NCBI GenBank assembly: GCA_029260345.1
Contig: JAJDDK010000001.1
Location: forward strand, 124,001-188,000
Reading direction: 5' to 3'
From: Phycisphaerales bacterium
GTDB lineage: Bacteria > Planctomycetota > Phycisphaerae > Phycisphaerales > UBA1924
DNA: 64,000 bases
Positions within the stretch are counted from its first letter, which is position 1; every line of letters begins with the position of its first letter. Made by a program: the position numbers and the translations under genes. Below are positions 1 through 64,000 of this stretch, one piece after another. The notes below the pieces were generated by a model that saw only the letters and a program-made list of their open reading frames with translations, ran no database searches and was not told the origin of the DNA.

Positions 1-163
1 GCTTCTCTTCGCGCGGCACATCCTTGAGGCCCGCCGCCATGGATTTCAGCTTGCCCTTGGCGCCGACGTATGCAATGCGCCACTGCTCAAGCGCGTCAGC
101 GTCCGCGACGGCGGAAAGCTCGCGCAGGGCTGATTGTTCAAGCTCTTCAAGCTGCTGCAGCAT
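1..163 (-). CDS. pheS: Phenylalanyl-tRNA synthetase alpha subunit, N-terminal part (runs off the window)
   Basis: The first 54 codons of a minus-strand gene are present. They encode a helical, Glu/Leu-rich start followed by WRIAYVGAKGKLKSMAAGLK and VPREEK, which matches the tRNA-binding N-terminal coiled coil of PheS (family pattern: YLGKKG...L...L..LP.EERP). PheS pairs with PheT to charge tRNA-Phe in the cytoplasm; the catalytic core lies outside the window. The ATG at 163 is chosen, but in-frame GTG codons at 166 and 172 are also possible. No good Shine-Dalgarno is visible, because an intrinsic terminator ends only about 14 nt upstream. The gene therefore needs read-through or regulated termination from the ribosomal operon, or a promoter that is not obvious here. 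Confidence 0.85.
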   Translation of the reverse strand, partial: MLQQLEELEQSALRELSAVADADALEQWRIAYVGAKGKLKSMAAGLKDVPREEK

Positions 164-176
164 CACGCGCACTCTA

Positions 177-207
177 GCAAAAAGCCCGCAAACAGCGGTT
201 CGCGGGC
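177..207 (-). terminator. Intrinsic terminator at the end of the ribosomal protein operon
   Basis: Read on the minus strand, GCCCGC and GCGGGC pair around a 12-nt loop, and the stem is followed by TTTTTGC. It lies 32 nt past the rplQ stop and about 14 nt before the pheS start, so it could end the operon or act as an attenuator for pheS. Confidence 0.75.
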
Positions 208-239
208 AGTGTGAGATCAATTGATGTATGCGGCGCGAA

Positions 240-803
240 TTACTCGCCGCTCTCGTCCTTCGCGGCCTCTTCTTTGGCCTTCTTCTTCGGCGCCGCCTTG
301 CGCAACTTCGCGGCGAACTCCGTGCGGCCGTCAGCCATGCGACGACGCACGCTCAGGCGACCGCCGATTTCGGGGCCTTCTTCGTTGCCGACGAGTTGCA
401 GCACGCACAGCTCGCCGCCATCGCCCTTGCGGCGCTGGTCGAGCTTGATGATGCGGGTGTAGCCGCCGGGGCGATCCTGATAGCGCGGGGCGATCTCTTC
501 CATGAGATGCTTCACGAGCTTCGGACCCTTGCGCAGTTCGCCGTAGCGGTTGCGCTCCAAGACGGACTCATCGCCCGTCATGATGCGGTCCTGAAGACGC
601 GACGCGATGAGGCGACGCGAATGCAGGTCGCCGCGCTTCGCGAGCGTGATGAGACGCTCGGCGTAGGGCTGAACGGCCTTGGCCTTGGGGATCGTGGTCC
701 GGATCTGTCCGTGCTCGAAGAGGCCCGCCGCGAGATTGCGCAAGGTCGCCTTGCGGTGCGCGGTGGTTCGTCCGAGTTTGAAACCGGCTTTGCGGTGACG
801 CAT
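240..803 (-). CDS. rplQ: 50S ribosomal protein L17
   Basis: Large-subunit protein that binds 23S rRNA near the exit tunnel. The N-terminus MRHRKAGFKLGRTTAHRKA is diagnostic, as is the RDRIMTG-type middle and the later PGGYTRI segment. At 187 residues it is longer than the 127-residue E. coli protein: a region around residues 125-150 and a Lys/Ala/Glu-rich tail (APKKKAKEEAAKDESGE) are additional. It is the last gene of the operon, 34 nt downstream of rpoA, as in most bacteria, and is followed by the terminator at 177-207. Confidence 0.97.
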   Translation of the reverse strand: MRHRKAGFKLGRTTAHRKATLRNLAAGLFEHGQIRTTIPKAKAVQPYAERLITLAKRGDLHSRRLIASRLQDRIMTGDESVLERNRYGELRKGPKLVKHLMEEIAPRYQDRPGGYTRIIKLDQRRKGDGGELCVLQLVGNEEGPEIGGRLSVRRRMADGRTEFAAKLRKAAPKKKAKEEAAKDESGE

Positions 804-837
804 GACTGAAACACTCCAAACCGGAGCCGCGAGGATC

Positions 838-1839
838 TCACGCGGTGGTCTTGATTCCTTCCGGAAGCTCGATGCCGAGCGCCAGGTTCATATCCTGAAG
901 CTTGCGCTTCACCTCACGAAGCGACGTCTTGCCGAATGAGCGCACCTTCAGGAGGTCCGCCTCATCCTTGCTAACGAGGTCCGCGATTGTCTGAATGCGT
1001 GCAGACTCAAGGCAGTTGCTGGCGCGGACGGAAAGATCCATCTCGCCGATCGGCGTCATCAGCTTGCGGATGAGTTCGTCATCCACACTTGCTGCGGCGG
1101 CCGCTTCGGTGCTGACACGCTTCTCGCCGATCTCTGCAAACTGCACGAACGGATTCAGGTGCTTGCGCAGGATCTTGCCGGCTTCGACCATCGCCATTTC
1201 AGGCGTGATGGTGCCGTCGGTCCAGATCTCGAGCACGAGCTTGTCGTAATTCACCTTCTGACCGACGCGCGTCTCTTCAACCTTGTAGCGCACGCGCTGC
1301 ACGGGTGAGTAGATTGCATCGACCGGGATGAGCCCGATCTCCTGCTCTTCCTGATTCTCGTACTGCTCGCTGGCGGGGACGTAGCCGCGCCCGCGCTGCA
1401 CGCGGAACTCCATCTCGAAGTCCACCTCTTCGGTGAGCGTGGCGAGGATGAAGTCTTTGTTAACGATCGTGACGGCGGTGTCCGCTTCGATGAGGTCCGC
1501 GGTGACTTCACCGGGGCCGCTGGCGGCCAGCTTGAGCGTCTTGGGCTCGTCGCTGTCCACGCGCACGATCAGATTCTTGACGTTGAGAATGATGTCGGTG
1601 ACGTCTTCGAGCACGCCGGGGATCGAGGAAAACTCGTGCTCGGCGCCCTTGATCTTGACGGCCGTGACGGCGGCGCCTTCGAGGCTGGAAAGCAGCACAC
1701 GACGAAGGCTGTTGCCGATGGTCGTGCCAAAGCCGCGCTCGAACGGCTCCACGGTAAAGCGGGCAAAGTCCGGCGCTTGTGACTTTCGATCAATCGAGAT
1801 GTTGCTGGGAAGCTCGAGGCCTCTCCATCTGATGCGCAT
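838..1839 (-). CDS. rpoA: DNA-directed RNA polymerase subunit alpha
   Basis: Assembly platform of RNA polymerase. Residues 1 to about 235 form the alpha-NTD (FERGFGTTIGNSLRRVLLSS, then the EVDFEMEF...GRGYVPA region). The alpha-CTD with its helix-hairpin-helix (SVRASNCLESARIQTIADL, then VRSFGKTSLREVKRKL) contacts UP elements and activators. The product from the ATG at 1839 is 333 residues, normal for the family. A TTG five codons upstream is in frame, but the ATG has a GGAG about 9 nt before it and is preferred. The gene sits between rpsK and rplQ; rpsD, which usually separates rpsK and rpoA, is absent. Confidence 0.97.
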   Translation of the reverse strand: MRIRWRGLELPSNISIDRKSQAPDFARFTVEPFERGFGTTIGNSLRRVLLSSLEGAAVTAVKIKGAEHEFSSIPGVLEDVTDIILNVKNLIVRVDSDEPKTLKLAASGPGEVTADLIEADTAVTIVNKDFILATLTEEVDFEMEFRVQRGRGYVPASEQYENQEEQEIGLIPVDAIYSPVQRVRYKVEETRVGQKVNYDKLVLEIWTDGTITPEMAMVEAGKILRKHLNPFVQFAEIGEKRVSTEAAAAASVDDELIRKLMTPIGEMDLSVRASNCLESARIQTIADLVSKDEADLLKVRSFGKTSLREVKRKLQDMNLALGIELPEGIKTTA

Positions 1840-1985
1840 AGCGATTCGCTCCAACGATTCAGCAGGGTCCAGTGATCCTGAACGACGCTCCGGCTCACGG
1901 CGGCGCTGCGGACCTGCTGATCATCCGCAACGCGCCTTCTTGCCGGCGCGTGGAAACTCATATGTCGATCCGCCGATCTGAAATC

Positions 1986-2363
1986 TCAGACGCGGCGCTT
2001 CTTCCGGGGGCGGCAGCCGTTGAACGGCACCGGCGTGCGATCCTCAAGTGCGGTCACTTTGAGGCCCGTTGAGGCAAGACCGTTCACGGCGGACTCGCGG
2101 CCGGGGCCAGCGCCGCAAATGCGAACTTCAAGCTCAATCATGCCCATCTTGCGGGCCTTGGAGCCGCACGATTCGCCGGCGCGAGTGGCGGCGAAGGGCG
2201 TCGCCTTGCGGGCGCCCTTAAAGCCGATGGTTCCCGCGGAATCCCAGCACAGCGCATCGCCGTTCATATCGGAAACGGTGACGATGGTGTTGTTGAACGT
2301 CGCCTTGATGTGGGCGATGCCCTTGACCACGTTGCGCCGTACTTTTTTTGCCTTTTTCGCCAT
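1986..2363 (-). CDS. rpsK: 30S ribosomal protein S11
   Basis: Platform protein of the small subunit that contacts the Shine-Dalgarno helix and the E site. Recognised from [20 protein letters not shown], the [18 protein letters not shown] block and the C-terminal [16 protein letters not shown], which is the near-invariant S11 ending. Its length of 125 residues is normal. The start is the ATG of [12 protein letters not shown]. It lies 54 nt downstream of rpsM and 146 nt upstream of rpoA; the latter gap holds no gene where rpsD would be expected. Confidence 0.97.
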
Positions 2364-2417
2364 GAATGATCCTGCTCGTGTTCCTGCTTGACCGGACCAA
2401 GCGGTCCGGAGAGTAAA

Positions 2418-2795
2418 TCAGCCCTTGACGCCCTTCTTGCCGGCGACCGTCTTCTTGCGGCCCTTGCGCGTGCGTGCATTGCAACGGGTGCGCTGTCCGC
2501 GAACGGGCAAGCCGCGACGATGACGCTCACCCCGGTAGCACCGGATGTCGCGCATGCGCTGAATGTTCTGCCCGACCTGGCGGCGCAGGGCGCCTTCCAC
2601 AATGAAACCGCCGTCGATGATGGAGTTGATCTGCGACACCTGCTGGTCGGTCAGGTCCGACGCTTTGGTCGAAGGCTCAATTCCAACTTCGGCGAGAATG
2701 TCGTCCGCAAACTTCGGACCGATGCCGTGCACGTAACGCAATGCGTAACGGATGGCTTTGCGGTCCGGAATGTCGACGCCTGCAATTCGCGGCAT
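2418..2795 (-). CDS. rpsM: 30S ribosomal protein S13
   Basis: Small-subunit head protein that contacts the P-site tRNA and makes intersubunit bridges with L5. Identified by MPRIAGVDIPDRKAIRYAL, the GIGPKFADDI helix-hairpin-helix, and RGLPVRGQRTRCNARTRKG near the C-terminus, followed by the basic tail that reaches the tRNA. It has 125 residues, as expected. rpmJ precedes it and rpsK follows it, the standard alpha-operon order. Confidence 0.97.
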   Translation of the reverse strand: MPRIAGVDIPDRKAIRYALRYVHGIGPKFADDILAEVGIEPSTKASDLTDQQVSQINSIIDGGFIVEGALRRQVGQNIQRMRDIRCYRGERHRRGLPVRGQRTRCNARTRKGRKKTVAGKKGVKG

Positions 2796-2866
2796 GACTT
2801 CGTGCTCCTGTATCCATCAGGCGGGCGATTGAAAGCCCGCGGGGTGTCTTGCTTCGTGACGGCTCG

Positions 2867-2983
2867 TTAGCCCTGAACCTGCTTGTGCTTGGGATCGGCC
2901 GGGCAGATCACGCGCACCTTGCCCTTGCGCCGCACAATTTTGCAGCTTGAACAGATTCGTCGCACGCTGGATCGAACTTTCAT
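2867..2983 (-). CDS. rpmJ: 50S ribosomal protein L36
   Basis: A 38-codon gene that starts [20 protein letters not shown] and ends [11 protein letters not shown]. It is a zinc-ribbon protein of the large subunit. The four zinc ligands C11, C14, C27 and H33 are all present, so this is the zinc-binding (C+) form, in contrast to the S14 of the same operon, which has lost its ligands. It lies between infA and rpsM, the usual place in operons of this type. Confidence 0.96.
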
Positions 2984-3024
2984 CGCATCATCTCGCTTCG
3001 AGTCGCTTCGGTGCTCTCGTCAAC

Positions 3025-3243
3025 TCAGTGCCGGTAGGTGATCCGCGCCTTGGTCAGGTCGTACGGACTCAGTTCAACAGTGACGCGGTCGCCGGGAAGG
3101 ATGCGGATGTAGTGTTTCCGCATTTTGCCCGAGACGTAGGCCAGAACTTCGTGATCGTTGGGCAGCTTCACCTTGAACATCGCATTGGGAAGCGCCTCGA
3201 CCACTTCGGCCTCGAGCGTCAGTTTGTCGTCCTGTTTGGGCAT
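3025..3243 (-). CDS. infA: Translation initiation factor IF-1
   Basis: A 72-residue S1/OB-fold protein that occupies the ribosomal A site during initiation. [20 protein letters not shown] begins the protein; [20 protein letters not shown] and [20 protein letters not shown] follow, all typical of IF-1. The last residues, ARITYRH, resemble the usual RI.YR ending. The ATG at 3243 is chosen because it gives the exact family length, although the frame stays open upstream. secY lies upstream across a 239-nt gap in which adk and map, often found here, are missing. Confidence 0.96.
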
Positions 3244-3482
3244 CCGGGTCGCCGTACCTCCAACCAATTCCTGACCATGCCGAAGCGCCGACCACCGGCG
3301 TTTCGACGGACACACACCGAACTCCGGCATTCGCCCATCTGGGCGATGCGTGGGGCCCGGCGTGAACCCTGTTCTCTCAACGGGATCCCGCATCGTAGGC
3401 GAAATCCTGTTTATTTCCAACTCCGGGCCGCCATGCCCGTGATTTGTGCGTCCCGATCCGTCGGGACGCGAAATTGCAATGC

Positions 3483-4928
3483 TCAGCCGCGCGGATTGCG
3501 AACGCGAGGCCCGCCGCCGCCGATCTGATCCGTCCCGCCGAGGAATCCGGCGTAGTTCCGCATGAGGAGGTTGGCCTCGATCCGCTGGATGAAGTCCAGA
3601 CCCACGGACACCACGATCAAGAGGCCGGTGCCGCCGAGGAACGCCGCCACGAAGAACGGCACATGCATCCACGCCGCGACAATGGTCGGGATGACGGCGA
3701 TCACGGCAAGAAAGCCGGCGCCGACGTAGGTGATGCGCTCCAGCACCGTTTCGAGGTACTCCGCCGTGCGGGGGCCGGGACGCAGACCCGGAATGAACGA
3801 GCCGGTGTCGCGCAGTTGTTTGGCCATGTCCTCGGGGTTGAACTGGACGGTCGTCCACAGGTAGCTGAAGAAGTAAATCATTCCGACGTACACGAGGATG
3901 TACGGGAACGCGACGCCCATCTGGAAGTTGTCCGCAAGGAACTGCGTGCTCGATTGCCACCAGGAGGGCAACTGCGCGGTGCGCGCGTGCTCAGAAAGAA
4001 AGCTGAAGCCCGCCGCCGGGAAGATCATGAGTGATGACGCGAAGATGATCGGCATGACGCCAGAGTGGTTCACGCGCAGCGGCAGGTAGGAACGCTGTCC
4101 GCCGTAAACGCGGCGGCCGCGCGTGTGCTTGGCCTGCTGAATCGGGATGCGGCGCTGGGCGACGGTGATCAAGACCGCGCCACCGACGACGATCAGGAAC
4201 GACGCGATCAGAAGGATCACGCCCATCCAGCTCATCTGCGGCTCAGCTTGCGGATCAACGCCGAAGACCCGCGACAGAATGCCGACCTGGCCGATTGGGG
4301 AATTCGTGATCACCCACTGAATCGCATTAGGCATGCTGGCAAGAATGCCCGCCGTGATGATGAGCGAAGCGCCGTTGCCGATGCCGAAGCGGTCGATCTG
4401 CTCGCCAAGCCACATCAGGAAGATGGTTCCGGCGGTCATCGCCGTCACCGCCATCACCCACCACACCGGATTGTTGGCCCAATTGACGTAAATCAAGCCC
4501 TGACGGTTGATCATGACCAACCAGCCGACGGCCTGAATCACGCACATCAGGATGGTGAGGTAGCGCGTGTATTCCTGAATCTTTTGTTGACCGGACGCGC
4601 CTTCTTGCTTGAGCTTCTTCAAACTCTCGGACACGGAGCCGAACACCTGGAAGATGATCGCCGCCGTGATGTAGGGCATGATCCCCAAACCGAAGATCGT
4701 CGACTGCCCCAGCTGACCGCCGGAGAAGATGGAGACGAAACTCGCGATCTGTCCGAGCCCGGTTTGCTCGGTCTGAGCGCGCTGGAAAGTTTCCGCGAGC
4801 TGCTCCTGATTGACCCCGGGAACCGGAATCCAGAAGCCGATGCGGTACACCGCCAGCATGCCGACCGTGAACAGCACTTTGTTCCGGAGGTCGGGGATTT
4901 TGAAGATGTTGAGAATCGCCTGGAACAT
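3483..4928 (-). CDS. secY: Protein translocase subunit SecY
   Basis: Central channel of the Sec translocon in the cytoplasmic membrane (SecYEG). The 481-residue product has the ten-helix pattern. [20 protein letters not shown] contains the plug and TM2 region; [13 protein letters not shown] in TM5, [19 protein letters not shown] before the C4 loop and the [19 protein letters not shown] signature are all clear. It is slightly longer than E. coli SecY (443) because of an insertion after GVNQEQL and a Gly-rich tail. It follows rplO directly, as in most spc operons. Confidence 0.97.
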
Positions 4929-4987
4929 GCGCTGTGGGTCCGATCGAAGGCGTGGGGCGAGAGCGCCGCTGGCGCGACGCGATCAGG

Positions 4988-5602
4988 TCACTTCTTCTTT
5001 TTCTTCTTGCCTCCGGCGGCCGCCGCATCGCGGGGCTTGGAGCGCTTGAGCTTCTTGGTGAGATTCTTGGGAGTCAAGTCTCCGCTCTCTCGGTCGATGC
5101 CGCGCACGCGGTCGCGCCGAGTGCCAAGCTCCGTCACGGAACCGCCGGCGCCTTCGATCTGCGTTCGCGCTGAGGCGGACACGCGCTCTGCGGTGACGGT
5201 GAGCTTCACCCCCACCGAGGCGATTTCGACGCCGTGCTTGTTCTTCAGATCGCCGAGCACCTTGAGCGGGCGCGTGTGATCACGAATGAGCCCCGCATCA
5301 ATGAGCGCGTCCTTCGTGATCTCGCCGCCCTTGGCGAACTGCGGCATCGCGAGGATGTCGCCGAGGTTCACGATCCAGAAGTGCGTACGGAAATTCGTGT
5401 TCGTGAAGCCGCGATGCGGAATGCGGCGGAAGTACGGCAGGCCGCCACCTTCAAACTGCGGGCGCACAAAATTGCCCGAGCGGCTGCCGGCGCCGTTGTG
5501 ACCGCGACCGGAGGTCTTGCCGTGACCGCTGGCGCGACCGCGACCGACGCGCTTGCGGGCGCGGTGCTTGCCGACTTCAGCAGTGACTTCGTGAATCATC
5601 AT
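4988..5602 (-). CDS. rplO: 50S ribosomal protein L15
   Basis: Large-subunit assembly protein. The N-terminal extension that threads into rRNA is clear: RARKRVGRGRASGHGKTSGR and GAGSRSGN. The globular part contains FEGGGLPYFRRIPHRGF and later the IDAGLI and VKLTVTAERVS segments. At 204 residues it is about 55 longer than the usual form, mainly because of a C-terminal addition ending in Lys-rich PRDAAAAGGKKKKKK. Two adjacent ATG codons (5602, 5599) could each start it; a GGAG lies about 10 nt upstream. rpsE lies upstream with no rpmD (L30) between. Confidence 0.95.
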   Translation of the reverse strand: MMIHEVTAEVGKHRARKRVGRGRASGHGKTSGRGHNGAGSRSGNFVRPQFEGGGLPYFRRIPHRGFTNTNFRTHFWIVNLGDILAMPQFAKGGEITKDALIDAGLIRDHTRPLKVLGDLKNKHGVEIASVGVKLTVTAERVSASARTQIEGAGGSVTELGTRRDRVRGIDRESGDLTPKNLTKKLKRSKPRDAAAAGGKKKKKK

Positions 5603-5659
5603 GACGTTCTAACTCCGTGACTCGAATGCATCGAGGATGGATCAACTGGTGGGGTCGGT

Positions 5660-6238
5660 TCAGGCGTCGTCGCTTGCGTCGTTGTCCTTCGGCTTCGACT
5701 TGGCCCACACGGAGCCGCCGGAGCGGGCAAGACGTTCATCGACTTCGGTTTCACCGATTTCGACGCCGCGCAACTCGGCGATTTCTTCTTTGCTGCGAAG
5801 CTGCTTCAGCGCGTCCATCGTGGCCTTGACGACGTTCTGCTTGTTGGTGGAGCCGTAGCACTTGGAGAGGCAGTCGGTCACGCCGGCCATTTCGAGCACG
5901 GCGCGAACGGCGGCGCCCGCGACCACACCCGTGCCGGGCGACGCCGGCATCAAGCGCACTTTGGAGGCGCCGAAGCGGCCGTTGGTCTCGTGCGGGATCG
6001 TGCCTTCCTGCAAGTACACGCGAACGAGCGACTTCTTCGCTTCCTTCTGCGCCTTCTCGATGGCGGGCGGCACCTGGTTGGCTTTGCCGTAGCCCAGCCC
6101 GACCTGGCCCTGCCGATTCCCGGCGACGACCAGTGAACTGAAGCTGAAGCGCCGACCGCCCTTCACCGTCGCCGCTGTGCGGAAGACGCCGACCGTCGTG
6201 CTTTCCAGTGATGTTGATTCGTCAAGAAGCTCAGCCAT
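5660..6238 (-). CDS. rpsE: 30S ribosomal protein S5
   Basis: Small-subunit protein involved in decoding fidelity and mRNA unwinding. The double-stranded-RNA-binding N-terminal domain (VKGGRRFSFSSLVVAGNRQG, then GYGKANQVPPAIEKAQKEA) and the C-terminal domain (GTGVVAGAAVRAVLEMAGV, DCLSKCYGSTN) are both present. It has 192 residues with a short acidic tail, within the normal range. rplR lies upstream and rplO downstream. Confidence 0.97.
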   Translation of the reverse strand: MAELLDESTSLESTTVGVFRTAATVKGGRRFSFSSLVVAGNRQGQVGLGYGKANQVPPAIEKAQKEAKKSLVRVYLQEGTIPHETNGRFGASKVRLMPASPGTGVVAGAAVRAVLEMAGVTDCLSKCYGSTNKQNVVKATMDALKQLRSKEEIAELRGVEIGETEVDERLARSGGSVWAKSKPKDNDASDDA

Positions 6239-6281
6239 GATCGTTCTCGTTCGGAAACAGAGGCGGAAAAGCCGCCGTCAG

Positions 6282-6644
6282 TCAGAAGCTCAGTCCGCCC
6301 TTGCGCGCGCCGTCAGCGAGCGCCTTGATGCGTCCGTGGTACATGAATCCGCCACGGTCGAAGACAACTTGGGAGACACCGGCGGCCTTGGCGCGTTCGG
6401 CGATCATTTCGCCGACCTTGCTGGCCGCGTCCTTGTTCCCCGACGCATCCGCGCCGAGGCTCTTGTCCATCGTGGACGCCGCAGCGAGCGTGCGCCCGGC
6501 GAGGTCATCAATGACCTGCGCGTAGATGTGATTCAGCGAGCGGTACACGCAGAGGCGCGGGCGATCCGGCGTCCCAACCGCCTTGCCACGCACGCGCTTG
6601 TGCCGACGCTCGCGACGCGTCCATTTGCTCTTGTTTCTATCCAT
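6282..6644 (-). CDS. rplR: 50S ribosomal protein L18
   Basis: 5S rRNA-binding protein of the central protuberance. Evidence: [20 protein letters not shown] and [18 protein letters not shown] at the N-terminus, and the C-terminal [20 protein letters not shown] with the family ending GARKGGLSF. At 120 residues it has the usual length. Order rplF-rplR-rpsE is standard. Confidence 0.97.
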
Positions 6645-6702
6645 CGCTCTTCACCGCATGAAAATTCGCCGCCGGAAACCGTGCGACGAAAGGTGTTTTG
6701 AA

Positions 6703-7254
6703 TTAGCTGCCGAACGCCTTGCCGCTCTTGCGCCGGATGACTTCGCCGAAATACTTCACGCCCTTGCCGTTGTACGGCTCCGGCTTGCGCTTTGAGCGCA
6801 CGGTCGCGGCGAACTCGCCCACGGCCTGCTTATCGCGCCCGTTCACTGTGATGATGCTCTTTTCAACTTTGACATCAAGGCCCTGCGGAATCGGCACCAC
6901 GACCGGATTGGCGAAACCAACCTTCATCTCAAGGTTGGGCCCTGCCACCACCGCGGACCAGCCGACGCCCACCACTTCGAGCTTCTTCTCGAAACCCTTG
7001 GTGACGCCTTCGATCATGTTCTGCAGGAGGGCGCGCGTCGTGCCCCACATGGCGCGAGCGAAACGGTTGTCCTCGTGGCCTTCCGCGATGGAGACCACCA
7101 GGTGCTTTTCGCTTTCGTCCCAAGAAACGTTGACTTCCGGGCGCAGCGCCAGCTCTTGCTTGGCGTTGCCGGACTCGATCGTGACGAGACCGTCCGAAAT
7201 GGTCGCCTTGGCCTTTGAGGGGACCTCGATGGGTTTTTTACCGATGCGGGACAT
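6703..7254 (-). CDS. rplF: 50S ribosomal protein L6
   Basis: Large-subunit protein near the factor-binding site, built of two related alpha/beta domains. MSRIGKKPIEVPSKAKATIS starts the protein. TRALLQNMIEGVTKGFEKKL, the GFANPVVVPIP segment and the C-terminal RKPEPYNGKGVKYFGEVIRR with KSGKAFGS are characteristic. It has 183 residues, a typical length. rpsH lies 30 nt upstream. Confidence 0.97.
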   Translation of the reverse strand: MSRIGKKPIEVPSKAKATISDGLVTIESGNAKQELALRPEVNVSWDESEKHLVVSIAEGHEDNRFARAMWGTTRALLQNMIEGVTKGFEKKLEVVGVGWSAVVAGPNLEMKVGFANPVVVPIPQGLDVKVEKSIITVNGRDKQAVGEFAATVRSKRKPEPYNGKGVKYFGEVIRRKSGKAFGS

Positions 7255-7284
7255 GGGACAGGACTCCTGCGCTCGCTCGCGCTC

Positions 7285-7683
7285 TCACTCAATCTCGCAC
7301 AACAATTCGCCGCCGACGCGCTCGACGCGCGCTTTGCGATCCGACATCACGCCCTGCGACGTGGACACGATCGACACGCCCAGACCTTGGCGAGGACGCG
7401 TGAGCTCCTCCACCTTGGTGTAGACGCGGCAACCGGGCTTGGACACACGGCGCAACGAATTGAGCACCGTCTCGCCGCGCGGTCCGTACTTGAGCTGCAC
7501 GCGAATGATGCCCTGACGGCCATCTTCAATCACGTCGTAGCTCTTGATATAGCCCTCGTCGCGCAGCACATCCGCCACGCCGCGGCAGACCTTGCTGTTG
7601 AGGCACTTGACGGTCTTGTCGCGGTTCCGCAACGCATTGCGGATGCGGGTCAACATGTCGGCGATGGGGTCGTTGATAGCCAT
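7285..7683 (-). CDS. rpsH: 30S ribosomal protein S8
   Basis: 16S rRNA-binding protein of the small-subunit body and, in E. coli, the translational repressor of the spc operon. Evidence: INDPIADMLTRIRNALRNRD at the N-terminus, the VLRDEGYIKSYDV segment, and the C-terminal RPRQGLGVSIVSTSQGVMSD with GGELLCEIE. It has 132 residues, as expected. No S8-binding leader was recognised by eye near rplE. Confidence 0.97.
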   Translation of the reverse strand: MAINDPIADMLTRIRNALRNRDKTVKCLNSKVCRGVADVLRDEGYIKSYDVIEDGRQGIIRVQLKYGPRGETVLNSLRRVSKPGCRVYTKVEELTRPRQGLGVSIVSTSQGVMSDRKARVERVGGELLCEIE

Positions 7684-7733
7684 CGATTCACTCCGAAACG
7701 TCGGACTCCCAGCGTCCGATCAAAGTCTGTTCT

Positions 7734-7919
7734 TCACCAACTCGCCTTACGCATGCCCGGCACGTGTCCCTTGTGGGCCAGCTCGCGGAGCATGATGCGG
7801 CTCACGCGGAACTTGCGATACACGCCACGGGATCGCCCAGTGATCTCGCAGCGGCGCACGAGGCGCGAGCTGAACTTGGGCGTGCGTTTGGATTTTGCGA
7901 CTTGCGCTTTGGTTGCCAT
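7734..7919 (-). CDS. rpsN: 30S ribosomal protein S14, short form without zinc ligands
   Basis: A 61-residue small-subunit protein of the head, near the A site. Length and sequence ([38 protein letters not shown]) match the short S14 type that normally carries a CXXC...CXXC zinc site. Here only C24 remains; the other ligand positions are T27, S40 and M43. It is therefore a zinc-independent protein with the short architecture, whereas most known C-minus S14 proteins are of the longer type (about 89-101 residues). It lies between rplE and rpsH as usual. Confidence 0.95.
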
Positions 7920-7950
7920 GATGCTTGCCTTGTGTCTCTCGAAGATGAGG

Positions 7951-8565
7951 TCAGTCGCGCTTGACGAAGGGCATGCCGAGTTCGCCCAGCACGAATTTGC
8001 TGACCTCGGCGTTTGAATTGCGAAAGACGATGTTGATGTTCATGCCGTGGGTGAAGTTCACCTTCGCCATGTCGATTTCAGGGAAAACGGACTGCTCGTT
8101 GACGCCCATCGAGTAATTCCCGGCGGAGTCGAACGATTTGTCGCTCACGCCGCGAAAGTCCTTGATGCGGGGCGTGACCAGGTTGAGCAGCCGATCGAGG
8201 AAGTGCCAGGCACGTTCACGGCGCAGCGTGACGATCGCGGCCGTCTCGGCGCCTTCGCGCACTTTGAAGTTCGAAACCGACTTTCGGGCCTTGACAATGA
8301 CGGGCTTCTGTCCGCTCACCGCGGTCAGCGTCGCGATCGCCTGCTCCTTCACGTTGGCGGGCAGCTTGTTGTTCTCAAGGTGCCGACCCATGTTCACGTT
8401 CAGGATGATCTTGTCGAGGCGCGGGCGGCTCATGGTGTTGGACAGGCCGAAGCGCTCGGCGAGCTTGCCGGCGACTTCTTCCTCGTACTTCACCTTGAGA
8501 CGCGGCGGCGGACCCGGCGTGGCCGGCTCAGGCGCGGTCTTTGTTTGTTCTTTGTCCTTCGCCAT
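7951..8565 (-). CDS. rplE: 50S ribosomal protein L5
   Basis: 5S rRNA-binding protein that contacts the P-site tRNA. Recognised by [50 protein letters not shown] and [20 protein letters not shown]. The product is 204 residues with a Pro/Lys/Glu-rich N-terminal extension of about 25 residues before the family core. The ATG at 8565 is chosen; an in-frame GTG at 8577 overlaps the rplX stop (GTGA) and would add four residues. An AGAGGA lies close before the ATG, with spacing of only about 3 nt, so the GTG cannot be excluded. Confidence 0.95.
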
Positions 8566-8573
8566 GGATCCTC

Positions 8574-8912
8574 TCACTTCCCTTTCCGCGGACCGCGCAC
8601 CACGCCAAGCTCTTTGCCGCCGCGAGCCGCGACACGCACCTTGCTTCCGTCCTTGCGGACTTCGAAGCGGACGCGCGTCGGCTTGCCATCGACGACGGGG
8701 CTGACGTTGCTGATGTGGATGGGGAGTTCTTTCTCAATGATTCCGCCCTGCGGGTTGAGCTGGGTCGGCTTCTGATGGCGCTTCTTGACGTTCACGCCCT
8801 GCACGACCACGCGATCGTCTTCGGGGATCACTTGCACGACTTTGCCGGTCATGCCGCGATCGTTCCCGGAGGTCACGTAGACGAGGTCACCTTTTCGCAC
8901 GTGCTTGGGCAT
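8574..8912 (-). CDS. rplX: 50S ribosomal protein L24
   Basis: Assembly initiator of the large subunit with a KOW motif. MPKHVRKGDLVYVTSGNDRG and MTGKVVQVIPEDDRVVVQGV form the KOW domain. VKKRHQKPTQLNPQGGIIEK and PIHISNVSPV follow, then the terminal region with TRVRFEVRKDGSKVRVA. It has 112 residues, a normal size. It lies 2 nt downstream of rplN and its end meets the rplE start, which points to translational coupling. Confidence 0.97.
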   Translation of the reverse strand: MPKHVRKGDLVYVTSGNDRGMTGKVVQVIPEDDRVVVQGVNVKKRHQKPTQLNPQGGIIEKELPIHISNVSPVVDGKPTRVRFEVRKDGSKVRVAARGGKELGVVRGPRKGK

Positions 8913-8914
8913 GG

Positions 8915-9301
8915 TCAGATCACCTCCGAGGCGAGCGAGACAATTTTCATGTAGTTCCGCTCGCGCAATTCACGGGCGACGGCGCCGAAGATGCGCGTGC
9001 CGCGCGGATTTCCGTCTTCGTTGATGATGACCAACGCGTTGGTGTCAAATCGCACGGACGATCCGTCCTGGCGGCGCGTCGGGTACTTGGTCCGCACGAC
9101 GACGGCCCGGACTTTGGTGCCGGGCTTGAGGTCAGCGCCGGGCAACGACTTCTTGATGGTGCAGACGACTTTGTCGCCGACGCCCGCCGTGCGGCGCGAG
9201 TAGCGGCCGCGAGCCGTCGAGCCTCCGAGCACACGGATCACCATCGCGACTTTCGCGCCGGAGTTGTCCGCCACCTCGCATCTGGATTCCTGCTGAATCA
9301 T
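8915..9301 (-). CDS. rplN: 50S ribosomal protein L14
   Basis: Five-stranded beta-barrel protein of the large subunit, at the interface with the small subunit. Signature segments: [67 protein letters not shown] and [19 protein letters not shown]. It has 128 residues, slightly longer than the usual 122 because of a few extra residues around [20 protein letters not shown]. The start ATG lies 65 nt downstream of rpsQ. Confidence 0.97.
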
Positions 9302-9366
9302 GGTTCAATCCATTCCTGATCGCGTTGCCGAGCGCTGTGCCCGGCGTCACGCGGCGCGAACATCAA

Positions 9367-9645
9367 TCACATTTCTTTGGACTTGTCCACCACGCGAACC
9401 AGCGTCCACGTTTTGGTCTTGCTGAGCGGACGACAGGGCGCGACTTCCACGCGATCACCCAGACGCGACTCGTTGTTCTCATCATGCACGTGCAGCACGG
9501 TGCGCTTGCGCATGTACTTGCCGTACTTCGGGTGCTGCGCCAGGAAGCTGATGACCACCTTGCGCGTCTTGTCCCGCTTGTCGGACTCCACCACGCCGAC
9601 GCGAGCCGGCCCGTGCGTCTTGATCTCGGTTTTGATCTTCGTCAT
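9367..9645 (-). CDS. rpsQ: 30S ribosomal protein S17
   Basis: OB-fold protein that binds helix 11 of 16S rRNA. Evidence: [40 protein letters not shown], and [20 protein letters not shown] with WTLVRVVDK, matching the S17 core. It has 92 residues, a typical length. Its ATG overlaps the rpmC stop by 4 nt, so translation of the two is probably coupled. Confidence 0.97.
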
Positions 9646-9845
9646 GCCTGGGCCTTCTCGAGCTCACGCTCGCGCCGAACCGTCTTGAGCCGGGAAATGT
9701 CCCGGCGGATCTTTGAAAACTGGCTCACGTCCTCGATCTTCTCGGTGACGGACTGCGAACGGAGATCAAAGAGCTTCCGCGACAAACGGCGCAGCTCCAC
9801 CGTGATCTCCTCGTCATTCATCTTGTGCGCTTCCGCTGCGTTCAT
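9642..9845 (-). CDS. rpmC: 50S ribosomal protein L29
   Basis: Small two-helix protein near the polypeptide exit tunnel that contributes to the trigger-factor/SRP docking surface. Evidence: [20 protein letters not shown] and [19 protein letters not shown], the standard L29 helical hairpin. It has 67 residues. It sits between rplP and rpsQ, overlaps rpsQ by 4 nt and starts 16 nt after rplP. Confidence 0.96.
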
Positions 9846-9861
9846 GACCTTTTCCTTGCGA

Positions 9862-10281
9862 TCAAGCCGACACGCGGCGGTGAATGAACCGGCAACGCAC
9901 GGGCATCTTCATCGCGATGCGCTTCAGCGTGCGCTTTGAAACATCCTCCGGAACGCCGGCGATCTCATAGAGCACCGTGCCCGGCTTCACTCGTGCGGCC
10001 CAGTAATCCGTGTCCGCCTTGCCTTTACCCATGCGCGTTTCGAGCGGCTTCTTGGAGATGGGCTTGTCGGGGAACACACGGATGAAGACTTTGCCTTGAC
10101 GCTTCAGAAAGTGCTGGGCCGCGATGCGTCCCGCTTCGATCTGGCGCGCCGTCAGCCAGCATCCTTCAAGGGCCTGCAAACCGTAATCGCCGTAGGCCAC
10201 GAAGTTTCCCTTCGTCGCCTTGCGATCGCGGGCGCGGCGCATTTCCTTGCGGAACTTCACACGCTTGGGCATCATCGCCAT
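9862..10281 (-). CDS. rplP: 50S ribosomal protein L16
   Basis: Large-subunit protein at the A-site tRNA elbow. Evidence: MPKRVKFRKEMRRARDRKAT, GDYGLQALEGCWLTARQIEA, RIAAQHFLKRQGKVFIRVFP, KPISKKPLETRMGKGKADTD and the VKPGTVLYEIAGV segment. The annotated start gives 139 residues; two further ATG codons (third and fourth residue) are possible and would make the protein begin MMPKRV or MPKRV, closer to the family form. rpsC lies 88 nt upstream. Confidence 0.97.
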   Translation of the reverse strand: MAMMPKRVKFRKEMRRARDRKATKGNFVAYGDYGLQALEGCWLTARQIEAGRIAAQHFLKRQGKVFIRVFPDKPISKKPLETRMGKGKADTDYWAARVKPGTVLYEIAGVPEDVSKRTLKRIAMKMPVRCRFIHRRVSA

Positions 10282-10369
10282 GGCTTCACTCGATCCCGCT
10301 TTCGCGCGCCTACGACGCGCACCTCACAAACTCGTGCCGCGCCGACCATCGGCGCGACCATGAACAGAC

Positions 10370-11065
10370 TCACCGGCGACCGCGCGCCCTCGGGCGACGA
10401 CCACCAACCGGCTCCTGCTCGACGACTTCGCCGAACATGCCCCGGAAAATCCAGACCTTGACGCCGATGGCGCCATAGGTCGTGAACGACTGCGCAAATC
10501 CGTAGTCAATGTTGGCCTGCAGCGTCGAGAGCGGAAGGCGCCCAAGTCGCGTGTCGAGGCGGCGGCTCATTTCAGCGCCGCCAAGACGGCCGGCAATGAG
10601 GATACGCACGCCGAGCGCGCCGTTCTGCATGGACGCATCAGCTCGCATCTTCACGACGCGGCGGAAGCTCGCCCGCTTCTTCAGCTGTTCGGCGATGCCT
10701 TCGGCGACAAGCTGAGCATTGACGTCCGGGTTCTTGATTTCATTGATCGCGATCGACACCTTGCGACCGGTCAGGTATTGCAGCTCTTCGGTCAGGCGGT
10801 CCACTTCGGCGCCCTTGGGGCCGATGACTAGGCCCGGCCGAGCCGTCGACACGATGACCTTCAGCTCTTCACGCGTGCGCTCGATGTGAATATCCGAGAC
10901 CGCAGCGAAAGGCGGCGTGCGATTCAGCCGCTTGTCGACGAATTCGCGGATGCGGTAATCCTCGACCAGCAGTTCGCCGTAGAGCGCCTTGGGGGCGTAC
11001 CAGCGGCTCTTGTGCTGCTCGGTGATTCCGACACGAAAACCGTACGGATGGATTTTCTGTCCCAT
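10370..11065 (-). CDS. rpsC: 30S ribosomal protein S3
   Basis: Small-subunit head protein at the mRNA entry tunnel, with a KH domain. Evidence: MGQKIHPYGFRVGITEQHKS at the N-terminus; the KH region around VSTARPGLVIGPKGAEVDRL; GALGVRILIAGRLGGAEMSR and GVKVWIFRGM in the C-terminal domain. It has 231 residues, a normal size, with a basic tail (GGRRPRARGRR). The start ATG overlaps the rplV stop by one base (TAATG), so the two are probably coupled. Confidence 0.97.
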   Translation of the reverse strand: MGQKIHPYGFRVGITEQHKSRWYAPKALYGELLVEDYRIREFVDKRLNRTPPFAAVSDIHIERTREELKVIVSTARPGLVIGPKGAEVDRLTEELQYLTGRKVSIAINEIKNPDVNAQLVAEGIAEQLKKRASFRRVVKMRADASMQNGALGVRILIAGRLGGAEMSRRLDTRLGRLPLSTLQANIDYGFAQSFTTYGAIGVKVWIFRGMFGEVVEQEPVGGRRPRARGRR

Positions 11066-11610
11066 TACGCCGCCTCCTCAACACCGAGGACGATGTGGCT
11101 GGTGCGCTTCTTGATCGGGAACGCGCGGCCGCGATCCTTTGGCTGGAAACGCTTGATGGTTGGTCCGCCGTCGATGCGTGATTCGGCAACGACGAGTTTG
11201 CTGACGTCCGCCTCAGACTGCTCCGCGTCGGCGATTGCCGTCTTGAGCGCCTTGAGGATCATGGACGCAGCGCGCTTGTGATTGAATTCCAGAAGCGTCA
11301 TGGCCTCGTCCACCCGTCGCCCGCGGATCAGGTCCGCCATCAGGCGAGCCTTGCGGGAGCTGGAGCGGATAAAGCGCACCTTGGTCTCGAAGCGGGCGAA
11401 CTCGGCCGGGCGGCACGAGCATGCTTCGGCGATGGCGCGAATGTCCTGCGCTTTGGCGCGCGGGTGATTGCGAGCCGCCAGCCAGTTGGAGACGGCGGAC
11501 TGCGCTTCGCGGTCGTCGAGGCCGGGGCGGGAGACCGCCTTGGCCAGCGAATCCGTCGTCGCGCCGGCGCCGGCCATCTTTCGCTTCAATTTGTCAGCGT
11601 TGATCTTCAC
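11065..11610 (-). CDS. rplV: 50S ribosomal protein L22 with an N-terminal helix-turn-helix-like extension
   Basis: L22 lines the exit tunnel through its beta-hairpin. The L22 core spans about residues 72-181: VRFIRSSSRKARLMADLIRG, LLEFNHKRAASMILKALKTA, VVAESRIDGGPTIKRFQPKD and RAFPIKKRTSHIVLGV. The first 70 residues are extra. They resemble a lambda-repressor/Xre-type HTH: a helix at LKRKMAGAG, then DSLAKAV, then AVSNWLAARNHPRAKAQDIR and AIAEACSCRPAEF, which recalls the usual recognition helix and following helix. The chosen start is a GTG without a strong Shine-Dalgarno; the ATG at codon 12 is the only other candidate noticed and would still keep most of the extension. Total 181 residues against about 110-115 for the family. 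Confidence 0.94.
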   Translation of the reverse strand: MKINADKLKRKMAGAGATTDSLAKAVSRPGLDDREAQSAVSNWLAARNHPRAKAQDIRAIAEACSCRPAEFARFETKVRFIRSSSRKARLMADLIRGRRVDEAMTLLEFNHKRAASMILKALKTAIADAEQSEADVSKLVVAESRIDGGPTIKRFQPKDRGRAFPIKKRTSHIVLGVEEAA

Positions 11611-11638
11611 GAGTGGTTATCCGTTGCGAAGGCGTCGG

Positions 11639-11920
11639 TCACTTCGACTTGACGCCTTCCTTCTTGTTGGTGTGCCCGCGGAACATTCGCGTCGCCGAGA
11701 ACTCGCCGAGCTTGTGCCCGACCATGTCCTCGGTCACGAACACCTCGAGGAATGTGCGCCCGTTGTGCACCTGGAACGTGTGCCCGACGAACTCGGGAAC
11801 GATGGTGCAGCGACGAGCCCATGTCTTCATCGGCGTGCGCTTGTTCTGCTGATTCTGGCGCTCCACCTTGAGGTAGAGGCTTTCATCAACAAACGGGCCT
11901 TTTTTCAGCGATCTCGCCAT
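11639..11920 (-). CDS. rpsS: 30S ribosomal protein S19
   Basis: Small-subunit head protein that pairs with S13. Evidence: [20 protein letters not shown] at the N-terminus, [20 protein letters not shown] and [20 protein letters not shown], ending [12 protein letters not shown]. It has 93 residues, exactly as expected. It lies between rplB and rplV in the standard S10-operon order. Confidence 0.97.
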
Positions 11921-11955
11921 GACGTCGAAAGTCTCCGAAGGAATCTCTACCTGAA

Positions 11956-12834
11956 TCAGCGAAGCTGTCCGTAACGCTTGCTCTTGCGTCGGCGGATGAT
12001 CAGTTTGCTGGAGTACTGCTTGCGATTGCGCGTCGATCCACCCTTGGACGGCGTGCCTGACTTGCTGACTGGTGCGCGGCCGCCCTTGGAGCGACCTTCA
12101 CCACCACCGAGGGGGTGCGCATCGTGGGACATCGCCACGCCGCGCGACGTTGGACGACGCCCGAGGTGGCGGCTCTTGCCGGCCTTGCCGAGGCGACGAC
12201 GAGCGTGCTGCGAATTGCCGACCTCACCAACCGTCGCCCAGCAATCCACCGACACCTGGCGCAATTCGCCGGACGGCATGATCAGCGTGGCGAAACGGCC
12301 TTCTTTGTTGGCCAGGCGAATGGAAGCGCCCGCCGAACGGCCGAGCTGCGCGCCTTTGTTGGGCTGCATCTCTACACAGTGGATGTTCAGACCGGTCGGG
12401 ATGTGCTTGATCGGCATCGACGTGCCGGGCTGCGGATCCACCGGCGTTTCGCTCGTGAGGAGCTTCTGGCCGTCCTTGATCTTGGCCGGCGCCGGGATGT
12501 AGCAGCGCTTCTTGATTGCGTTGCCCGAAGGATCGGTCGTGTCGAACTCAAGCAGCGCGATGTGGCACGAGCGATTGGGGTCGTACTCGATGCCGATGAC
12601 TGTCGCGACCTTGCCGCGAAGCTGCTTGCGCTTGAAGTCGATGATGCGATACCGACGCTTGTGACCGCCGCCACGACCACGCACGGTGATCTTGCCGGAG
12701 TGGTTGCGTCCGCCCTTCTTGGGCAATGGGCGCGTCAGCGACTTCTCGGGCGACGTCTTCGTCACCTCTTCGTGCGTGTTGACCGAGGCGTTGCGCCGTC
12801 CAGCCGTCGTCGGTTTGTAGATTCGAATAGCCAT
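11956..12834 (-). CDS. rplB: 50S ribosomal protein L2 with an altered active-site loop
   Basis: Large-subunit protein needed for subunit association and peptidyl-transferase activity. Evidence: [60 protein letters not shown] and [20 protein letters not shown]. It has 292 residues, slightly longer than E. coli L2 (273). In the loop near the peptidyl-transferase centre the usual MNPVDHPHGGGEGR reads [14 protein letters not shown]: the His corresponding to E. coli H229 is kept, but the neighbouring Asp and second His are Ala and Leu. The C-terminal end ([11 protein letters not shown]) is normal. Confidence 0.97.
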
Positions 12835-12856
12835 ATCTAAACCTCAGCGCCTCGAC

Positions 12857-13138
12857 TCAGAAAACCTCGATCGTGTCATCCGCATGGAGCTTCACCACAG
12901 CCGTCTTGACGACCGGCTCTTGCACATAACCGAACCGGGTGCGGCGAATGCGCCCCTTGCGGTTCTGCGTGGCGATGCTCTCCACACGAACGTTGTACAA
13001 CTCCTCGACCGCCGCCTTGATCTCGTCCTTGCGGGCGCGGCGATCAACGAGGAAACAGTGCCGATTGAACTCGCTCGAATGGAACGTGTTCTTCTCCGTA
13101 AGGAGCGGCTTCTTGATGATGTGCAGTGGATTCTTCAC
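12857..13138 (-). CDS. rplW: 50S ribosomal protein L23
   Basis: Exit-tunnel protein and docking site for trigger factor and SRP. Evidence: IIKKPLLTEKN at the N-terminus, FLVDRRARKDEIKAAVEELY with NVRVESIATQNRKGRIRRTR, and the C-terminal VKLHADDTIEVF. It has 93 residues, a normal length. The start is GTG and overlaps the rplD stop (GTGA), as expected for coupled translation. Confidence 0.96.
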   Translation of the reverse strand: MKNPLHIIKKPLLTEKNTFHSSEFNRHCFLVDRRARKDEIKAAVEELYNVRVESIATQNRKGRIRRTRFGYVQEPVVKTAVVKLHADDTIEVF

Positions 13139-13827
13139 GCCGCTGCTCCTGACTTGCTCGTGCGGCTTCGCACTTCAGCCTTGGCGCTCTTGTCCGTCTT
13201 GGAGCTGGCGCTGTTGAGCCAGGCCTCAAGGTCAGACTTCGCAATGATGAGATAGCGGTGGTTGAGCAGCTCATACACCGTCATTTGCGTGGGCGGGCAC
13301 ACTGTCAGGCCGGCGATGTTGCGAGCGGACATCCGCGCGTTGCGGTTGTCCGGCGCGATCGCCATCAGGCAGGTGCGATCAATCTTGACCGCGTCCATCA
13401 GGGCCTCAATCGCCTTGGTGCGCGGCTGGTCGAAGCTCAAGCTGTCAACGATTTTGACTTCGTTGTCGATGAGCTTGGCGAGCAGCGCGTTGCGATTGGC
13501 CTTGCGGCGCATTTTGACGGGCATGTCCTGCCGGAAGTCCGCGCTGGTGCGGGTCTTCGCGAACGTGACGCCGCCGCCGCGCCGAGTTGGCGTGCGAGCC
13601 ATGCCGACACGGGCGCGACCGGTGCCTTTCTGGCGGTACAGTTTTCGGGTGGAGCCTTCGACCAGGGACCGGTTCTTGGTCCGAGCTGATCCCTGCCGGC
13701 GGTTCGCGTGATACCGCACGAAGGCTTGTTTCAAGAGAGCGTGATTGACGGTCCCACCAAGCGACGCTTCGTCGATGGTGAAGGAGCCGACCTCAGCACC
13801 CTGCAAATTGTAGACGGGGACATCCAT
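13135..13827 (-). CDS. rplD: 50S ribosomal protein L4
   Basis: Large-subunit protein whose long loop reaches the exit tunnel; in E. coli it also represses the S10 operon. Evidence: ARTKNRSLVEGSTRKLYRQK, GTGRARVGMARTPTRRGGGV and the region RKANRNALLAKLIDNEVKIV with a C-terminal VYELLNHRYLIIAKSDLE. It has 230 residues with a short Ser/Ala/Lys-rich tail after the family core. rplC lies upstream across a 250-nt gap that holds no recognisable gene. Confidence 0.97.
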   Translation of the reverse strand: MDVPVYNLQGAEVGSFTIDEASLGGTVNHALLKQAFVRYHANRRQGSARTKNRSLVEGSTRKLYRQKGTGRARVGMARTPTRRGGGVTFAKTRTSADFRQDMPVKMRRKANRNALLAKLIDNEVKIVDSLSFDQPRTKAIEALMDAVKIDRTCLMAIAPDNRNARMSARNIAGLTVCPPTQMTVYELLNHRYLIIAKSDLEAWLNSASSKTDKSAKAEVRSRTSKSGAAA

Positions 13828-14077
13828 CGTTTTGTGTCTCGCTCGTCCTTCGCCTCAGTAACCGGCCGCGGAACACCCGCGGCACGTTTGATTCGCCTTG
13901 GCTGGATCGTGAAGAGCCTCGAAAGGCCTTCATCGCCCCAGCATTGACTCGGCGACGTTAGTTCCATGTGTCTGCCCAGCGGTTTCCGGCCAAGCCGGAC
14001 CTCTTGAGCCGATCGGCCGACTCCGTGTCGCGACCGATCGCATCTATCTCCGAACCAATCCGCGTCTCAAACGGCAA

Positions 14078-14764
14078 TTAGCCCTTGAGCGCTTCTCTCT
14101 GCTTGCGCGCCTTCGACTTGTACAGCCGCGACGGCGTTCGCAATTCCAACATCTGCCCGTTGGGACCGGGGACCGGACCCTTCACGAGCATGAGATTCTC
14201 TTCGGGCATCACCTTCACCACGCCGACCGAGCGGCAGGTGACGCGCTCCGCGCCCATGTGGCCGCTCATGCGCTTGCCCTTCTTCAGTTTGGGGCCGGTG
14301 CCGAGGTTGGCGCTGCCGCCACCGATCGAACCACCGGAACGGTGCTTGCGCTCAACGCCGTGGCTTGCTTCGAAGCCGGCGAAGTTGTGGCGCTTCATCA
14401 CACCCTGGAAACCTTTGCCCTTGCTGACGCCGGACACATCCACGAATGCGAACTTCGCGAAGACTTCGGCCGTCAACGTCTGCCCGACTTCGAACTCGCC
14501 CAATTCCTCGTCGGTGACGCGGAATTCGCGGTGGAACCGCATCGGGGCGGCGCCGGCCTTGGCGTCATGCCCGATCATCGGACGCGTGGAGCGACGGGGC
14601 TTGGTCTCGCCAAAGGCGACCTGCACCGCCGCATAGCCATCCGTCTCGGCGGACTTCACCTGCGTCACGACGCAGGGTCCGACCTTGACGATCGTCACGG
14701 GCATGTTGACGCCTTCTTCATTGAAGAAGCGGGTCATCCCGATTTTTTCACCCAGCAGCAACAC
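14078..14764 (-). CDS. rplC: 50S ribosomal protein L3
   Basis: Large-subunit assembly initiator near the peptidyl-transferase centre. Evidence: LLGEKIGMTRFFNEEGVNMP at the start, SKGKGFQGVMKRHNFAGFEA, SHGVERKHRSGGSIGG and KKGKRMSGHMGAERVT with a C-terminal MLVKGPVPGPNGQMLELR. It has 228 residues, slightly longer than E. coli L3 (209). The start is GTG at 14764, with GGAG 8 nt upstream. A nearby ATG is out of frame. Confidence 0.96.
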   Translation of the reverse strand: MLLLGEKIGMTRFFNEEGVNMPVTIVKVGPCVVTQVKSAETDGYAAVQVAFGETKPRRSTRPMIGHDAKAGAAPMRFHREFRVTDEELGEFEVGQTLTAEVFAKFAFVDVSGVSKGKGFQGVMKRHNFAGFEASHGVERKHRSGGSIGGGSANLGTGPKLKKGKRMSGHMGAERVTCRSVGVVKVMPEENLMLVKGPVPGPNGQMLELRTPSRLYKSKARKQREALKG

Positions 14765-14891
14765 GCCATTGGCTCCGATCGCTCGTGCGGTTGTCTTCGT
14801 TCGTCGTCACCGGGACCGTCCCGGGCGTCAATTCACTTCCATTGAAAACGCCGGACCTCCCCACTGGGTCGCCCGGCGCCTGAACCGTCTC

Positions 14892-15200
14892 TTATGCCTT
14901 GATCTTCACGAACACGCCTGCGGGAACCACGAGGCGATTGAGTGCCTCGACCGTGCGTGCATTCGGCTCGGCGATGTCAATAATCCGCTTGTGCGTGCGG
15001 ATTTCGAACTGCTCGCGCGATTTCTTGTCAACGTGAGGGCCACGCAGCACCGTGTAGCGTTCGATGCGCGTCGGCAGCGGAACCGGACCGGCCACCTTCG
15101 CGTTCGTACGCTTGGCGTGGTCAACGATTTCCTTCGCCGAGGCGTCCAGCGCCTGATGGTCGTAGGCTTCCATTCGGATTCTGATTTTGGCGCCGGTCAT
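14892..15200 (-). CDS. rpsJ: 30S ribosomal protein S10
   Basis: First gene of the operon; S10 is a small-subunit head protein and in many bacteria also the NusE antitermination factor. Evidence: [40 protein letters not shown] and [20 protein letters not shown], with the family ending [13 protein letters not shown]. It has 102 residues, exactly as expected. tuf, fusA, rpsG and rpsL, often found upstream, are not here. Confidence 0.97.
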
Positions 15201-15589
15201 GGTGCGGGGCTCGTCCAGTTCGTTGCCAACTTCATCGCGATCGCTTCAGGGTCGCGACGAGTGAATCGCTTCGTTCGTTCTCACTGTTTCGCCTCGCGTC
15301 CCGCTCCTGACGACTGAGAACGCTTCGGACGTCGTTGCGTCAGGGGGCGGCGAAAGCCACCGGCCTGAAGACGACCGTCATGCTGAAGCGCCCCGATTGT
15401 GTCGCAGGGGCCCACCGGACTCGCCGAAGGTGGGATCCATTCCACCAACGCCGCCCGGAGGGTCCGGGCGGGGCGAACCGGAAAATGTAGGGAGTCCGAG
15501 ACGGCTGTCAAGCGGGCGGCTTATTGGCCGACAATAAACAATGAATTTCTTCTCCTCGACCGGGCCTCCCCGGACGCCAAGGATCACCC
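15201..15589. other. Intergenic region between rpsJ and the secreted-protein gene, with the operon leader
   Basis: 389 nt without a recognisable gene. On the minus strand it holds the likely ribosomal-operon promoter (15,484-15,511) and a leader of about 275 nt before rpsJ. No L4-type leader structure or tRNA was identified by eye. On the plus strand an AAGGA stands 7 nt before the ATG at 15,590. Confidence 0.6.
15484..15511 (-). promoter_or_regulatory. Sigma70-type promoter of the ribosomal protein operon
   Basis: On the minus strand TTGACA (15,511-15,506) and TACATT (15,489-15,484) are separated by 16 nt; the -35 is perfect and the -10 has four of six consensus bases. Transcription would begin near 15,477. 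It is the only good candidate seen upstream of rpsJ. Confidence 0.6.
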
Positions 15590-17032
15590 ATGCTCAGCAC
15601 CCGATTCCGTCTTGCGTGTCCCCTTCTTTGCGGCTCCATCCTGATCGCCGGAATGGCCCAAGCCCAGTCCTCCCGGCAGCCCCAGCCCAGCCGCACGAAC
15701 GCGGCGCCGGTCGTTCTCACGGATCAACCCTTTGAGATTCGCAGTCTCGGGATGATGCTCCGCCTGCCCCTCGGCGCGCGGCTGGACACCTCCAGCGTTG
15801 GCGCCGCCAATGCCTCATTTACGCTCTTTGCCGAGGACAACACGTGGATTTTGCGATTGCACAGCCCGCAAAGCCGCGACAAAGAACTGACCGCTCCCGA
15901 AGTCGCGGAAGGGTTGCTCGAAGAGATGAGATCGACCCTCGCGCTGCGCGACCCGAAGACCAACAAGCTCCGCCCGGCCGACGTCAAGGACATCGAGCGC
16001 GACGACAACATCGTCATCAATGGGCTTCGCGCTTCGCGCTTTTACGCTCGCCTCGCCCGCGTTGACGGCACGGTCTTGGTCACCGGATACACCGTGTTTC
16101 CGATCGCCCCCGGAAAATTCGCGATTTTTCAAATCGATTGCATCGACGCCGAATTCGAGAAGGTCAAAAACGTCTACGAGACAATCCTCGCGACCGTCGA
16201 GATACGTGACCCAGCCGAGCTCGCGGCTGACCGCGCCGCAGGCGTCCTGGCGGGTGAACGTCTGCTGGCCCAATTCAACAGCGAAGATCTGGTGAACATG
16301 CTGCCGTCGCAGCCTCAGTTCTTTCGGCTCTACCGACCGGGCGATGCGGGACTCCCCGGCGATGACAAGGAAGTGGCATACCAGGTGATCGAAATGCGGC
16401 GCGGCCAGCGCGGCGAACTCGACCCACGCAAGCCCAAATCCCGCTGGATGCAGGCCGATCGCGACTGGGGCATTATCGCGAGTGTGAAATCACGCTTCCT
16501 CGACGGCAACCGCGTGGTTGATTCTGAATCGATCTATTTCCTCTCGCTGGACCGCTCCGCCGAGGCCTGGTCGATTCACATGGCGGTCAAGCAAGGTCGC
16601 GATTCCGCCGTCTTTACAGAGACCGGCGCCCGCGACGGCGACGCGATCGAAGTGAACATCATTCAACCGGGCCAGCCCCAGACCACGAAGCGCTGGCGCA
16701 AGCCTCCGGAGGGATACCTCTCGCAGGTTGAGACGCTCATGTTGCCGCTCATGCTGGCGCGCACAGGCGCTTCGGCGGACTTTGCGTTTTACGTGTACCA
16801 GCCGCAACACAACGACATCATTCTGCGCCGTGACACGCTCGAGCAATCCGAGCAGCCCGGACAATGGATTCAACTCACCCGCGCCAGCGAAGATTCCGCG
16901 ACCGACCGAGCGGTGCTGGACGCCGACGGTCTGATTGTGCGCAAGCAGATGGGGTCAGGCGTGGTGATGGAAGCGATCAAGTTTGATCGTCTCTTGAGCA
17001 TCTGGCGCGGCAAGAACCTGCCGACGGACTAA
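15590..17032 (+). CDS. Secreted protein of unknown function
   Basis: 480 residues with a clear Sec signal peptide (residues 1 to about 25, hydrophobic LACPLLCGSILIAGMAQAQ, likely cleavage after AQA). No family is recognised. After the signal, a region around residues 45-190 has alternating beta-rich segments (IRSLGMMLRLPLGARLD, KFAIFQIDCIDAEFEKV) that recall outer-surface or periplasmic proteins which convert user data into scored terms, but this is not enough for an assignment. Residues 240-470 repeat a pattern of beta strands with conserved Trp (WIQLTRASEDS, LSIWRGKNLP). An AAGGA precedes the ATG by 7 nt. The gene is divergent from rpsJ and its TAA stop overlaps the convergent kinase stop. 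Confidence 0.8.
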   Translation: MLSTRFRLACPLLCGSILIAGMAQAQSSRQPQPSRTNAAPVVLTDQPFEIRSLGMMLRLPLGARLDTSSVGAANASFTLFAEDNTWILRLHSPQSRDKELTAPEVAEGLLEEMRSTLALRDPKTNKLRPADVKDIERDDNIVINGLRASRFYARLARVDGTVLVTGYTVFPIAPGKFAIFQIDCIDAEFEKVKNVYETILATVEIRDPAELAADRAAGVLAGERLLAQFNSEDLVNMLPSQPQFFRLYRPGDAGLPGDDKEVAYQVIEMRRGQRGELDPRKPKSRWMQADRDWGIIASVKSRFLDGNRVVDSESIYFLSLDRSAEAWSIHMAVKQGRDSAVFTETGARDGDAIEVNIIQPGQPQTTKRWRKPPEGYLSQVETLMLPLMLARTGASADFAFYVYQPQHNDIILRRDTLEQSEQPGQWIQLTRASEDSATDRAVLDADGLIVRKQMGSGVVMEAIKFDRLLSIWRGKNLPTD

Positions 17033-19098
17033 TTCGATCCCGTCGAAAGTTGACGCCGCAGTTCTTCAATGTGCGCGAGGTCCGAGGGGCGCAGATTCGC
17101 GGAATTCGCTTCCAATTCATCCAGCAGCGCGTCCGCCTCGGCATCACCCACACCGATCAGCGCCTCCGCAAGCGCGAGCTTGGTGAGCGAAATCTCCGGA
17201 TGATCTGCGCCGAGTGTTTCGATCTGCCGCTCCAGAACATCACGGAGCAACTCAGACGCTTCAACGCGTTCACCATTGGCCATCATTGCTGACGCCAGAT
17301 TGATCTCGAGCAGCGCCGTCGATGGATGCATCGGCCCGAGCGACTCAATCGCCCGATCGCGCGCCGATTCAAGCAACACGACGGCATGCTCCGGCCGCCC
17401 GGCTTCGCGCTCAATAACCGCCAGATTGTTCGTCAGCGCCAGCGTTTCCTTGTGCGATGGCCCGTCGCGCTCGATGCGAATCGCCAGCGCTTCCTCGCAC
17501 AACTCCCGCGCGCCTTCAAGGTCGCCCGTGGCGCGGCGCATGACGGCGAGGCCCGTCATCGCTTCAAGTGTGCGCTCATGTTTCGGCCCGAGTGAAGCAC
17601 GAGCCAGATCGAGCGACTCCTGAAACAGATGCATCGCCGCCGGCGGATCGCCCTGAAACCAGCGCAACTTTGCCAATTGATTCGTCGCCTCGATCGCACC
17701 GTCGCTCTCTGACAAACCTGCGGCTCGCGCTTCTTTCAACGATTCCTGCAAAAGTGCATCTGCCTCGTCATACCACCCAAGCGCCATGAACGACACGCCG
17801 ATGGTGCGCGCCACATCACTGTGCGCTGCGGGATCACCTTCAAATCGATCTTCAAGGCGCGTCGACGCTCGGCGCAGCGCATCGACGAGCCGCACGTCTC
17901 GGCCCTGCTCCTCAGGGCTTGGCGCTGCGAGAATCTCATCGAGCAAGAACGCATTGAGCGCCTCGGCCCGATTGCGCGCCCGGTTGGCATCCGCCTCGGC
18001 CCGCGTGGCGCGCACAAAGGCAATCGAAATCATCACAACAGCAACGAGGGTCGTCACACACAACAGTGCGGCCAGCGCCGCGATCGCGCGATGGCGGCCC
18101 ACCCACCGTCGGAAGGTGTACGCCGCGCTCTGCCGGCGGGCCTCGATCGGTTCTCCCGCCAGCCAGCGTGAGAGATCGCGCACAAACTCGCCGGCGCTTT
18201 GGTAGCGGCGCTCCGGCTGCCGCTGCAAACACGTCAAAATGATCGTCTCAAGATCGCGCGGCACATCGGGCGCCTGCCGTCGGGGTGACGTCGGCGCTTC
18301 GTTCAAAATTCGCCGCATGAGCGCGCGCACATCGTCTGTCGAACCAAACGGCATCCCGCCGCGCGTCATCACCTGATGCAGCATGATGCCAATCGCATAC
18401 ACATCGGATCGAACGTCAACGAGTGAGCCATCGCCGGAGAGCTGTTCCGGGCTGGCCCACGCAAGCGAACCGACAAACTCGCCGCTCATCGTCAGAGAGG
18501 GCAGCCCGCCACCAGTCGAAAGGTCATCAAGTCGAGCCAGACCAAAATCCACCACATACGGCTCATCGTTCTGGTCAATGAGAATGTTCGAAGGTTTGAG
18601 ATCGCGATGCAGCACACCATGCAAGTGCGCTTCCTGCACAGCGCCCGCGATCTTGATGAACAGCGCGACCGCGTCCCGCCGCGACATGCGATCGAGCACG
18701 CGAGCCGGATCAAACGGTTTGCCGCGGATCAGCGGCGTCGCAAACCACGCGCCTTCCTCCGATTCCCCCGAATCAAGAATGGGAAGCAGATTCGGATGAT
18801 CCATCCGCTTTTGTGCGGCGATCTCCGCAATCAGCCGCGCCTGATGTCGCCGCGCGAGTGATGCGTGAACGATTTTGATCGCGACGTGCTCTTCCGTCTC
18901 CGCGCGCACTGCTTCGTACACCGCGCCTTGCGAGCCGCGCCCCAAAAGACGCACCAACTGATATCCGGGAATCAAATCCCGGCGCGGCGTGTCCTCCGTT
19001 GCTTTCAAAACACGCGACTCCCGCCACGCGAAGTCAATCAGCATCCGCTCGTGCGGCTCCTGCAATCCCGCGCCTGGTTGTTCTTCGCGGACGGTCAT
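17029..19098 (-). CDS. Membrane-anchored Hanks-type serine/threonine protein kinase with TPR repeats
   Basis: 689 residues. The kinase domain is at about 46-312: glycine loop GRGSQG (53-58), VAIK lysine K75, HRDLKPSN (H164, D166, N171), DFG (184-186) and SPE (216-218), so all catalytic residues are present. One transmembrane helix follows at about 338-362 (AIAALAALLCVTTLVAVVMI). The C-terminal part, from about 430, holds tetratricopeptide repeats of the kinesin-light-chain type (LGPKHERTLEAMTGLAVMRR, LGPMHPSTALLEINLASAM), which would lie outside the membrane. A cognate sigma factor is encoded 56 nt upstream on the same strand; such pairs are common in planctomycetes, and the kinase may control the sigma factor (inference). 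Substrates are unknown. Confidence 0.93.
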   Translation of the reverse strand: MTVREEQPGAGLQEPHERMLIDFAWRESRVLKATEDTPRRDLIPGYQLVRLLGRGSQGAVYEAVRAETEEHVAIKIVHASLARRHQARLIAEIAAQKRMDHPNLLPILDSGESEEGAWFATPLIRGKPFDPARVLDRMSRRDAVALFIKIAGAVQEAHLHGVLHRDLKPSNILIDQNDEPYVVDFGLARLDDLSTGGGLPSLTMSGEFVGSLAWASPEQLSGDGSLVDVRSDVYAIGIMLHQVMTRGGMPFGSTDDVRALMRRILNEAPTSPRRQAPDVPRDLETIILTCLQRQPERRYQSAGEFVRDLSRWLAGEPIEARRQSAAYTFRRWVGRHRAIAALAALLCVTTLVAVVMISIAFVRATRAEADANRARNRAEALNAFLLDEILAAPSPEEQGRDVRLVDALRRASTRLEDRFEGDPAAHSDVARTIGVSFMALGWYDEADALLQESLKEARAAGLSESDGAIEATNQLAKLRWFQGDPPAAMHLFQESLDLARASLGPKHERTLEAMTGLAVMRRATGDLEGARELCEEALAIRIERDGPSHKETLALTNNLAVIEREAGRPEHAVVLLESARDRAIESLGPMHPSTALLEINLASAMMANGERVEASELLRDVLERQIETLGADHPEISLTKLALAEALIGVGDAEADALLDELEANSANLRPSDLAHIEELRRQLSTGSN

Positions 19099-19154
19099 GT
19101 CAAGAAGTCCTGTGCCATGTCATCCTCAACGGCAACGGTGAAACCGACTCACGC

Positions 19155-19763
19155 CTAAACCAGCGCGCCGGGTGAAGATCCTAAATGTTCGCGCAGTTTG
19201 AAGAGGGCGCGACGGCGAAGCATGTACATCGCACCCACCGTGCCTCCCAGCTCCCCTGCCACCTGCTCCGCCGGCCGCTGCATGAGGTCAAACTCGCGAA
19301 TCACGGTCCGGTAGTGCGGCGGAAGTTCCGCGATCCCGCGATGAAGACGTTCTACAGACTCCTTGAGCCGCGCCTGCTGACTCGCGGAGGAATCTTCGAT
19401 TCCGAGCGTTTCTATCAGAGCAACGGCGGATTCATCACCAGTGCGGCCGGTCAGCGCCGTCCGTCCGCCGCCCCGCTTTTGCGCAGAAAGCCATGCGATC
19501 GCATCGCGCAGCACATTGGTCGCAATCGTCGAAAGCCACGCGCCAAACGCCCCTTCGCCGCGCGGCTCGAACTGTTCTATATGAAGGAACGCCTCGAGAT
19601 ACGCCTGCTGCATCACGTCGTCGCTCGACAGCACGCCGGACCACTTCGCCGGAATCGACAGCCGCGCTCGAATGATCGGACCATGCATTTCGAGAAGCTG
19701 GGCAAGCGCGGCCTCATCGCCTTCCTGAGCGCGTCGGGTCAACTCCAAATCTGTCTCACGCAT
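19155..19763 (-). CDS. ECF-type RNA polymerase sigma factor linked to a protein kinase
   Basis: 202 residues. Region 2 is around residues 45-92 (SSDDVMQQAYLEAFLHIEQF, then GAFGAWLSTIATNVLRDAIA), including the core-binding and -10-recognition helices. Region 4 is at about 142-195 (LPPHYRTVIREFDLMQRPAE, then a helix-turn-helix ending LRRRALFKLREHL). No sigma-3 region is present, so it belongs to the extracytoplasmic-function group. No anti-sigma gene is adjacent; the kinase-TPR gene downstream is the likely partner. It is divergent from the first of three tandem secreted-protein genes, across a 187-nt gap, which may be its target (inference). Confidence 0.9.
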   Translation of the reverse strand: MRETDLELTRRAQEGDEAALAQLLEMHGPIIRARLSIPAKWSGVLSSDDVMQQAYLEAFLHIEQFEPRGEGAFGAWLSTIATNVLRDAIAWLSAQKRGGGRTALTGRTGDESAVALIETLGIEDSSASQQARLKESVERLHRGIAELPPHYRTVIREFDLMQRPAEQVAGELGGTVGAMYMLRRRALFKLREHLGSSPGALV

Positions 19764-19950
19764 AGGGCGTTCCTGAGGGGCGAGTGTGCGAAAAAAAGCA
19801 CTTCAATGCCCAGCATACGTCCAAGCGCCACATTCCGAGCACAACATTCGAAGTGAGCGTGAGGATGCCGCTCCTCTGCCGTTATGAACGTGGAGGGAGA
19901 CGGGGCGCCCTCGGCCAATTCGCAAGCGCCGATCGCGGCGGGAGTTTCCG

Positions 19951-22900
19951 ATGTTCACACGTTCAGTCGTTCTCACGCTCACTTCCATGTTGACCGCTGC
20001 GGCTTTCGCGAACCCCATTGAAGAGGACCAGGAATCAGACATTCCGCAGCCACTCATGGCCGGGTCCGGGATCGGCGTCCCGCGGGCGAGCGGGATGCCC
20101 ATCCCGTCTGGCGTGATGCACATGCTGACGCCAGAGGAAATGATTGCCGCTCTCACGAAGAAGAGTGAAATAGATCTTCGAGTGTCGCCGCACCTCGTGG
20201 AGCCGCGCATGACGTTGGCGCCATCAAGTGTCCTGACCATCGATCGGCGGCGTGAAGGCGCTGGCGTGTTCTACCGTGATGACTATTCGACGTATCAACT
20301 CACGAATTACTCAAATCCGCCTTCGTCTTTCAATCCATTCGAAGGTCAGACAAATATCTTTGGTTTCAACATGTCTGCCGATCCCTGGGTTGGCGTCGCC
20401 AACGACGCCGTCATGATGACCGTGCCGCCCGGTGAGGCTGGCGGCATCCCTCCGGTGGGCGTGCTGAATTCGACAGGCCGCGCACCTGGAGAGTACCTCG
20501 CGCTGGCGCGAGCCAGCGGCCAGGACTCAATCACCACCTCCTTCGCGCTGGGCATGACGTATCGCTACGACACGCTGACAACCTCGCCGGCACAGCCGAT
20601 CATTTTGACGGACGATTGGTACCTGCAATCCGCGGAAACGAATCAATGGTGGCAACCTACGAGTTTTGTCGAGGGATGCGTCATGGATCGCGTCTTCTTC
20701 GGCGGGACAGATCTCGGTGGAACGATTAGCTTTTTCGAAAATGAAGCCAACATCCTTGATCGATTTGTCTCGCTGGGAGTCTTGGAGGGGAATTTCTCAA
20801 TCGGGCAGTTCTATTCGGCGCCGCGCGACCCGAATCTGCCGTTCCCTGTGCAAGAGTGGTTTCAACTCTCGCACACACTCTCGATCAGCGACTCAGGCCG
20901 CGTTGGGCGTGGCGTGTGGATTAAGACACCGGACTCCATCGCGAACGGCTTTCTTGATCCGCGCATGGCCGATGGCGACATCGTCCCGAGCGACATGGAT
21001 CCAACCGGTTGGGTCAACATCCATCCCGGCCTGGAAGACGATCCGAAAACACCAATGCGCGAGGGAATCGGTGTTGCGACAAACATCGCAGGACAACGTC
21101 CGCCGACGAACGGCTACCTCGGTCTGACTTCGCTCCTCGCCATGATCACCGTTTCAGGCAATCAGTTTGGCGAAGGCCTTGACCCGATCAGCGAACCGAG
21201 CTTCCAACCAAGTGACGCCTTCATCGACAACACCACCATCATCGGAGCGCCATACGCGCGCAATTATCTGGCGCCGGATCATGTGATTCCGCTCATTGAA
21301 GACTTTGATGAGTATCCGTTGAATCAAGTGCTTCGCTTGTCTTCGGACTGGTGGGCCGACTCCCTAGTCAACAATACGCTCGTCACGACAGCGTCCGGCG
21401 GCGCCGGCGCCTCGCTTGCGCAATCTCATTTGATGGGCGACGACATTCCGATCGGTGGGAACTGGTTCGACCCGCGGCTCGAAGGGCTGCGCACGCGCCC
21501 AGTGGTCGGCGACCCGCTCGTCATGACAGCGCGCCTGCGCTTTGACCCGTCAGGCGATGGCATGACGCGGCAGCTTCACGTCATTCCGGCTGGCTCCATT
21601 CTTTTTGGCGCCGTCGATCCTTCGGCGCCTGAGCCAACAGCCGATGGCATGATCTGGATCCGCCAGCTGAATCCGGACTTTGATCGCGGCGAAGAATGGC
21701 AAGATCACTTGATGCAAGGGCATTGGCCGCCAGCGGAAATGTGGGCGAAACCACCAGCGGATGCGCCATTGAACACTCGGTACGTGCGCGTTCCAACCGG
21801 AGTTGCCTATCCGGTCAATCAGTTCTTCGAGTTGCGCATTGAGATTGAACCTGATCCCGTCTCAGCAACGGCGCCGCCGATCATGCACATCTACATCGAC
21901 GATGTCGAGCTCTTCCCACATGGCAATTCTTCTTCAAACTTCATCGCCGATGGCATGTCGCCATATCGCATCGGCTTGTACCCCGTGGCCCAGGACAAAT
22001 TCAACACTGACGTGCTCTACATCGATGACATCGTGGTGGACGCGCCGCTTCGAACGACGGTCGACGCACCCGAATTTGAAATTCCTTACGTCGAGACGTT
22101 TTCGTCCTACATCCCACATGAAACCATCGACGGATATGGCGACACGCCGTTCTTGTCGCTGGGTAGCCTGCCCGACAATCCTCCATCTCAAGGAAGGCGC
22201 ATGCTGACGGTCATTGCGGACCCCAGCGCCGTGCCGGCCAACGGTGAACTGGTCTGCCGATACATGGTGGAAACGACGTTTCTCGATTCCAGCCTCTTTG
22301 CCTTTGGTGATGTCGTCGCCATCAGCCATGATGATTTACCCGCCCCATTCAATACATTTGAAGAAAACAATCTCGATTGTCCCGGCGCCATGAGCGCCGA
22401 CACGCCGTTCGTCATTCGCGCGGCGCCAAATACGCCGCGACTCGAAACCGGCCGCTGGGCGCTGGTCGACCAAAACCCGACGCCCTTCACCGAAAAGAGC
22501 GGCGACCTCGTCGGCTATCGCTACGACACATTCAATGAGCCGCGCTGGAGCGTGGTGGACGCTGACTCAACCGTCATCCGGCCTCTTTCGGAAGCGCTCG
22601 GGACCGAAGGCCCCTCAGACGATCAAGTCGTCGAGATTCGCAATCTCTTCGGCGTCGACGGTTCCTCTGCCAACTATCCGATGTTCACCGCATTTACATC
22701 GATTCTCCCCGCCGCCAAGGCCACGCCGCCGCACAATTTCGCCAACCCGGAAAGCACGGCGCACCTCTCGTTCGACCTATATGTCGAATCCGTCGATCAA
22801 CTCGGCGCACCGACTGATGTGCTCCCGCCGCGCGCACGTCTTAGTGTTCCACTGATGGGCGTCGGCGGCAATAGCGGTCGCCTGACGACCATCATGTTCG

Positions 22901-24123
22901 GCGGACCCCACGTAAATGAGCATGACGCATTCACGAATACCAATTCTCCGGTGAGCGTGTTGGCGCCAGATGTAATCTCGTACACCGTCCCCAGCGGCCT
23001 CACGAACCCCAACGTCAAGTTTGAATCAACCGGAATTTCACTCTTGACCGGCGGCGCCGGACTCGATGGCTCAATCACCGGGCCGCTTGTGAATCGATGG
23101 ATCCGAGTGTCTGCCAGCGTAAACAAGGACAGCGAATGGAGCATCACGATTGACGAAGACCGCGATGGGCCGCTCGCGCCCGTGACCATCGCGACAGGCG
23201 TCGCCATCGACAAGGGAGTGCCGTTCGACAACGAGCTCGATCTCAATACGACAGGGTTCGATGGCTTTCTTGTGAATTCCGGATGGGACACGGGCTCCGG
23301 CGGCGAGCCGCTGCCGCGCACCGCGCGCATCGTGACGTTGCCGGGTGAAGAAGCCGCAATCGCACCATCAAATGCCGATCCATTTGCGGATTACTGCTTC
23401 TATCAGATTCTCATTGAGTACTTCATTGATGATGAAAATCCGCCGCTGATCGCGGAGCCTGATGAAAGCTCGGGCGAAATTATCGAAGTTCGCCCACTCG
23501 AAATGTTTCCGGATGTGATCGCCGTCCTGAATCGTCACGTCGATGGCGCCGGCCAAGTCTTCGGCCCAAGAATTCATGAACGCTGTCCATACGATCTGGC
23601 GGCGGGCTTGAACCAATTCAGGATTATTGATTCACGTTCTGGTGTAACCCGTTACGAAGGCAGATGGACGCTTCACCAAAACACACCAACTCTTGCTTTT
23701 CATTCCCCCAAGCCCGCCGGCGGTATAGCTCACGTCAACGGCCCCGCGCAAGATCCACCCATCGCGTACAACGATCCGGCGCTTGCGCCGCCGGACTATC
23801 CGGCATTTCCTGAAGCGCGCCCGATCCTTCTCGCCACCTGGGCCGACGACGAATACAACGGCTGGGACCCCATGCCGCCCGTGTACCCGCAGCAGCGCTG
23901 GCTTATCGACAACGTGCGGCTCGAAGAAGTTCAACTCTCACCCCCCTGCCCGGATCTCGCCGGTGATAACGGTGTGGTCAACGGCGCTGACCTTGCGCAA
24001 CTTCTTGCCGCGTGGGGAACGGTGATCGGCGAATCCAATTCAGATCTCAACGGTGACGGAATCGTCAATGGGTCTGATCTTGCAACCCTTCTCGCCAACT
24101 GGGGACCGTGCAACGAACCGTAG
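19951..24123 (+). CDS. Large secreted protein with C-terminal dockerin-like tail, tandem paralog 1
   Basis: 1,390 residues. A signal peptide (1-20, cleavage after AFA) is followed by a conserved segment GVPRASGMPIPSGVMHMLT also found in paralog 2. Three blocks begin with a similar aromatic Asp/Tyr motif: DDYSTYQLTNYSNPPSSF (about residue 110), EDFDEYPLNQVL (about 450) and VETFSSYIPHETIDGYGDTP (about 710). Such motifs often start concanavalin-like or LamG-type modules in planctomycete proteins, but no fold is proven here. The last 58 residues contain two loop-helix repeats, DLAGDNGVVNGADLAQLLAA and DLNGDGIVNGSDLATLLANW, bracketed by Cys residues, resembling a type I dockerin. A GGGAG precedes the ATG. 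Probable role: an exported surface or matrix protein (inference). Confidence 0.85.
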   Translation: MFTRSVVLTLTSMLTAAAFANPIEEDQESDIPQPLMAGSGIGVPRASGMPIPSGVMHMLTPEEMIAALTKKSEIDLRVSPHLVEPRMTLAPSSVLTIDRRREGAGVFYRDDYSTYQLTNYSNPPSSFNPFEGQTNIFGFNMSADPWVGVANDAVMMTVPPGEAGGIPPVGVLNSTGRAPGEYLALARASGQDSITTSFALGMTYRYDTLTTSPAQPIILTDDWYLQSAETNQWWQPTSFVEGCVMDRVFFGGTDLGGTISFFENEANILDRFVSLGVLEGNFSIGQFYSAPRDPNLPFPVQEWFQLSHTLSISDSGRVGRGVWIKTPDSIANGFLDPRMADGDIVPSDMDPTGWVNIHPGLEDDPKTPMREGIGVATNIAGQRPPTNGYLGLTSLLAMITVSGNQFGEGLDPISEPSFQPSDAFIDNTTIIGAPYARNYLAPDHVIPLIEDFDEYPLNQVLRLSSDWWADSLVNNTLVTTASGGAGASLAQSHLMGDDIPIGGNWFDPRLEGLRTRPVVGDPLVMTARLRFDPSGDGMTRQLHVIPAGSILFGAVDPSAPEPTADGMIWIRQLNPDFDRGEEWQDHLMQGHWPPAEMWAKPPADAPLNTRYVRVPTGVAYPVNQFFELRIEIEPDPVSATAPPIMHIYIDDVELFPHGNSSSNFIADGMSPYRIGLYPVAQDKFNTDVLYIDDIVVDAPLRTTVDAPEFEIPYVETFSSYIPHETIDGYGDTPFLSLGSLPDNPPSQGRRMLTVIADPSAVPANGELVCRYMVETTFLDSSLFAFGDVVAISHDDLPAPFNTFEENNLDCPGAMSADTPFVIRAAPNTPRLETGRWALVDQNPTPFTEKSGDLVGYRYDTFNEPRWSVVDADSTVIRPLSEALGTEGPSDDQVVEIRNLFGVDGSSANYPMFTAFTSILPAAKATPPHNFANPESTAHLSFDLYVESVDQLGAPTDVLPPRARLSVPLMGVGGNSGRLTTIMFGGPHVNEHDAFTNTNSPVSVLAPDVISYTVPSGLTNPNVKFESTGISLLTGGAGLDGSITGPLVNRWIRVSASVNKDSEWSITIDEDRDGPLAPVTIATGVAIDKGVPFDNELDLNTTGFDGFLVNSGWDTGSGGEPLPRTARIVTLPGEEAAIAPSNADPFADYCFYQILIEYFIDDENPPLIAEPDESSGEIIEVRPLEMFPDVIAVLNRHVDGAGQVFGPRIHERCPYDLAAGLNQFRIIDSRSGVTRYEGRWTLHQNTPTLAFHSPKPAGGIAHVNGPAQDPPIAYNDPALAPPDYPAFPEARPILLATWADDEYNGWDPMPPVYPQQRWLIDNVRLEEVQLSPPCPDLAGDNGVVNGADLAQLLAAWGTVIGESNSDLNGDGIVNGSDLATLLANWGPCNEP
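23830..24110 (+). repeat. Conserved 3' block of the tandem paralogs, copy 1
   Basis: About 280 nt that encode LATWADDEYNGWDPMPPVYP, QQRWLIDNVRLEE and the dockerin-like tail. This block is much more alike between the three genes than the rest of their sequence. Confidence 0.75.
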
Positions 24124-24140
24124 AGAGTTTCTCCTTCATG

Positions 24141-24167
24141 TCCGCACCATGAAGTGCGGATGATTTT
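24141..24167 (+). terminator. Hairpin with T-rich tail between paralogs 1 and 2
   Basis: TCCGCAC and GTGCGGA form a perfect 7-bp stem with a 6-nt loop (24,141-24,160), followed by TGATTTTC. An alternative stem TTCATG/CATGAA (24,135-24,153) competes with it. The T-tract is short, so termination may be weak. Confidence 0.5.
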
Positions 24168-24229
24168 CAGTGTCTTCGCAACGTGCGACGTCTCGTCGCA
24201 GAACAACGCCCAGTGCACCGGAGCACGCC

Positions 24230-27200
24230 ATGCGATTGCGCCTTTCCACACTCGTCATCAGTTCCTTTGTCAGCGCTGCGGCATTCGCAAACCCCGTCGA
24301 GGAGGAAAAGCCCAAAGCGTCTCCACCGATGAAGCCGGGGATGGGCGTGGGCGTGCCCCGGGCCAGCGGGATGCCGGAGCCGGTCGGTGTCATGCATGAA
24401 CTGACCGACAAAGAAATGATGGAGGAGATGATCAAGCGCGGCGAGATGGACGCGCGACTCTCCCCGCACCCGCTTGAGCCGCGCATCACCTTGGCGCCGT
24501 CGGGTGTTTTCACGATTGATCGGCGGCGCGAAGGCCTCGGCTTGTACGTGCGCGATGACTATTCAACGTATCAACTCACGAATTATTCAAATCCACCGTC
24601 GTCTTTCGTACCCTTGCATGGTCAGGTCAACATTCTCGGCAGGAACTTTTCCGCTGACCCATGGATCGGTGTTGCGACGGATGCGGTGATGATGACCGTG
24701 CCGCCCGGCGCGCCGGGCGGTGTTCCACCAACTGGATTGCTGGGCTCAACAGGCGAACGGCCAGGGACATATGTCGCGCTTGCGCGTGCAAGCGGGCAAG
24801 ACTCGGTCACCACTGCATTCGCCTTGGCAATGAACTACGTGTTTGACGGTCGTGTGCCAACGGCTGACCAGTCGTTGAGCTATACCGACGATTGGTATTT
24901 GATCTCGATCGAAACGTCGCAGTGGTGGCAACCGACGAGTTTCGTCGAAGGCTGCATCATGCAGCGCGTTTTCTTCGGCGGCACCAGCCTTGGCGGCATA
25001 CTCGACATGATTGCCAACGAGGATGAAGTGCTTGATCGATTTGCGTCGCTCGGCGTGCTAGCCGGCAATCCGTCTATCGGCGCCTTCTTTGCGCCTCCGG
25101 ATGATCCCCTGGTCGACGTGCCCGTGGGCGAGTGGTTTCAACTCTCCGCGACGATGTCGCTCAGTGCGTCGGGCATGCTTGGGCAAGGCTTGTGGTTCAA
25201 GTCGCAGAGCACCGTTGCTGATGGAATTCTTGATCCGCGCATGGCAAAAGGCGACCTCACGCCCAGCGACTTTGATCCCGTCGGCTGGGTGAACCTCTAT
25301 CCGGGCTTTGAGGATGATCCAAAGACCATTGAGCGCGAAGGCGTCGGTCTTGCGAGGACCCCGACAGGCCAACTTGCGCCAAGAACAGGACCATTCGATC
25401 TCGCGCCTCCGCTGGCGGTCATCAGCCTGAGCGGAACGCAATACGGCGAAGGCCTGGACCCCACCAACACACCCGACTTCCAGCCCGAAGATGCGTTCAT
25501 CGACAATACGACCATCATTGGTGAGGAATACATCCGACCTAATCTTGTGCCGGACTTGCTGGCGCCGTTCTTTGACGACTTTGAGCTGTACACACCAAAT
25601 CAGCCAATGCGCTTGCAGACGGAGTTTTGGAATCAGGGCTATGGCACGACCGGCATCGTTGTCCCTTCAGTTGTTGGGTCCGGCCAGGCGCTCGCGCAAT
25701 CTCACAACTCCGGGTCGGACCTGCTTGAGACCATTAGCAACACGCGCGTTGAGTTTCCCTGGCTGCGAACGCGAGGCGCCGCGGGCGATCCTGCAACGGT
25801 GTCGATGTCGCTCCAAATCAATCCTTCCGCAAATGGTGTCTCACGCGCCGTCTCGCTCTTGAACCTGGCTGGTGACGCCACCTTCATCAATCTCGCCAGC
25901 ACGATTGGTTCCGTCGTCTTTGGCGCCGCCGACCCTTCAGACCCAACGTCAAACGGCGATGGACAAATCTGGGTCGTGCAGCCAAATTCGAGCTTTGATC
26001 CGAATCAGGAATGGCACGATTATCTGGTGCGGCAGAACTGGGCGCCGTCAGACTTATGGCTCAATCCTCCGCCCAATTCGCCGCTCAACACAAGCACGAC
26101 GCTTGTGCCGACGGGTGTGAAATTCCCAACACACGTCCCGTTCGAGTTTCGCGCCGAGATTGAACCCGATGCCAATGATCCTGAAGCGGCGCCCATTCTG
26201 AGAGTGTTTATCGATGACGCCGAGCTGCATCCGAACGGCAATCCGGCGGAGCACTTCCGCGCGAGCGGCCTCTCCATCACCAATGTGAGCATTTTGGGAT
26301 CAGCCTCGAAAGCGGGCGACACGAGTTCAATGCTCATCGATGATTTCCTGCATGACTCACCGCTGCGGCCTATCGCGACGGGCCCAGCATTCGCATTGCC
26401 GTATGCGGACGACTTCAGCGGTTATTTGTCGCGTGAAACGATTCATGATCAGGGCGACACGCCATTTCTTTCGCTTGACAGTGTGCCTGATTATCAATCC
26501 GGGGATACCAGCCGCAGTCTTACGTTGATTCAAGACATGAGCGCCATACCAGACGAGGGTGAACTTGTCTGTCGATATCTCGTCGATGACGTGTTTCTTG
26601 ACGCGGGGATTTTCACAATCGGCGACGTCGTTGCGATCAGCTTCGAGGATCTACCGACGCCGTATGACACTTTCACCATCCAGAACCTGGACTGCCCTGG
26701 CGCCAACGGATCCGTTCAATATGTCGTGCGATCGGCGCCCAATCAGCCGCGACTTGAAACCGGAGACTGGACGATCATTGACCTTGATCCGGCGCCCTTC
26801 GATTCCAACCTGGGAGACGTCACCGGCTTCCGATTCGACTATTTCAATGAACCGCGCTGGCGCCTCGCCGAGCCAAATGCCGCCGCGATAGTGCGCACGC
26901 ATGCCGATGCTTTGTCACAAGAAGGCGGCGAAAGCGACCACCTTCTTGAAGTGCGTGTTCTCTCGCATGATACGGGGGCTTTCTCTGATGAATTTCCGAT
27001 GTTTACGACGCTGACGTCGATTCTCCCGGCAGCAGAGGCGCGCCCGGCGCACAGTTTCCCTGATCCGGAATCAACGGCGCATCTGTCGTTTGACCTGTAC
27101 ATCGAATCCTTTAACGAATTCGGCCAGCCCGATGATTCGCTTGCTCCACGTTCGCGTTTCAGTGTCCCCTTGATGGGTGTGGGCGGCCGCGCGGGTCGCA

Positions 27201-28447
27201 TCACGACAATCATGTTTGGCGGCCCACACGTCAATGAGGTGTTGAGCACTTTTGACGAGGAGCCTCCGATCCCACTTTTGGCGCCGGATTTGATTTCATA
27301 CACGGTTCCAAGTGGCTTTGGATCCTTCAACAATTTTGACGTCAAGTTTCAATCAACCGGCGTGTCGCTCCTGACCGGCGGCGCCGGGCTCGACGGATCT
27401 ATTGCCGGTCCGCTCGTCAATCGCTGGATTCGTGTGTCCGCCGCGGTGAACGCGGACAGCGAATGGAGCATCACCATTGACGAAGATCGCGACGGGCCGC
27501 TACCCCCGGTGACGATGGCGACCGGCGTCGCCGTCGACAAGGGCTTCATGTACTCAAACAATGTGATCGCGAACACGACGGGATTTGACGGATTGCACGT
27601 CAATCAAGGGCGCGACATTGGGTCCGCCGGCCAACCGGCGCCGCGACTGGCGCGCATAGTGACGTTGACGGGAGAAGAAGCAGCCGTCGCGCCGGCCAAC
27701 GCGGATCAATTCAACGATTACTGCTATTACGCGACCACCCAGACGGCGACGATGGAATTCGTGGATCCACCTCTCATTGCCGAACCGGATTTGGACGACG
27801 GTACAATCATCGAAATTCGCCCGATCTCCGCGAATCAAGATGTGCTCGCGGTGCTCAATCGCCAGACCGATGGCGCCGGCATGGTCGTTGGCCCGAAGAT
27901 TCACGAGCGCTGCCCGTGGGACGGCGCTTCGGGCATCAATCAGTTTGCCATCGTTGACGAACAGAACAGCGACACGCGGCATCAGGGTCGATGGCAATTG
28001 CTTGGCGATACGAATTCTAACACCGTGTATTGGCCCAAACCCGCCGGCGGCATCGGGCACATTGACGGTCCTGCGCAAGATCCGCCAATCGCCTACAACG
28101 ATCCGTCGCTGGCGCCGCCGGATTACCCCGCGCTTCCCTATGCGCGGCCAATCCTGCTCGCCACCTGGGCAGATGACGAACACGACGGCTGGGACCCCAT
28201 GCCGCCCGTCTTCCCGCAGCAGCGCTGGCTCATCGACAACGTGCGGCTCAATGAAATTCAACTCGCACCCCCCTGCCCAGATCTCGCTGGCGACGACGGC
28301 GTCGTCAACGGTTCAGACCTCGCCCAATTGCTCGCAGCGTGGGGAACCGTGATCGGTGAATCCATCTCAGACCTCAACGGCGACGGCGTGGTTAACGGAT
28401 CGGACCTCGCGACTCTCCTCGCGAACTGGGGGACCTGCGGCGACTGA
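24230..28447 (+). CDS. Large secreted protein with C-terminal dockerin-like tail, tandem paralog 2
   Basis: 1,405 residues from the ATG at 24,230, which has GGAG 7 nt upstream and is directly followed by a signal peptide (MRLRLSTLVISSFVSAAAFA, cleavage near residue 20). The frame is open 20 codons further upstream without support. The domain plan is the same as in paralog 1: GVPRASGMPEPVGVMHELTD after the signal; DDYSTYQLTNYSNPPSSF near 110; DDFELYTPNQPM in the middle; DDFSGYLSRETIHDQGDTPF further on; and the bracketed dockerin-like tail from about residue 1,349 (CPDLAGDDGVVNG, DLNGDGVVNGSDLATLLANW). It follows paralog 1 by 106 nt, with a possible weak terminator between, so the two may be partly co-transcribed. 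Confidence 0.85.
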   Translation: MRLRLSTLVISSFVSAAAFANPVEEEKPKASPPMKPGMGVGVPRASGMPEPVGVMHELTDKEMMEEMIKRGEMDARLSPHPLEPRITLAPSGVFTIDRRREGLGLYVRDDYSTYQLTNYSNPPSSFVPLHGQVNILGRNFSADPWIGVATDAVMMTVPPGAPGGVPPTGLLGSTGERPGTYVALARASGQDSVTTAFALAMNYVFDGRVPTADQSLSYTDDWYLISIETSQWWQPTSFVEGCIMQRVFFGGTSLGGILDMIANEDEVLDRFASLGVLAGNPSIGAFFAPPDDPLVDVPVGEWFQLSATMSLSASGMLGQGLWFKSQSTVADGILDPRMAKGDLTPSDFDPVGWVNLYPGFEDDPKTIEREGVGLARTPTGQLAPRTGPFDLAPPLAVISLSGTQYGEGLDPTNTPDFQPEDAFIDNTTIIGEEYIRPNLVPDLLAPFFDDFELYTPNQPMRLQTEFWNQGYGTTGIVVPSVVGSGQALAQSHNSGSDLLETISNTRVEFPWLRTRGAAGDPATVSMSLQINPSANGVSRAVSLLNLAGDATFINLASTIGSVVFGAADPSDPTSNGDGQIWVVQPNSSFDPNQEWHDYLVRQNWAPSDLWLNPPPNSPLNTSTTLVPTGVKFPTHVPFEFRAEIEPDANDPEAAPILRVFIDDAELHPNGNPAEHFRASGLSITNVSILGSASKAGDTSSMLIDDFLHDSPLRPIATGPAFALPYADDFSGYLSRETIHDQGDTPFLSLDSVPDYQSGDTSRSLTLIQDMSAIPDEGELVCRYLVDDVFLDAGIFTIGDVVAISFEDLPTPYDTFTIQNLDCPGANGSVQYVVRSAPNQPRLETGDWTIIDLDPAPFDSNLGDVTGFRFDYFNEPRWRLAEPNAAAIVRTHADALSQEGGESDHLLEVRVLSHDTGAFSDEFPMFTTLTSILPAAEARPAHSFPDPESTAHLSFDLYIESFNEFGQPDDSLAPRSRFSVPLMGVGGRAGRITTIMFGGPHVNEVLSTFDEEPPIPLLAPDLISYTVPSGFGSFNNFDVKFQSTGVSLLTGGAGLDGSIAGPLVNRWIRVSAAVNADSEWSITIDEDRDGPLPPVTMATGVAVDKGFMYSNNVIANTTGFDGLHVNQGRDIGSAGQPAPRLARIVTLTGEEAAVAPANADQFNDYCYYATTQTATMEFVDPPLIAEPDLDDGTIIEIRPISANQDVLAVLNRQTDGAGMVVGPKIHERCPWDGASGINQFAIVDEQNSDTRHQGRWQLLGDTNSNTVYWPKPAGGIGHIDGPAQDPPIAYNDPSLAPPDYPALPYARPILLATWADDEHDGWDPMPPVFPQQRWLIDNVRLNEIQLAPPCPDLAGDDGVVNGSDLAQLLAAWGTVIGESISDLNGDGVVNGSDLATLLANWGTCGD
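28157..28431 (+). repeat. Conserved 3' block of the tandem paralogs, copy 2
   Basis: Encodes LATWADDEHDGWDPMPPVFP, QQRWLIDNVRLNE and the dockerin-like tail, and is nearly identical in protein sequence to copies 1 and 3. Confidence 0.75.
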
Positions 28448-28608
28448 AAACCGAAGCACGACCAGGAACGCTCGACTCAATCTCACCGGAACGATCGCTT
28501 CATCTCGGATAGCGCATGAATGCGATCGACGGATGCCGTTTTCATTGTTGGGAGGGCCATGGCGGCCCCGTCTTCTTGATGCATCGCCAATGGCGCCGGG
28601 AGTGACCC

Positions 28609-31600
28609 ATGTTGACACGAATTGCCATACTCGCAGTCGCCTCAGTCACTTCGGAGTCCATCGTTGCGAGTCCGCCTGACAACCTGGACATGAGACGATG
28701 GCCGCAATCTGCGCCTGAAACCAATGCGGCGCCGCGGATCATGTTGGCGCCATCACGATCCAGGATCGACGCATCAATGCTCGAAGGCGGCTTGTTCATT
28801 TTCCGCGATGACTACTCAACGTATCAGCTGACCAATTTCACAAATCCGCCAGCCTCGCTCATTTCGTTGAATGGGCAGCCCACGCCAGTCGGGACGATTT
28901 TCGTCAGCGATCAATGGGTCGGCGCCGCGACGGATTCCACGATGATGACCGTGCAGCCGGGCGAGCCAGGCGGCATCGCGCCGATCGGAAATCTGAGTTC
29001 AACAGGCCAGCCGCCCGGGCAATACATGGTGTTGGCGCGTGGCAGTGGTCAGGACTCGATAACCACTTCGTTCAGTTCTGCGCTGATCTATCAGGTTGCG
29101 CCACTTGCGCCTGCCGTTGGACAGGCGATGGTCTACACCGATGACTGGTACCTCCCATCCGCCGCGACCGCGCAATGGTGGAGCCCCACGTCGTTCATCG
29201 AGGGCGGACTCATCGATCGCGCGCACTTTGGAGGCACGCGCCTTGGCGGTGTGCTCGGCGCATTCGAGAACGACGATGAAATTCTCGATCGAGTCGTGTC
29301 CATTGGCATACCAGAGAATGCTCCCACCACGGGCGCCTTTTTCTCGGCGCCGCGTGACGGCGAGTTCGGCTTGCCGATCGGTGAGTGGTTTCAGCTTTCC
29401 TCGATCATGACGTTGAGTGCATCCGGCTGTCTGGGCTATGGCTTATGGATGAAAACGGCGGACTCGGTTGCCAATGGCTTTCTCGACCCGCGCATGGCGT
29501 CCGGCGATGTGTTCCCAAGCGATCTGGACCCCGCGGGCTGGGTGAACATTTATCCCGGGATTTCGGATGATCCAAAGACCGCCGTGCGCGAAGGTGTGGG
29601 GCGGGCCACCACTCAGTTTGGTCAACGCGCCTTGACCACAGGTGATCTCGGTTTCGCACCCCCACTGGGGTTCATCACGATTTCCGGCGCCACAATCGGC
29701 GAAGGACTTGATCCGGTCAGCGATCCGACGTTTCAACCAAACGACGCATTCATCGACAACACGACGGCGATCGGTCAATTGCACAAGCGAATCAACGTGA
29801 CGCCCGATCACGTCGTTCCCTATTTCGATGACTTCGAGCTCTATGTTCCCAATACGCCGCTTCGACTTCAAACGGATGCATGGCTCCTCGGTCTGCTTCG
29901 CACGGCGATTGCAACCCCGTCACCGGAGGGCGCCGGGCAGGCCATGGTGCAGATCGATGCGACCGGCCACGACGTGCTCAACCAAATCAACGACGTGCGC
30001 GTGCAGTTCGATGGCCTTGAAACGCGGGGAGCGATCGGTGACCCGACCGTTGTCACCGCGCGACTTCGGTTCGATCCCGCAGGCGCATCGATGACGCGCG
30101 TGGTCGAACTTCGGACGTTGTCAGGCGATGCCTACATCGCAGACTTCACAACAGGCGTCGGCGCCATCGTGTTCGGCGCGGCGGATCCGACGAACAATGC
30201 CCTCGATGCAGACGGCATGGTGTGGGTCATCCAACCGAATTCGGACTTCGATCCAAACAAAGAATGGCAGGACTATCTCGTTGAGCGCCACTGGCTGCCG
30301 GCGGACCAATGGCTCACGCCTCCCGCTGATGCGCCGCTGAATACGCAGGAAACGCTCGTCCCTACGGGCGTTGCGCATCCGCTCAATTCATTCTTTGAAT
30401 TGCGCATCGAAATCGAACCAGATGCGGATTTTCCCGCGTCGCCGCCAATCATGCGCGTGTTCATCGATGACGCAGAACTTTTCCCACATGGCGATCCATC
30501 TTCGCACTTTGTTGCAGGCGGGACATCGGTCACGACGATCCGCCTGCTTGGCGCATCGCCGAACGCGAATGCTGACGATTTGTTCTACGTCGATGACGTG
30601 GTTCATGAGGCGCCGCTGCGAGCACTCGTCGCCGGTCCCTCCTTTTCGCATCCATATATTGATGATTTCAGCGCCTACGCGACGGATGAGTCGATTCACA
30701 ACCAAGGCGACACGCCATTCCTTGCGCTAGAAAGCGTGCCTGATCATCAATCTCGTGATCATGAGCGCATGATGACGGTGATTGCCGATGCGAGCGCCGA
30801 GCCGCAGGATGGCGACCTGGTTTGCCGTTATGAAGTTGAAGACGTGTTTCTCAATTCCGGGCTTCTTGCGCCACGTCAGGTGGTCGCCATTCCATTCGGC
30901 GATCTTCCATCGCCGCACAACACCGTCGAACCGGACAATCTCGATTGCCCCGGCGCCGAATCGGATCTGGAGTTTGTGATTCGCAACGGGCACGGTCTGC
31001 CTCGTTTGGAAACCGGCGCATGGCTGTCGCTGAATGCAGAACCAGTGATGCACGCGGCATCAAGCGGCGACGTCACCGGCTATCGATATGACTTCTTCAC
31101 CGAGTCACGCTGGCGCCTCACAGAAACGAGAGCATCCGCGCGCGTCGTTTCGCTCGCTGGTGGGCCGAGTGTTGAGGGCGGGCCTGGCAATCATGCGCTG
31201 GAGATTCAAGTTCTCGAGATCGACGACGAAGGCGAACTAGAGAACTTCCCAATGCATTCGGCGCTCACGTCGATCCTCCCCGCCGTTCATGCCGCGGCTG
31301 AGAATGGCTTTGGGAATCCCGGGAAGGCTGCGCAGCTTTGCTTTGATCTGTACATCGAATCGCTTGACGAATTCGGTTCACCCAGCGACTTCGTGCCGCC
31401 GCGATCGCGCTTGAGCGTGCCGATCCTCGGCGCCGGCGGCAACGCCGGGCGCATCACGACGATCATGTTCGGCGGGCCAAATATGCGAGATGCGCAACTA
31501 GGTGGCTCCAGTGCGCAAACCATCGCTCCAGACCTCATTTCCGTGGCGCAGTTCGACGAGTCATTTCCATTTGATCTGAGATTCGAGCCCACTGGAGTTT

Positions 31601-32691
31601 CGCTCCAAACTGGGGGCGCTGGCGAAGATGGCGTCATCAGTGGGCCGCTTTTGAATCGATGGATTCGCGTGGTGGTGACGGTCAATTCCGAGAGTGACTG
31701 GACTGTTGCGATCGACGAAGATCGTGATGGCCCGCTCACTCCCGTAACAGTTGCGGCGGGCCTTGCCATCGACCATGGCGAGGAGGGCATCGAGGATGAG
31801 ATCGTCAATACGAGTGGATTTGATGGATTCAACGTTGACCTAGGGCTCGATGTCGGCAGCGGCGCTCAACCCTTGCCGCGCCGCGCCCGAATCGAGACCC
31901 TCCCTGGTGAGGAATTCGCTGTCGCGCCGGCCAATGCCGATCCGATCGACGACTACTGCTTTTATGAATTCTTCTTCGAGCAGGAGCTTGAAGACAGTGA
32001 TCCGCCCATGATCGCGCGGCCCAGCTTCGATGGATCAACCATCAACGGCGTCGGGCCGATTTCAGACAACACGGTGCGCGATGTGATTGCCGTGCTGAAT
32101 CGGCGCACGGACGGCGCCGGCATGGTGATCGGTCCCAAGATTCACGAGCGCTGCCCCTGGGACTCCGCCAGCGGCGTCAATCAATTCGCGGTCCTCAACA
32201 AGTCGACCGGCGAAGTGCAGTTTCATGGCCAATGGTCGCTACGCGGACGTACGGGTTTCTCGAACCTGGCTTCGCCGGCGCCTGCGGGCGGAATTGCGCA
32301 CACGGATGGAACGATTCAGAATCCGCCGCGCGCATACAACGATCCTTTCTTGGCGCCTGCGGACTATTCCGGAGTTGCTGAGGCTGAGCCGATCCTTCTC
32401 GCCACATGGGCCGACGACGAACACAACGGCTGGGATCCCATGCCGCCCGTCTTCCCGCAGCAGCGTTGGCTCATCGACAACGTGCGGCTCGAAGAAACCC
32501 AACTCGCGCCCCCCTGCCCTGATCTCGCCGGCGATGACGGCGTCGTCAACGGCGCGGACCTCGCCCAGCTTCTTGCGGCATGGGGAACGGTGATCGGTGA
32601 ATCCACCTCTGACTTCAACGGCGATGGCGTCGTCAACGGTTCGGACCTCGCGACTCTCCTCGCGAACTGGGGGACCTGCGATCGTCCCTGA
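28609..32691 (+). CDS. Large secreted protein with C-terminal dockerin-like tail, tandem paralog 3
   Basis: 1,360 residues with a signal peptide (MLTRIAILAVASVTSESIVA, cleavage near residue 20) and GGGAG 7 nt before the ATG. The N-terminal segment with GVPRASGMP seen in the other two copies is missing here, and DDYSTYQLTNFTNPPAS already starts at about residue 67. Later blocks match the paralogs: DDFELYVPNTPLRLQTDAWL, DDFSAYATDESIHNQGDTPF, LSVPILGAGGNAGRITTIMF and CPDLAGDDGVVNGADLAQLL with a second repeat and terminal Cys. Divergence from the other two is largest in the middle of the gene and smallest in the last 280 nt. It follows paralog 2 by 161 nt without a clear terminator. Confidence 0.85.
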   Translation: MLTRIAILAVASVTSESIVASPPDNLDMRRWPQSAPETNAAPRIMLAPSRSRIDASMLEGGLFIFRDDYSTYQLTNFTNPPASLISLNGQPTPVGTIFVSDQWVGAATDSTMMTVQPGEPGGIAPIGNLSSTGQPPGQYMVLARGSGQDSITTSFSSALIYQVAPLAPAVGQAMVYTDDWYLPSAATAQWWSPTSFIEGGLIDRAHFGGTRLGGVLGAFENDDEILDRVVSIGIPENAPTTGAFFSAPRDGEFGLPIGEWFQLSSIMTLSASGCLGYGLWMKTADSVANGFLDPRMASGDVFPSDLDPAGWVNIYPGISDDPKTAVREGVGRATTQFGQRALTTGDLGFAPPLGFITISGATIGEGLDPVSDPTFQPNDAFIDNTTAIGQLHKRINVTPDHVVPYFDDFELYVPNTPLRLQTDAWLLGLLRTAIATPSPEGAGQAMVQIDATGHDVLNQINDVRVQFDGLETRGAIGDPTVVTARLRFDPAGASMTRVVELRTLSGDAYIADFTTGVGAIVFGAADPTNNALDADGMVWVIQPNSDFDPNKEWQDYLVERHWLPADQWLTPPADAPLNTQETLVPTGVAHPLNSFFELRIEIEPDADFPASPPIMRVFIDDAELFPHGDPSSHFVAGGTSVTTIRLLGASPNANADDLFYVDDVVHEAPLRALVAGPSFSHPYIDDFSAYATDESIHNQGDTPFLALESVPDHQSRDHERMMTVIADASAEPQDGDLVCRYEVEDVFLNSGLLAPRQVVAIPFGDLPSPHNTVEPDNLDCPGAESDLEFVIRNGHGLPRLETGAWLSLNAEPVMHAASSGDVTGYRYDFFTESRWRLTETRASARVVSLAGGPSVEGGPGNHALEIQVLEIDDEGELENFPMHSALTSILPAVHAAAENGFGNPGKAAQLCFDLYIESLDEFGSPSDFVPPRSRLSVPILGAGGNAGRITTIMFGGPNMRDAQLGGSSAQTIAPDLISVAQFDESFPFDLRFEPTGVSLQTGGAGEDGVISGPLLNRWIRVVVTVNSESDWTVAIDEDRDGPLTPVTVAAGLAIDHGEEGIEDEIVNTSGFDGFNVDLGLDVGSGAQPLPRRARIETLPGEEFAVAPANADPIDDYCFYEFFFEQELEDSDPPMIARPSFDGSTINGVGPISDNTVRDVIAVLNRRTDGAGMVIGPKIHERCPWDSASGVNQFAVLNKSTGEVQFHGQWSLRGRTGFSNLASPAPAGGIAHTDGTIQNPPRAYNDPFLAPADYSGVAEAEPILLATWADDEHNGWDPMPPVFPQQRWLIDNVRLEETQLAPPCPDLAGDDGVVNGADLAQLLAAWGTVIGESTSDFNGDGVVNGSDLATLLANWGTCDRP
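32398..32680 (+). repeat. Conserved 3' block of the tandem paralogs, copy 3
   Basis: Encodes LATWADDEHNGWDPMPPVFP, QQRWLIDNVRLEE and the dockerin-like tail. Copy 3 matches copies 1 and 2 much better than the upstream coding regions do. Confidence 0.75.
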
Positions 32692-32804
32692 CGAGGGCGC
32701 CCGAGCCGCCGCTCTCGTTTCCTTTGAGAGGTCCCCGCCGAATATTCCGCGACTCAAACGTGATGGTGATGCATTGAAACCGGATCGCTGTCTCACGGTG
32801 AACG

Positions 32805-34703
32805 TCACTTGCACGAGCCCCAGTTGGCGAGAATCGTGACGAGTTCATTGACGCCGACGGCGCCGCTGTAGTCGAAGTCCTCATCGCACTCTGCGCATTC
32901 GCCCCACGTTGCGAGGACGGCGACAAGATCGAGCGAATTCACAACGCCATCGGCGTTGATATCGCCAGGACAGTCCATCGCAGTCGTGCCAACAGCGAGT
33001 TCTTCCGAGCTGATGTCATCCCACTCCGGCCCGTTCATCGTGTCAGGGTCCCACGAATTGTTGCTGCGCGACACGGTGATGGGACCGGTCGCCGGCTGCC
33101 CATTCAAGCCGGACGGTGAATCGGTCGCCGGGATGTAGACGCCGCCTTCGAGCATGAATTCCTTGACGGAGCCGTCGCCTGCGACAAACAGCCGGCCTGC
33201 ATCATCAAAGTCAAACCCATCGATCGACGGAACGGACGGATGGCTGAACATTTCAAATTGCACGTCGCCGTCGCCGACGGGTTCGATGATTCGATACAGC
33301 GCGCTGGCGTTACCGGGTCGAATCCAGGCGCTGTCATCGGCCGGATTGATTACGACCTGGCCTGTCGTTGCCGTTGGGATGTCGTTGGGCAGAATGACGC
33401 GGCGCGTTCCCGCGGGAAGCGAACGATCGACATAGAGCAGCACGCGCGAGGAGGGCGCATACATCGCCACTTCATCGCGCCCATCGACGTACGTCATAGC
33501 GCGCACCGGCTCCGGAAGCAGCACTTCGCCGATGAGCGGGTTCTGCGCAAAGCGATCGTACTTCTTCAGCCGATTTGTCTCCCCCACTTCGTAGATGTAG
33601 CCGAAGCGGTCAATGCCAACAGGAGAATCAACACCCGTTTCGGAAATCGTCGTCCATGCGCCGTCCACGAGTGACGCCCAGCCGAATTCGGCGACTCCAA
33701 ACGGGCCGCTCAGGACCGCAACGCACCAAGTTTCATCGGGACTGATGACAAGGCTCTCGACTGTTCGGTCTGGCGGAATCTGCAATGCGGTCAGACGAGG
33801 TGAAGGGATGAGCGGATCAATCGTGGTTGGCTGACGCGTCCGGACGCGATACGGCGGCCCCGCCTCCCAGTCGTACACGGCCTTCGGACGCAGCGCGAAG
33901 TAGGAATCGATAATCCGGATCTGATTGCTGCCGGCGACCCAGTCGACTGACGTGATTGGCCCCGCGACTGAGCCAAGCGCCAACATGACCCGAGCGTTCA
34001 AGTCGCGAAGTTGATAGGCGCTTTGTGTCTGCAGATTGCCACCGGTTCCGGGATCGCGAACTTTGAGCGAGAGGTTGTCTCCATCGCGGGCCGCTAGCAC
34101 AACGCTCGTGCAATGCCCGCCATCGCGATCACCGACAAAGACCAAATTTCCGTCGGACGCCAACACGTCATAACGGCCGTAGCACGTAGCGACCACGCTG
34201 CCGAAATACATCTGCGCCGCAATCTCATCGATGGTCGGCGCCCACCCGCCGACGCGGGCGCGGTGGTCGATGACGAGGCGATCCGATGAACTCGTCACCC
34301 ATACGTTCATCCCAAACGCCGCCGGCCCATGTTTCGTTCCGGTGAATGGATTTGTGCTCATCAGATTGCCGAGGACGCCCAGGTACTCGCTCATGAGTAG
34401 GTACCGCTCATCTGCCGACCACGAGCCCGGCCCCGGATTGACCTCGGAAAATCCGTGATTTGCCGCGTACGTCGCGAGATTCATGATTGACGTCGGAACG
34501 CAGTAGTATTTGCCCTCGTTCGGCAGCGCGCCTTGCGCAATGGATCCGCCTCGCTCCTGATCGAGGTCGGGCATATGGGAAATGGAAAAGGTGTAGCTCG
34601 TTGAGCTTGAGAGCTGCGCCGTCGTGAAGTCGGCGTGCGCGGACGCCCCGATCGCGGCGACGGACACAACTGCATAAGCGGACTGAATTCGGCGGATGAC
34701 CAT
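32805..34703 (-). CDS. Secreted protein with C39-like cysteine peptidase domain and dockerin-like tail
   Basis: 632 residues from the ATG at 34,703, which has AGGAG 7 nt upstream and starts a signal peptide (cleavage near residue 24, after AHA). Residues 40-225 resemble the papain-like C39 family: KYYCVPTSIMNLATYAANHG with the candidate nucleophile C68, and later DGGHCTSVVLAARDG plus VRDPG as candidate His and Asp positions. Residues 290-570 look like a beta-propeller or other repeated beta domain (LTALQIPPDRTVESLVISPD, GIDRFGYIYEVGE). The tail has two dockerin-like repeats (CPGDINADGVVNSLDLVAVL and FDYSGAVGVNELVTILANWG) and a final Cys. The gene runs opposite to the neighbouring large paralogs. 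Peptidase activity is plausible but unproven. Confidence 0.8.
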   Translation of the reverse strand: MVIRRIQSAYAVVSVAAIGASAHADFTTAQLSSSTSYTFSISHMPDLDQERGGSIAQGALPNEGKYYCVPTSIMNLATYAANHGFSEVNPGPGSWSADERYLLMSEYLGVLGNLMSTNPFTGTKHGPAAFGMNVWVTSSSDRLVIDHRARVGGWAPTIDEIAAQMYFGSVVATCYGRYDVLASDGNLVFVGDRDGGHCTSVVLAARDGDNLSLKVRDPGTGGNLQTQSAYQLRDLNARVMLALGSVAGPITSVDWVAGSNQIRIIDSYFALRPKAVYDWEAGPPYRVRTRQPTTIDPLIPSPRLTALQIPPDRTVESLVISPDETWCVAVLSGPFGVAEFGWASLVDGAWTTISETGVDSPVGIDRFGYIYEVGETNRLKKYDRFAQNPLIGEVLLPEPVRAMTYVDGRDEVAMYAPSSRVLLYVDRSLPAGTRRVILPNDIPTATTGQVVINPADDSAWIRPGNASALYRIIEPVGDGDVQFEMFSHPSVPSIDGFDFDDAGRLFVAGDGSVKEFMLEGGVYIPATDSPSGLNGQPATGPITVSRSNNSWDPDTMNGPEWDDISSEELAVGTTAMDCPGDINADGVVNSLDLVAVLATWGECAECDEDFDYSGAVGVNELVTILANWGSCK

Positions 34704-34799
34704 ATCGAATCTCCTGTGAGCCTCTGAGCCTCTCAAACCTCAAGCGAACTCCAGAGGAGAAGTGGCCGGAAATTCACCCCAAACCCCTATGATGGCGGC

Positions 34800-35369
34800 A
34801 TGCCCGATCAGGAAGCCCACTCCGGCATGGGCGATGCACTCGAGCCACTGACGGATGAGTTGGTTGACGCGCTCTATGGCGAATTGCGTCGAGCGGCGGG
34901 CGCTTTGATGGCCCAGGAGCGCGCTGGCGGCGCCGGGCACACCCTTCAGCCAACCGCCCTGGTGCATGAGGTCTGGATTCGGCTTGCCCCGGATGACCGG
35001 CGTTGGAACGGGCGATCCCACTTCCTGCGCACCGCCGCCCAAGCGATGCGGAGATTGCTGGTCGACCATGCGCGTGCCAAGGGCGCCGACCGTCGCGGCG
35101 GCGGCTGGACGCGAGAACCACTCGACGCCGTCGAAATGACCCAGCAGGAATCTGATGTCGATCTCATCGCGCTCGATGCGGCGCTCGATCGCCTCGCAAG
35201 ACTGGACGCTCGCAAGGCTGAGATTGTGCGGTTGCGCTATTTCGCCGGTCTCACGATCGAAGAGACCGCGGCAGCGCTTGGGCTAGGTCGGACAACGGTG
35301 AAAGACGAGTGGACGCACGCCAGATTGCTGCTCCTCCGAGAAATCAGCGATGGAGATCCGGCGCCGTGA
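34800..35369 (+). CDS. ECF sigma factor of the planctomycete type
   Basis: 189 residues matching the Sigma70_ECF family (PF07638/TIGR02999 type), which is expanded in planctomycetes. Evidence: LVDALYGELRRAAGALMAQE, GHTLQPTALVHEVWIRLAPD, NGRSHFLRTAAQAMRRLLVD (region 2) and DARKAEIVRLRYFAGLTIEE with TAAALGLGRTTVKDEWTHAR (region 4 helix-turn-helix). The start ATG at 34,800 lacks a strong Shine-Dalgarno. Its stop overlaps the GTG start of the kinase gene, so the two are translated together. It is divergent from the C39-like gene by 96 nt. Confidence 0.93.
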   Translation: MPDQEAHSGMGDALEPLTDELVDALYGELRRAAGALMAQERAGGAGHTLQPTALVHEVWIRLAPDDRRWNGRSHFLRTAAQAMRRLLVDHARAKGADRRGGGWTREPLDAVEMTQQESDVDLIALDAALDRLARLDARKAEIVRLRYFAGLTIEETAAALGLGRTTVKDEWTHARLLLLREISDGDPAP

Positions 35370-37753
35370 GCGGTGAACGCGATCTCACCACGATCGTGGC
35401 TCAGGCGCTCGAACTCGCGCCCGAGTTGCGGGAGGCCTACTTGGATGAGACGTGCGGTGACCGACCGGACGTCCGGCGCGAGGTGGAGTCTCTGATCGCC
35501 GTGGCGCGTGACTCGCGCGGGCGCCTGGAATCCCCCGCCGCTCGAATCGACGTGACCTCGAATCCTCATATGGAAGCGGAGTCGCTGGCGCCCGGCGTCC
35601 GGCTGGGGCCGTATGAGATCGTCAGCGAAATCGGGGCGGGCGGCATGGGCGTGGTGCATCGCGCTCACCAGATCAAACCCGTGGAGCGCGACGTGGCGCT
35701 CAAAGCGATCAAGCCGGGCATGGATACACGGACCGTCCTGGCGCGTTTCGATCTCGAGCGGCGCACCTTGGCGCGCCTCGCGCACCCCAACATCGCGACG
35801 CTGCTCGACGCAGGCACGACGCCGATGGGGCGCCCCTTCCTCGTGATGGAGCTTGTCGAGGGCGACCCGATCACGACGTTTGCGAGCGATCGAGGACTTT
35901 CAGCAAAGGAACGGATTCGCCTTGCGCTGGAAGCGCTCGACGCGGTGCGCCACGCGCATCGTCGCGGCGTGCTTCATCGCGACCTCAAAGCGTCGAATGT
36001 CCTCGTCGCGGATATGGACGGGCGCGCCATCGTCAAGATCATTGATTTCGGCATTTCGAAGCTGCTCGAGCCTGATGAAACGGATGCCTCGCTGACGCAG
36101 ACCGGGGACGGTCACTCGCCGGGCACGCCGCGCTCCATGGCGCCGGAGCAGCGGTTGCGTCGTGGGGGCGCGGACGTGCGCACCGACATCTACGCATTTG
36201 GAGTTCTGCTTGCGGACTTGTTGGCGGATGCGCCGGCGGCGCGGCCGGCGCGCGAGGTCGCAATGACTCTTCCGGGAGATCTGCGCTGGGTGACGCTGCG
36301 CTGCCTCGAGGACGCACCGGAGGATCGATATCAAACAGTGGATGACCTCATCGAAGACCTGAATCGCGCGCTGCGGCTTGAACCGACAATCGCAGGGCCG
36401 CCGGGCCTCGGACGACGCGTTCGCGTGGCATGGAGGCGCCATCGGGTTCCCGTTGTGGTCACGATGATCGTCGTCGTGTCGCTCGCAACAGGTTTGATCA
36501 TGGCGATCGCGGCCCGACAGGAAGCTCGCATCGAAGCGCGACGTGCGACGGTCGCCAATGTCTTCCTGAGCGATCTGTTCCTGCGACTCGATCCTGCCAT
36601 CGCCCGAACCAAGGACACGACGCTGCTGCGCGAAATGCTTGACGACGCGGCGGCGCGCGTGGATGTGGAGCTCGGCGACGAGCCCGAAGCGGAAGCCGTC
36701 GCGCAGGGCGCGATCGGTCGAGGCTACGCCATGATCGGGGAGAGTTCGCTCGCCGTGCCTCACTTGCGTCGGGCGATCGAACTGACGCCAACACAGCGCG
36801 GCCGCCCCGGCGATGGGCGCCGCGAGTTGCAGACCCGCCTCATGGGCGCACTGAAGGACCAAGGCGAACTCGATGAAGCTGCGGCGATCGGATTGGCGGT
36901 GTACGAGGACTTCGTCGCCTCGCGCGGCCCAGACGATCCGCTATCGCTCTCGGCGGCGAACAATCTTGCGACAGTGCTCATGCAGCAGCGCCGCTACGCC
37001 GAGGCAGAGCCGCTCCTTCGCTCGATTCTCGCGGCGAAGGAGAACAGCCCAGACGTTGACGACTCCTCCATTCTCCTGAGCCAATCAAATCTCGCGACGA
37101 CACTCTCCGCGCTCGGGCGACATGATGAAGCGTTGCCGATTCGTGAATCGATTCTGATCGCCGTGGAGCAGGAGTTCGGCGCCGATCACCCGCGCACGTT
37201 CGCCGCGCTCAACAACGTCGCCGTTTCGCTCGAGCGCACCGGCACGGATCCCGCGCGAGCTCTCGCCATTCGCCGACGCGCATTGGCGCTCGCGAAAGCT
37301 ATCCATGGGCCGCGACATCCGAACACGCTCATCGCGCGAAACAACCTCGCCATGCTCCTGGCGGGACGAGGTCAGCATGCCGACGCGGAACCACTTTTTT
37401 GTCAGAGCGTCGAGGACATGATCGCGACCGTCGGCGAGACGCACTTCATGACCGTGGCGACGCGAAAGAATCTGGCGGACTCATTGCTCGCGATGAATCG
37501 CGCGGAGGAGGCGACGATCATCGCGGAAGCGGCATGGCACGGCGCCAAAGACGGGCTCGACGCCGACCACCCGCTTCAAGGGTTGACTCTCTTGACATAC
37601 GTTGATGCCCTCGCGGCGACTGGCGAGACGGCCAATGCGCTAAAGATCCTCGAAACAGCTCTTGAGTCCGTCTCGAAAAACGAAGGTCCAACCCCGGACT
37701 GGCGCTCGGATGCGGAGCAACGACGAGCCGAATTGGTCCAATCGCTTAAGTAA
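35366..37753 (+). CDS. Membrane-anchored serine/threonine protein kinase with TPR repeats
   Basis: 795 residues from the GTG at 35,366, which overlaps the sigma factor stop (GTGA) and has GGAG 10 nt upstream. Residues 1 to about 75 form a helical lead region. The kinase domain is at about 83-340: IGAGGMGVVHRA glycine loop, ALK lysine K113, HRDLKASN (H204, D206), DFG (227-229) and APE (259-261), all intact. A transmembrane helix is at 361-382 (VPVVVTMIVVVSLATGLIMA). The C-terminal part carries kinesin-light-chain-type TPRs (FGADHPRTFAALNNVAVSLE, HGPRHPNTLIARNNLAMLLA). The pair with the overlapping sigma factor mirrors the pair at 17,029-19,763, so a kinase-controlled sigma circuit is likely (inference). 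Confidence 0.94.
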   Translation: MSGERDLTTIVAQALELAPELREAYLDETCGDRPDVRREVESLIAVARDSRGRLESPAARIDVTSNPHMEAESLAPGVRLGPYEIVSEIGAGGMGVVHRAHQIKPVERDVALKAIKPGMDTRTVLARFDLERRTLARLAHPNIATLLDAGTTPMGRPFLVMELVEGDPITTFASDRGLSAKERIRLALEALDAVRHAHRRGVLHRDLKASNVLVADMDGRAIVKIIDFGISKLLEPDETDASLTQTGDGHSPGTPRSMAPEQRLRRGGADVRTDIYAFGVLLADLLADAPAARPAREVAMTLPGDLRWVTLRCLEDAPEDRYQTVDDLIEDLNRALRLEPTIAGPPGLGRRVRVAWRRHRVPVVVTMIVVVSLATGLIMAIAARQEARIEARRATVANVFLSDLFLRLDPAIARTKDTTLLREMLDDAAARVDVELGDEPEAEAVAQGAIGRGYAMIGESSLAVPHLRRAIELTPTQRGRPGDGRRELQTRLMGALKDQGELDEAAAIGLAVYEDFVASRGPDDPLSLSAANNLATVLMQQRRYAEAEPLLRSILAAKENSPDVDDSSILLSQSNLATTLSALGRHDEALPIRESILIAVEQEFGADHPRTFAALNNVAVSLERTGTDPARALAIRRRALALAKAIHGPRHPNTLIARNNLAMLLAGRGQHADAEPLFCQSVEDMIATVGETHFMTVATRKNLADSLLAMNRAEEATIIAEAAWHGAKDGLDADHPLQGLTLLTYVDALAATGETANALKILETALESVSKNEGPTPDWRSDAEQRRAELVQSLK

Positions 37754-37776
37754 GGCGATGGCGCCTGGTGAAGCGC

Positions 37777-38538
37777 CTACTGCGCAGTGAACCCGCCATC
37801 GATGAAAATCGGCTGGCCCGTGATGAACGATGATTCGTCCGACGCCAGGAAGAGAACGACGCTCGCGACCTCTTCGGGGCGACCGGTGCGTCCGATCGGG
37901 TGCATCGCCGCCATCTCGCTTTCGTTCATGCCGAATGTCTCGCTCAGGCGATCGGCCATGGGCGTTTCGATGATGGCCGGATTGACCGCGTTCACGCGGA
38001 TGCCGGCGGTCGCGTATTCGAGCGCGGCGCTCTTCGTCAGGCCCATCACCGCGTGCTTGGACGCGATGTAATGCGAAAAGGCCGGGAAGCCGATGACGCC
38101 GGCGATCGACGAATTGTTGATGATTGCGCCGCCGTCGCCCTGGGCGAGCATCTGCCTGATCACGTGATGCATGCAGAACCAGAGGCCCCGCACGTTGACG
38201 TTCCACACGTTGTCGAAGTTCTCGATGGTCGCTTCGTGCGTCGGCGCGATGGCGCCCTCGATGCCCGCATTGTTGAACGCGACGTCGATGCGCCCGTAGG
38301 TGTCCACCGCGTGCTTGACGAGCGCTTTGACGTCCGCTTCCTTCACGACGTCCGTGCGCAGAAACGTCGCCTGCCCGCCCGCGTCCGTGATTTCCTTGAC
38401 CGCGGCGCGTCCGCGCTCTTCGTTTCGGTTGCCGATGACGACTTTCGCGCCCTCGTCGGCGAACAGGATCGCTGTCGCCCGGCCGATGCCGGTGCCGCCG
38501 CCGGTGATGAGTACGACCTTGTCCTTGAATCGCGCCAT
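37777..38538 (-). CDS. Short-chain dehydrogenase/reductase, classical SDR
   Basis: 253 residues from the ATG at 38,538 (GGAGG upstream in TGGAGGCTCC reversed context is weak, but the family start MARFKDKVVLITGGGTGIG fits exactly). The Rossmann fold dinucleotide site TGGGTGIG, the NNAG motif, and the catalytic Ser and YIASK (Tyr-x-x-x-Lys) are all present, as is the C-terminal ITGQPIFIDGGFTAQ. It oxidises or reduces a small alcohol/ketone substrate with NAD(P); the substrate cannot be read from the sequence. Closest family resemblance is to glucose-1-dehydrogenase/3-ketoacyl reductase-like SDRs. It converges on the kinase gene with 23 nt between the stops. Confidence 0.92.
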   Translation of the reverse strand: MARFKDKVVLITGGGTGIGRATAILFADEGAKVVIGNRNEERGRAAVKEITDAGGQATFLRTDVVKEADVKALVKHAVDTYGRIDVAFNNAGIEGAIAPTHEATIENFDNVWNVNVRGLWFCMHHVIRQMLAQGDGGAIINNSSIAGVIGFPAFSHYIASKHAVMGLTKSAALEYATAGIRVNAVNPAIIETPMADRLSETFGMNESEMAAMHPIGRTGRPEEVASVVLFLASDESSFITGQPIFIDGGFTAQ

Positions 38539-38786
38539 GTCTGGAGGCTCCGTAAAATGAGAATGACGATGGTAGCTGCCGAACTCCGTTCGCCCTCGGC
38601 CACGCCTCGGTCCCACGACATATTTGCGGAGCGCGGCCCACGGTGCGCCGCTCGCCGCTATGGCTATGGCGGCGGATGACCGACGCGCCGTTGTGGACAT
38701 TTGGATGGAAAACCCGATGACTCCGGAACGGAATACACTCCCAACTCTCGAATACGATTTCCGGGCCCCACGGAGGACTCTCGACC

Positions 38787-39626
38787 ATGCTTCGCACGAA
38801 CAACCCCACCCAGCGCAACAGCGTTTTCGGCCCGGCCCAGACCTGGGAAGACCTCGAATCCCGCGGCGTCGCGACGCCCCCGAAAGAAAAATTCAAAGCC
38901 GCGCCCGGCAAGATGTCCCTACAGGGGACGATCAACAAGACGCTGATCTTGCTCGGCTTGTGCGCGGCGACAGCCGTCGTGGTGTGGGAGTTTGTCACGC
39001 CCGGCGGCAACGCGCCGGCGCAGGTGAGTTATTCGCTTCCGCTGTTTGGCGGTCTGGTCGCGGGCCTCGTGTTCGCGATGATCACGATTTTCAAACCGAA
39101 AGCAGCGCCCTTCACAGCGCCGCTCTACGCCATTTCCGAAGGCGCGTTCCTCGGCGCGATCTCGGGCATGTATGCCGAGCGATTTGGCACGATTGAAAAT
39201 GGCGCCGTGTCATTGAATTCAGACATGGTCCTGCAAGCGGTCATGCTGACGTTTGGGGTGCTGGGCGCGATGCTGGTGGCGTACACGACGCGGCTCATCA
39301 AGCCGACGGAGAAATTGAAGACGGGCATCATCGCCGCGACCGGCGCGATCTTCCTGGTCTATATGGTTTCGATCGTCATGAGTCTGTTCGGCGCCAACAT
39401 GCCGTTCATTCACGACTCCGGTCCGATCGGCATCGGCATCTCCCTCATCATCGTTGGTGTCGCTGCGCTCAATCTCGTGCTGGACTTCGATTACATCGAG
39501 ACGGGCGTGAATGTCGGAGCGCCGAAGTACTGTGAGTGGTACGGCGGTTTCACACTGCTCGTGACGCTCGTGTGGCTCTACCTCGAAATTCTGCGCCTCT
39601 TGGGCAAGCTTCAGTCACGCGACTAA
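38787..39626 (+). CDS. Bax inhibitor-1/YccA family membrane protein
   Basis: 279 residues with a cytoplasmic N-terminal stretch of about 45 residues (FGPAQTWEDLESRG) and seven hydrophobic segments, e.g. LILLGLCAATAVVVWEF, LPLFGGLVAGLVFAMITIF, AVMLTFGVLGAMLVAY and LLVTLVWLYLEILRLL. The family signature PLYAISEGAFLGAISGMY and the acidic pair LDFDYIETG in the last helices, which in homologs controls a pH-sensitive calcium leak, are present. Function in bacteria is not settled. A GGAGG 9 nt before the ATG supports the start. It is followed by an O-methyltransferase 90 nt downstream. Confidence 0.9.
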   Translation: MLRTNNPTQRNSVFGPAQTWEDLESRGVATPPKEKFKAAPGKMSLQGTINKTLILLGLCAATAVVVWEFVTPGGNAPAQVSYSLPLFGGLVAGLVFAMITIFKPKAAPFTAPLYAISEGAFLGAISGMYAERFGTIENGAVSLNSDMVLQAVMLTFGVLGAMLVAYTTRLIKPTEKLKTGIIAATGAIFLVYMVSIVMSLFGANMPFIHDSGPIGIGISLIIVGVAALNLVLDFDYIETGVNVGAPKYCEWYGGFTLLVTLVWLYLEILRLLGKLQSRD

Positions 39627-39716
39627 GCAATTTCGCACACATTTTGCGGCTCTTTGGCGAACCGGCGCGATACGTCTGGACTAGTTTGATGTATCAACAC
39701 AAAGGGAGCCGCACTG

Positions 39717-40388
39717 ATGAGTGAAACGACCTGGGCCGCCGTGGATGAGTACGTCCTTTCGAAACTCATCCGTGAGGATGACGCGCTGATCGCGGCGATG
39801 GACGACCGCCGCGCCGCCGACATGCCGGAGATCGAAGTCTCCCCCATCGAAGGCATGCACCTACATCTGCTGGCCCGCATGAGCGGCGCCAAACGCATCC
39901 TCGAAGTCGGCACACTCGCTGGATACAGCACGATCTGGCTGGCCCGGTCCGTGCCTGACGATGGGCGCGTGATCACACTGGAGCTTGATCCGAAACACGC
40001 GGCCGTCGCGCGCACAAACGTGGACCGCGCCGGCGTCGGCGAGAAGGTCGAAATCATGGAAGGCCCGGCTATTCAATCACTGGAAAAACTCGGCGCCGCC
40101 AAGGGCGCACCGTTCGACTTCGTGTTCATTGATGCGGACAAAGAGAACAATCCCGCTTATTTCGACTGGGCGATGCGTCTCGGCCGCCCCGGCACAGTGA
40201 TCGTGGTGGACAACGTCGCCCGGCGCGGCAAACTTGCGGATGCCTCAAGCGACGACCCAAGCGTCAATGGCGTGCGACGGATGTTCGATCTGATTGCGAA
40301 TGAGCCGCGCATTGACGCGACGGCGATTCAAACGGTTGGATCGCGCGGGTATGACGGATTTTTGATTGCGATCTTGAAGATTCAATGA
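39717..40388 (+). CDS. Class I SAM-dependent O-methyltransferase
   Basis: 223 residues, matching the Methyltransf_3 family (catechol/caffeoyl-CoA O-methyltransferase type). Evidence: motif I ILEVGTLAGYSTIWLA (SAM binding), VITLELDPKHAAVARTNVDR, FVFIDADKENNPAYFDWAMR (metal-binding Asp) and VIVVDNVARRGKLAD. Family members transfer a methyl group from SAM to a hydroxyl with help from a divalent cation; the substrate here is unknown. AAGGGAG 7 nt before the ATG supports the start. It is convergent with the secreted-protein gene at 40,488. Confidence 0.93.
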   Translation: MSETTWAAVDEYVLSKLIREDDALIAAMDDRRAADMPEIEVSPIEGMHLHLLARMSGAKRILEVGTLAGYSTIWLARSVPDDGRVITLELDPKHAAVARTNVDRAGVGEKVEIMEGPAIQSLEKLGAAKGAPFDFVFIDADKENNPAYFDWAMRLGRPGTVIVVDNVARRGKLADASSDDPSVNGVRRMFDLIANEPRIDATAIQTVGSRGYDGFLIAILKIQ

Positions 40389-40430
40389 CAAAAAGAGCGC
40401 GGCGGCGTGACGTTTCAGCCGCGCCGCCGC
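40389..40430 (-). terminator. GC-rich intrinsic terminator for the 376-residue secreted-protein gene
   Basis: On the minus strand GCGGCGGC and GCCGCCGC pair across a 16-nt loop, followed by GCTCTTTTTG. It directly adjoins the stop of the plus-strand methyltransferase gene; on that strand no T-tract follows. Confidence 0.75.
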
Positions 40431-40487
40431 ACCGGAGATGAAGTGATGTTGGCGCTCGTCAGGGAGCGTCAACAGACTGAAGTGAGA

Positions 40488-41618
40488 TCACTCGTCGGTG
40501 GCGCCCCACGCCGCGAGCAGTTCCACCAGGTCGCGCGAGTCAACGACGCCGTCGCCGTCCACATCGCCGGCGGTGTTGGCGCCGCCATAGTTGCTGAGCA
40601 GCAGCGCCAAGTCTTGCCCGTCCACCGTGGAATCACCACTGAGATCAGCGACGATGGCCGCCTCATCGATCATGACATCGGCATTGAACATGATCGCCAT
40701 ATTTGGATTGATGTTGAGCGGGGTGGCCGTGCAAATGACCGCGTCAATCTGCGCCTGAAACGACGCATCATCAGAGGACGTTGTCGCGAAAGCGACCGGC
40801 ACACGGCCCATCGCGCTGGAGATTCGCGCGATCGGGAACACGTCGTTGATCGTCGCGTCATCCAACATCACCAGACGGGCGGCGCCGTCCACTTCGAGCA
40901 GCTCAAATCGCGGATCAAGCAGTGTAATGTACTCGGCGGGAACATCGATGTCGATGACGTCGCCGGCGAGGAAGGTGACGTCCACGCCATCGGTGTCGAC
41001 GACAAGTTCGCGCGAACCGGTGACGGCGCTGACGACATTCAGCGTCGGCCCGGCCCAGGTTTGCGGCGCGACTTCAGCCGTAAGGAATAGCGTGTTGAGG
41101 AATTTGGGAAGGCTCTCGGCGTCCTCAATTGGCTGGTAGTCAGTCGCAGGGTGGCATGTCGGCGTGCCGACGGGCGTGTACGTGCCATCGGGATTCAGTT
41201 TGTAGCACGTCGTGGTCGTCATGCCGGTCTTGGCGTCGTAGACGTAAACCTTGAGCTGGTGTGTCGGATTGTCCGGTGTGCCGTCATCCATGTTGTAGTG
41301 AACAACGGTGCACACCTCGCCCGTCACTGGGTCTTTGGTATAGCGGAACCAGTTCTTGCCGCCGACGTAAATGCACGTGCCGATGTGATGCTTTTCACCG
41401 CCGGGCGTGCAGTAGTACGTCTCGAAATTGCCGTACTGGCTTTCGTTGGTGCATTCGAGCTTGAACGTCCCCCCACCGGGCAGCGGCGCCGTTCCCTTCG
41501 TCATCACCGTGCCCATCGGCGGGCTTTCACACGGGCAAGTGGCGCCGATTGAAACGGCGCTCCCAGCGCATAGAACTGCGGCGACGATTGAAACACGACC
41601 GAAACTCTGAATCTTCAT
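40488..41618 (-). CDS. Cys-rich secreted protein with dockerin-like tail
   Basis: 376 residues with a signal peptide (cleavage near residue 25, SIGA|TCPCESPP). Residues 26-155 carry many Cys (CPC, LECTNESQYG, YYCTPGGEKHHIGTC, GEVCTVVHYN, TTCYK, PTCHP), probably disulfide-linked after export. Residues 160-320 are beta-rich with no recognised family. The tail has two EF-hand-like repeats, DLSGDSTVDGQDLALLLSNY and DVDGDGVVDSRDLVELLAAW, but lacks the bracketing Cys found in the other dockerin-like tails. AAAGGAG precedes the ATG. The gene ends at a strong terminator (40,389-40,430) and appears to stand alone. Confidence 0.8.
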   Translation of the reverse strand: MKIQSFGRVSIVAAVLCAGSAVSIGATCPCESPPMGTVMTKGTAPLPGGGTFKLECTNESQYGNFETYYCTPGGEKHHIGTCIYVGGKNWFRYTKDPVTGEVCTVVHYNMDDGTPDNPTHQLKVYVYDAKTGMTTTTCYKLNPDGTYTPVGTPTCHPATDYQPIEDAESLPKFLNTLFLTAEVAPQTWAGPTLNVVSAVTGSRELVVDTDGVDVTFLAGDVIDIDVPAEYITLLDPRFELLEVDGAARLVMLDDATINDVFPIARISSAMGRVPVAFATTSSDDASFQAQIDAVICTATPLNINPNMAIMFNADVMIDEAAIVADLSGDSTVDGQDLALLLSNYGGANTAGDVDGDGVVDSRDLVELLAAWGATDE

Positions 41619-41915
41619 CGTGAACTCCTTTGTTCAACGAACCATGAGACACCCGGCGCGCACCCATACGCGCCGGTCTTGAAGCCGTTTCTGTGAAACT
41701 CATTGATCAGATTGATCGGGCGACGCCCCACACGCGGCCCCTGTCTCCGCTTACTTGATCATCACGTTCGCAATGAACAAGCAATTCACTGACAGTGTGC
41801 CGCGCTGAATCGAAACGTCAATAAAAAAACGTGTGCGCGCATGTCCAAAACAAACTGCGATCAGTATTCAAATTCGTGTTGCGCTGCGAGGACTCGCTCC
41901 GCCTTCGCGGACTGA
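41619..41915. other. Intergenic region upstream of the Cys-rich secreted-protein gene
   Basis: 297 nt without a gene. On the minus strand TTGACG (41,821-41,816) could be a -35 for the secreted-protein gene, but no convincing -10 was found at the right distance. No tRNA, riboswitch or repeat was recognised. Confidence 0.5.
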
Positions 41916-42857
41916 TCAATACACTTCAACAAACACGCGATCCGTCGATTTCAGCTGCTTGTGCAGCGTCGCCTTGGACCAATTGTCCACGTCGGCGAGT
42001 GTGTGGCGGTCGCACTCAAGGTAGGCGCCCAGCGATTCACCGGTGAGCGTGCGCGCGAGCGTCTGGTACACGCCAAGCTCCATGCCCGCGATGCCGCAGA
42101 TGTAGACGAGCGTTTCGCCTTGCGACAGTGACGGGAGGATGCGGTCGCGCTCGTGCGCGATGCGCTGGTGCGCATACATCCCGGGGCGCCCTTCGTCATC
42201 GCGTTCGCGGCTGATGGCGGTGAGGTAGGTGAAATTCGCGTGATGTTCCTGCAAGTTCAGGAACTCGTCGTGATAGAGCAGATCAGTGCGGTACGGCGAA
42301 CCCATCACCAGTGTGATGTGCCGCTGGCAACCACCGGCAAGCAGATCCTTCACCATGCCACGGAACGGCGCGATGCCGGTGCCGGTGGCGATGAAGAGGT
42401 AATCGTGATCGTTGGGATTTGTCGGAAGAAGGAAACGTTTTCCGTTGGGGCCGGAGAGCTGCACTTCATCACCGACGGAAAGATTGCACAAGTAATTTGA
42501 CGCGACGCCGAGGAACAGCGAATGGTCGTCCCAGTGTTCATCAATGGTGCGCTTCACCGTGGTGGACACGATGTTTCCAGTCCCGTCCTCGCCGCCGCTG
42601 GGGCAAGCGATGGAATACAGGCGCACCAAATGCGGCTTGCCCTTGGCATTGAGCCCCGGCGGAATCACACCAAACGCCTGGCCAGCGCGATAAGAGCCTG
42701 CCAGCGGCGTCCCGGAAACATCGAACTCGATATGGCGCACAAACCCGGCCGCCTTGAGCGACGCCGTGCAGATCTCGTTCTTCACCACGCGACCAAGCAC
42801 GGGTGCGTTTGGGCGCACCACGTTCATCTGCACCTGAGGCAGCGTCACAGGGGTCAT
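41916..42857 (-). CDS. Plant-type ferredoxin-NADP reductase
   Basis: 313 residues from the ATG at 42,857, which has GGAG 5 nt upstream; ATG codons at 42,887 and 42,896 would add 10 or 13 residues. FAD-binding RLYSIACPS and the following VASNYLCNLSVGDEVQLSGP are typical of plant/cyanobacterial FNR. The NADP domain shows FIATGTGIAPFRGMV, VMGSPYRTDLLYHDEF and YICGIAGMELGVYQ, and the protein ends VFVEVY with the C-terminal aromatic residue that stacks on the flavin in this family. It transfers electrons between ferredoxin or flavodoxin and NADP(H) in the cytoplasm. No photosynthesis or ferredoxin gene is nearby, so a role in biosynthetic or stress electron supply is likelier (inference). Confidence 0.92.
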   Translation of the reverse strand: MTPVTLPQVQMNVVRPNAPVLGRVVKNEICTASLKAAGFVRHIEFDVSGTPLAGSYRAGQAFGVIPPGLNAKGKPHLVRLYSIACPSGGEDGTGNIVSTTVKRTIDEHWDDHSLFLGVASNYLCNLSVGDEVQLSGPNGKRFLLPTNPNDHDYLFIATGTGIAPFRGMVKDLLAGGCQRHITLVMGSPYRTDLLYHDEFLNLQEHHANFTYLTAISRERDDEGRPGMYAHQRIAHERDRILPSLSQGETLVYICGIAGMELGVYQTLARTLTGESLGAYLECDRHTLADVDNWSKATLHKQLKSTDRVFVEVY

Positions 42858-42972
42858 ATCAGCTCCGACGGTGATATCGGCATTCATCGGCGTCATGGTT
42901 CGCTTTGATTGTTGAGGCGCCGCGGCATTCGAGTGGCGCGCCCAAAATGAAGGGAGGGATTCTGTGCGGCGA

Positions 42973-44328
42973 TCAGCCGGTCGGCGCCGGCGTTTCGGCG
43001 GTGGTCTCACCAGCGGCGCTTCGCAGCATTTGCTGCAGGCGTTCCAATCGATCACGGACGTCCTGATCTCGGACACCGGCGCTCTGGAGCGTTGACGCGG
43101 CTTGTTCGAACGCCTCGGAGGCCGCTTGACGAGCCTCCATGAACTCGGTCTCGGTGTGATCGGTGAATCCTGCCGCCCGGCTGGCAAACGGCGGCGCTGG
43201 CTCTTCGCTGGACACGAGGTCAAGCAGGAGCAGGTACCGCTCCATGCCGCGCGCTTGGGTCGCATACATCTCGCCGAGGCGCTGCTGGGCTTCCGCACGG
43301 AGCACGGCGTTGGTGGCGCGAACGCCGGAATCGCTGCTGCGTGACTGTGAAAGCGCCGTCGCCGCGGCTTGAGCGTGACGAATGGCCTGGTTCCATCGCT
43401 CGGTCAGTTCGCCGTTGCGGATGGTTTCGATTTCATCGAGGGCGACTTCGGCCTCGTCCGCCGCGGCCCGAGCCGCAGCTCGCGCCACTTGGGTGTCCTG
43501 CCGCGCATCCTGCGTGCGCTGATCAACGCGGCGGCGCGCTTCGGTCAGACTCGTGCGTTCGTCGCCCAAACTGCCGATGAGACGATTCAACTCTTCGAGG
43601 CGCGGCGCCACTTTTTCCTTCGCCGCAGTTTCTCGCGCTGATTCCTGCTCGGCCCCGGCGGCGGATCGTTCAATTTCGTAGGCTTTCGCGACCATGTCCG
43701 CGGCTTCGGTCGCCGGGGAATCAAGCGCTTTGGCCCGCCACTCGGCGGCTTCGGCGCGTCGTTCGTTCGCAATACGACCACTCTCGTTTGCTCTGGTTTC
43801 GAAGGCGTCAAACTCGGCCTTCAACTCGCGATGCGTGCGCTGCGCTTCGCTCAAGCGCTGCTCAACTTCGACCAGCGCCTGGTCAAGGGACGCCCGTTCT
43901 GTGACGGGATTGATCTCCGCCAGCGCCGCGGCCAATGCGGATTGCGACACATAGAGATCCATCAGAGCGCGCAGTCGCGTCGCTCGGTCCAGAAGACGAT
44001 TTTCGATCTCCACCGCTTCCGCAGATTCGATTTGCGCCATCCCGCCGTGCGCCTGCGCCAGCAGCATGTTGGCGGCGTCGCGCTGTGCGCTGGAGCCATC
44101 GCGCGTCGCACCTTGAAGTTGACTGATTGCTTGCTCGTATGTCTGCATCCGCAAATTCGGCGGAGCGGCAGAAGCGCCACCCGAATGGACCGCGGAAAGC
44201 TCGCGTCCCACCGACGCCAATGTGACGGACACAGCGTCTTCCTGGTCACATGCGACGAGCGTCGCCATGGTCGTGAGCGCGAACGCGGCAACGAAAAGTC
44301 GTGACAGTGTCGAAATCGTCGTGGTCAT
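42973..44328 (-). CDS. Coiled-coil lipoprotein of unknown function
   Basis: 451 residues. The N-terminus has a lipoprotein signal with lipobox LVAC (Cys about residue 27), so it is probably anchored to a membrane. Most of the rest is Ala/Glu/Arg-rich and strongly coiled-coil (RLSEAQRTHRELKAEFDAFE, ERSAAGAEQESARETAAKEK, DARQDTQVARAAARAAADEA). A C-terminal segment EFMEARQAASEAFEQAASTL and QDVRDRLERLQQMLRSAAGE is also helical. No family is recognised. The start has only a weak Shine-Dalgarno. It lies between the ferredoxin reductase gene and the secreted CX4CH protein, on the same strand as the chemotaxis cluster. Confidence 0.8.
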   Translation of the reverse strand: MTTTISTLSRLFVAAFALTTMATLVACDQEDAVSVTLASVGRELSAVHSGGASAAPPNLRMQTYEQAISQLQGATRDGSSAQRDAANMLLAQAHGGMAQIESAEAVEIENRLLDRATRLRALMDLYVSQSALAAALAEINPVTERASLDQALVEVEQRLSEAQRTHRELKAEFDAFETRANESGRIANERRAEAAEWRAKALDSPATEAADMVAKAYEIERSAAGAEQESARETAAKEKVAPRLEELNRLIGSLGDERTSLTEARRRVDQRTQDARQDTQVARAAARAAADEAEVALDEIETIRNGELTERWNQAIRHAQAAATALSQSRSSDSGVRATNAVLRAEAQQRLGEMYATQARGMERYLLLLDLVSSEEPAPPFASRAAGFTDHTETEFMEARQAASEAFEQAASTLQSAGVRDQDVRDRLERLQQMLRSAAGETTAETPAPTG

Positions 44329-44484
44329 CGGTCGGTGATCGCCTCTTGCAGGTGGAGCGGCCCGGGATCGGCCGATCGGAAATGCGGGATGCTGAATTCG
44401 CCGTGTGGACTTTGCCGAATGCCCAACGGACTCGAACGGGCGAGTCTAGCAGGGTGCGGCGGGCGCCTCGAATGCAATCCGGTT

Positions 44485-45768
44485 CTACCGGGGCTGCGGT
44501 TCCCTCGTTGGGGGCGTTTCCGCGGTTTCGGCCGCCTCGGGAGGCGTCGGAGGGTCGTAATCGATGGGGATCTCGGTTCGAGGCTGCCGCATGGACCGGA
44601 TCCAGTCCACCGCCTGGCGGAACCGCCGCGAGTCCATTGACCGAAACGCGGGGCGCCAACCGTGTGTCTCAGGATGGGGAAAGGCCGCGTCATGCTGCGG
44701 CAGGCCGAGGTGCAGCAGCGGCGAGCGCTCGGGATTTTCGTAGTCGATCAGCGCTCGTCCGTCGGAGAGCGACTCCCGTTCGATGATGATGAAGTTGGTG
44801 TACGCCGCCCGCTCGGCGCGCGTGTCGCGGTTGTACAGCATGAGTTCGCCGGCTTCGACACCGCCATGACAGTTTGTCGTCGCGCATGAATTCACGAGCC
44901 ATGTGCTGTTGACCTGCAACCGGAATTGATCAAGCGAACCCGGCGACCCAAGAACTTTGACTTCACCGTAAAGATCCCGAGCACGCAGGCGGAACATCTC
45001 GGCAAGAATTTGCTCCGGCTCGCGCCGATGAAACGCTTCGCGCCCATCGCGCGACGTGGGGATCGCGGGGTCGTCGCCGTTCCGATCGAGGAACTTGTCA
45101 ATCGTGTCGCGGCTGATCAATAAGCGCGGCGATTCATTCAGATCCAGTTCCCACACCTTGAGAAGATTGACTTCCTCCTCGGAAAGCAATGGGAAATCGC
45201 CGGGCTTGAGCCGTTCAGCGCGGCGCACTGTGGGCGTCTCGGCCGGGCTGTCCGGCACACGGTCCTGCACTTCTTTGGCGCGAAGTTGTTTCTCCTGACG
45301 CACGATGCGCAGGAGCCGGATGGCTTCGGGGTTGTCCGGTTCAAGCGTCTGCACGTGCGCCAGATCCTGAAGCGCTTCGTCGTAGAGCCGATTCGCGCGG
45401 GACCATTCGATCAGCGCAAGCAAGCGGTCAACATCCGCGTTGTCGATCACAGTCCGCATTTCGTGGTACCGCTCGATCGCCGGGCGCTGCACGACAATGC
45501 GTTCCACGTCGGATGGCGGGATGCGTGTTTCCACCGACGCGATGCGCACGATGACGGCGTCTATGTCACGACGCACAAAGACGGCGCGCAACCGCTGACC
45601 GGACTTCAGCGTCACGATGACATCGGCGCCTTCGGGAACAGGCGGGAGTTGCATGGGGTCTGCCGGAACTGGTTGCTTCACCGGCTCGGCCGGTTGCACC
45701 GCCGCCGCCGTCCCGATCAGGGCGCACGTCAAGGCGAACAGGATGAGGAAGGGTCTCACGCGGGGCAT
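44485..45768 (-). CDS. Secreted protein with a possible CX4CH heme-binding site
   Basis: 427 residues from the ATG at 45,768, which directly precedes a signal peptide (MPRVRPFLILFALTCALIGT, cleavage after AAA near residue 23); an in-frame ATG at 45,816 has no better support. Residues 50-95 hold a small beta region (VIVTLKSGQRLRAVFVRRDI). At 295-301 the sequence CATTNCH followed by GG could be a variant CX4CH covalent heme motif; many planctomycete cytochrome-like proteins have a similar CATTNCHGG box. A C-terminal part with HPETHGWRPAFRS and FRQAVDWIRSM also resembles those proteins. A single-heme exported redox or binding protein is the best guess. The tail is Pro/Glu-rich. Confidence 0.75.
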   Translation of the reverse strand: MPRVRPFLILFALTCALIGTAAAVQPAEPVKQPVPADPMQLPPVPEGADVIVTLKSGQRLRAVFVRRDIDAVIVRIASVETRIPPSDVERIVVQRPAIERYHEMRTVIDNADVDRLLALIEWSRANRLYDEALQDLAHVQTLEPDNPEAIRLLRIVRQEKQLRAKEVQDRVPDSPAETPTVRRAERLKPGDFPLLSEEEVNLLKVWELDLNESPRLLISRDTIDKFLDRNGDDPAIPTSRDGREAFHRREPEQILAEMFRLRARDLYGEVKVLGSPGSLDQFRLQVNSTWLVNSCATTNCHGGVEAGELMLYNRDTRAERAAYTNFIIIERESLSDGRALIDYENPERSPLLHLGLPQHDAAFPHPETHGWRPAFRSMDSRRFRQAVDWIRSMRQPRTEIPIDYDPPTPPEAAETAETPPTREPQPR

Positions 45769-45866
45769 GCGTTTGGGATTGTCGGTCTTCTGGAGAGTCT
45801 GTCCAGCGGGGCTCATGTATTCGCACGGCGCCGGCAAGCGGTTCTCCCCGACCGTCAAACGAATCC

Positions 45867-46238
45867 CTACGCCGCCTTGGACTTCTGAATGGCTTCCTGG
45901 ATGCGATGGGCCAGGAGCGCGGGCGTGAACGGTTTGATGATGTAATCGTCCACGCCGGCCTTGATCGCCTCAACCACGTGGGCCTGGCTGCACTCCGTCG
46001 TGACCATGATGACGGGCGTCGTCAGGCTGATCTGGCGAAACGCCTTGATGAATTCGAGACCGTTCATCGTGGGCATGTTCCAGTCCAGCAGCACGACGTC
46101 CGGCTGGAAATTCGACAGGGCGCGCAGCGCGTCCTGTCCGTCGCTCGCCTCTTCGACCTGATCACTTTCAATCTGGTCGAGAATGGACTTGATCATGTCG
46201 CGCATGGTCTTGGAGTCATCGACGATGAGCACTTTCAT
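45867..46238 (-). CDS. cheY: CheY-type response regulator
   Basis: 123-residue stand-alone receiver domain. The acidic pair D7/D8, the phosphoacceptor D52 (VVLLDWNMP), T80 and K102 (DDYIIKPF) are all present. Phosphorylated CheY normally binds the flagellar switch. The start ATG at 46,238 overlaps the cheA stop by 4 nt and has GGAAGG about 6 nt upstream. It is the last gene of a cheB-cheW-cheA-cheY set. Confidence 0.94.
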   Translation of the reverse strand: MKVLIVDDSKTMRDMIKSILDQIESDQVEEASDGQDALRALSNFQPDVVLLDWNMPTMNGLEFIKAFRQISLTTPVIMVTTECSQAHVVEAIKAGVDDYIIKPFTPALLAHRIQEAIQKSKAA

Positions 46239-48337
46239 ATTGCACCTTCCTTGCCGTCCGAATGGACGCTGACCGGCCACGCCGCGAGTTCGAGAATGCG
46301 GGCCACATCGAGCACGAGCATGACATCGCCATTGGCGTCGATCGATGACACACTGAACGGCGCCGCTGCCATGAAACGTCGCGCCAGTGGCTTCGTCACA
46401 ATTTCCATGCGGCCTGCGAGTTCAGACACGAGCAGCGCCGCCCGGCGCCCATGCTGTTCCACAATCACTTCGAACCGCTCGCCATGGTCCGCCGTAAGAG
46501 GCGTCTCCAGGAGCTCTGCCAGCGAGATGCGCGGGACGCTGGACTGGTTTGCGGCGGCATTGATCCGGCCCGCTTTCACCACATTGGCTAGTGGAATGGC
46601 GTACGCCTCATCACCGACATTCACGATCAAAGCGTTCAGAATGGCGATCGTCAGTGGCGCGCGAATGGTCACCGTCGTTCCGCGCCCTGGGGTGGATTTG
46701 ATCTGCACCGACCCGCCAAGACGCTCCACACTTCGGCGCACCACATCCATGCCGACGCCCCGACCGGAAATGTTGGAGACCTGCCGCGCCGTCGAAAAAC
46801 CGGGAGCAAAAGTCAGCAGAAATGCGTCCTCGTCACTGAGCGTTTCCGCTTCGTTGTGATTCAGGATGCCGCGCTCGATCGCACGTTCAATGAGGCGCCG
46901 TCGATCCATGCCGCGCCCATCATCAGAAACCTGAATGACGGCAATGTCGCCGGATTGCGCCGCGCGAACTCGAATCAAGCCGTGGCGTGGTTTGCCCGCG
47001 GCAGTCCGTTCTTCCGGCGATTCAACACCGTGATCGACACTGTTGCGCAACAGATGCACGAGCGATTCGCCGAGCCCTTCGATAATGGAGCGATCGACTT
47101 CCGTTTCGGCGCCGTCGATCTCAAGCGTCACTTCTTTGCCGGATTCTGCGGCAAGATCGCGAATCACGCGCGGATACCGATTCAAGAGCGTGGTCAGCGG
47201 CTGCATGCGCACATGCATGGTCGCGTGCTGGAGATCGGCGGTCAGGCGATCCAGATCTTCCGAAAGCCTGATCACCTCTTCACGCACATCCCCCGGCGCA
47301 CCGGCAAGCGGTCCGGTCGGCTGGAGCAGACGCGCGAAGCTGTTCTTGCGAAGCACGAGTTCGCCCACGAGGTCGAGCAACGATTCAAGCCGCCCGACAT
47401 CGACGCGCACACTTCGAATTTCGCCGCTCGGACTTGTTCTCGCCACAGGCTGGTCGCGCTGGACGGCGATTGGTCCAGAGTCGCTGTGACCGGCCGCAGC
47501 GTCGCGCAAGAGTAATTCGTCGAGTTGAAGCCGCAACGGTTGCGGCAATGAGATGGGTTCCTGATTGGCGCTTACTGCCGCGACCTGTCCTTGCGCCCAT
47601 CGGAGCATTGGCAACATCACCGCCACGTACTCAGCGATGCGATCGGTGGCGGCCAATCCGATAGCGCCGCGCTTCAGCGTTGCGACGGATTCTTCGATCA
47701 GCGGCAATGCAAAAAACGCTGTCGTGCGAAGCAATCCATCACAGATCTCGACAACATCCTGCGACGCCGATGCACACAGCGCGGGCTGGCGCTCGGCCGC
47801 TTGCAAAGCACGCATCATGGCATCGAGTGATGTCGTGAAATCAGCCAATGCCGCCGCCAGAAGCGCCTGTCGATGATCAGGCAATTGATCAGATGCGGCT
47901 TCGATTGATTGGTTCGTGGCCGTCGCCGAGGCGCAGGCCTTCTCACTCCCGCGCGACGCGATGGTGGTTTGAAGTCGGTCCAGCAGCGCTGCGTCCGGCA
48001 ATTGAAGTTCTTCGCCGCGCTGCAATCGCGCCAGGCTGGTCCGCAATGACTCGCTTGCCTGAAACAAAGCGCTGATGAGTTCGCTCGCCAGCCCAGCGCC
48101 ATCGTCGCGCGCCGCTTCGAGCGCCGACTCTCCGGCGTGCGCCAACGTGACAATGGCCGTCAAACCCAGAAACGACGCATTTCCCTTGATGGTGTGCAGC
48201 GCACGCATCGCGACGTCCAGCGAATCCGCCGCGGCGCCGTCCGACTCCATCGAGAGCAGCGCCTCATCGAGATTCTGCAGGAGATCCTCCGACTCCAGCA
48301 GAAACTCGTTCAGGATGTTTGCGTCAAAGGCGTCCAT
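46235..48337 (-). CDS. cheA: Chemotaxis histidine kinase CheA
   Basis: 700 residues. The HPt domain carries the phosphorylated His at H48 (RALHTIKGNASFLGL). A long, Ala-rich middle section (about 115-310) replaces the usual P2 region. Dimerisation and catalytic parts follow: VDVGRLESLLDLVGELVLRK, then the kinase with LRNSVDHG (N box), DDGRGMD (G1) and GRGVGMDVV (G2). The C-terminal CheW-like domain (ILNALIVNVGDEAYAIPLAN, onwards) binds receptor and CheW. All catalytic motifs are intact. cheW lies 11 nt upstream and cheY overlaps by 4 nt downstream, so they form one transcription unit. Confidence 0.95.
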   Translation of the reverse strand: MDAFDANILNEFLLESEDLLQNLDEALLSMESDGAAADSLDVAMRALHTIKGNASFLGLTAIVTLAHAGESALEAARDDGAGLASELISALFQASESLRTSLARLQRGEELQLPDAALLDRLQTTIASRGSEKACASATATNQSIEAASDQLPDHRQALLAAALADFTTSLDAMMRALQAAERQPALCASASQDVVEICDGLLRTTAFFALPLIEESVATLKRGAIGLAATDRIAEYVAVMLPMLRWAQGQVAAVSANQEPISLPQPLRLQLDELLLRDAAAGHSDSGPIAVQRDQPVARTSPSGEIRSVRVDVGRLESLLDLVGELVLRKNSFARLLQPTGPLAGAPGDVREEVIRLSEDLDRLTADLQHATMHVRMQPLTTLLNRYPRVIRDLAAESGKEVTLEIDGAETEVDRSIIEGLGESLVHLLRNSVDHGVESPEERTAAGKPRHGLIRVRAAQSGDIAVIQVSDDGRGMDRRRLIERAIERGILNHNEAETLSDEDAFLLTFAPGFSTARQVSNISGRGVGMDVVRRSVERLGGSVQIKSTPGRGTTVTIRAPLTIAILNALIVNVGDEAYAIPLANVVKAGRINAAANQSSVPRISLAELLETPLTADHGERFEVIVEQHGRRAALLVSELAGRMEIVTKPLARRFMAAAPFSVSSIDANGDVMLVLDVARILELAAWPVSVHSDGKEGAI

Positions 48338-48348
48338 CGTGCGCTACA

Positions 48349-48837
48349 TCAACTTTCCTTTTCCGCAGCATGTTCGGCGCCGGCCAGCAGTTTGGCCGTA
48401 TCCACCACCACGACGATGCGCTCGTCGAACCACATGCGGCCCATCAAACTGAACTGGCGAGCACAATGGCTCGCGCAATCTGCGTCATCGCCAGGCTCAA
48501 GCGTTGTGGTTTGAAGCACACGATCAACGATGAGGCCGACGGCGTTCTCGCCATCGCGAACGATGATGAGCCGCGCGGCGTCGGCTCGGTCTTCCGTCGC
48601 AATCTCACAAAGCTCGCGAAAATCAATGAGCGGGATCACACGGCCGCGCACGTTTGTCGCGCCAACCACGCGCGGCGCCGCGTGGGGAACCCGTGTCACC
48701 TTTCCAACACGCGTCACCTCAAGCACATCAGTGATCTCAATGGCGCACAGCGCATCGCCGACTTCAAACAGCACCGCGCGCAGCGTCGGAGCGGGCGCTT
48801 CTGCATGCGAGTGAATGTCGTGCGTGGCTGCCACCAT
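48349..48837 (-). CDS. cheW: Chemotaxis coupling protein CheW
   Basis: 162 residues with the CheW double-barrel pattern: LRAVLFEVGDALCAIEITDV, VVGATNVRGRVIPLIDFREL and ARLIIVRDGENAVGLIVDRV, then IVVVVDTAKLLAG. CheW links receptors to CheA. No in-frame fusion to other domains is seen. It lies 130 nt downstream of cheB and 11 nt upstream of cheA. The ATG at 48,837 is the only start that gives a normal family length. Confidence 0.92.
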   Translation of the reverse strand: MVAATHDIHSHAEAPAPTLRAVLFEVGDALCAIEITDVLEVTRVGKVTRVPHAAPRVVGATNVRGRVIPLIDFRELCEIATEDRADAARLIIVRDGENAVGLIVDRVLQTTTLEPGDDADCASHCARQFSLMGRMWFDERIVVVVDTAKLLAGAEHAAEKES

Positions 48838-48967
48838 GCGCGGGCTCCAGCGTCCGAAAACGGCGGCGATCAGTGGCGACGGCGCGCCACGGACGCAATT
48901 GCCGCGCCCCAGTTCAATCGGTTCGATGAACGCCGTGATTCAGGCGACCGGGCGGCGATTTGACGAC

Positions 48968-50029
48968 TTACGCCGTGCGCGAAACCGCTGCCGGCGTCGC
49001 TTTGAGCGGTCGAATCGCCCCGATGGCGCCGCAGAGTTCCCGAGGCGACAAACGAGCAGTGGAAAGCTCCGCGTCGTCCACGGCTTTGGGCATGCCGTAG
49101 ATCACGCAGGTATCGGACGATTGCGTCAGGACAGCGCCGCCCGAGCGAACGATTTCGCGAGCGCCAAGCACGCCGTCATCGCCCATGCCGGTCAGCACGA
49201 CACCCAGCGTCTGGCCGGGGCATGCTTCAGCCGCGGTCGTGAACAATAGATCCACACTTGGCTTGAACATTGAATCAGATGGGTCGTCACTGACGCGCAG
49301 GAAGATGCGCTGCCCGGGAACGCGCCGTACGCGCGTTTGCCGTCCACCCGGCGCGATGTACACCGCGCCCGGATACAGCGGCATGCCGTTTTCCGCCTCA
49401 AGCACATTCACCATGCAGCGCGAGTTGAGCCGATCGGCGAGGCTCTTCGTGAACACCGCCGGCATGTGCTGCGCGACGACGATGGGCGCGGCGATCTGCG
49501 GCGACAGCGAAGCGACGATTGTTTCCAGCACCGGCGGTCCACCGGTGGAGGCGCCAATGACAACGAGATCAAAAACATCACGATGAAACGTGGTTTCGCC
49601 GCTGGCGCGATGGGCGTCGCTTGAACCTGCCTCCGCGCGGCTATCACCAATCGCTTTGATCTTCGCGATCAGTTCGTTGCGAATGGCGTGAATATCCAGG
49701 CTGACGTGGCGCGCGTCTTTGGCGACGAAATCAATCGCGCCGAGGCGCAGTGCGGCGAGCGTGTCGTTGCTGCCTTTGGTCGTCAGGCTGGAGACCATCA
49801 GCACCGCCGTCGGGCAATCCGACATGATGCGCTCGAGGGCGCCGAGGCCATCGAGTCGCGGCATGTGAATGTCGAGCGTGATGAGGTCCGGGCGCAGGAG
49901 CCGGGCTTTCTGGACGGCTTCTTCGCCGTCGCGCGCGGTGTCCACCACGACGAGTCCCGGCTCGCTTTCGATCAGGCGCGTCAGCGATCGGCGCATGAAG
50001 GCAGAATCGTCGACCACAAGAATCCGCAC
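48968..50029 (-). CDS. cheB: Chemotaxis protein-glutamate methylesterase CheB
   Basis: 353 residues from a GTG at 50,029 that has AGGAGGT 8 nt upstream. The receiver domain holds D8/D9-type acidic residues, phosphoacceptor D53 (LITLDIHMPRLDG) and the Lys in VAKDARH. The C-terminal methylesterase domain carries the catalytic triad: Ser in VIGASTGGPP, His in VVAQHMP and Asp in VVLTGMGDDG. It removes methyl groups (and deamidates) on receptors, giving adaptation. The family length is about 350 residues, so the much longer open frame upstream of this GTG is not used. No cheR is present in the window. Confidence 0.95.
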   Translation of the reverse strand: MRILVVDDSAFMRRSLTRLIESEPGLVVVDTARDGEEAVQKARLLRPDLITLDIHMPRLDGLGALERIMSDCPTAVLMVSSLTTKGSNDTLAALRLGAIDFVAKDARHVSLDIHAIRNELIAKIKAIGDSRAEAGSSDAHRASGETTFHRDVFDLVVIGASTGGPPVLETIVASLSPQIAAPIVVAQHMPAVFTKSLADRLNSRCMVNVLEAENGMPLYPGAVYIAPGGRQTRVRRVPGQRIFLRVSDDPSDSMFKPSVDLLFTTAAEACPGQTLGVVLTGMGDDGVLGAREIVRSGGAVLTQSSDTCVIYGMPKAVDDAELSTARLSPRELCGAIGAIRPLKATPAAVSRTA

Positions 50030-50194
50030 CGTGCGATACCTCCTGTGCGAGAAGGAGGGACCCCGCCGCGTGAACTCGTGGCGTGTCGAACCCCCCGCTG
50101 AGAAGTGATCGGACATGCGGGATGGCGGGTCCAGCGCCGCGTTCAGCGAGATAGGAGACTCAGATCGCCGCTGAAAGTCCCCCACGATTGGTTG

Positions 50195-50379
50195 TCCGAT
50201 AAAATGCGGCTTTTTAACCACTTACGGGGCTGGGGCGATCCAAATGCGCCATCACCCCCCGGCGAAAACAGGCAAAAATGGGTTTGCTTCGACTTGTGGG
50301 GATAGGTAGACTGAAGGCGACGTGTTTCTTCCCTCCTGCCCACCATACTTCCCCCGGTATGGTGGGTCTTTTTGTTTTT
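50195..50379 (+). ncRNA. Candidate small RNA upstream of cheB, opposite strand
   Basis: The segment ends in the strong terminator at 50,339-50,379 but contains no plausible coding region. Inside it are GC-rich stems (GGGGCTGGGGCG against CGCCATCACCCC; GGCAAA against TTTGCT). TCCGATAA at 50,195-50,202 resembles a sigma28 -10 element, although the -35 spacing is not standard. No known RNA family could be assigned. Confidence 0.3.
50339..50379 (+). terminator. Strong intrinsic terminator without an assigned gene
   Basis: CCCACCATAC (50,339-50,348) and GTATGGTGGG (50,357-50,366) form a perfect 10-bp stem with an 8-nt loop, followed by TCTTTTTGTTTTT. It works only on the plus strand, where no gene ends nearby: both flanking genes are on the minus strand. 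Confidence 0.85.
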
Positions 50380-50414
50380 GACGGCCGCGACCGCAGATAA
50401 AGCGGCTCATGCGG

Positions 50415-50816
50415 TCAGTCTCGAACCACTATCAGCCCGATCAATCCTTGTTCTGTCTGTAGCTCTGCGAGCAAGACGGTCTCGGGCGCTTCGGTCGCGA
50501 AAAAGCCTTCGCCGCGCATCGTTTCGCCGAATCGGTCGCGCAGATTGGATACCGGCACGCGAAACGTCTCCCCGACCTCGACGCTCTCTGTTGGAGCGCT
50601 GTACCAGGCATTGACCCATAAACGCCCCGCGGGCAGCGGCGAGGCCGTGGTGTTGGTGAACTCAACCGCGCCATCACGAACGGCGATCTGCACATCAACG
50701 GCGCCCGCGCGCTGCAGCGATTCCGGATAGCTCGGCCCCGGAACGGCCTTCGAGGCGCATCCGGTCAACAGCAATCCGATTGAAAACAACAGCAGGGTTC
50801 GAGCGATCATGCGCAT
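50415..50816 (-). CDS. Small lipoprotein of unknown function
   Basis: 133 residues with a classic lipoprotein signal (LLLFSIGLLLTGCAS, lipobox LTGC, Cys about residue 20). The mature part of about 110 residues is beta-rich (VDVQIAVRDGAVEFTNTTAS, GRLWVNAWYSAPTESVEVGE, TVLLAELQTEQGLIGLIVVR), possibly one immunoglobulin-like or related sandwich domain. No family is recognised. The start (50,816; an ATG two codons later is also possible) is only 12 nt from the divergent dus start. Confidence 0.75.
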   Translation of the reverse strand: MRMIARTLLLFSIGLLLTGCASKAVPGPSYPESLQRAGAVDVQIAVRDGAVEFTNTTASPLPAGRLWVNAWYSAPTESVEVGETFRVPVSNLRDRFGETMRGEGFFATEAPETVLLAELQTEQGLIGLIVVRD

Positions 50817-50828
50817 ATACTCGCGCCG

Positions 50829-52013
50829 ATGGGCTGCACTGGCAACAACGCGACGCCCCCCTCCCCCGGAATCGCCCCCGGCGCGGACTCAATCGACACC
50901 GCCGCGGTCGCGCGCCTGTTCCAAATGGACCCGCGTATTCCCGCCCTGGCGCCGGGCTTTGACGCTCCCTTTTTTCAAGCCGGTTTGGCCGGTTACTCCG
51001 ATGCCGCCATGCGGATCATCGCCCGCCGCTTTGGCTGCCCATTTTGCGTCACCGAAGCCCTGCTCGATCGCACCTTGCTCGCGGGAGGTCGCGGCTTCGC
51101 CAAAGCCGACCTCGGCGAATTGCACGACAACGTCCCCGGCGGCGAAGAGGATCACCCCCTCGCCGGCCAGATCATGGGCTCCGATCCGGATGAAATGGCG
51201 CGAGCCGCCGAAAAGATGGTGCGCTGGAATGCAACTCACGCGCCCGACGGCGCCGCGTTCCAGGCGATTGATGTCAACCTCGCCTGCCCAGTGAAAAAAA
51301 TCCGCACCAAAGCGCGCGGCGGACACTGGCTGCGCGACCCCGAAGGCGCCATTGAAATTCTGCAGGCCGTGCGCGACGCCGTCCCGGAACACATACCGGT
51401 CACGCTCAAAATCCGGCGCGGCAGCGACGATTCGCCAGAAGCGGAGCGAAACTTCTACGTGCTCTTTGACGCCGCGTACGAACTTGGCTGCGCCTGGGCG
51501 ACCGTGCACGGGCGCACGGTGGAGCAGAAGTACGTCGGCCCGAGCCGCTGGACGTTTCTGCGCGATCTCGTGAAAGCGCGGCCGGACCGCATCATCTTCG
51601 GCTCCGGCGATGTGTGGAACGTTCACGAAATCTTCCGCATGATCGAATACACCGGCGTGCATGCAGTGTCCGTGGCGCGAGGATGCATCGGCAATCCGTG
51701 GATTTTCCGGCAGGCGCGCCAAATGCTGGCGGGTGACGCTCCGACGGCGCCCACGCTGACCGAACAACGCGACGCACTGGAGCAGCATTTCGAGCTTTCC
51801 GTCGCGGTGAATGGTGAATACAAAGCGAGCTACGTCATGCGAAAGTTCGGCGTGCGTTTCGCGCAGCATCATCCGAACCACGACGCGGTGCGAAAGGGCT
51901 TTATCGCCGTCAACAGCATTGAAGACTGGCGCGCCGTGCTTGATGAAAACTATGGCGCGGCAGACGAGTTAGGCGAAATGAGCGCACCGATTTCGCAACT
52001 TGTTTCAAGCTGA
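50829..52013 (+). CDS. dus: tRNA-dihydrouridine synthase
   Basis: 394 residues. Dus enzymes reduce uridine in tRNA D-loops with FMN and NADPH. The TIM-barrel pattern is clear: PFFQAGLAGYSDAAMRIIAR, FCVTEALLDRTLL, AIDVNLACPVKKIRTKARGG with the catalytic Cys in NLACPVKK, ATVHGRTVEQKYVGPSRW and the phosphate site in FGSGDVWNVHEIF with VARGCIGNPWIF. Residues 1-32 are not conserved; a second ATG at 50,925 (MDPRIPALAPGF) is possible. TATACT at 50,816-50,821 would place the transcript start at or next to the ATG at 50,829, so the gene may be leaderless. Confidence 0.93.
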   Translation: MGCTGNNATPPSPGIAPGADSIDTAAVARLFQMDPRIPALAPGFDAPFFQAGLAGYSDAAMRIIARRFGCPFCVTEALLDRTLLAGGRGFAKADLGELHDNVPGGEEDHPLAGQIMGSDPDEMARAAEKMVRWNATHAPDGAAFQAIDVNLACPVKKIRTKARGGHWLRDPEGAIEILQAVRDAVPEHIPVTLKIRRGSDDSPEAERNFYVLFDAAYELGCAWATVHGRTVEQKYVGPSRWTFLRDLVKARPDRIIFGSGDVWNVHEIFRMIEYTGVHAVSVARGCIGNPWIFRQARQMLAGDAPTAPTLTEQRDALEQHFELSVAVNGEYKASYVMRKFGVRFAQHHPNHDAVRKGFIAVNSIEDWRAVLDENYGAADELGEMSAPISQLVSS

Positions 52014-52169
52014 TGTTGTCTCATTTTGCGATTCGGTTGTGCGCCTTGCGCGCACGCTGACTGAAACAAAGAGCAAAAATGCGAATTTATCCCCTTCATT
52101 GACGAGTCTCTTTCTTGAGCACGTGTGAATTCGATCCATCCTCGTGTCACCCAATCACGAGGAGGCCGC

Positions 52170-52913
52170 ATGATTCAAAATCGAACAAAACCACTGTTTT
52201 TCCTGACGCTCGCGGCATGGGCGCCGGTCGCTTGTGTCAGCCCGCGCGAGAAAGCGCCGGTCGCGCACTATCAACAGGAAGCGACGATGCGCCTCGCGGA
52301 GAACTATGCGCGAGATCTCGCCGCGCTCCGATCGCTTACATCGGCGCTCTCGCAAATTCAGGTGGAAACGACGCGGGCAGACATTGAAGCAGAACTTCTT
52401 TCGCTCTACGTCACTGCTTCAGGCGCGGCGGATGTCGAAGCACTTCGACAACGCATCGAAGCCGCCCCAAGCAATTCCGAATCTGACCCCCTGCTCGACG
52501 GAGTCCGCGCAGCGCGTATATCACCGGAGAAAGCGATCGCCTGGCTCGAAGACTTTGCGCTGGCGTGGCGCATGCATGCCGGCGTGCAGATTCGCGCGGG
52601 CCTCGTCGCTCAGCTCGAGCCCATGAAAAGGCTCGCATCGGCGCACGATGGTTTGCTTGAATCGCTCGATGCACACGCCGCCTTTATCCAGCGCCTCACT
52701 GCCGACGCTCTCGCGTCCGGCCTAGCGCTCGCACACGCCCATGTGCTCGAACGCGAGATTGCCGAGCCATCTCAAGCCGCATTACAGCGATTCTGGAACG
52801 AAACTGTCCTCGCGGAAGTGCGCGATCCCGAATCGCGGCGTTTGCTCGAAGGCCTCATTAACGATTTCGCGCCGTCATTGGCCGCGCCCAACACTTCGGA
52901 GGTCTCGCCATGA
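52170..52913 (+). CDS. Secreted or lipid-anchored protein of unknown function
   Basis: 247 residues from the ATG at 52,170, which has GAGGAGG 5 nt upstream. The N-terminus (LFFLTLAAWAPVACVSPREK) looks like an export signal, possibly a lipoprotein although the lipobox PVAC is atypical. The remainder is mainly helical (AENYARDLAALRSLTSALSQ, LAHAHVLEREIAEPSQAALQ). No family is recognised. It overlaps the next gene by 4 nt (ATGA), so the two products probably act together. Confidence 0.8.
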   Translation: MIQNRTKPLFFLTLAAWAPVACVSPREKAPVAHYQQEATMRLAENYARDLAALRSLTSALSQIQVETTRADIEAELLSLYVTASGAADVEALRQRIEAAPSNSESDPLLDGVRAARISPEKAIAWLEDFALAWRMHAGVQIRAGLVAQLEPMKRLASAHDGLLESLDAHAAFIQRLTADALASGLALAHAHVLEREIAEPSQAALQRFWNETVLAEVRDPESRRLLEGLINDFAPSLAAPNTSEVSP

Positions 52914-53293
52914 AGCTCAACCACGACAAACTCAACACCCTCGCGGCGCAGCTCACCTCTGAAAACACAAACCCGCTCTCACACCACGATCGCGAACTCC
53001 TCGCAGCCGCGCTCCTGCAACTGGCGGCCAGCCAGGACACGATCGCCCGCCAGTCGCGCCTCCTCCAGCTTCACGGCGAATTGCGGTCTCGCATCCATGA
53101 AATCGCTAATTCCGCGCTCATATCGATGCAAGTGCGGCTGGACACGCCCAACTCGTTGAGTTCATTTGACTTCGAGGGCGCAGAAGCCGCACGCACTCAA
53201 TTGCTTGCGTCAATCGAGTCCGCCAACACCACGCGAGCGACCCTCGCCGCGACGCTGGCCTTTGTTCGCCGCCTGATCGGACCGTCGCTGTGA
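52910..53293 (+). CDS. Small helical protein of unknown function
   Basis: 127 residues, almost entirely helical (HHDRELLAAALLQLAASQDT, IARQSRLLQLHGELRSRIHE, ARTQLLASIESANTTRATLA). No signal peptide or membrane helix is seen, so it is probably cytoplasmic. The ATG overlaps the stop of the upstream gene by 4 nt. Base composition is like that of its neighbours. Function unknown. Confidence 0.75.
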   Translation: MKLNHDKLNTLAAQLTSENTNPLSHHDRELLAAALLQLAASQDTIARQSRLLQLHGELRSRIHEIANSALISMQVRLDTPNSLSSFDFEGAEAARTQLLASIESANTTRATLAATLAFVRRLIGPSL

Positions 53294-53366
53294 TCACTTC
53301 CGGATTCCTGCGGTTGCGAAAAATTGCTCACAAGAAATCGACGTGAAGCGAAACCCAGAAAGATGG

Positions 53367-53417
53367 TTGACGGTTTACGACGGGTGTAGTAGGCTGGTTC
53401 TCCGACACCTGTAGTAG
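53367..53417 (+). promoter_or_regulatory. Promoter and probable BlaI-type operator
   Basis: TTGACG (53,367-53,372), 17 nt, then TAGGCT (53,390-53,395) forms a weak promoter. TGTAGTAG occurs twice (53,385-53,392 and 53,410-53,417), overlapping the -10 and the likely start site. TGTA-containing half-sites of this kind are typical targets of BlaI/MecI repressors. Confidence 0.45.
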
Positions 53418-53435
53418 ACCAATGGGGCCGCTCAC

Positions 53436-53846
53436 ATGACTCGTCGACCACCGGAACTTGGAGCCGCGGAGCTGGAGGTCCTTAAGGCCCTCTGGGATCA
53501 CGGCCCGGCCACCGTCCGCGAAGTGCGGGATGTGCTGCAGCAGCGGGGCAAATCCGTTGCGTACACGACCGTCCTCACCTTCCTCACGCGGCTCGAGCAA
53601 AAAGGCTGCGTCCGGAGCGACAAGTCCGGGCATGCGTATATCTACCAATCCAAGGTGACGCGCGATCGCATCATTGGCAGCCGCATCAAAGACACGATGA
53701 AGCAGCTTTTCGACGGCGCCGCGGCGCCGATGGTGCTGCACCTCATCGAAAACGAAAAGTTCTCCGCAACGGAGCTCGCGGAGCTGCAGAAGCTCATCGA
53801 AGACCTGGCTCAGGATCGGGAGGGGCCGGCGCCAAAGCGCCGCTGA
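53436..53846 (+). CDS. BlaI/MecI/CopY-family transcriptional repressor
   Basis: 136 residues. The winged-helix DNA-binding domain spans about residues 8-75: LGAAELEVLKALWDHGPATV, REVRDVLQQRGKSVAYTTVL, TFLTRLEQKGCVRSDKSGHA. The remainder is a dimerisation part with a cleavage-prone linker in homologs. In related systems a membrane M56 protease cleaves the repressor, and such a protease is encoded next, 6 nt downstream. TGTAGTAG repeats in the promoter region suggest autoregulation (inference). Confidence 0.93.
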   Translation: MTRRPPELGAAELEVLKALWDHGPATVREVRDVLQQRGKSVAYTTVLTFLTRLEQKGCVRSDKSGHAYIYQSKVTRDRIIGSRIKDTMKQLFDGAAAPMVLHLIENEKFSATELAELQKLIEDLAQDREGPAPKRR

Positions 53847-53852
53847 AACGCC

Positions 53853-56777
53853 ATGGATGCAGCAGCCCTTTACGATGCGCTCTGGCGCAACGCCCTCGGC
53901 GTGATCCCGCTTGTTCTCGCCATCGCGATCTTGTGCCGCCTGGCGCCGCTGCGGGCCGCGACGCGCCACACGCTTTGGACCGTTGCGCTGCTTTCACTTT
54001 TCATCCCCCCTGTTATTCCGCGATTGAACGTTGATTCCTGGTTCGCCAGCGCACCAATCACCGTCGCTGAAAAAGACCTTGCCGCACTTCCTGTGGATCG
54101 AAAGCCGATCGCCGCACCGGCCATCACACCCGATCCGCTGGCGCACCTTCGAGCAGCGCCGCTCAAAGAAACGTCGGCCCTGACGACAAAACCCGCTTCA
54201 ATCGGTTGGGGCAAGACGCCGAACGACCACAACCGGGAAACGAATCGCTCATCGCGTTCAACGACCGAGCGGGCCTCAACAACGACTGAAAAATCGTCAA
54301 CGTATGTCAAGACGAAGTCCACGAACGCAAAGCCGCAGAAGCAGGCATCCAAGCCATCCTCACCCGCGTCGAATGCGAATGATCTGAAGCCGTTGGTCGT
54401 CACGGCGCCAAAGGCTGAATACACCGCGCCAATCACCGACCCGGCGCCGCTGAACTACGCCAAGTCGTTGCTGCAAAAGACTGAAAAACTCAGTGAAAAT
54501 CGCACGCACGAAAGTGCGCCGGTTCGTGAGTACGCACCCGCAACGACGCCTCTTTTATCACTGGCGCGTTCCACCGTGGCGCCGCTCTTCGAGCGCGAAA
54601 CCTACGCGCCGTGGATCGCTGAAGCGAAGATACTCCGGGATTCCATTCTCGCGCTTCCGCCCGTCCCCGTGGTCATTTGGGTTGGCGGCGCCGCGATCAT
54701 TGCATTGATTGCCGCCGTTCGCATTGCGATGCACCGCCGCTTGCTCACGCGATCACTTCCCGCCTCCGTGCGCGTGCAGATGATGGTGGACGACTGCGCC
54801 GACGCCTTCGGCATTCGCCGTTCGCCGACGACGTACATGGTGCTTGATCGCGTGTCGCCCATGATCTGGTGCGGCCTTTCCCCGAAACTGATTCTCCCGA
54901 TCGAACTGTGGAGAGAACTCGATGACGCCGGCCGCCGCGCCGTCGTGCATCACGAACTTGCCCACCTGAAACGCCGCGATCACTGGCTCCGCTGGGCGGA
55001 ACTGGCGGTCGGCTGCGTGTACTGGTGGCACCCGATGGTGTGGTGGGTTCGCAAGAAGATCCGCGAAGAAGCGGACAACTGTTGCGATGCGTGGGTCACG
55101 GCGCTCCTGCCGACCGAGCGCCGCGCGTATGCGACAGCTCTTCTGCGAACCAAGGCGTACTTAAATGAAACGACCACGACACCGGGCCCGGTCGGCCTCG
55201 GCGTCACGACCGCGACAGCCAAGCGCTTCGCGAGGAGATTGACCATGGTGATGACGCATCGGACCAAGCCACACCTCTCGATGACCGGACTTCTGATTGC
55301 CGCGACGTTCGCCACCGTCGCCTCAATTGCGACGCCAATCTGGGCGTGCCCGCCGGACCATCACAAGAAGAGCGCCGAAGAACACGCGGCGATGCACGCG
55401 CCAAAGGCGCCAAAGGCTGAAAAAGCGCCAAAGGCCGCGAAGGCGCCGAAGGCTGAGAAGGCTCCAAAACCTGACGAGGCCGACTCCACCTTCGAACGCT
55501 TCATGGAAGGAAAAGAAGGCAATGGCGACAACCTCGATGCGCGCCTTCGCGAACTGGAGCAGCGCCTCAATCGCGCCATGCAGAATGTTGAGGGCTTGAT
55601 CGCCGCGCCTGAGGCGCCGTCGCCGGCGGCCCCGCCGATCGCGGGCTTGCCCCCGGCCTATGCCGGCGCCATGCGCGCGGCTCAGGAAAGCAATGAGCTG
55701 ATCGACAAGGACTACGTTCTTCCGAAAGACAAACTCGAAAAACTCACCGTGCTGATGTCGCGTGACGATGTCCCGGTTCTGATCATCCCCGGCGACGACA
55801 AGATCACCGTGCGCGCCACCAAAGCCAATCACAAGATCTTCGGGGCGTTTGTGTCCGTCATTAATCCAACGCCCGGCAATGAAGTCTTCGCAATCTCCGA
55901 AGGCAAACTCAAGGATTTCTCAAACCTCATGGTGCTCGGCTCCGTGCCGATCCGCGTGCGTCCCGGCGATGAATCGATCACCGTGTATGGAAGCGATCTT
56001 GAGCGCAAAGTCGTCGCCGCATTCGCGCAGATGATCGATCCCGATGGCTTCAAGGCCAAGGGCGCCACATCTGACGACAAGAATGTGTCACAAAATCAAA
56101 TGACAGCGGCGCCCACTATGCGTCACGGCATCGAAGCCCAGGCCAACACCGCGATGAACAAGGCTCGCGCGCTGGCGGCGGAAGCTGATCGACTCGAAGC
56201 CCTCCGCTCCGAGATTGAAGCGAAAGTCTCAGTCGTCGAAGCGGAAGCGGAATCGATTGAAGACGAAGCGGACCGCGTCGCCGACGAAGCGGAAGAAATG
56301 CTCGAGCGCGCCGAAGAAATTGCGGAGGAAGCAGAGCACGCGGAAGCCGCCGACGCCCGCTATCGCAAGGTCGCCGAGGCCGGTTCACTTCGCGCCGAAG
56401 CGGAAGCTCGTCGTGTTTCAGCCAAAGCGCTGCTCGCGCAGGCCGAAGCGGTGATGCGCCAGGCTGCCGTGCTCGAAGCGCAAGCCGAAGCCATGGAGCA
56501 CCGTGCCGATGCGCTCCGCGAACAAGTCGAAGAGATCGAAGATTCCATCACCGATCACCTCGATTCGCTCGAAGCGTCCCTTCAGGATCGTTACGACAAG
56601 CTGTATGAAATCGTCCGCCAGCAGGCGCACCAGATCGAGCAGATCATCGAACAGTACGAGAATCGACTCGGCCAGGACATCGACGGTCGTCTGGCCCAAC
56701 AACTGAAGCAGCAGCTCAATGTCATTGATCGTGCTGCGGAACAACGTGTGGTCGTTCGCAACGCCGCGAACAACTGA
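53853..56777 (+). CDS. M56 (BlaR1-like) membrane metalloprotease with coiled-coil exterior
   Basis: 974 residues. Hydrophobic helices at about 14-30, 42-56, 271-290, 384-398 and 478-498 match the BlaR1/MecR1 membrane part. The zinc protease motif HELAH (367-371) is intact, with a possible third ligand Glu near 406. A long Thr/Lys/Pro-rich loop (about 70-240) is inserted between the second and third helices. After the last helix there is no penicillin-binding domain; instead there are Ala/Lys/Pro repeats (about 515-540), two related units of about 60 residues at 627-672 and 685-730 (VPVLIIPGDDKITVRA and VPIRVRPGDESITVYG), and a long coiled coil from about 756 to 960. It probably cleaves the BlaI-type repressor encoded just upstream in response to an unknown envelope signal. 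Confidence 0.9.
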   Translation: MDAAALYDALWRNALGVIPLVLAIAILCRLAPLRAATRHTLWTVALLSLFIPPVIPRLNVDSWFASAPITVAEKDLAALPVDRKPIAAPAITPDPLAHLRAAPLKETSALTTKPASIGWGKTPNDHNRETNRSSRSTTERASTTTEKSSTYVKTKSTNAKPQKQASKPSSPASNANDLKPLVVTAPKAEYTAPITDPAPLNYAKSLLQKTEKLSENRTHESAPVREYAPATTPLLSLARSTVAPLFERETYAPWIAEAKILRDSILALPPVPVVIWVGGAAIIALIAAVRIAMHRRLLTRSLPASVRVQMMVDDCADAFGIRRSPTTYMVLDRVSPMIWCGLSPKLILPIELWRELDDAGRRAVVHHELAHLKRRDHWLRWAELAVGCVYWWHPMVWWVRKKIREEADNCCDAWVTALLPTERRAYATALLRTKAYLNETTTTPGPVGLGVTTATAKRFARRLTMVMTHRTKPHLSMTGLLIAATFATVASIATPIWACPPDHHKKSAEEHAAMHAPKAPKAEKAPKAAKAPKAEKAPKPDEADSTFERFMEGKEGNGDNLDARLRELEQRLNRAMQNVEGLIAAPEAPSPAAPPIAGLPPAYAGAMRAAQESNELIDKDYVLPKDKLEKLTVLMSRDDVPVLIIPGDDKITVRATKANHKIFGAFVSVINPTPGNEVFAISEGKLKDFSNLMVLGSVPIRVRPGDESITVYGSDLERKVVAAFAQMIDPDGFKAKGATSDDKNVSQNQMTAAPTMRHGIEAQANTAMNKARALAAEADRLEALRSEIEAKVSVVEAEAESIEDEADRVADEAEEMLERAEEIAEEAEHAEAADARYRKVAEAGSLRAEAEARRVSAKALLAQAEAVMRQAAVLEAQAEAMEHRADALREQVEEIEDSITDHLDSLEASLQDRYDKLYEIVRQQAHQIEQIIEQYENRLGQDIDGRLAQQLKQQLNVIDRAAEQRVVVRNAANN

Positions 56778-56942
56778 CGGACTTTCAGATTAACGCCGGA
56801 CGCCGCCTCCTCGCGCGTCCAGTGGATAGTGCGCTGACGCGGCGGCCTTGTGGGTATCGCCACCCGCCCACGGGCCGTCGCGCCAAGCGCCATCGCCGCG
56901 CTCAATTTGGGCCGCATTCACCGCTTCCACGGAGCCTGAACA

Positions 56943-59900
56943 ATGCGTTTCTCACGGAAGATGCTGACGACCGGAGCGCTCCTGCTCACCTTGCTCGTTT
57001 CATCAAACGTGCGCGGCGCCGAACCGGACCCCGCACTGCGCAGCTACCACGCCGCCAACGGATTCCTCAATCGCGGCATGAACGAACTCGCCGCTCGGGA
57101 ATACGAAGCGTTTCTTGAGCAACGTCCCGATCACGAGAACGCGCCGACCGCTCGGTATGGCCTCGGTGTGGCGCAGTTTCGAATGAATCAGCTTGAGGCG
57201 TGCGTGACGACGTTGACGCCGCTTTTGAAAGTGCAGGACTTTGAGTTCGCGACGGAGACGGACCTGCTCATCGGCCAGGCGCAGCTCACAACTGGGATGT
57301 ACGCGCCCGCTGCGGAGCGATTCGAAGCCATTGTCAAGCGCGATCGGAATCATGCATCGGCCCCCGCCGCTGGCGCACTTCTCGTGGAATCGCTCTACCG
57401 CGCCGACGACGCGGCCGGCGCCGAACGCGCTGCGGATTCATTCCTGCGCCGATGGAGCCAGGACGAACGAAGCGACCGCGTTCAATTTTTCTTTGCCCTC
57501 GCCGCAATGTCTGATGAGCGTTACGACGTCGCAGCCGATCGGTTTGAAACACTTCTGGAAACAACGCCCAAGAGCTCGCTCGCCGCGCAATCGACTCTGC
57601 TCGCCGCTCAATGCCGCCAGCAGGAAGGCGCCCTCGCGCAGGCTGCTCGGTTTTACGAACACGTCATTGAGCAGGCCAACGACGCGCTCATGCCTGATGC
57701 GCTGTTTGGCCTTGCCACCATCCTGCAATCCAATGGGCAGCCGGACGACGCGGCACTGTTGCTCGACGAGTTCCTTCGCCGCAGTCCGGATGACGCCCGA
57801 GTCGCCGACGCCAAATTGCGCCGTGCACAAATCTGGTTCGGCAAACGTCGCTATGACCGCGCTGAATCGTTGCTCACGGAAGTGTCACAACTCGACAATG
57901 CGGATGACGCCGCCGTCGCGTACTGGCAGGCCAAATGCGCCTTGCGCAGCGATGAACCGCAGAAAGCGGCACAGCTTCTCGCCACAGCGATCGACGCCAG
58001 CGCCGATCACACACTGGCGCCGGAGATGAATTACGACCTTGCCGTCGCATTGGAGCGCGCCGGCGAGATCAAAGACGCCCGCCGCGCCCTCGAACAGTTT
58101 GAACGCCGCTATTCGGATCATGCGCTCGCGTCCGAAGCGCTCGCGCTGCACGCTTCACTGGCACATCAATTGGGCGACTACACCGACAGCGCCGCGGCGT
58201 GTCAGACCTTCCTGGAATCCAATCGCAATCATCCGCAGGCGCCCGCCATGCAGTACCTCCTGGCGGAAAATTTCTATCTCAATGGGGAACTGAGCGACGC
58301 GGCTGAAGCATTTGAGATTGCCATTAAGACCAGCGGTGATTCCGACCACGTCATCCGCGCCACCTTCCGCCTCGGCGTGATTCGATATCAGCAGGGTAAG
58401 TATGGCGACGCGGCGCCGCTCCTCACGCGCGTCCTGACCGAAGCGCCCAAGAATGAAGCATTCACGTCGGCCTCTCTTATGCTCGGCGAAATCGAGTTTG
58501 CGAACCGCAACTGGAAAGGCGCGGCGTCCTCATTCGAACAGTACATCGCCAACCGTGGCGCCCCGGACATCGATCAAGCACTCCTCAAGCTCGGCATTGC
58601 ACGCCAGCGGCAGGACGATCTGACCGACGCTCTGCGCGCTTTTGATCAACTCCTCCGTGATTTCTCAACCTCCGATGCGGCGACGCACGCACAGTTCGAA
58701 CGCGGTCAAATCCTTCTCGTTCAAAATGAGACCGACGAAGCTGTTGAAGCTTTTGAGTACGTGATCAAAGCGGATGACGCGGATCGCTTCCTGGCGCCGG
58801 CGCTCAACCACCTTGGCGCCATCGCCGCGCAGCGCAATGATCACGACGCGGCAATTGAGCATCTCACTCGCGCCGCGGAAGTGACGGAGGACGATGCGCT
58901 GCGCGCCGAAACCCTCAACCGTCTGGGCCGCTCGCTCGCCGCCAATGGGCGCTCCGCCGAAGCCGCGGCGACCTTTGCGGCACTTCATGAAGAGCAGCCG
59001 GACAATCGCTATGCGCTGGAATCGCGCGCACGGCAGGCCCTCGCGCTCGCCAAGGCAGGTGACTCCGAACAGGCGCTGGCGCTCATTGAAGAGATCGAAC
59101 GCAACGGCGTTCAGAATCTTGATCCACGCCTTCTCGGCGCCCTTCGATATGAAAAAGCGTGGCGCTTGCGCGAATCAGGGCGCTCCGGCGACGCCGCCAA
59201 CGCATACCGCGTGCTGCTCGCCGGCGAGATCGATGAAAGCCTGCGCGTTCATGCGCTCATCGAAGCCGCCGACCTCGACATCGCCGCATCACAGTTCGAC
59301 CGGGCCGCTACAGCGCTGCGCGAAGCGCTCGCGCTGCTTGAACCGGGACGCCTGAACAACCCCGCCCTGCGCGCCGGCGCTCAATACCGACTCGGCCTTG
59401 CGTTGCATCGAACCGGCTCTCACAACGACGCCGCCGAATTGCTGAACGAGTATCTGCGCTCGGACCATATTGACGATTCGCTCATCGCCGCTGCCAATCT
59501 CATGGCGGGCGAATCGCTGTATCAGCTCGGTCGCCATCGCGCCGCAGCAACATGCTTTAGCTCCGTGGTTGAAGCCAGCGACGACGACGAACAGATCGCC
59601 TCGAGCCTCCTGCGGCTCGGTGAATGCGAAGCCGCCGGCCAGAAGTGGGCCGCGAGCGAACGCGCCTTTGCTGACTATCTCGATCGTTTCAGTGAACAAT
59701 CCCTTTGGTTCCAGGCCCGATTCGGCCAAGGCTGGTCGCGCGAGAATCTCGGGCGGCACGACGACGCCATCGACGCCTATCGCGAAGTCGTCAATCGGCA
59801 CGAAGGCCAAACTGCGGCGCGTGCGCAGTTCCAGATCGGTGAGTGCCTGTTCGCGCAGCGCAAGTTGCAGGACGCCGTCGCTGAGTTTCTGAAAGTGGAT

Positions 59901-60095
59901 TTGCTGTACGCCTATCCGCAGTGGTCTGCCGCCGCGCTGTACGAAGCGGGCCGCTGCTTTGAAGCGCTGGGCCAGCCCGCGGAAGCGCGCCGACAGTTCG
60001 AACGTGTGCAGACTGAATTCTCCGACACACAGTGGGCGCCGATGGCGGCGTCACGCCTCGCCGCCGCGCAAAGCAATTCTCTCCCCGCGCGCTGA
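56943..60095 (+). CDS. Large exported TPR-repeat protein
   Basis: 1,050 residues with a signal peptide (MRFSRKMLTTGALLLTLLVS, cleavage near RGA, residue 25) and then TPR-like repeats almost to the C-terminus (RSYHAANGFLNRGMNELAAR, FRLGVIRYQQGKYGDAAPLL, QFQIGECLFAQRKLQDAVAE), about 25-30 units by eye. TPR arrays bind other proteins; this one would lie in the periplasm. GGAG 8 nt before the ATG supports the start. It follows the M56 protease gene by 165 nt and precedes exbB by 39 nt, so it is probably the first gene of the ExbB/ExbD unit. Confidence 0.88.
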   Translation: MRFSRKMLTTGALLLTLLVSSNVRGAEPDPALRSYHAANGFLNRGMNELAAREYEAFLEQRPDHENAPTARYGLGVAQFRMNQLEACVTTLTPLLKVQDFEFATETDLLIGQAQLTTGMYAPAAERFEAIVKRDRNHASAPAAGALLVESLYRADDAAGAERAADSFLRRWSQDERSDRVQFFFALAAMSDERYDVAADRFETLLETTPKSSLAAQSTLLAAQCRQQEGALAQAARFYEHVIEQANDALMPDALFGLATILQSNGQPDDAALLLDEFLRRSPDDARVADAKLRRAQIWFGKRRYDRAESLLTEVSQLDNADDAAVAYWQAKCALRSDEPQKAAQLLATAIDASADHTLAPEMNYDLAVALERAGEIKDARRALEQFERRYSDHALASEALALHASLAHQLGDYTDSAAACQTFLESNRNHPQAPAMQYLLAENFYLNGELSDAAEAFEIAIKTSGDSDHVIRATFRLGVIRYQQGKYGDAAPLLTRVLTEAPKNEAFTSASLMLGEIEFANRNWKGAASSFEQYIANRGAPDIDQALLKLGIARQRQDDLTDALRAFDQLLRDFSTSDAATHAQFERGQILLVQNETDEAVEAFEYVIKADDADRFLAPALNHLGAIAAQRNDHDAAIEHLTRAAEVTEDDALRAETLNRLGRSLAANGRSAEAAATFAALHEEQPDNRYALESRARQALALAKAGDSEQALALIEEIERNGVQNLDPRLLGALRYEKAWRLRESGRSGDAANAYRVLLAGEIDESLRVHALIEAADLDIAASQFDRAATALREALALLEPGRLNNPALRAGAQYRLGLALHRTGSHNDAAELLNEYLRSDHIDDSLIAAANLMAGESLYQLGRHRAAATCFSSVVEASDDDEQIASSLLRLGECEAAGQKWAASERAFADYLDRFSEQSLWFQARFGQGWSRENLGRHDDAIDAYREVVNRHEGQTAARAQFQIGECLFAQRKLQDAVAEFLKVDLLYAYPQWSAAALYEAGRCFEALGQPAEARRQFERVQTEFSDTQWAPMAASRLAAAQSNSLPAR

Positions 60096-60134
60096 TTTGT
60101 TCCCATTCCTCCGTTCTCAGGAGGCGACGACGCC

Positions 60135-60929
60135 ATGCTTTCATTCATCACTCCGCAAGCCGTCTCTCTGATCGCCGCTGCAAATCCGGCCGGCGCCGCG
60201 CCGCCAAACTCAGCGCAAGTCACCAGCGTGTGGGATTTCGTCCTCAAAGGCGGATTCATGATGATCCCCATCGGGATCTGCTCACTCGTGATGCTTGCCG
60301 TCGCTGCTGAACGCGCGCTGTCAGTTCGCAAACGCTCCGTCATCCCACCCAGCTTCCTGCCCGGGCTAAAAAAGAAGTTCAGCGAACCCGGCGCCGATCC
60401 CGCCGCAGCAATCAGCTATTGCAAGAAGAACGACAGCCCGATCGCGCGCATCTTCGCTGCGGGCCTGAAGCGTTTGCACCTTCCGCTTGAGACACTGGAA
60501 CGACACATCTCCGAAGCAGGCGAGCGCGAAATCATCAAATTGCGCAAGAATCTTCGTGCGCTCTCGATCATCGCCGCGATCACTCCCCTGCTCGGTCTGC
60601 TCGGAACCATCTTCGGCATGATTTCCGCGTTCCAGACCGTCGCCGTCACGGGCGATGCACTAGGTCGCACGGAGTTGCTCGCCAGCGGCATCTATGAAGC
60701 GCTCATCACGACCGCGGCCGGTCTCATCGTCGCGATCCCGGCGCTCATTCTCTACCACTGGCTCAGCGCAAAAATCGACAAGATCGTTCACGAGATGGAC
60801 CTGATGACGCTCGACTTTGTCGAGACGTACGCGCTGCCAAGCCTCGCCGCATCGCCACGACGTCTGCGCTCGGAGCATGCTGACAACGGCGCCGTCGTCG
60901 AACCCGCCGTCGCGGCCATCGAAGACTGA
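60135..60929 (+). CDS. exbB: MotA/TolQ/ExbB proton-channel family protein
   Basis: 264 residues with an AGGAGG 9 nt before the ATG. Three membrane segments: GGFMMIPIGICSLVMLAVAA (about 38-58), IIAAITPLLGLLGTIFGMIS and ITTAAGLIVAIPALILYHWL. The family signature around TPLLGLLGTIFGMISAFQTV is present. With ExbD it uses the proton gradient to power an envelope process. The gene is followed by exbD across 25 nt. The partner that receives the energy is not a recognisable TonB or TolA in this window. Confidence 0.92.
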   Translation: MLSFITPQAVSLIAAANPAGAAPPNSAQVTSVWDFVLKGGFMMIPIGICSLVMLAVAAERALSVRKRSVIPPSFLPGLKKKFSEPGADPAAAISYCKKNDSPIARIFAAGLKRLHLPLETLERHISEAGEREIIKLRKNLRALSIIAAITPLLGLLGTIFGMISAFQTVAVTGDALGRTELLASGIYEALITTAAGLIVAIPALILYHWLSAKIDKIVHEMDLMTLDFVETYALPSLAASPRRLRSEHADNGAVVEPAVAAIED

Positions 60930-60954
60930 TCCTCGTTTCGCTGAGAACTACGCC

Positions 60955-61365
60955 ATGATTCGTTCCGCCGCGCCATCCAGCGACACCGCCATCGAGATCA
61001 CGCCGATGATCGACATGGTCTTTCTGCTGCTCATCTTTTTCCTTGTGGCGACGACGTTTCACCAGACGGAGCGTGAGTTGCAGATTGCGCTTCCGCATGC
61101 CGCCAGCGCCGCGCCGATCAGCGTGGCCCTGCGCGAAATCGTGATCAACGTCGGGCCGGATGGCGAAATCATCGTTGCCGGCGAAGAAATGCCGCCCGAA
61201 GCGTTGCGATCCCTCATCGAAGAGGCCGTCGCCGCCAACCCTGAACAAAAAGTCTCCGTCCGCGGCGATCGCGCGACGCCCTACGCCAACGTCGTGCGCG
61301 TGCTCGACCTCTGCAAAGGCGCCGGCGTGCAACAACCATTTCTCGACACCGTTCCAAATTCCTGA
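60955..61365 (+). CDS. exbD: Biopolymer transport protein ExbD/TolR
   Basis: 136 residues from the ATG at 60,955. A short cytoplasmic start precedes one membrane helix (ITPMIDMVFLLLIFFLVATT) with the essential Asp in PMIDMVF. The periplasmic domain ends VSVRGDRATPYANVVRVLDL with CKGAGV, the usual C-terminal fold. Residue pattern and length fit ExbD. An in-frame open stretch upstream overlaps exbB and is not used. Confidence 0.93.
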   Translation: MIRSAAPSSDTAIEITPMIDMVFLLLIFFLVATTFHQTERELQIALPHAASAAPISVALREIVINVGPDGEIIVAGEEMPPEALRSLIEEAVAANPEQKVSVRGDRATPYANVVRVLDLCKGAGVQQPFLDTVPNS

Positions 61366-61380
61366 TTCGCGCCACCTGCC

Positions 61381-64000
61381 ATGAAATCGTTGCGACCAGC
61401 ACTGCCGTATGTCTTCGCCGCCGCGCTCGTCGCGACGGTGAGTGTCATACTGTGGCTGACGCTCGGTTCGCGAATCACGGTGTACACCGACGCGGACACG
61501 ATTCGTGACCCCGTGCGCGAAGCGCCGGTGCGCGACATCCTGTGGCAACCATCGCAGGAAGCATCCGGCCCGCTCAACACCCTCGACGACGAATACGAGC
61601 CGCGCATCAGTGCAGATGGCCTCACCATGTTCTTCGTGCGCGGCCGCCCCGGCGAGAACGCCGACATCTACACCTCCACGCGCACGCCTGACGGCTGGAC
61701 GGAGCCCGTACCGCTCACGGTGATCAACTCCGACGCCGACGACCTCGGTCCGGAGCCAACGCCTGATGGTCAATCCATCCTTTTCTACTCCAACCGTGGC
61801 GGCGGCTTTGGCGGATACGACCTTTGGGTCTCAAGCCGCTCTTCAGACGGCGACTGGATGGCGCCGGTCAACCTTGGCCCTGCGCTCAATACCGAATTCA
61901 ATGAATACGGCGTCGCATACGCGGCGTCATCCAACACAATCTATTTCGCCTCCAACAAGCCGCGCGAAAACGACACCGAGGCGCGCGATCCCGACGCCTG
62001 GCCCGCCACCATCCGCGAAGACATCTACCAGCGCGATTACGACTTGTATGAAGCGCCGTGGAGCGACAGCGGCGCCGGAGCGCCGAAACCTCTGGTCGAT
62101 CTGAACACGCGATTCAATGAAGGCTCGCCCGCCGTCAGCCCGTTCAATGATTTCATGTACTTCGCGTCCGACCGACCCGGCGGACAAGGCGGATTCGACA
62201 TTTACCGCACGCGCCGCCTCTACGGCGGACACGAAGCGCCGACCAATCTCGGCACGGCAGTCAACACGAGCGCGAATGAACTCGACCCAGCGCTCTCCAT
62301 GGGCGGGTATGAGCTGCACTTCTCCTCGGACAAGCCGCGTTTGCGCGCGGTGCTGGCGGCCGACGACACTACCGAACCACAACCGGCTGAATCGATGGCG
62401 CAAGAGTCAGCATCGCCCGATGATGACTACAACTTGTACCGAACCACATCGCGCGAAGTCTTTCTCGACACTGAGATCACACAGGCGAGCATCGATTGGG
62501 CGGCGGTCATTCCCTGGATTCTGCTGCTCCTCCTCCTTTTGCTCCTGCTGCTTCTGCTCTGGCTCTTGCGGCGATTCGTCAATGACGATCGATTGCGGAA
62601 ACTCAGCCTGCTTGCCAAGTGCATTCTTGCATCGCTGCTCATCCACCTGTTGCTCCTCCTCGCGTTCACTGTCTGGCAAGTCAGCACCAGCATTGGCGAC
62701 TTGCTCAAACGATCCGGCGGCACGCAGGTCACGCTGGCGTCCGCAGGATCTGGCGACAGCGTGGTCTCGCAAGTGCGTGGCAGTCTCACGGACGTGCAGC
62801 TCGATCTTTCCAATCTGCCATCGCTCGAAACAGCGCAGACAACGCTGCCCATCGAAGCCGCGGCCCCGCTCGAACGCATGGACCTCGATGTGGATGCGCG
62901 AGATCTAACGCTTCCAACACAAACGCTCGCGCAGCTCGAAACGAACGAAGCGCCAACGCCGCAATCATTTGCTGATCGCAGTGCGCCTTCGCCAACGGCG
63001 CCGCAAACAACTCCGAATGATCAGGCCGTTCAAACGCCCGCGATGCAGACCGCACGCGCCACGTCCGAAGCGGCGCTTCAACCGCCAACGGTTCAGGAAA
63101 CCTCCGAATCGCAGCGTACGGAAGTGGAAGTCGCTTCGTCGTCATCGCCATCCACGATGGTCGACGCGGCAAGCACCATGACGCCGGCGGATGCCTCGCA
63201 ATTGTCGCGCGAGTCGCTGGCGTCCGTCCAGGCGAATGATGCGTCGCCAGCCGCACCAACGCCGACGTCCGCGCCGCCCCGAGCAATCCAGCCGGACACT
63301 GCCGCACTTGCCGCCAATACATCGACGCCCCAAAGCGCTCCGGCAGAATCAACTCACGAAGCGACGCTTCAGGTCGACGCACGATCGGTGGTTTCACCAA
63401 CAGCGCAGGCCGACGTTTCAATGAATACGGAATCCGCCGCGGCGCCGACGCACGTTGCGATTGATCCAGCGCATTCGGACATCGCGCTGCCCGCGCTCGA
63501 TCGCGCTTCGCCCATCGCGTCAACTGACGCGCCCACGAGCGCATCGTCCGCAACGCCAAATGTTGAAACTTCATCCGCTGCGGTTGCGGTTGATCTCCCA
63601 TCAATGAACGCGGCGCCGTCCGGTTTGCCGAACGCTTCAAATCGCTCCGCAACACAGGAAGTGCAGCTCGAGTCACCTGCAGTGTCCGATACGCAGCCCG
63701 CACTGGCCCAAGCGGCGCCGACCATCGAATCCGAAGGCGATTTAACGGAAAGCGCGGCTACGAACACCGTCGCGATTGACCCCGCACAGATCGGGGCGCC
63801 GAGCGCCGTCTCTATGGCGGCGACTGACATCGCAACCAGTGAATCGACGCCAAATGCGCCATCAGCAGCGTCAGCGGCTTCGCCCTCCGCCGCTGATATT
63901 GCATTACCACCGCCAGGCGCTTTGATCGCCACCGCGACACCACAAAGCACCGACGCCGGGACGGAAGCGCTTGAAGAACAAACCACAACGGTGGCGTCAA
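61381..64000 (+). CDS. PD40-repeat membrane protein (runs off the window)
   Basis: At least 873 codons; the stop lies beyond 64,000. An N-terminal signal or anchor helix (PYVFAAALVATVSVILWLTL) precedes five PD40/TolB-like repeats: EYEPRISADGLTMFFVRGRP, DLGPEPTPDGQSILFYSNRG, EYGVAYAASSNTIYFASNKP, NEGSPAVSPFNDFMYFASDR and NELDPALSMGGYELHFSSDK. At about 375-395 a nearly pure Leu helix and at about 413-435 another helix cross the membrane. A Ser/Thr/Ala/Pro-rich, low-complexity tail of at least 400 residues follows. It starts 15 nt after exbD and has no clear Shine-Dalgarno, so translation may depend on that of exbD. It could be the energy-receiving partner of ExbB/ExbD (inference). Confidence 0.85.
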   Translation, partial: MKSLRPALPYVFAAALVATVSVILWLTLGSRITVYTDADTIRDPVREAPVRDILWQPSQEASGPLNTLDDEYEPRISADGLTMFFVRGRPGENADIYTSTRTPDGWTEPVPLTVINSDADDLGPEPTPDGQSILFYSNRGGGFGGYDLWVSSRSSDGDWMAPVNLGPALNTEFNEYGVAYAASSNTIYFASNKPRENDTEARDPDAWPATIREDIYQRDYDLYEAPWSDSGAGAPKPLVDLNTRFNEGSPAVSPFNDFMYFASDRPGGQGGFDIYRTRRLYGGHEAPTNLGTAVNTSANELDPALSMGGYELHFSSDKPRLRAVLAADDTTEPQPAESMAQESASPDDDYNLYRTTSREVFLDTEITQASIDWAAVIPWILLLLLLLLLLLLLWLLRRFVNDDRLRKLSLLAKCILASLLIHLLLLLAFTVWQVSTSIGDLLKRSGGTQVTLASAGSGDSVVSQVRGSLTDVQLDLSNLPSLETAQTTLPIEAAAPLERMDLDVDARDLTLPTQTLAQLETNEAPTPQSFADRSAPSPTAPQTTPNDQAVQTPAMQTARATSEAALQPPTVQETSESQRTEVEVASSSSPSTMVDAASTMTPADASQLSRESLASVQANDASPAAPTPTSAPPRAIQPDTAALAANTSTPQSAPAESTHEATLQVDARSVVSPTAQADVSMNTESAAAPTHVAIDPAHSDIALPALDRASPIASTDAPTSASSATPNVETSSAAVAVDLPSMNAAPSGLPNASNRSATQEVQLESPAVSDTQPALAQAAPTIESEGDLTESAATNTVAIDPAQIGAPSAVSMAATDIATSESTPNAPSAASAASPSAADIALPPPGALIATATPQSTDAGTEALEEQTTTVAS

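Follow-up and report, generated by a model that had tools for sequence, protein, structure and literature searches.

A 64,000-nucleotide stretch of a Phycisphaerales genome (contig JAJDDK010000001.1; hereafter "the window") carries an S10-type ribosomal protein operon in which the reading frame for ribosomal protein L22 begins well upstream of the conserved L22 core. A preliminary description of this DNA had proposed that the extra residues resemble the lambda-repressor/Xre-type helix-turn-helix (HTH) of transcription factors. We asked whether this extension belongs to the protein, what kind of domain it forms, how it came to be distributed among related bacteria, and what such a domain might do on, or off, the ribosome.

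An additional domain at the front of L22

The rplV gene lies between rpsS and rpsC, its usual place in the S10 operon (Table 1), and a genome search found a single L22 in the source genome. Pfam identified seven of its neighbours, encoding S19, S3, L16, L29, S17, L23 and L4. The rpsS stop codon is at 11639-11641, leaving 28 nt before the rplV GTG, exactly as first described, and rpsC overlaps the 3' end of rplV by 1 nt. Most of the protein is ordinary bacterial uL22: Pfam Ribosomal_L22 (PF00237) matches residues 77-176 (E = 1.3e-33), and the score against NCBIfam TIGR01044 is 110.1 bits, above the equivalog cut-off of 73.65. Unlike other proteins of these families, however, the window L22 has about 74 further N-terminal residues that are predicted to form a folded domain. 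Among the 50 L22 chains listed in a structural comparison, 43 align from model residue 70-73, one from residue 66 and six from residues 25-48; hence, about 71-74 residues are additional to standard L22, which agrees with the initial estimate of about 70. NF008917, a fusion of L22 with an unknown domain, is likewise an L22 with an added part, but the window L22 scores only 62.6 bits against that model, far below its cut-off of 526. Chloroplast uL22c also has added segments, but the excerpt of PMC5071890 that describes them mentions no repressor-like domain. Our searches of open-licence literature listed no paper whose title or abstract opening describes an L22 with a repressor-fold N-terminal domain.

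Table 1. Positions in the window of rplV, the parts of its product and the adjacent genes
Feature	Coordinates	Strand	Details and basis
rplV, L22 with predicted N-terminal Cro/C1-like domain	11065..11610	-	181 aa, GTG start
N-terminal extension, residues 1-74, predicted Cro/C1 repressor-like fold	11389..11610	-	AlphaFold2, Foldseek, VIA
Helix 1 of extension, residues 5-15	11566..11598	-	AlphaFold2 model
Helix 2 of extension, residues 19-26	11533..11556	-	AlphaFold2 model
Helix 3 (recognition-helix position), residues 33-44	11479..11514	-	AlphaFold2 model and conservation; includes N42 and W43
Helix 3-helix 4 loop, residues 45-53	11452..11478	-	AARNHPRAK in the window; contains the longest low-entropy run of the extension (46-53)
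Helix 4 of extension, residues 54-64	11419..11451	-	AlphaFold2 model
Ordinary bacterial L22, residues 75-181	11068..11388	-	Pfam, NCBIfam; VIA Z 16.4-18.3 against ribosomal L22 chains
rpsS (S19), upstream neighbour	11639..11920	-	Pfam
rpsC (S3), downstream neighbour	10370..11065	-	Pfam

Structure prediction of the N-terminal residues had been suggested as a check on the HTH proposal. AlphaFold2 gave confident models both for the full protein (pLDDT 92.6, pTM 0.82) and for residues 1-77 alone (mean pLDDT 92.9, pTM 0.78), the latter forming a Cro/C1-like domain of four helices. One strand of the model covers residues 72-81 and runs the extension straight into L22 without a linker. Foldseek placed HEPD/PhpD first (E = 0.022), followed by P22 c2, C.AhdI, C.BclI and 434 Cro (probability 0.99, TM about 0.6); the list consists mostly of Cro/C1-type regulators together with HEPD-like enzymes, and every E-value is above 0.001. 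VIA aligned 459 chains, and the 50 listed are proteins that we take, from their titles and general knowledge, to have the Cro/C1 fold, with Z of 7.3-9.1, although Z below 8, or below about 13 for helical bundles, may reflect merely a common arrangement. Examples are C.Csp231I (9.1), HEPD (8.9), P22 c2 (8.4) and SinR (8.3), and the XRE-type regulators P22 c2, 434 Cro, SinR and C.Csp231I together span Z 7.5-9.1. These searches also showed the same fold in HEPD/PhpD, MPnS, HppE and cyanase, which are metabolic enzymes unrelated to ribosomes and are not known to use it on DNA.

Sequence profiles match the window copy weakly and its relatives better. The window extension reaches Pfam HTH_31 at E = 0.018 (15.8 bits, under the curated cut-off of 27 bits) and NCBIfam carph-isopro at E = 0.0022, also under the curated cut-off; a profile search with residues 1-77 returned no family at E <= 0.01, and a PDB sequence search with the extension returned no match. 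Among 38 rows of relatives, at E <= 0.01, HTH_31 was matched by 20 (best 7.7e-7), HTH_26 by seven and HTH_3 by three, so that the profile match named beforehand as a test was found in relatives. Among 20 rows from a third clade of bearers (see below), at the same threshold, HTH_3 was matched by ten (best 1.9e-6) and HTH_31 and HTH_19 by eight each, and phage transcription-regulator families matched up to 12 of these 20. None of 20 shuffled sequences made from the 38 matched any family. PDB searches with extension profiles gave weak and mixed results (best E 0.051, and 0.0039 to an HTH protein). Since structure comparison and sequence profiles agree, we conclude that the extension, as modelled, is an HTH in the sense of the Cro/C1 (lambda repressor-like) fold. 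Thus, the original proposal holds at the level of fold, whereas the match of the window's own sequence is weak.

Conservation within the domain is uneven. Most relatives preserve what we take to be the XRE pattern, a tryptophan followed by glycine at +3 and proline at +7 after helix 3; in the window, +3 is alanine. Among the 60 rows whose extension is 77 residues long, W43 and P50 never vary and the run 46-53 has an entropy of 0-1.35 bits, its commonest form in relatives being GRDHPRCK. Helix-3 positions 34, 35 and 37, which we assume from the helix pattern to be exposed, and position 32 just before the helix are among the most variable in the same rows (2.7-3.0 bits). In DNA-binding HTH regulators of the XRE type, helices 2 and 3 are joined by a short, tight turn; judged by eye, the turn in the extension is longer than the usual XRE spacing by about 7 residues in the window, by about 4 in a related family (f4) and by more in some sequences. 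The net charge of the extension averages +5.0 over 78 genes (range +1 to +11; +6 in the window).

Start codon of the extension and selection on it

We compared gene starts in 78 distinct genes from the window's family (f1), f4 and named Phycisphaerales records. The start codon of the extension occupies the same aligned codon in all 78 (GTG in 61, ATG in 17), an agreement beyond chance even though GTG makes up 469 of 1053 valine codons within these genes; all 20 genes fetched from the third clade have ATG at this place. Ahead of the extension start, anti-Shine-Dalgarno energy averages -6.1 (n = 77), compared with -3.4 at 780 random in-gene places, and the window's own GTG has a weak value of -3.3. 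The extension would be an annotation artefact if L22 truly began near its core and the upstream frame were untranslated. Some start codon does occur from 14 codons before to 5 codons after the core boundary in 54 of the 78 genes, with an energy of -6 or below at 18 sites in 14 genes; however, no single internal position holds one in more than 18 genes, and the amino acids of the extension are conserved among relatives. We therefore regard an artefact as having next to no chance of being correct.

The extension is more variable than the core (mean entropy 1.61 and 1.19 bits, respectively), and its substitution pattern depends on the distance at which genes are compared. Among the 15 pairs with the lowest extension dS, six close pairs have an extension dN/dS of 0.03-0.32; the other nine, all distant (extension dN 0.38-0.69), have values of 0.80-1.76. 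Of the 1447 usable pairs, 73 have an extension value of at least 1, and the medians are 0.59 (extension) and 0.44 (core); distant pairs are saturated, and we gave them little weight. In a single f4 genome (G075), a frameshift interrupts the extension between helices 2 and 3; this may be a sequencing error or a real loss. Taken as sequence evidence, these comparisons indicate that the L22 extension of about 74 residues is real, and it is presumably translated in the cell.

Distribution and history

In 101 genomes, comprising the window's own and its relatives, 97 gave an L22 match. All 58 matches in f1 start at query residue 14 or earlier, and five of the six f4 genomes match from residue 1-2, the sixth being the frameshifted G075; the remaining 33, in f2, f3, f5 and f6, begin at residue 50 or later. 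We extended the search to 397 genomes sampled across the class, of which 378 have an L22 match. A profile built from f1-type extensions, with 14 first-look candidates scored in most genomes, matched 138 genomes, one of them (G073) solely in an unrelated ORF; such a search may overlook an extension that has diverged strongly. With family counts crossed by hand, nine families have the extension in all of their 137 genomes with an L22 (f1, 44; f4, 3; f13, 7; f18, 5; f20, 24; f23, 41; f24, 11; f26, 1; f27, 1), and elsewhere it is present in 0 of 241. The absence from close relatives that would have spoken against the original proposal was thus not seen. The rpsS stop and the L22 core lie 228-337 nt apart in all 36 bearers compared, against 24-134 nt in all 38 genomes lacking the extension and 8-93 nt in all six outgroups, a spacing that argues against overlooked diverged extensions. 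We also considered decayed remnants in families without the extension and rejected them, since the 24-134 nt gap leaves no room for one in any of the 38 genomes.

All 20 third-clade matches that were fetched read through into the L22 core, and 87 of 90 genomes of this clade score at least 40 bits with the f1 profile. The other three score 39.6, 32.6 and 26.4 bits, so that the weakest members overlap the non-L22 matches (30.5, 25.4, 23.9, 22.0 and 21.4 bits). Three of those five, when read, were named by eye as a Cas3-like helicase, a CinA-like protein and a membrane protein, while frame length was the sole criterion for the two in G622 and G017. Outside the class, a phylum sample of 392 genomes gave just two matches, in frames of 912 and 664 residues, the first of which was read and is not L22. 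The few non-L22 matches in both samples look like chance. No free-standing relative of the extension was found in the window's own genome at E <= 10.

Bearers with names (37 of 80 loci) are recorded as Phycisphaerales, Phycisphaeraceae, Phycisphaerae and Planctomycetota MAGs, apart from two that are labelled otherwise; the third clade may be Sedimentisphaerales. One record is named Leptolyngbya sp. PLA1 (locus L083), and its extension is nearly identical to that of a Phycisphaerales MAG (L080); judging by this sequence, the name is probably wrong. L22 cores of the third clade are longer by about three residues immediately ahead of the conserved KDRGRA stretch, which we take to be the tunnel-hairpin region of L22.

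A quick tree built from eight further S10-operon proteins of 80 genomes has bearers in three places, namely f1, f4 and a third clade uniting f13, f18, f20, f23, f24, f26 and f27 (SH-aLRT 99), and the supported branches force at least three changes in extension presence. Placing all bearers in one clade was rejected (p-AU 1.4e-7; 35-genome subset, simpler model), whereas uniting f1 with f4 was compatible with the data (p-AU 0.088; 31 genomes). With the L22 core alone, one clade of all bearer cores gave p-AU 0.176 and one of f1 and f4 gave 0.662, the tree so constrained being even the better one, but the core is too short to decide; for the same reason, the core trees could not say whether whole L22 genes had been transferred between lineages. 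The extension profiles of f1 and the third clade match each other (hhalign E = 5e-26), and this, together with the scores of at least 40 bits in 87 of 90 third-clade genomes, disfavours independent fusions of unrelated HTH domains. Median extension-to-core distance ratios between clades (1.39-1.69) resemble those within f1 (1.65) and within the third clade (2.03), the value within f4 being 3.15 (three pairs, G075 left out); these ratios are soft because identities saturate. Thus, the bearer lineages are separate, yet their extensions look from these sequence comparisons like one family, and the fusion seems old, being either ancestral with many losses or spread by early transfer. A viral or phage source found no support: viral contigs searched with the A1 profile gave no relative and 25 pattern matches, none confirmed, and phage records searched with the window extension gave no match.

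Possible roles of the domain

We favour the view, to which we assign a probability of roughly 0.55, that the extension is a reused repressor fold acting as a ribosome-bound accessory domain, probably in contact with rRNA, and not as a gene switch. On this view, an ancestor of part of the class gained a Cro/C1 repressor-type domain by in-frame fusion to the L22 start, and the large ribosomal subunit would have retained it as a permanent addition. Because the model has no linker before the first L22 strand, the domain should sit rigidly on the globular part of L22, and would then lie close to the tunnel exit, on the outer side of the subunit. In E. coli, four proteins, uL22 among them, surround the exit site, according to the excerpt of PMC5071890. 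The conserved loop and the variable helix-3 positions suggest a fixed contact made by the loop and no operator-reading helix: a basic face, consisting mainly of the loop that follows helix 3, may bind rRNA or a neighbouring ribosomal protein, and this contact might aid 50S assembly or stability.

The eukaryotic and archaeal factor Mbf1/EDF1, in which an N-terminal Mbf1 region precedes the HTH, provides a comparison. Mbf1 is a separate factor on the small subunit and no part of a ribosomal protein, whereas the extension is fused to the front of L22 and thus differs from an Mbf1 protein. Nevertheless, the Cro-type HTH of yeast Mbf1 works on the ribosome, contacting rRNA and connecting 18S h33 with h16 and h18 (excerpt of PMC8040806), and is a precedent for a ribosome-bound repressor fold. 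Mbf1 is said, in the excerpt of PMC3062615, to be absent from Bacteria.

Several observations weigh against our preferred reading. Closely related families live without the extension, so a subunit can work without it. DNA binding is what most HTH domains do, and it is a possible role here too. The weak HTH match of the window copy, the absence of any Foldseek E-value reaching 0.001 and the high dN/dS of the nine distant lowest-dS pairs also count against it. Furthermore, we aligned 33 23S rRNA genes with that of E. coli in 25-base bins, 16 from genomes with the extension (8 f1, 4 f4, 4 third clade) and 17 from genomes without it, two of the genes (G000, G064) being cut at the 3' end, and no indel follows the extension; at this level of comparison, we reject a 23S helix lost or gained in compensation. 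The alignment revealed other features of these rRNAs. The region around E. coli 1451-1500 is shortened alike in f1, f4 and the extension-less f2, and not in third-clade genomes. About 290 extra bases near 1851-1876 in G117 (L329) are a possible intervening sequence, about 450 near 1176-1200 in G170 (L348) a possible intron or intervening sequence, and about 310 near 526-550 in G067 (L328) could reflect an insertion or faulty assembly.

It is possible, though distinctly less probable than rRNA contact, that a domain near the tunnel exit serves as a docking platform, recruiting a lineage-specific factor that acts on nascent chains, in membrane targeting or in ribosome hibernation. The exit-site position of uL22 would suit this role, as would the helical surfaces of the domain, which lend themselves to protein contacts, but nothing in our analysis points to a partner gene. 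We consider it somewhat less plausible still that L22 is an autoregulator, with free protein in excess binding S10-operon DNA or mRNA through the extension and repressing the operon. Autoregulation by ribosomal proteins is well known, the extension has a repressor fold, the third-clade extensions match phage repressor families, and repeated absence from sister families would fit an accessory regulator. On the other hand, the palindromes upstream of rpsJ in 11 genomes of the family include no common one, a weak comparison made by eye with at most four listed per genome, and the long turn between helices 2 and 3, the variable helix-3 positions and the missing linker make DNA binding or autoregulation by the extension look less likely. 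Of the two roles first suggested, we therefore prefer the structural addition over regulatory binding of DNA or RNA.

A bolder form of the regulatory idea, which we rate as doubtful and slightly below simple autoregulation, is that the large subunit carries a working repressor-type domain that reads DNA or RNA, so that L22, free or assembled, would link the supply or position of ribosomes to the chromosome. Finally, the fused domain might be a dispensable relic kept by inertia with little function, as its absence from many families and the broken copy in G075 could suggest. The absence of any loss among the sampled genomes of the nine bearer families, and the low dN/dS of the six close pairs, make this improbable.

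Ribosomal proteins are known to gain tails, but a whole repressor-fold domain on a universal core protein, in many families, is unusual. The L22 extension offers a natural case for studying how the ribosome can reuse a DNA-binding fold, parallel to eukaryotic Mbf1, and its patchy distribution across sister families opens its role to comparative study. The extension also calls for care when L22 starts are annotated, and is a marker for the lineages that bear it.
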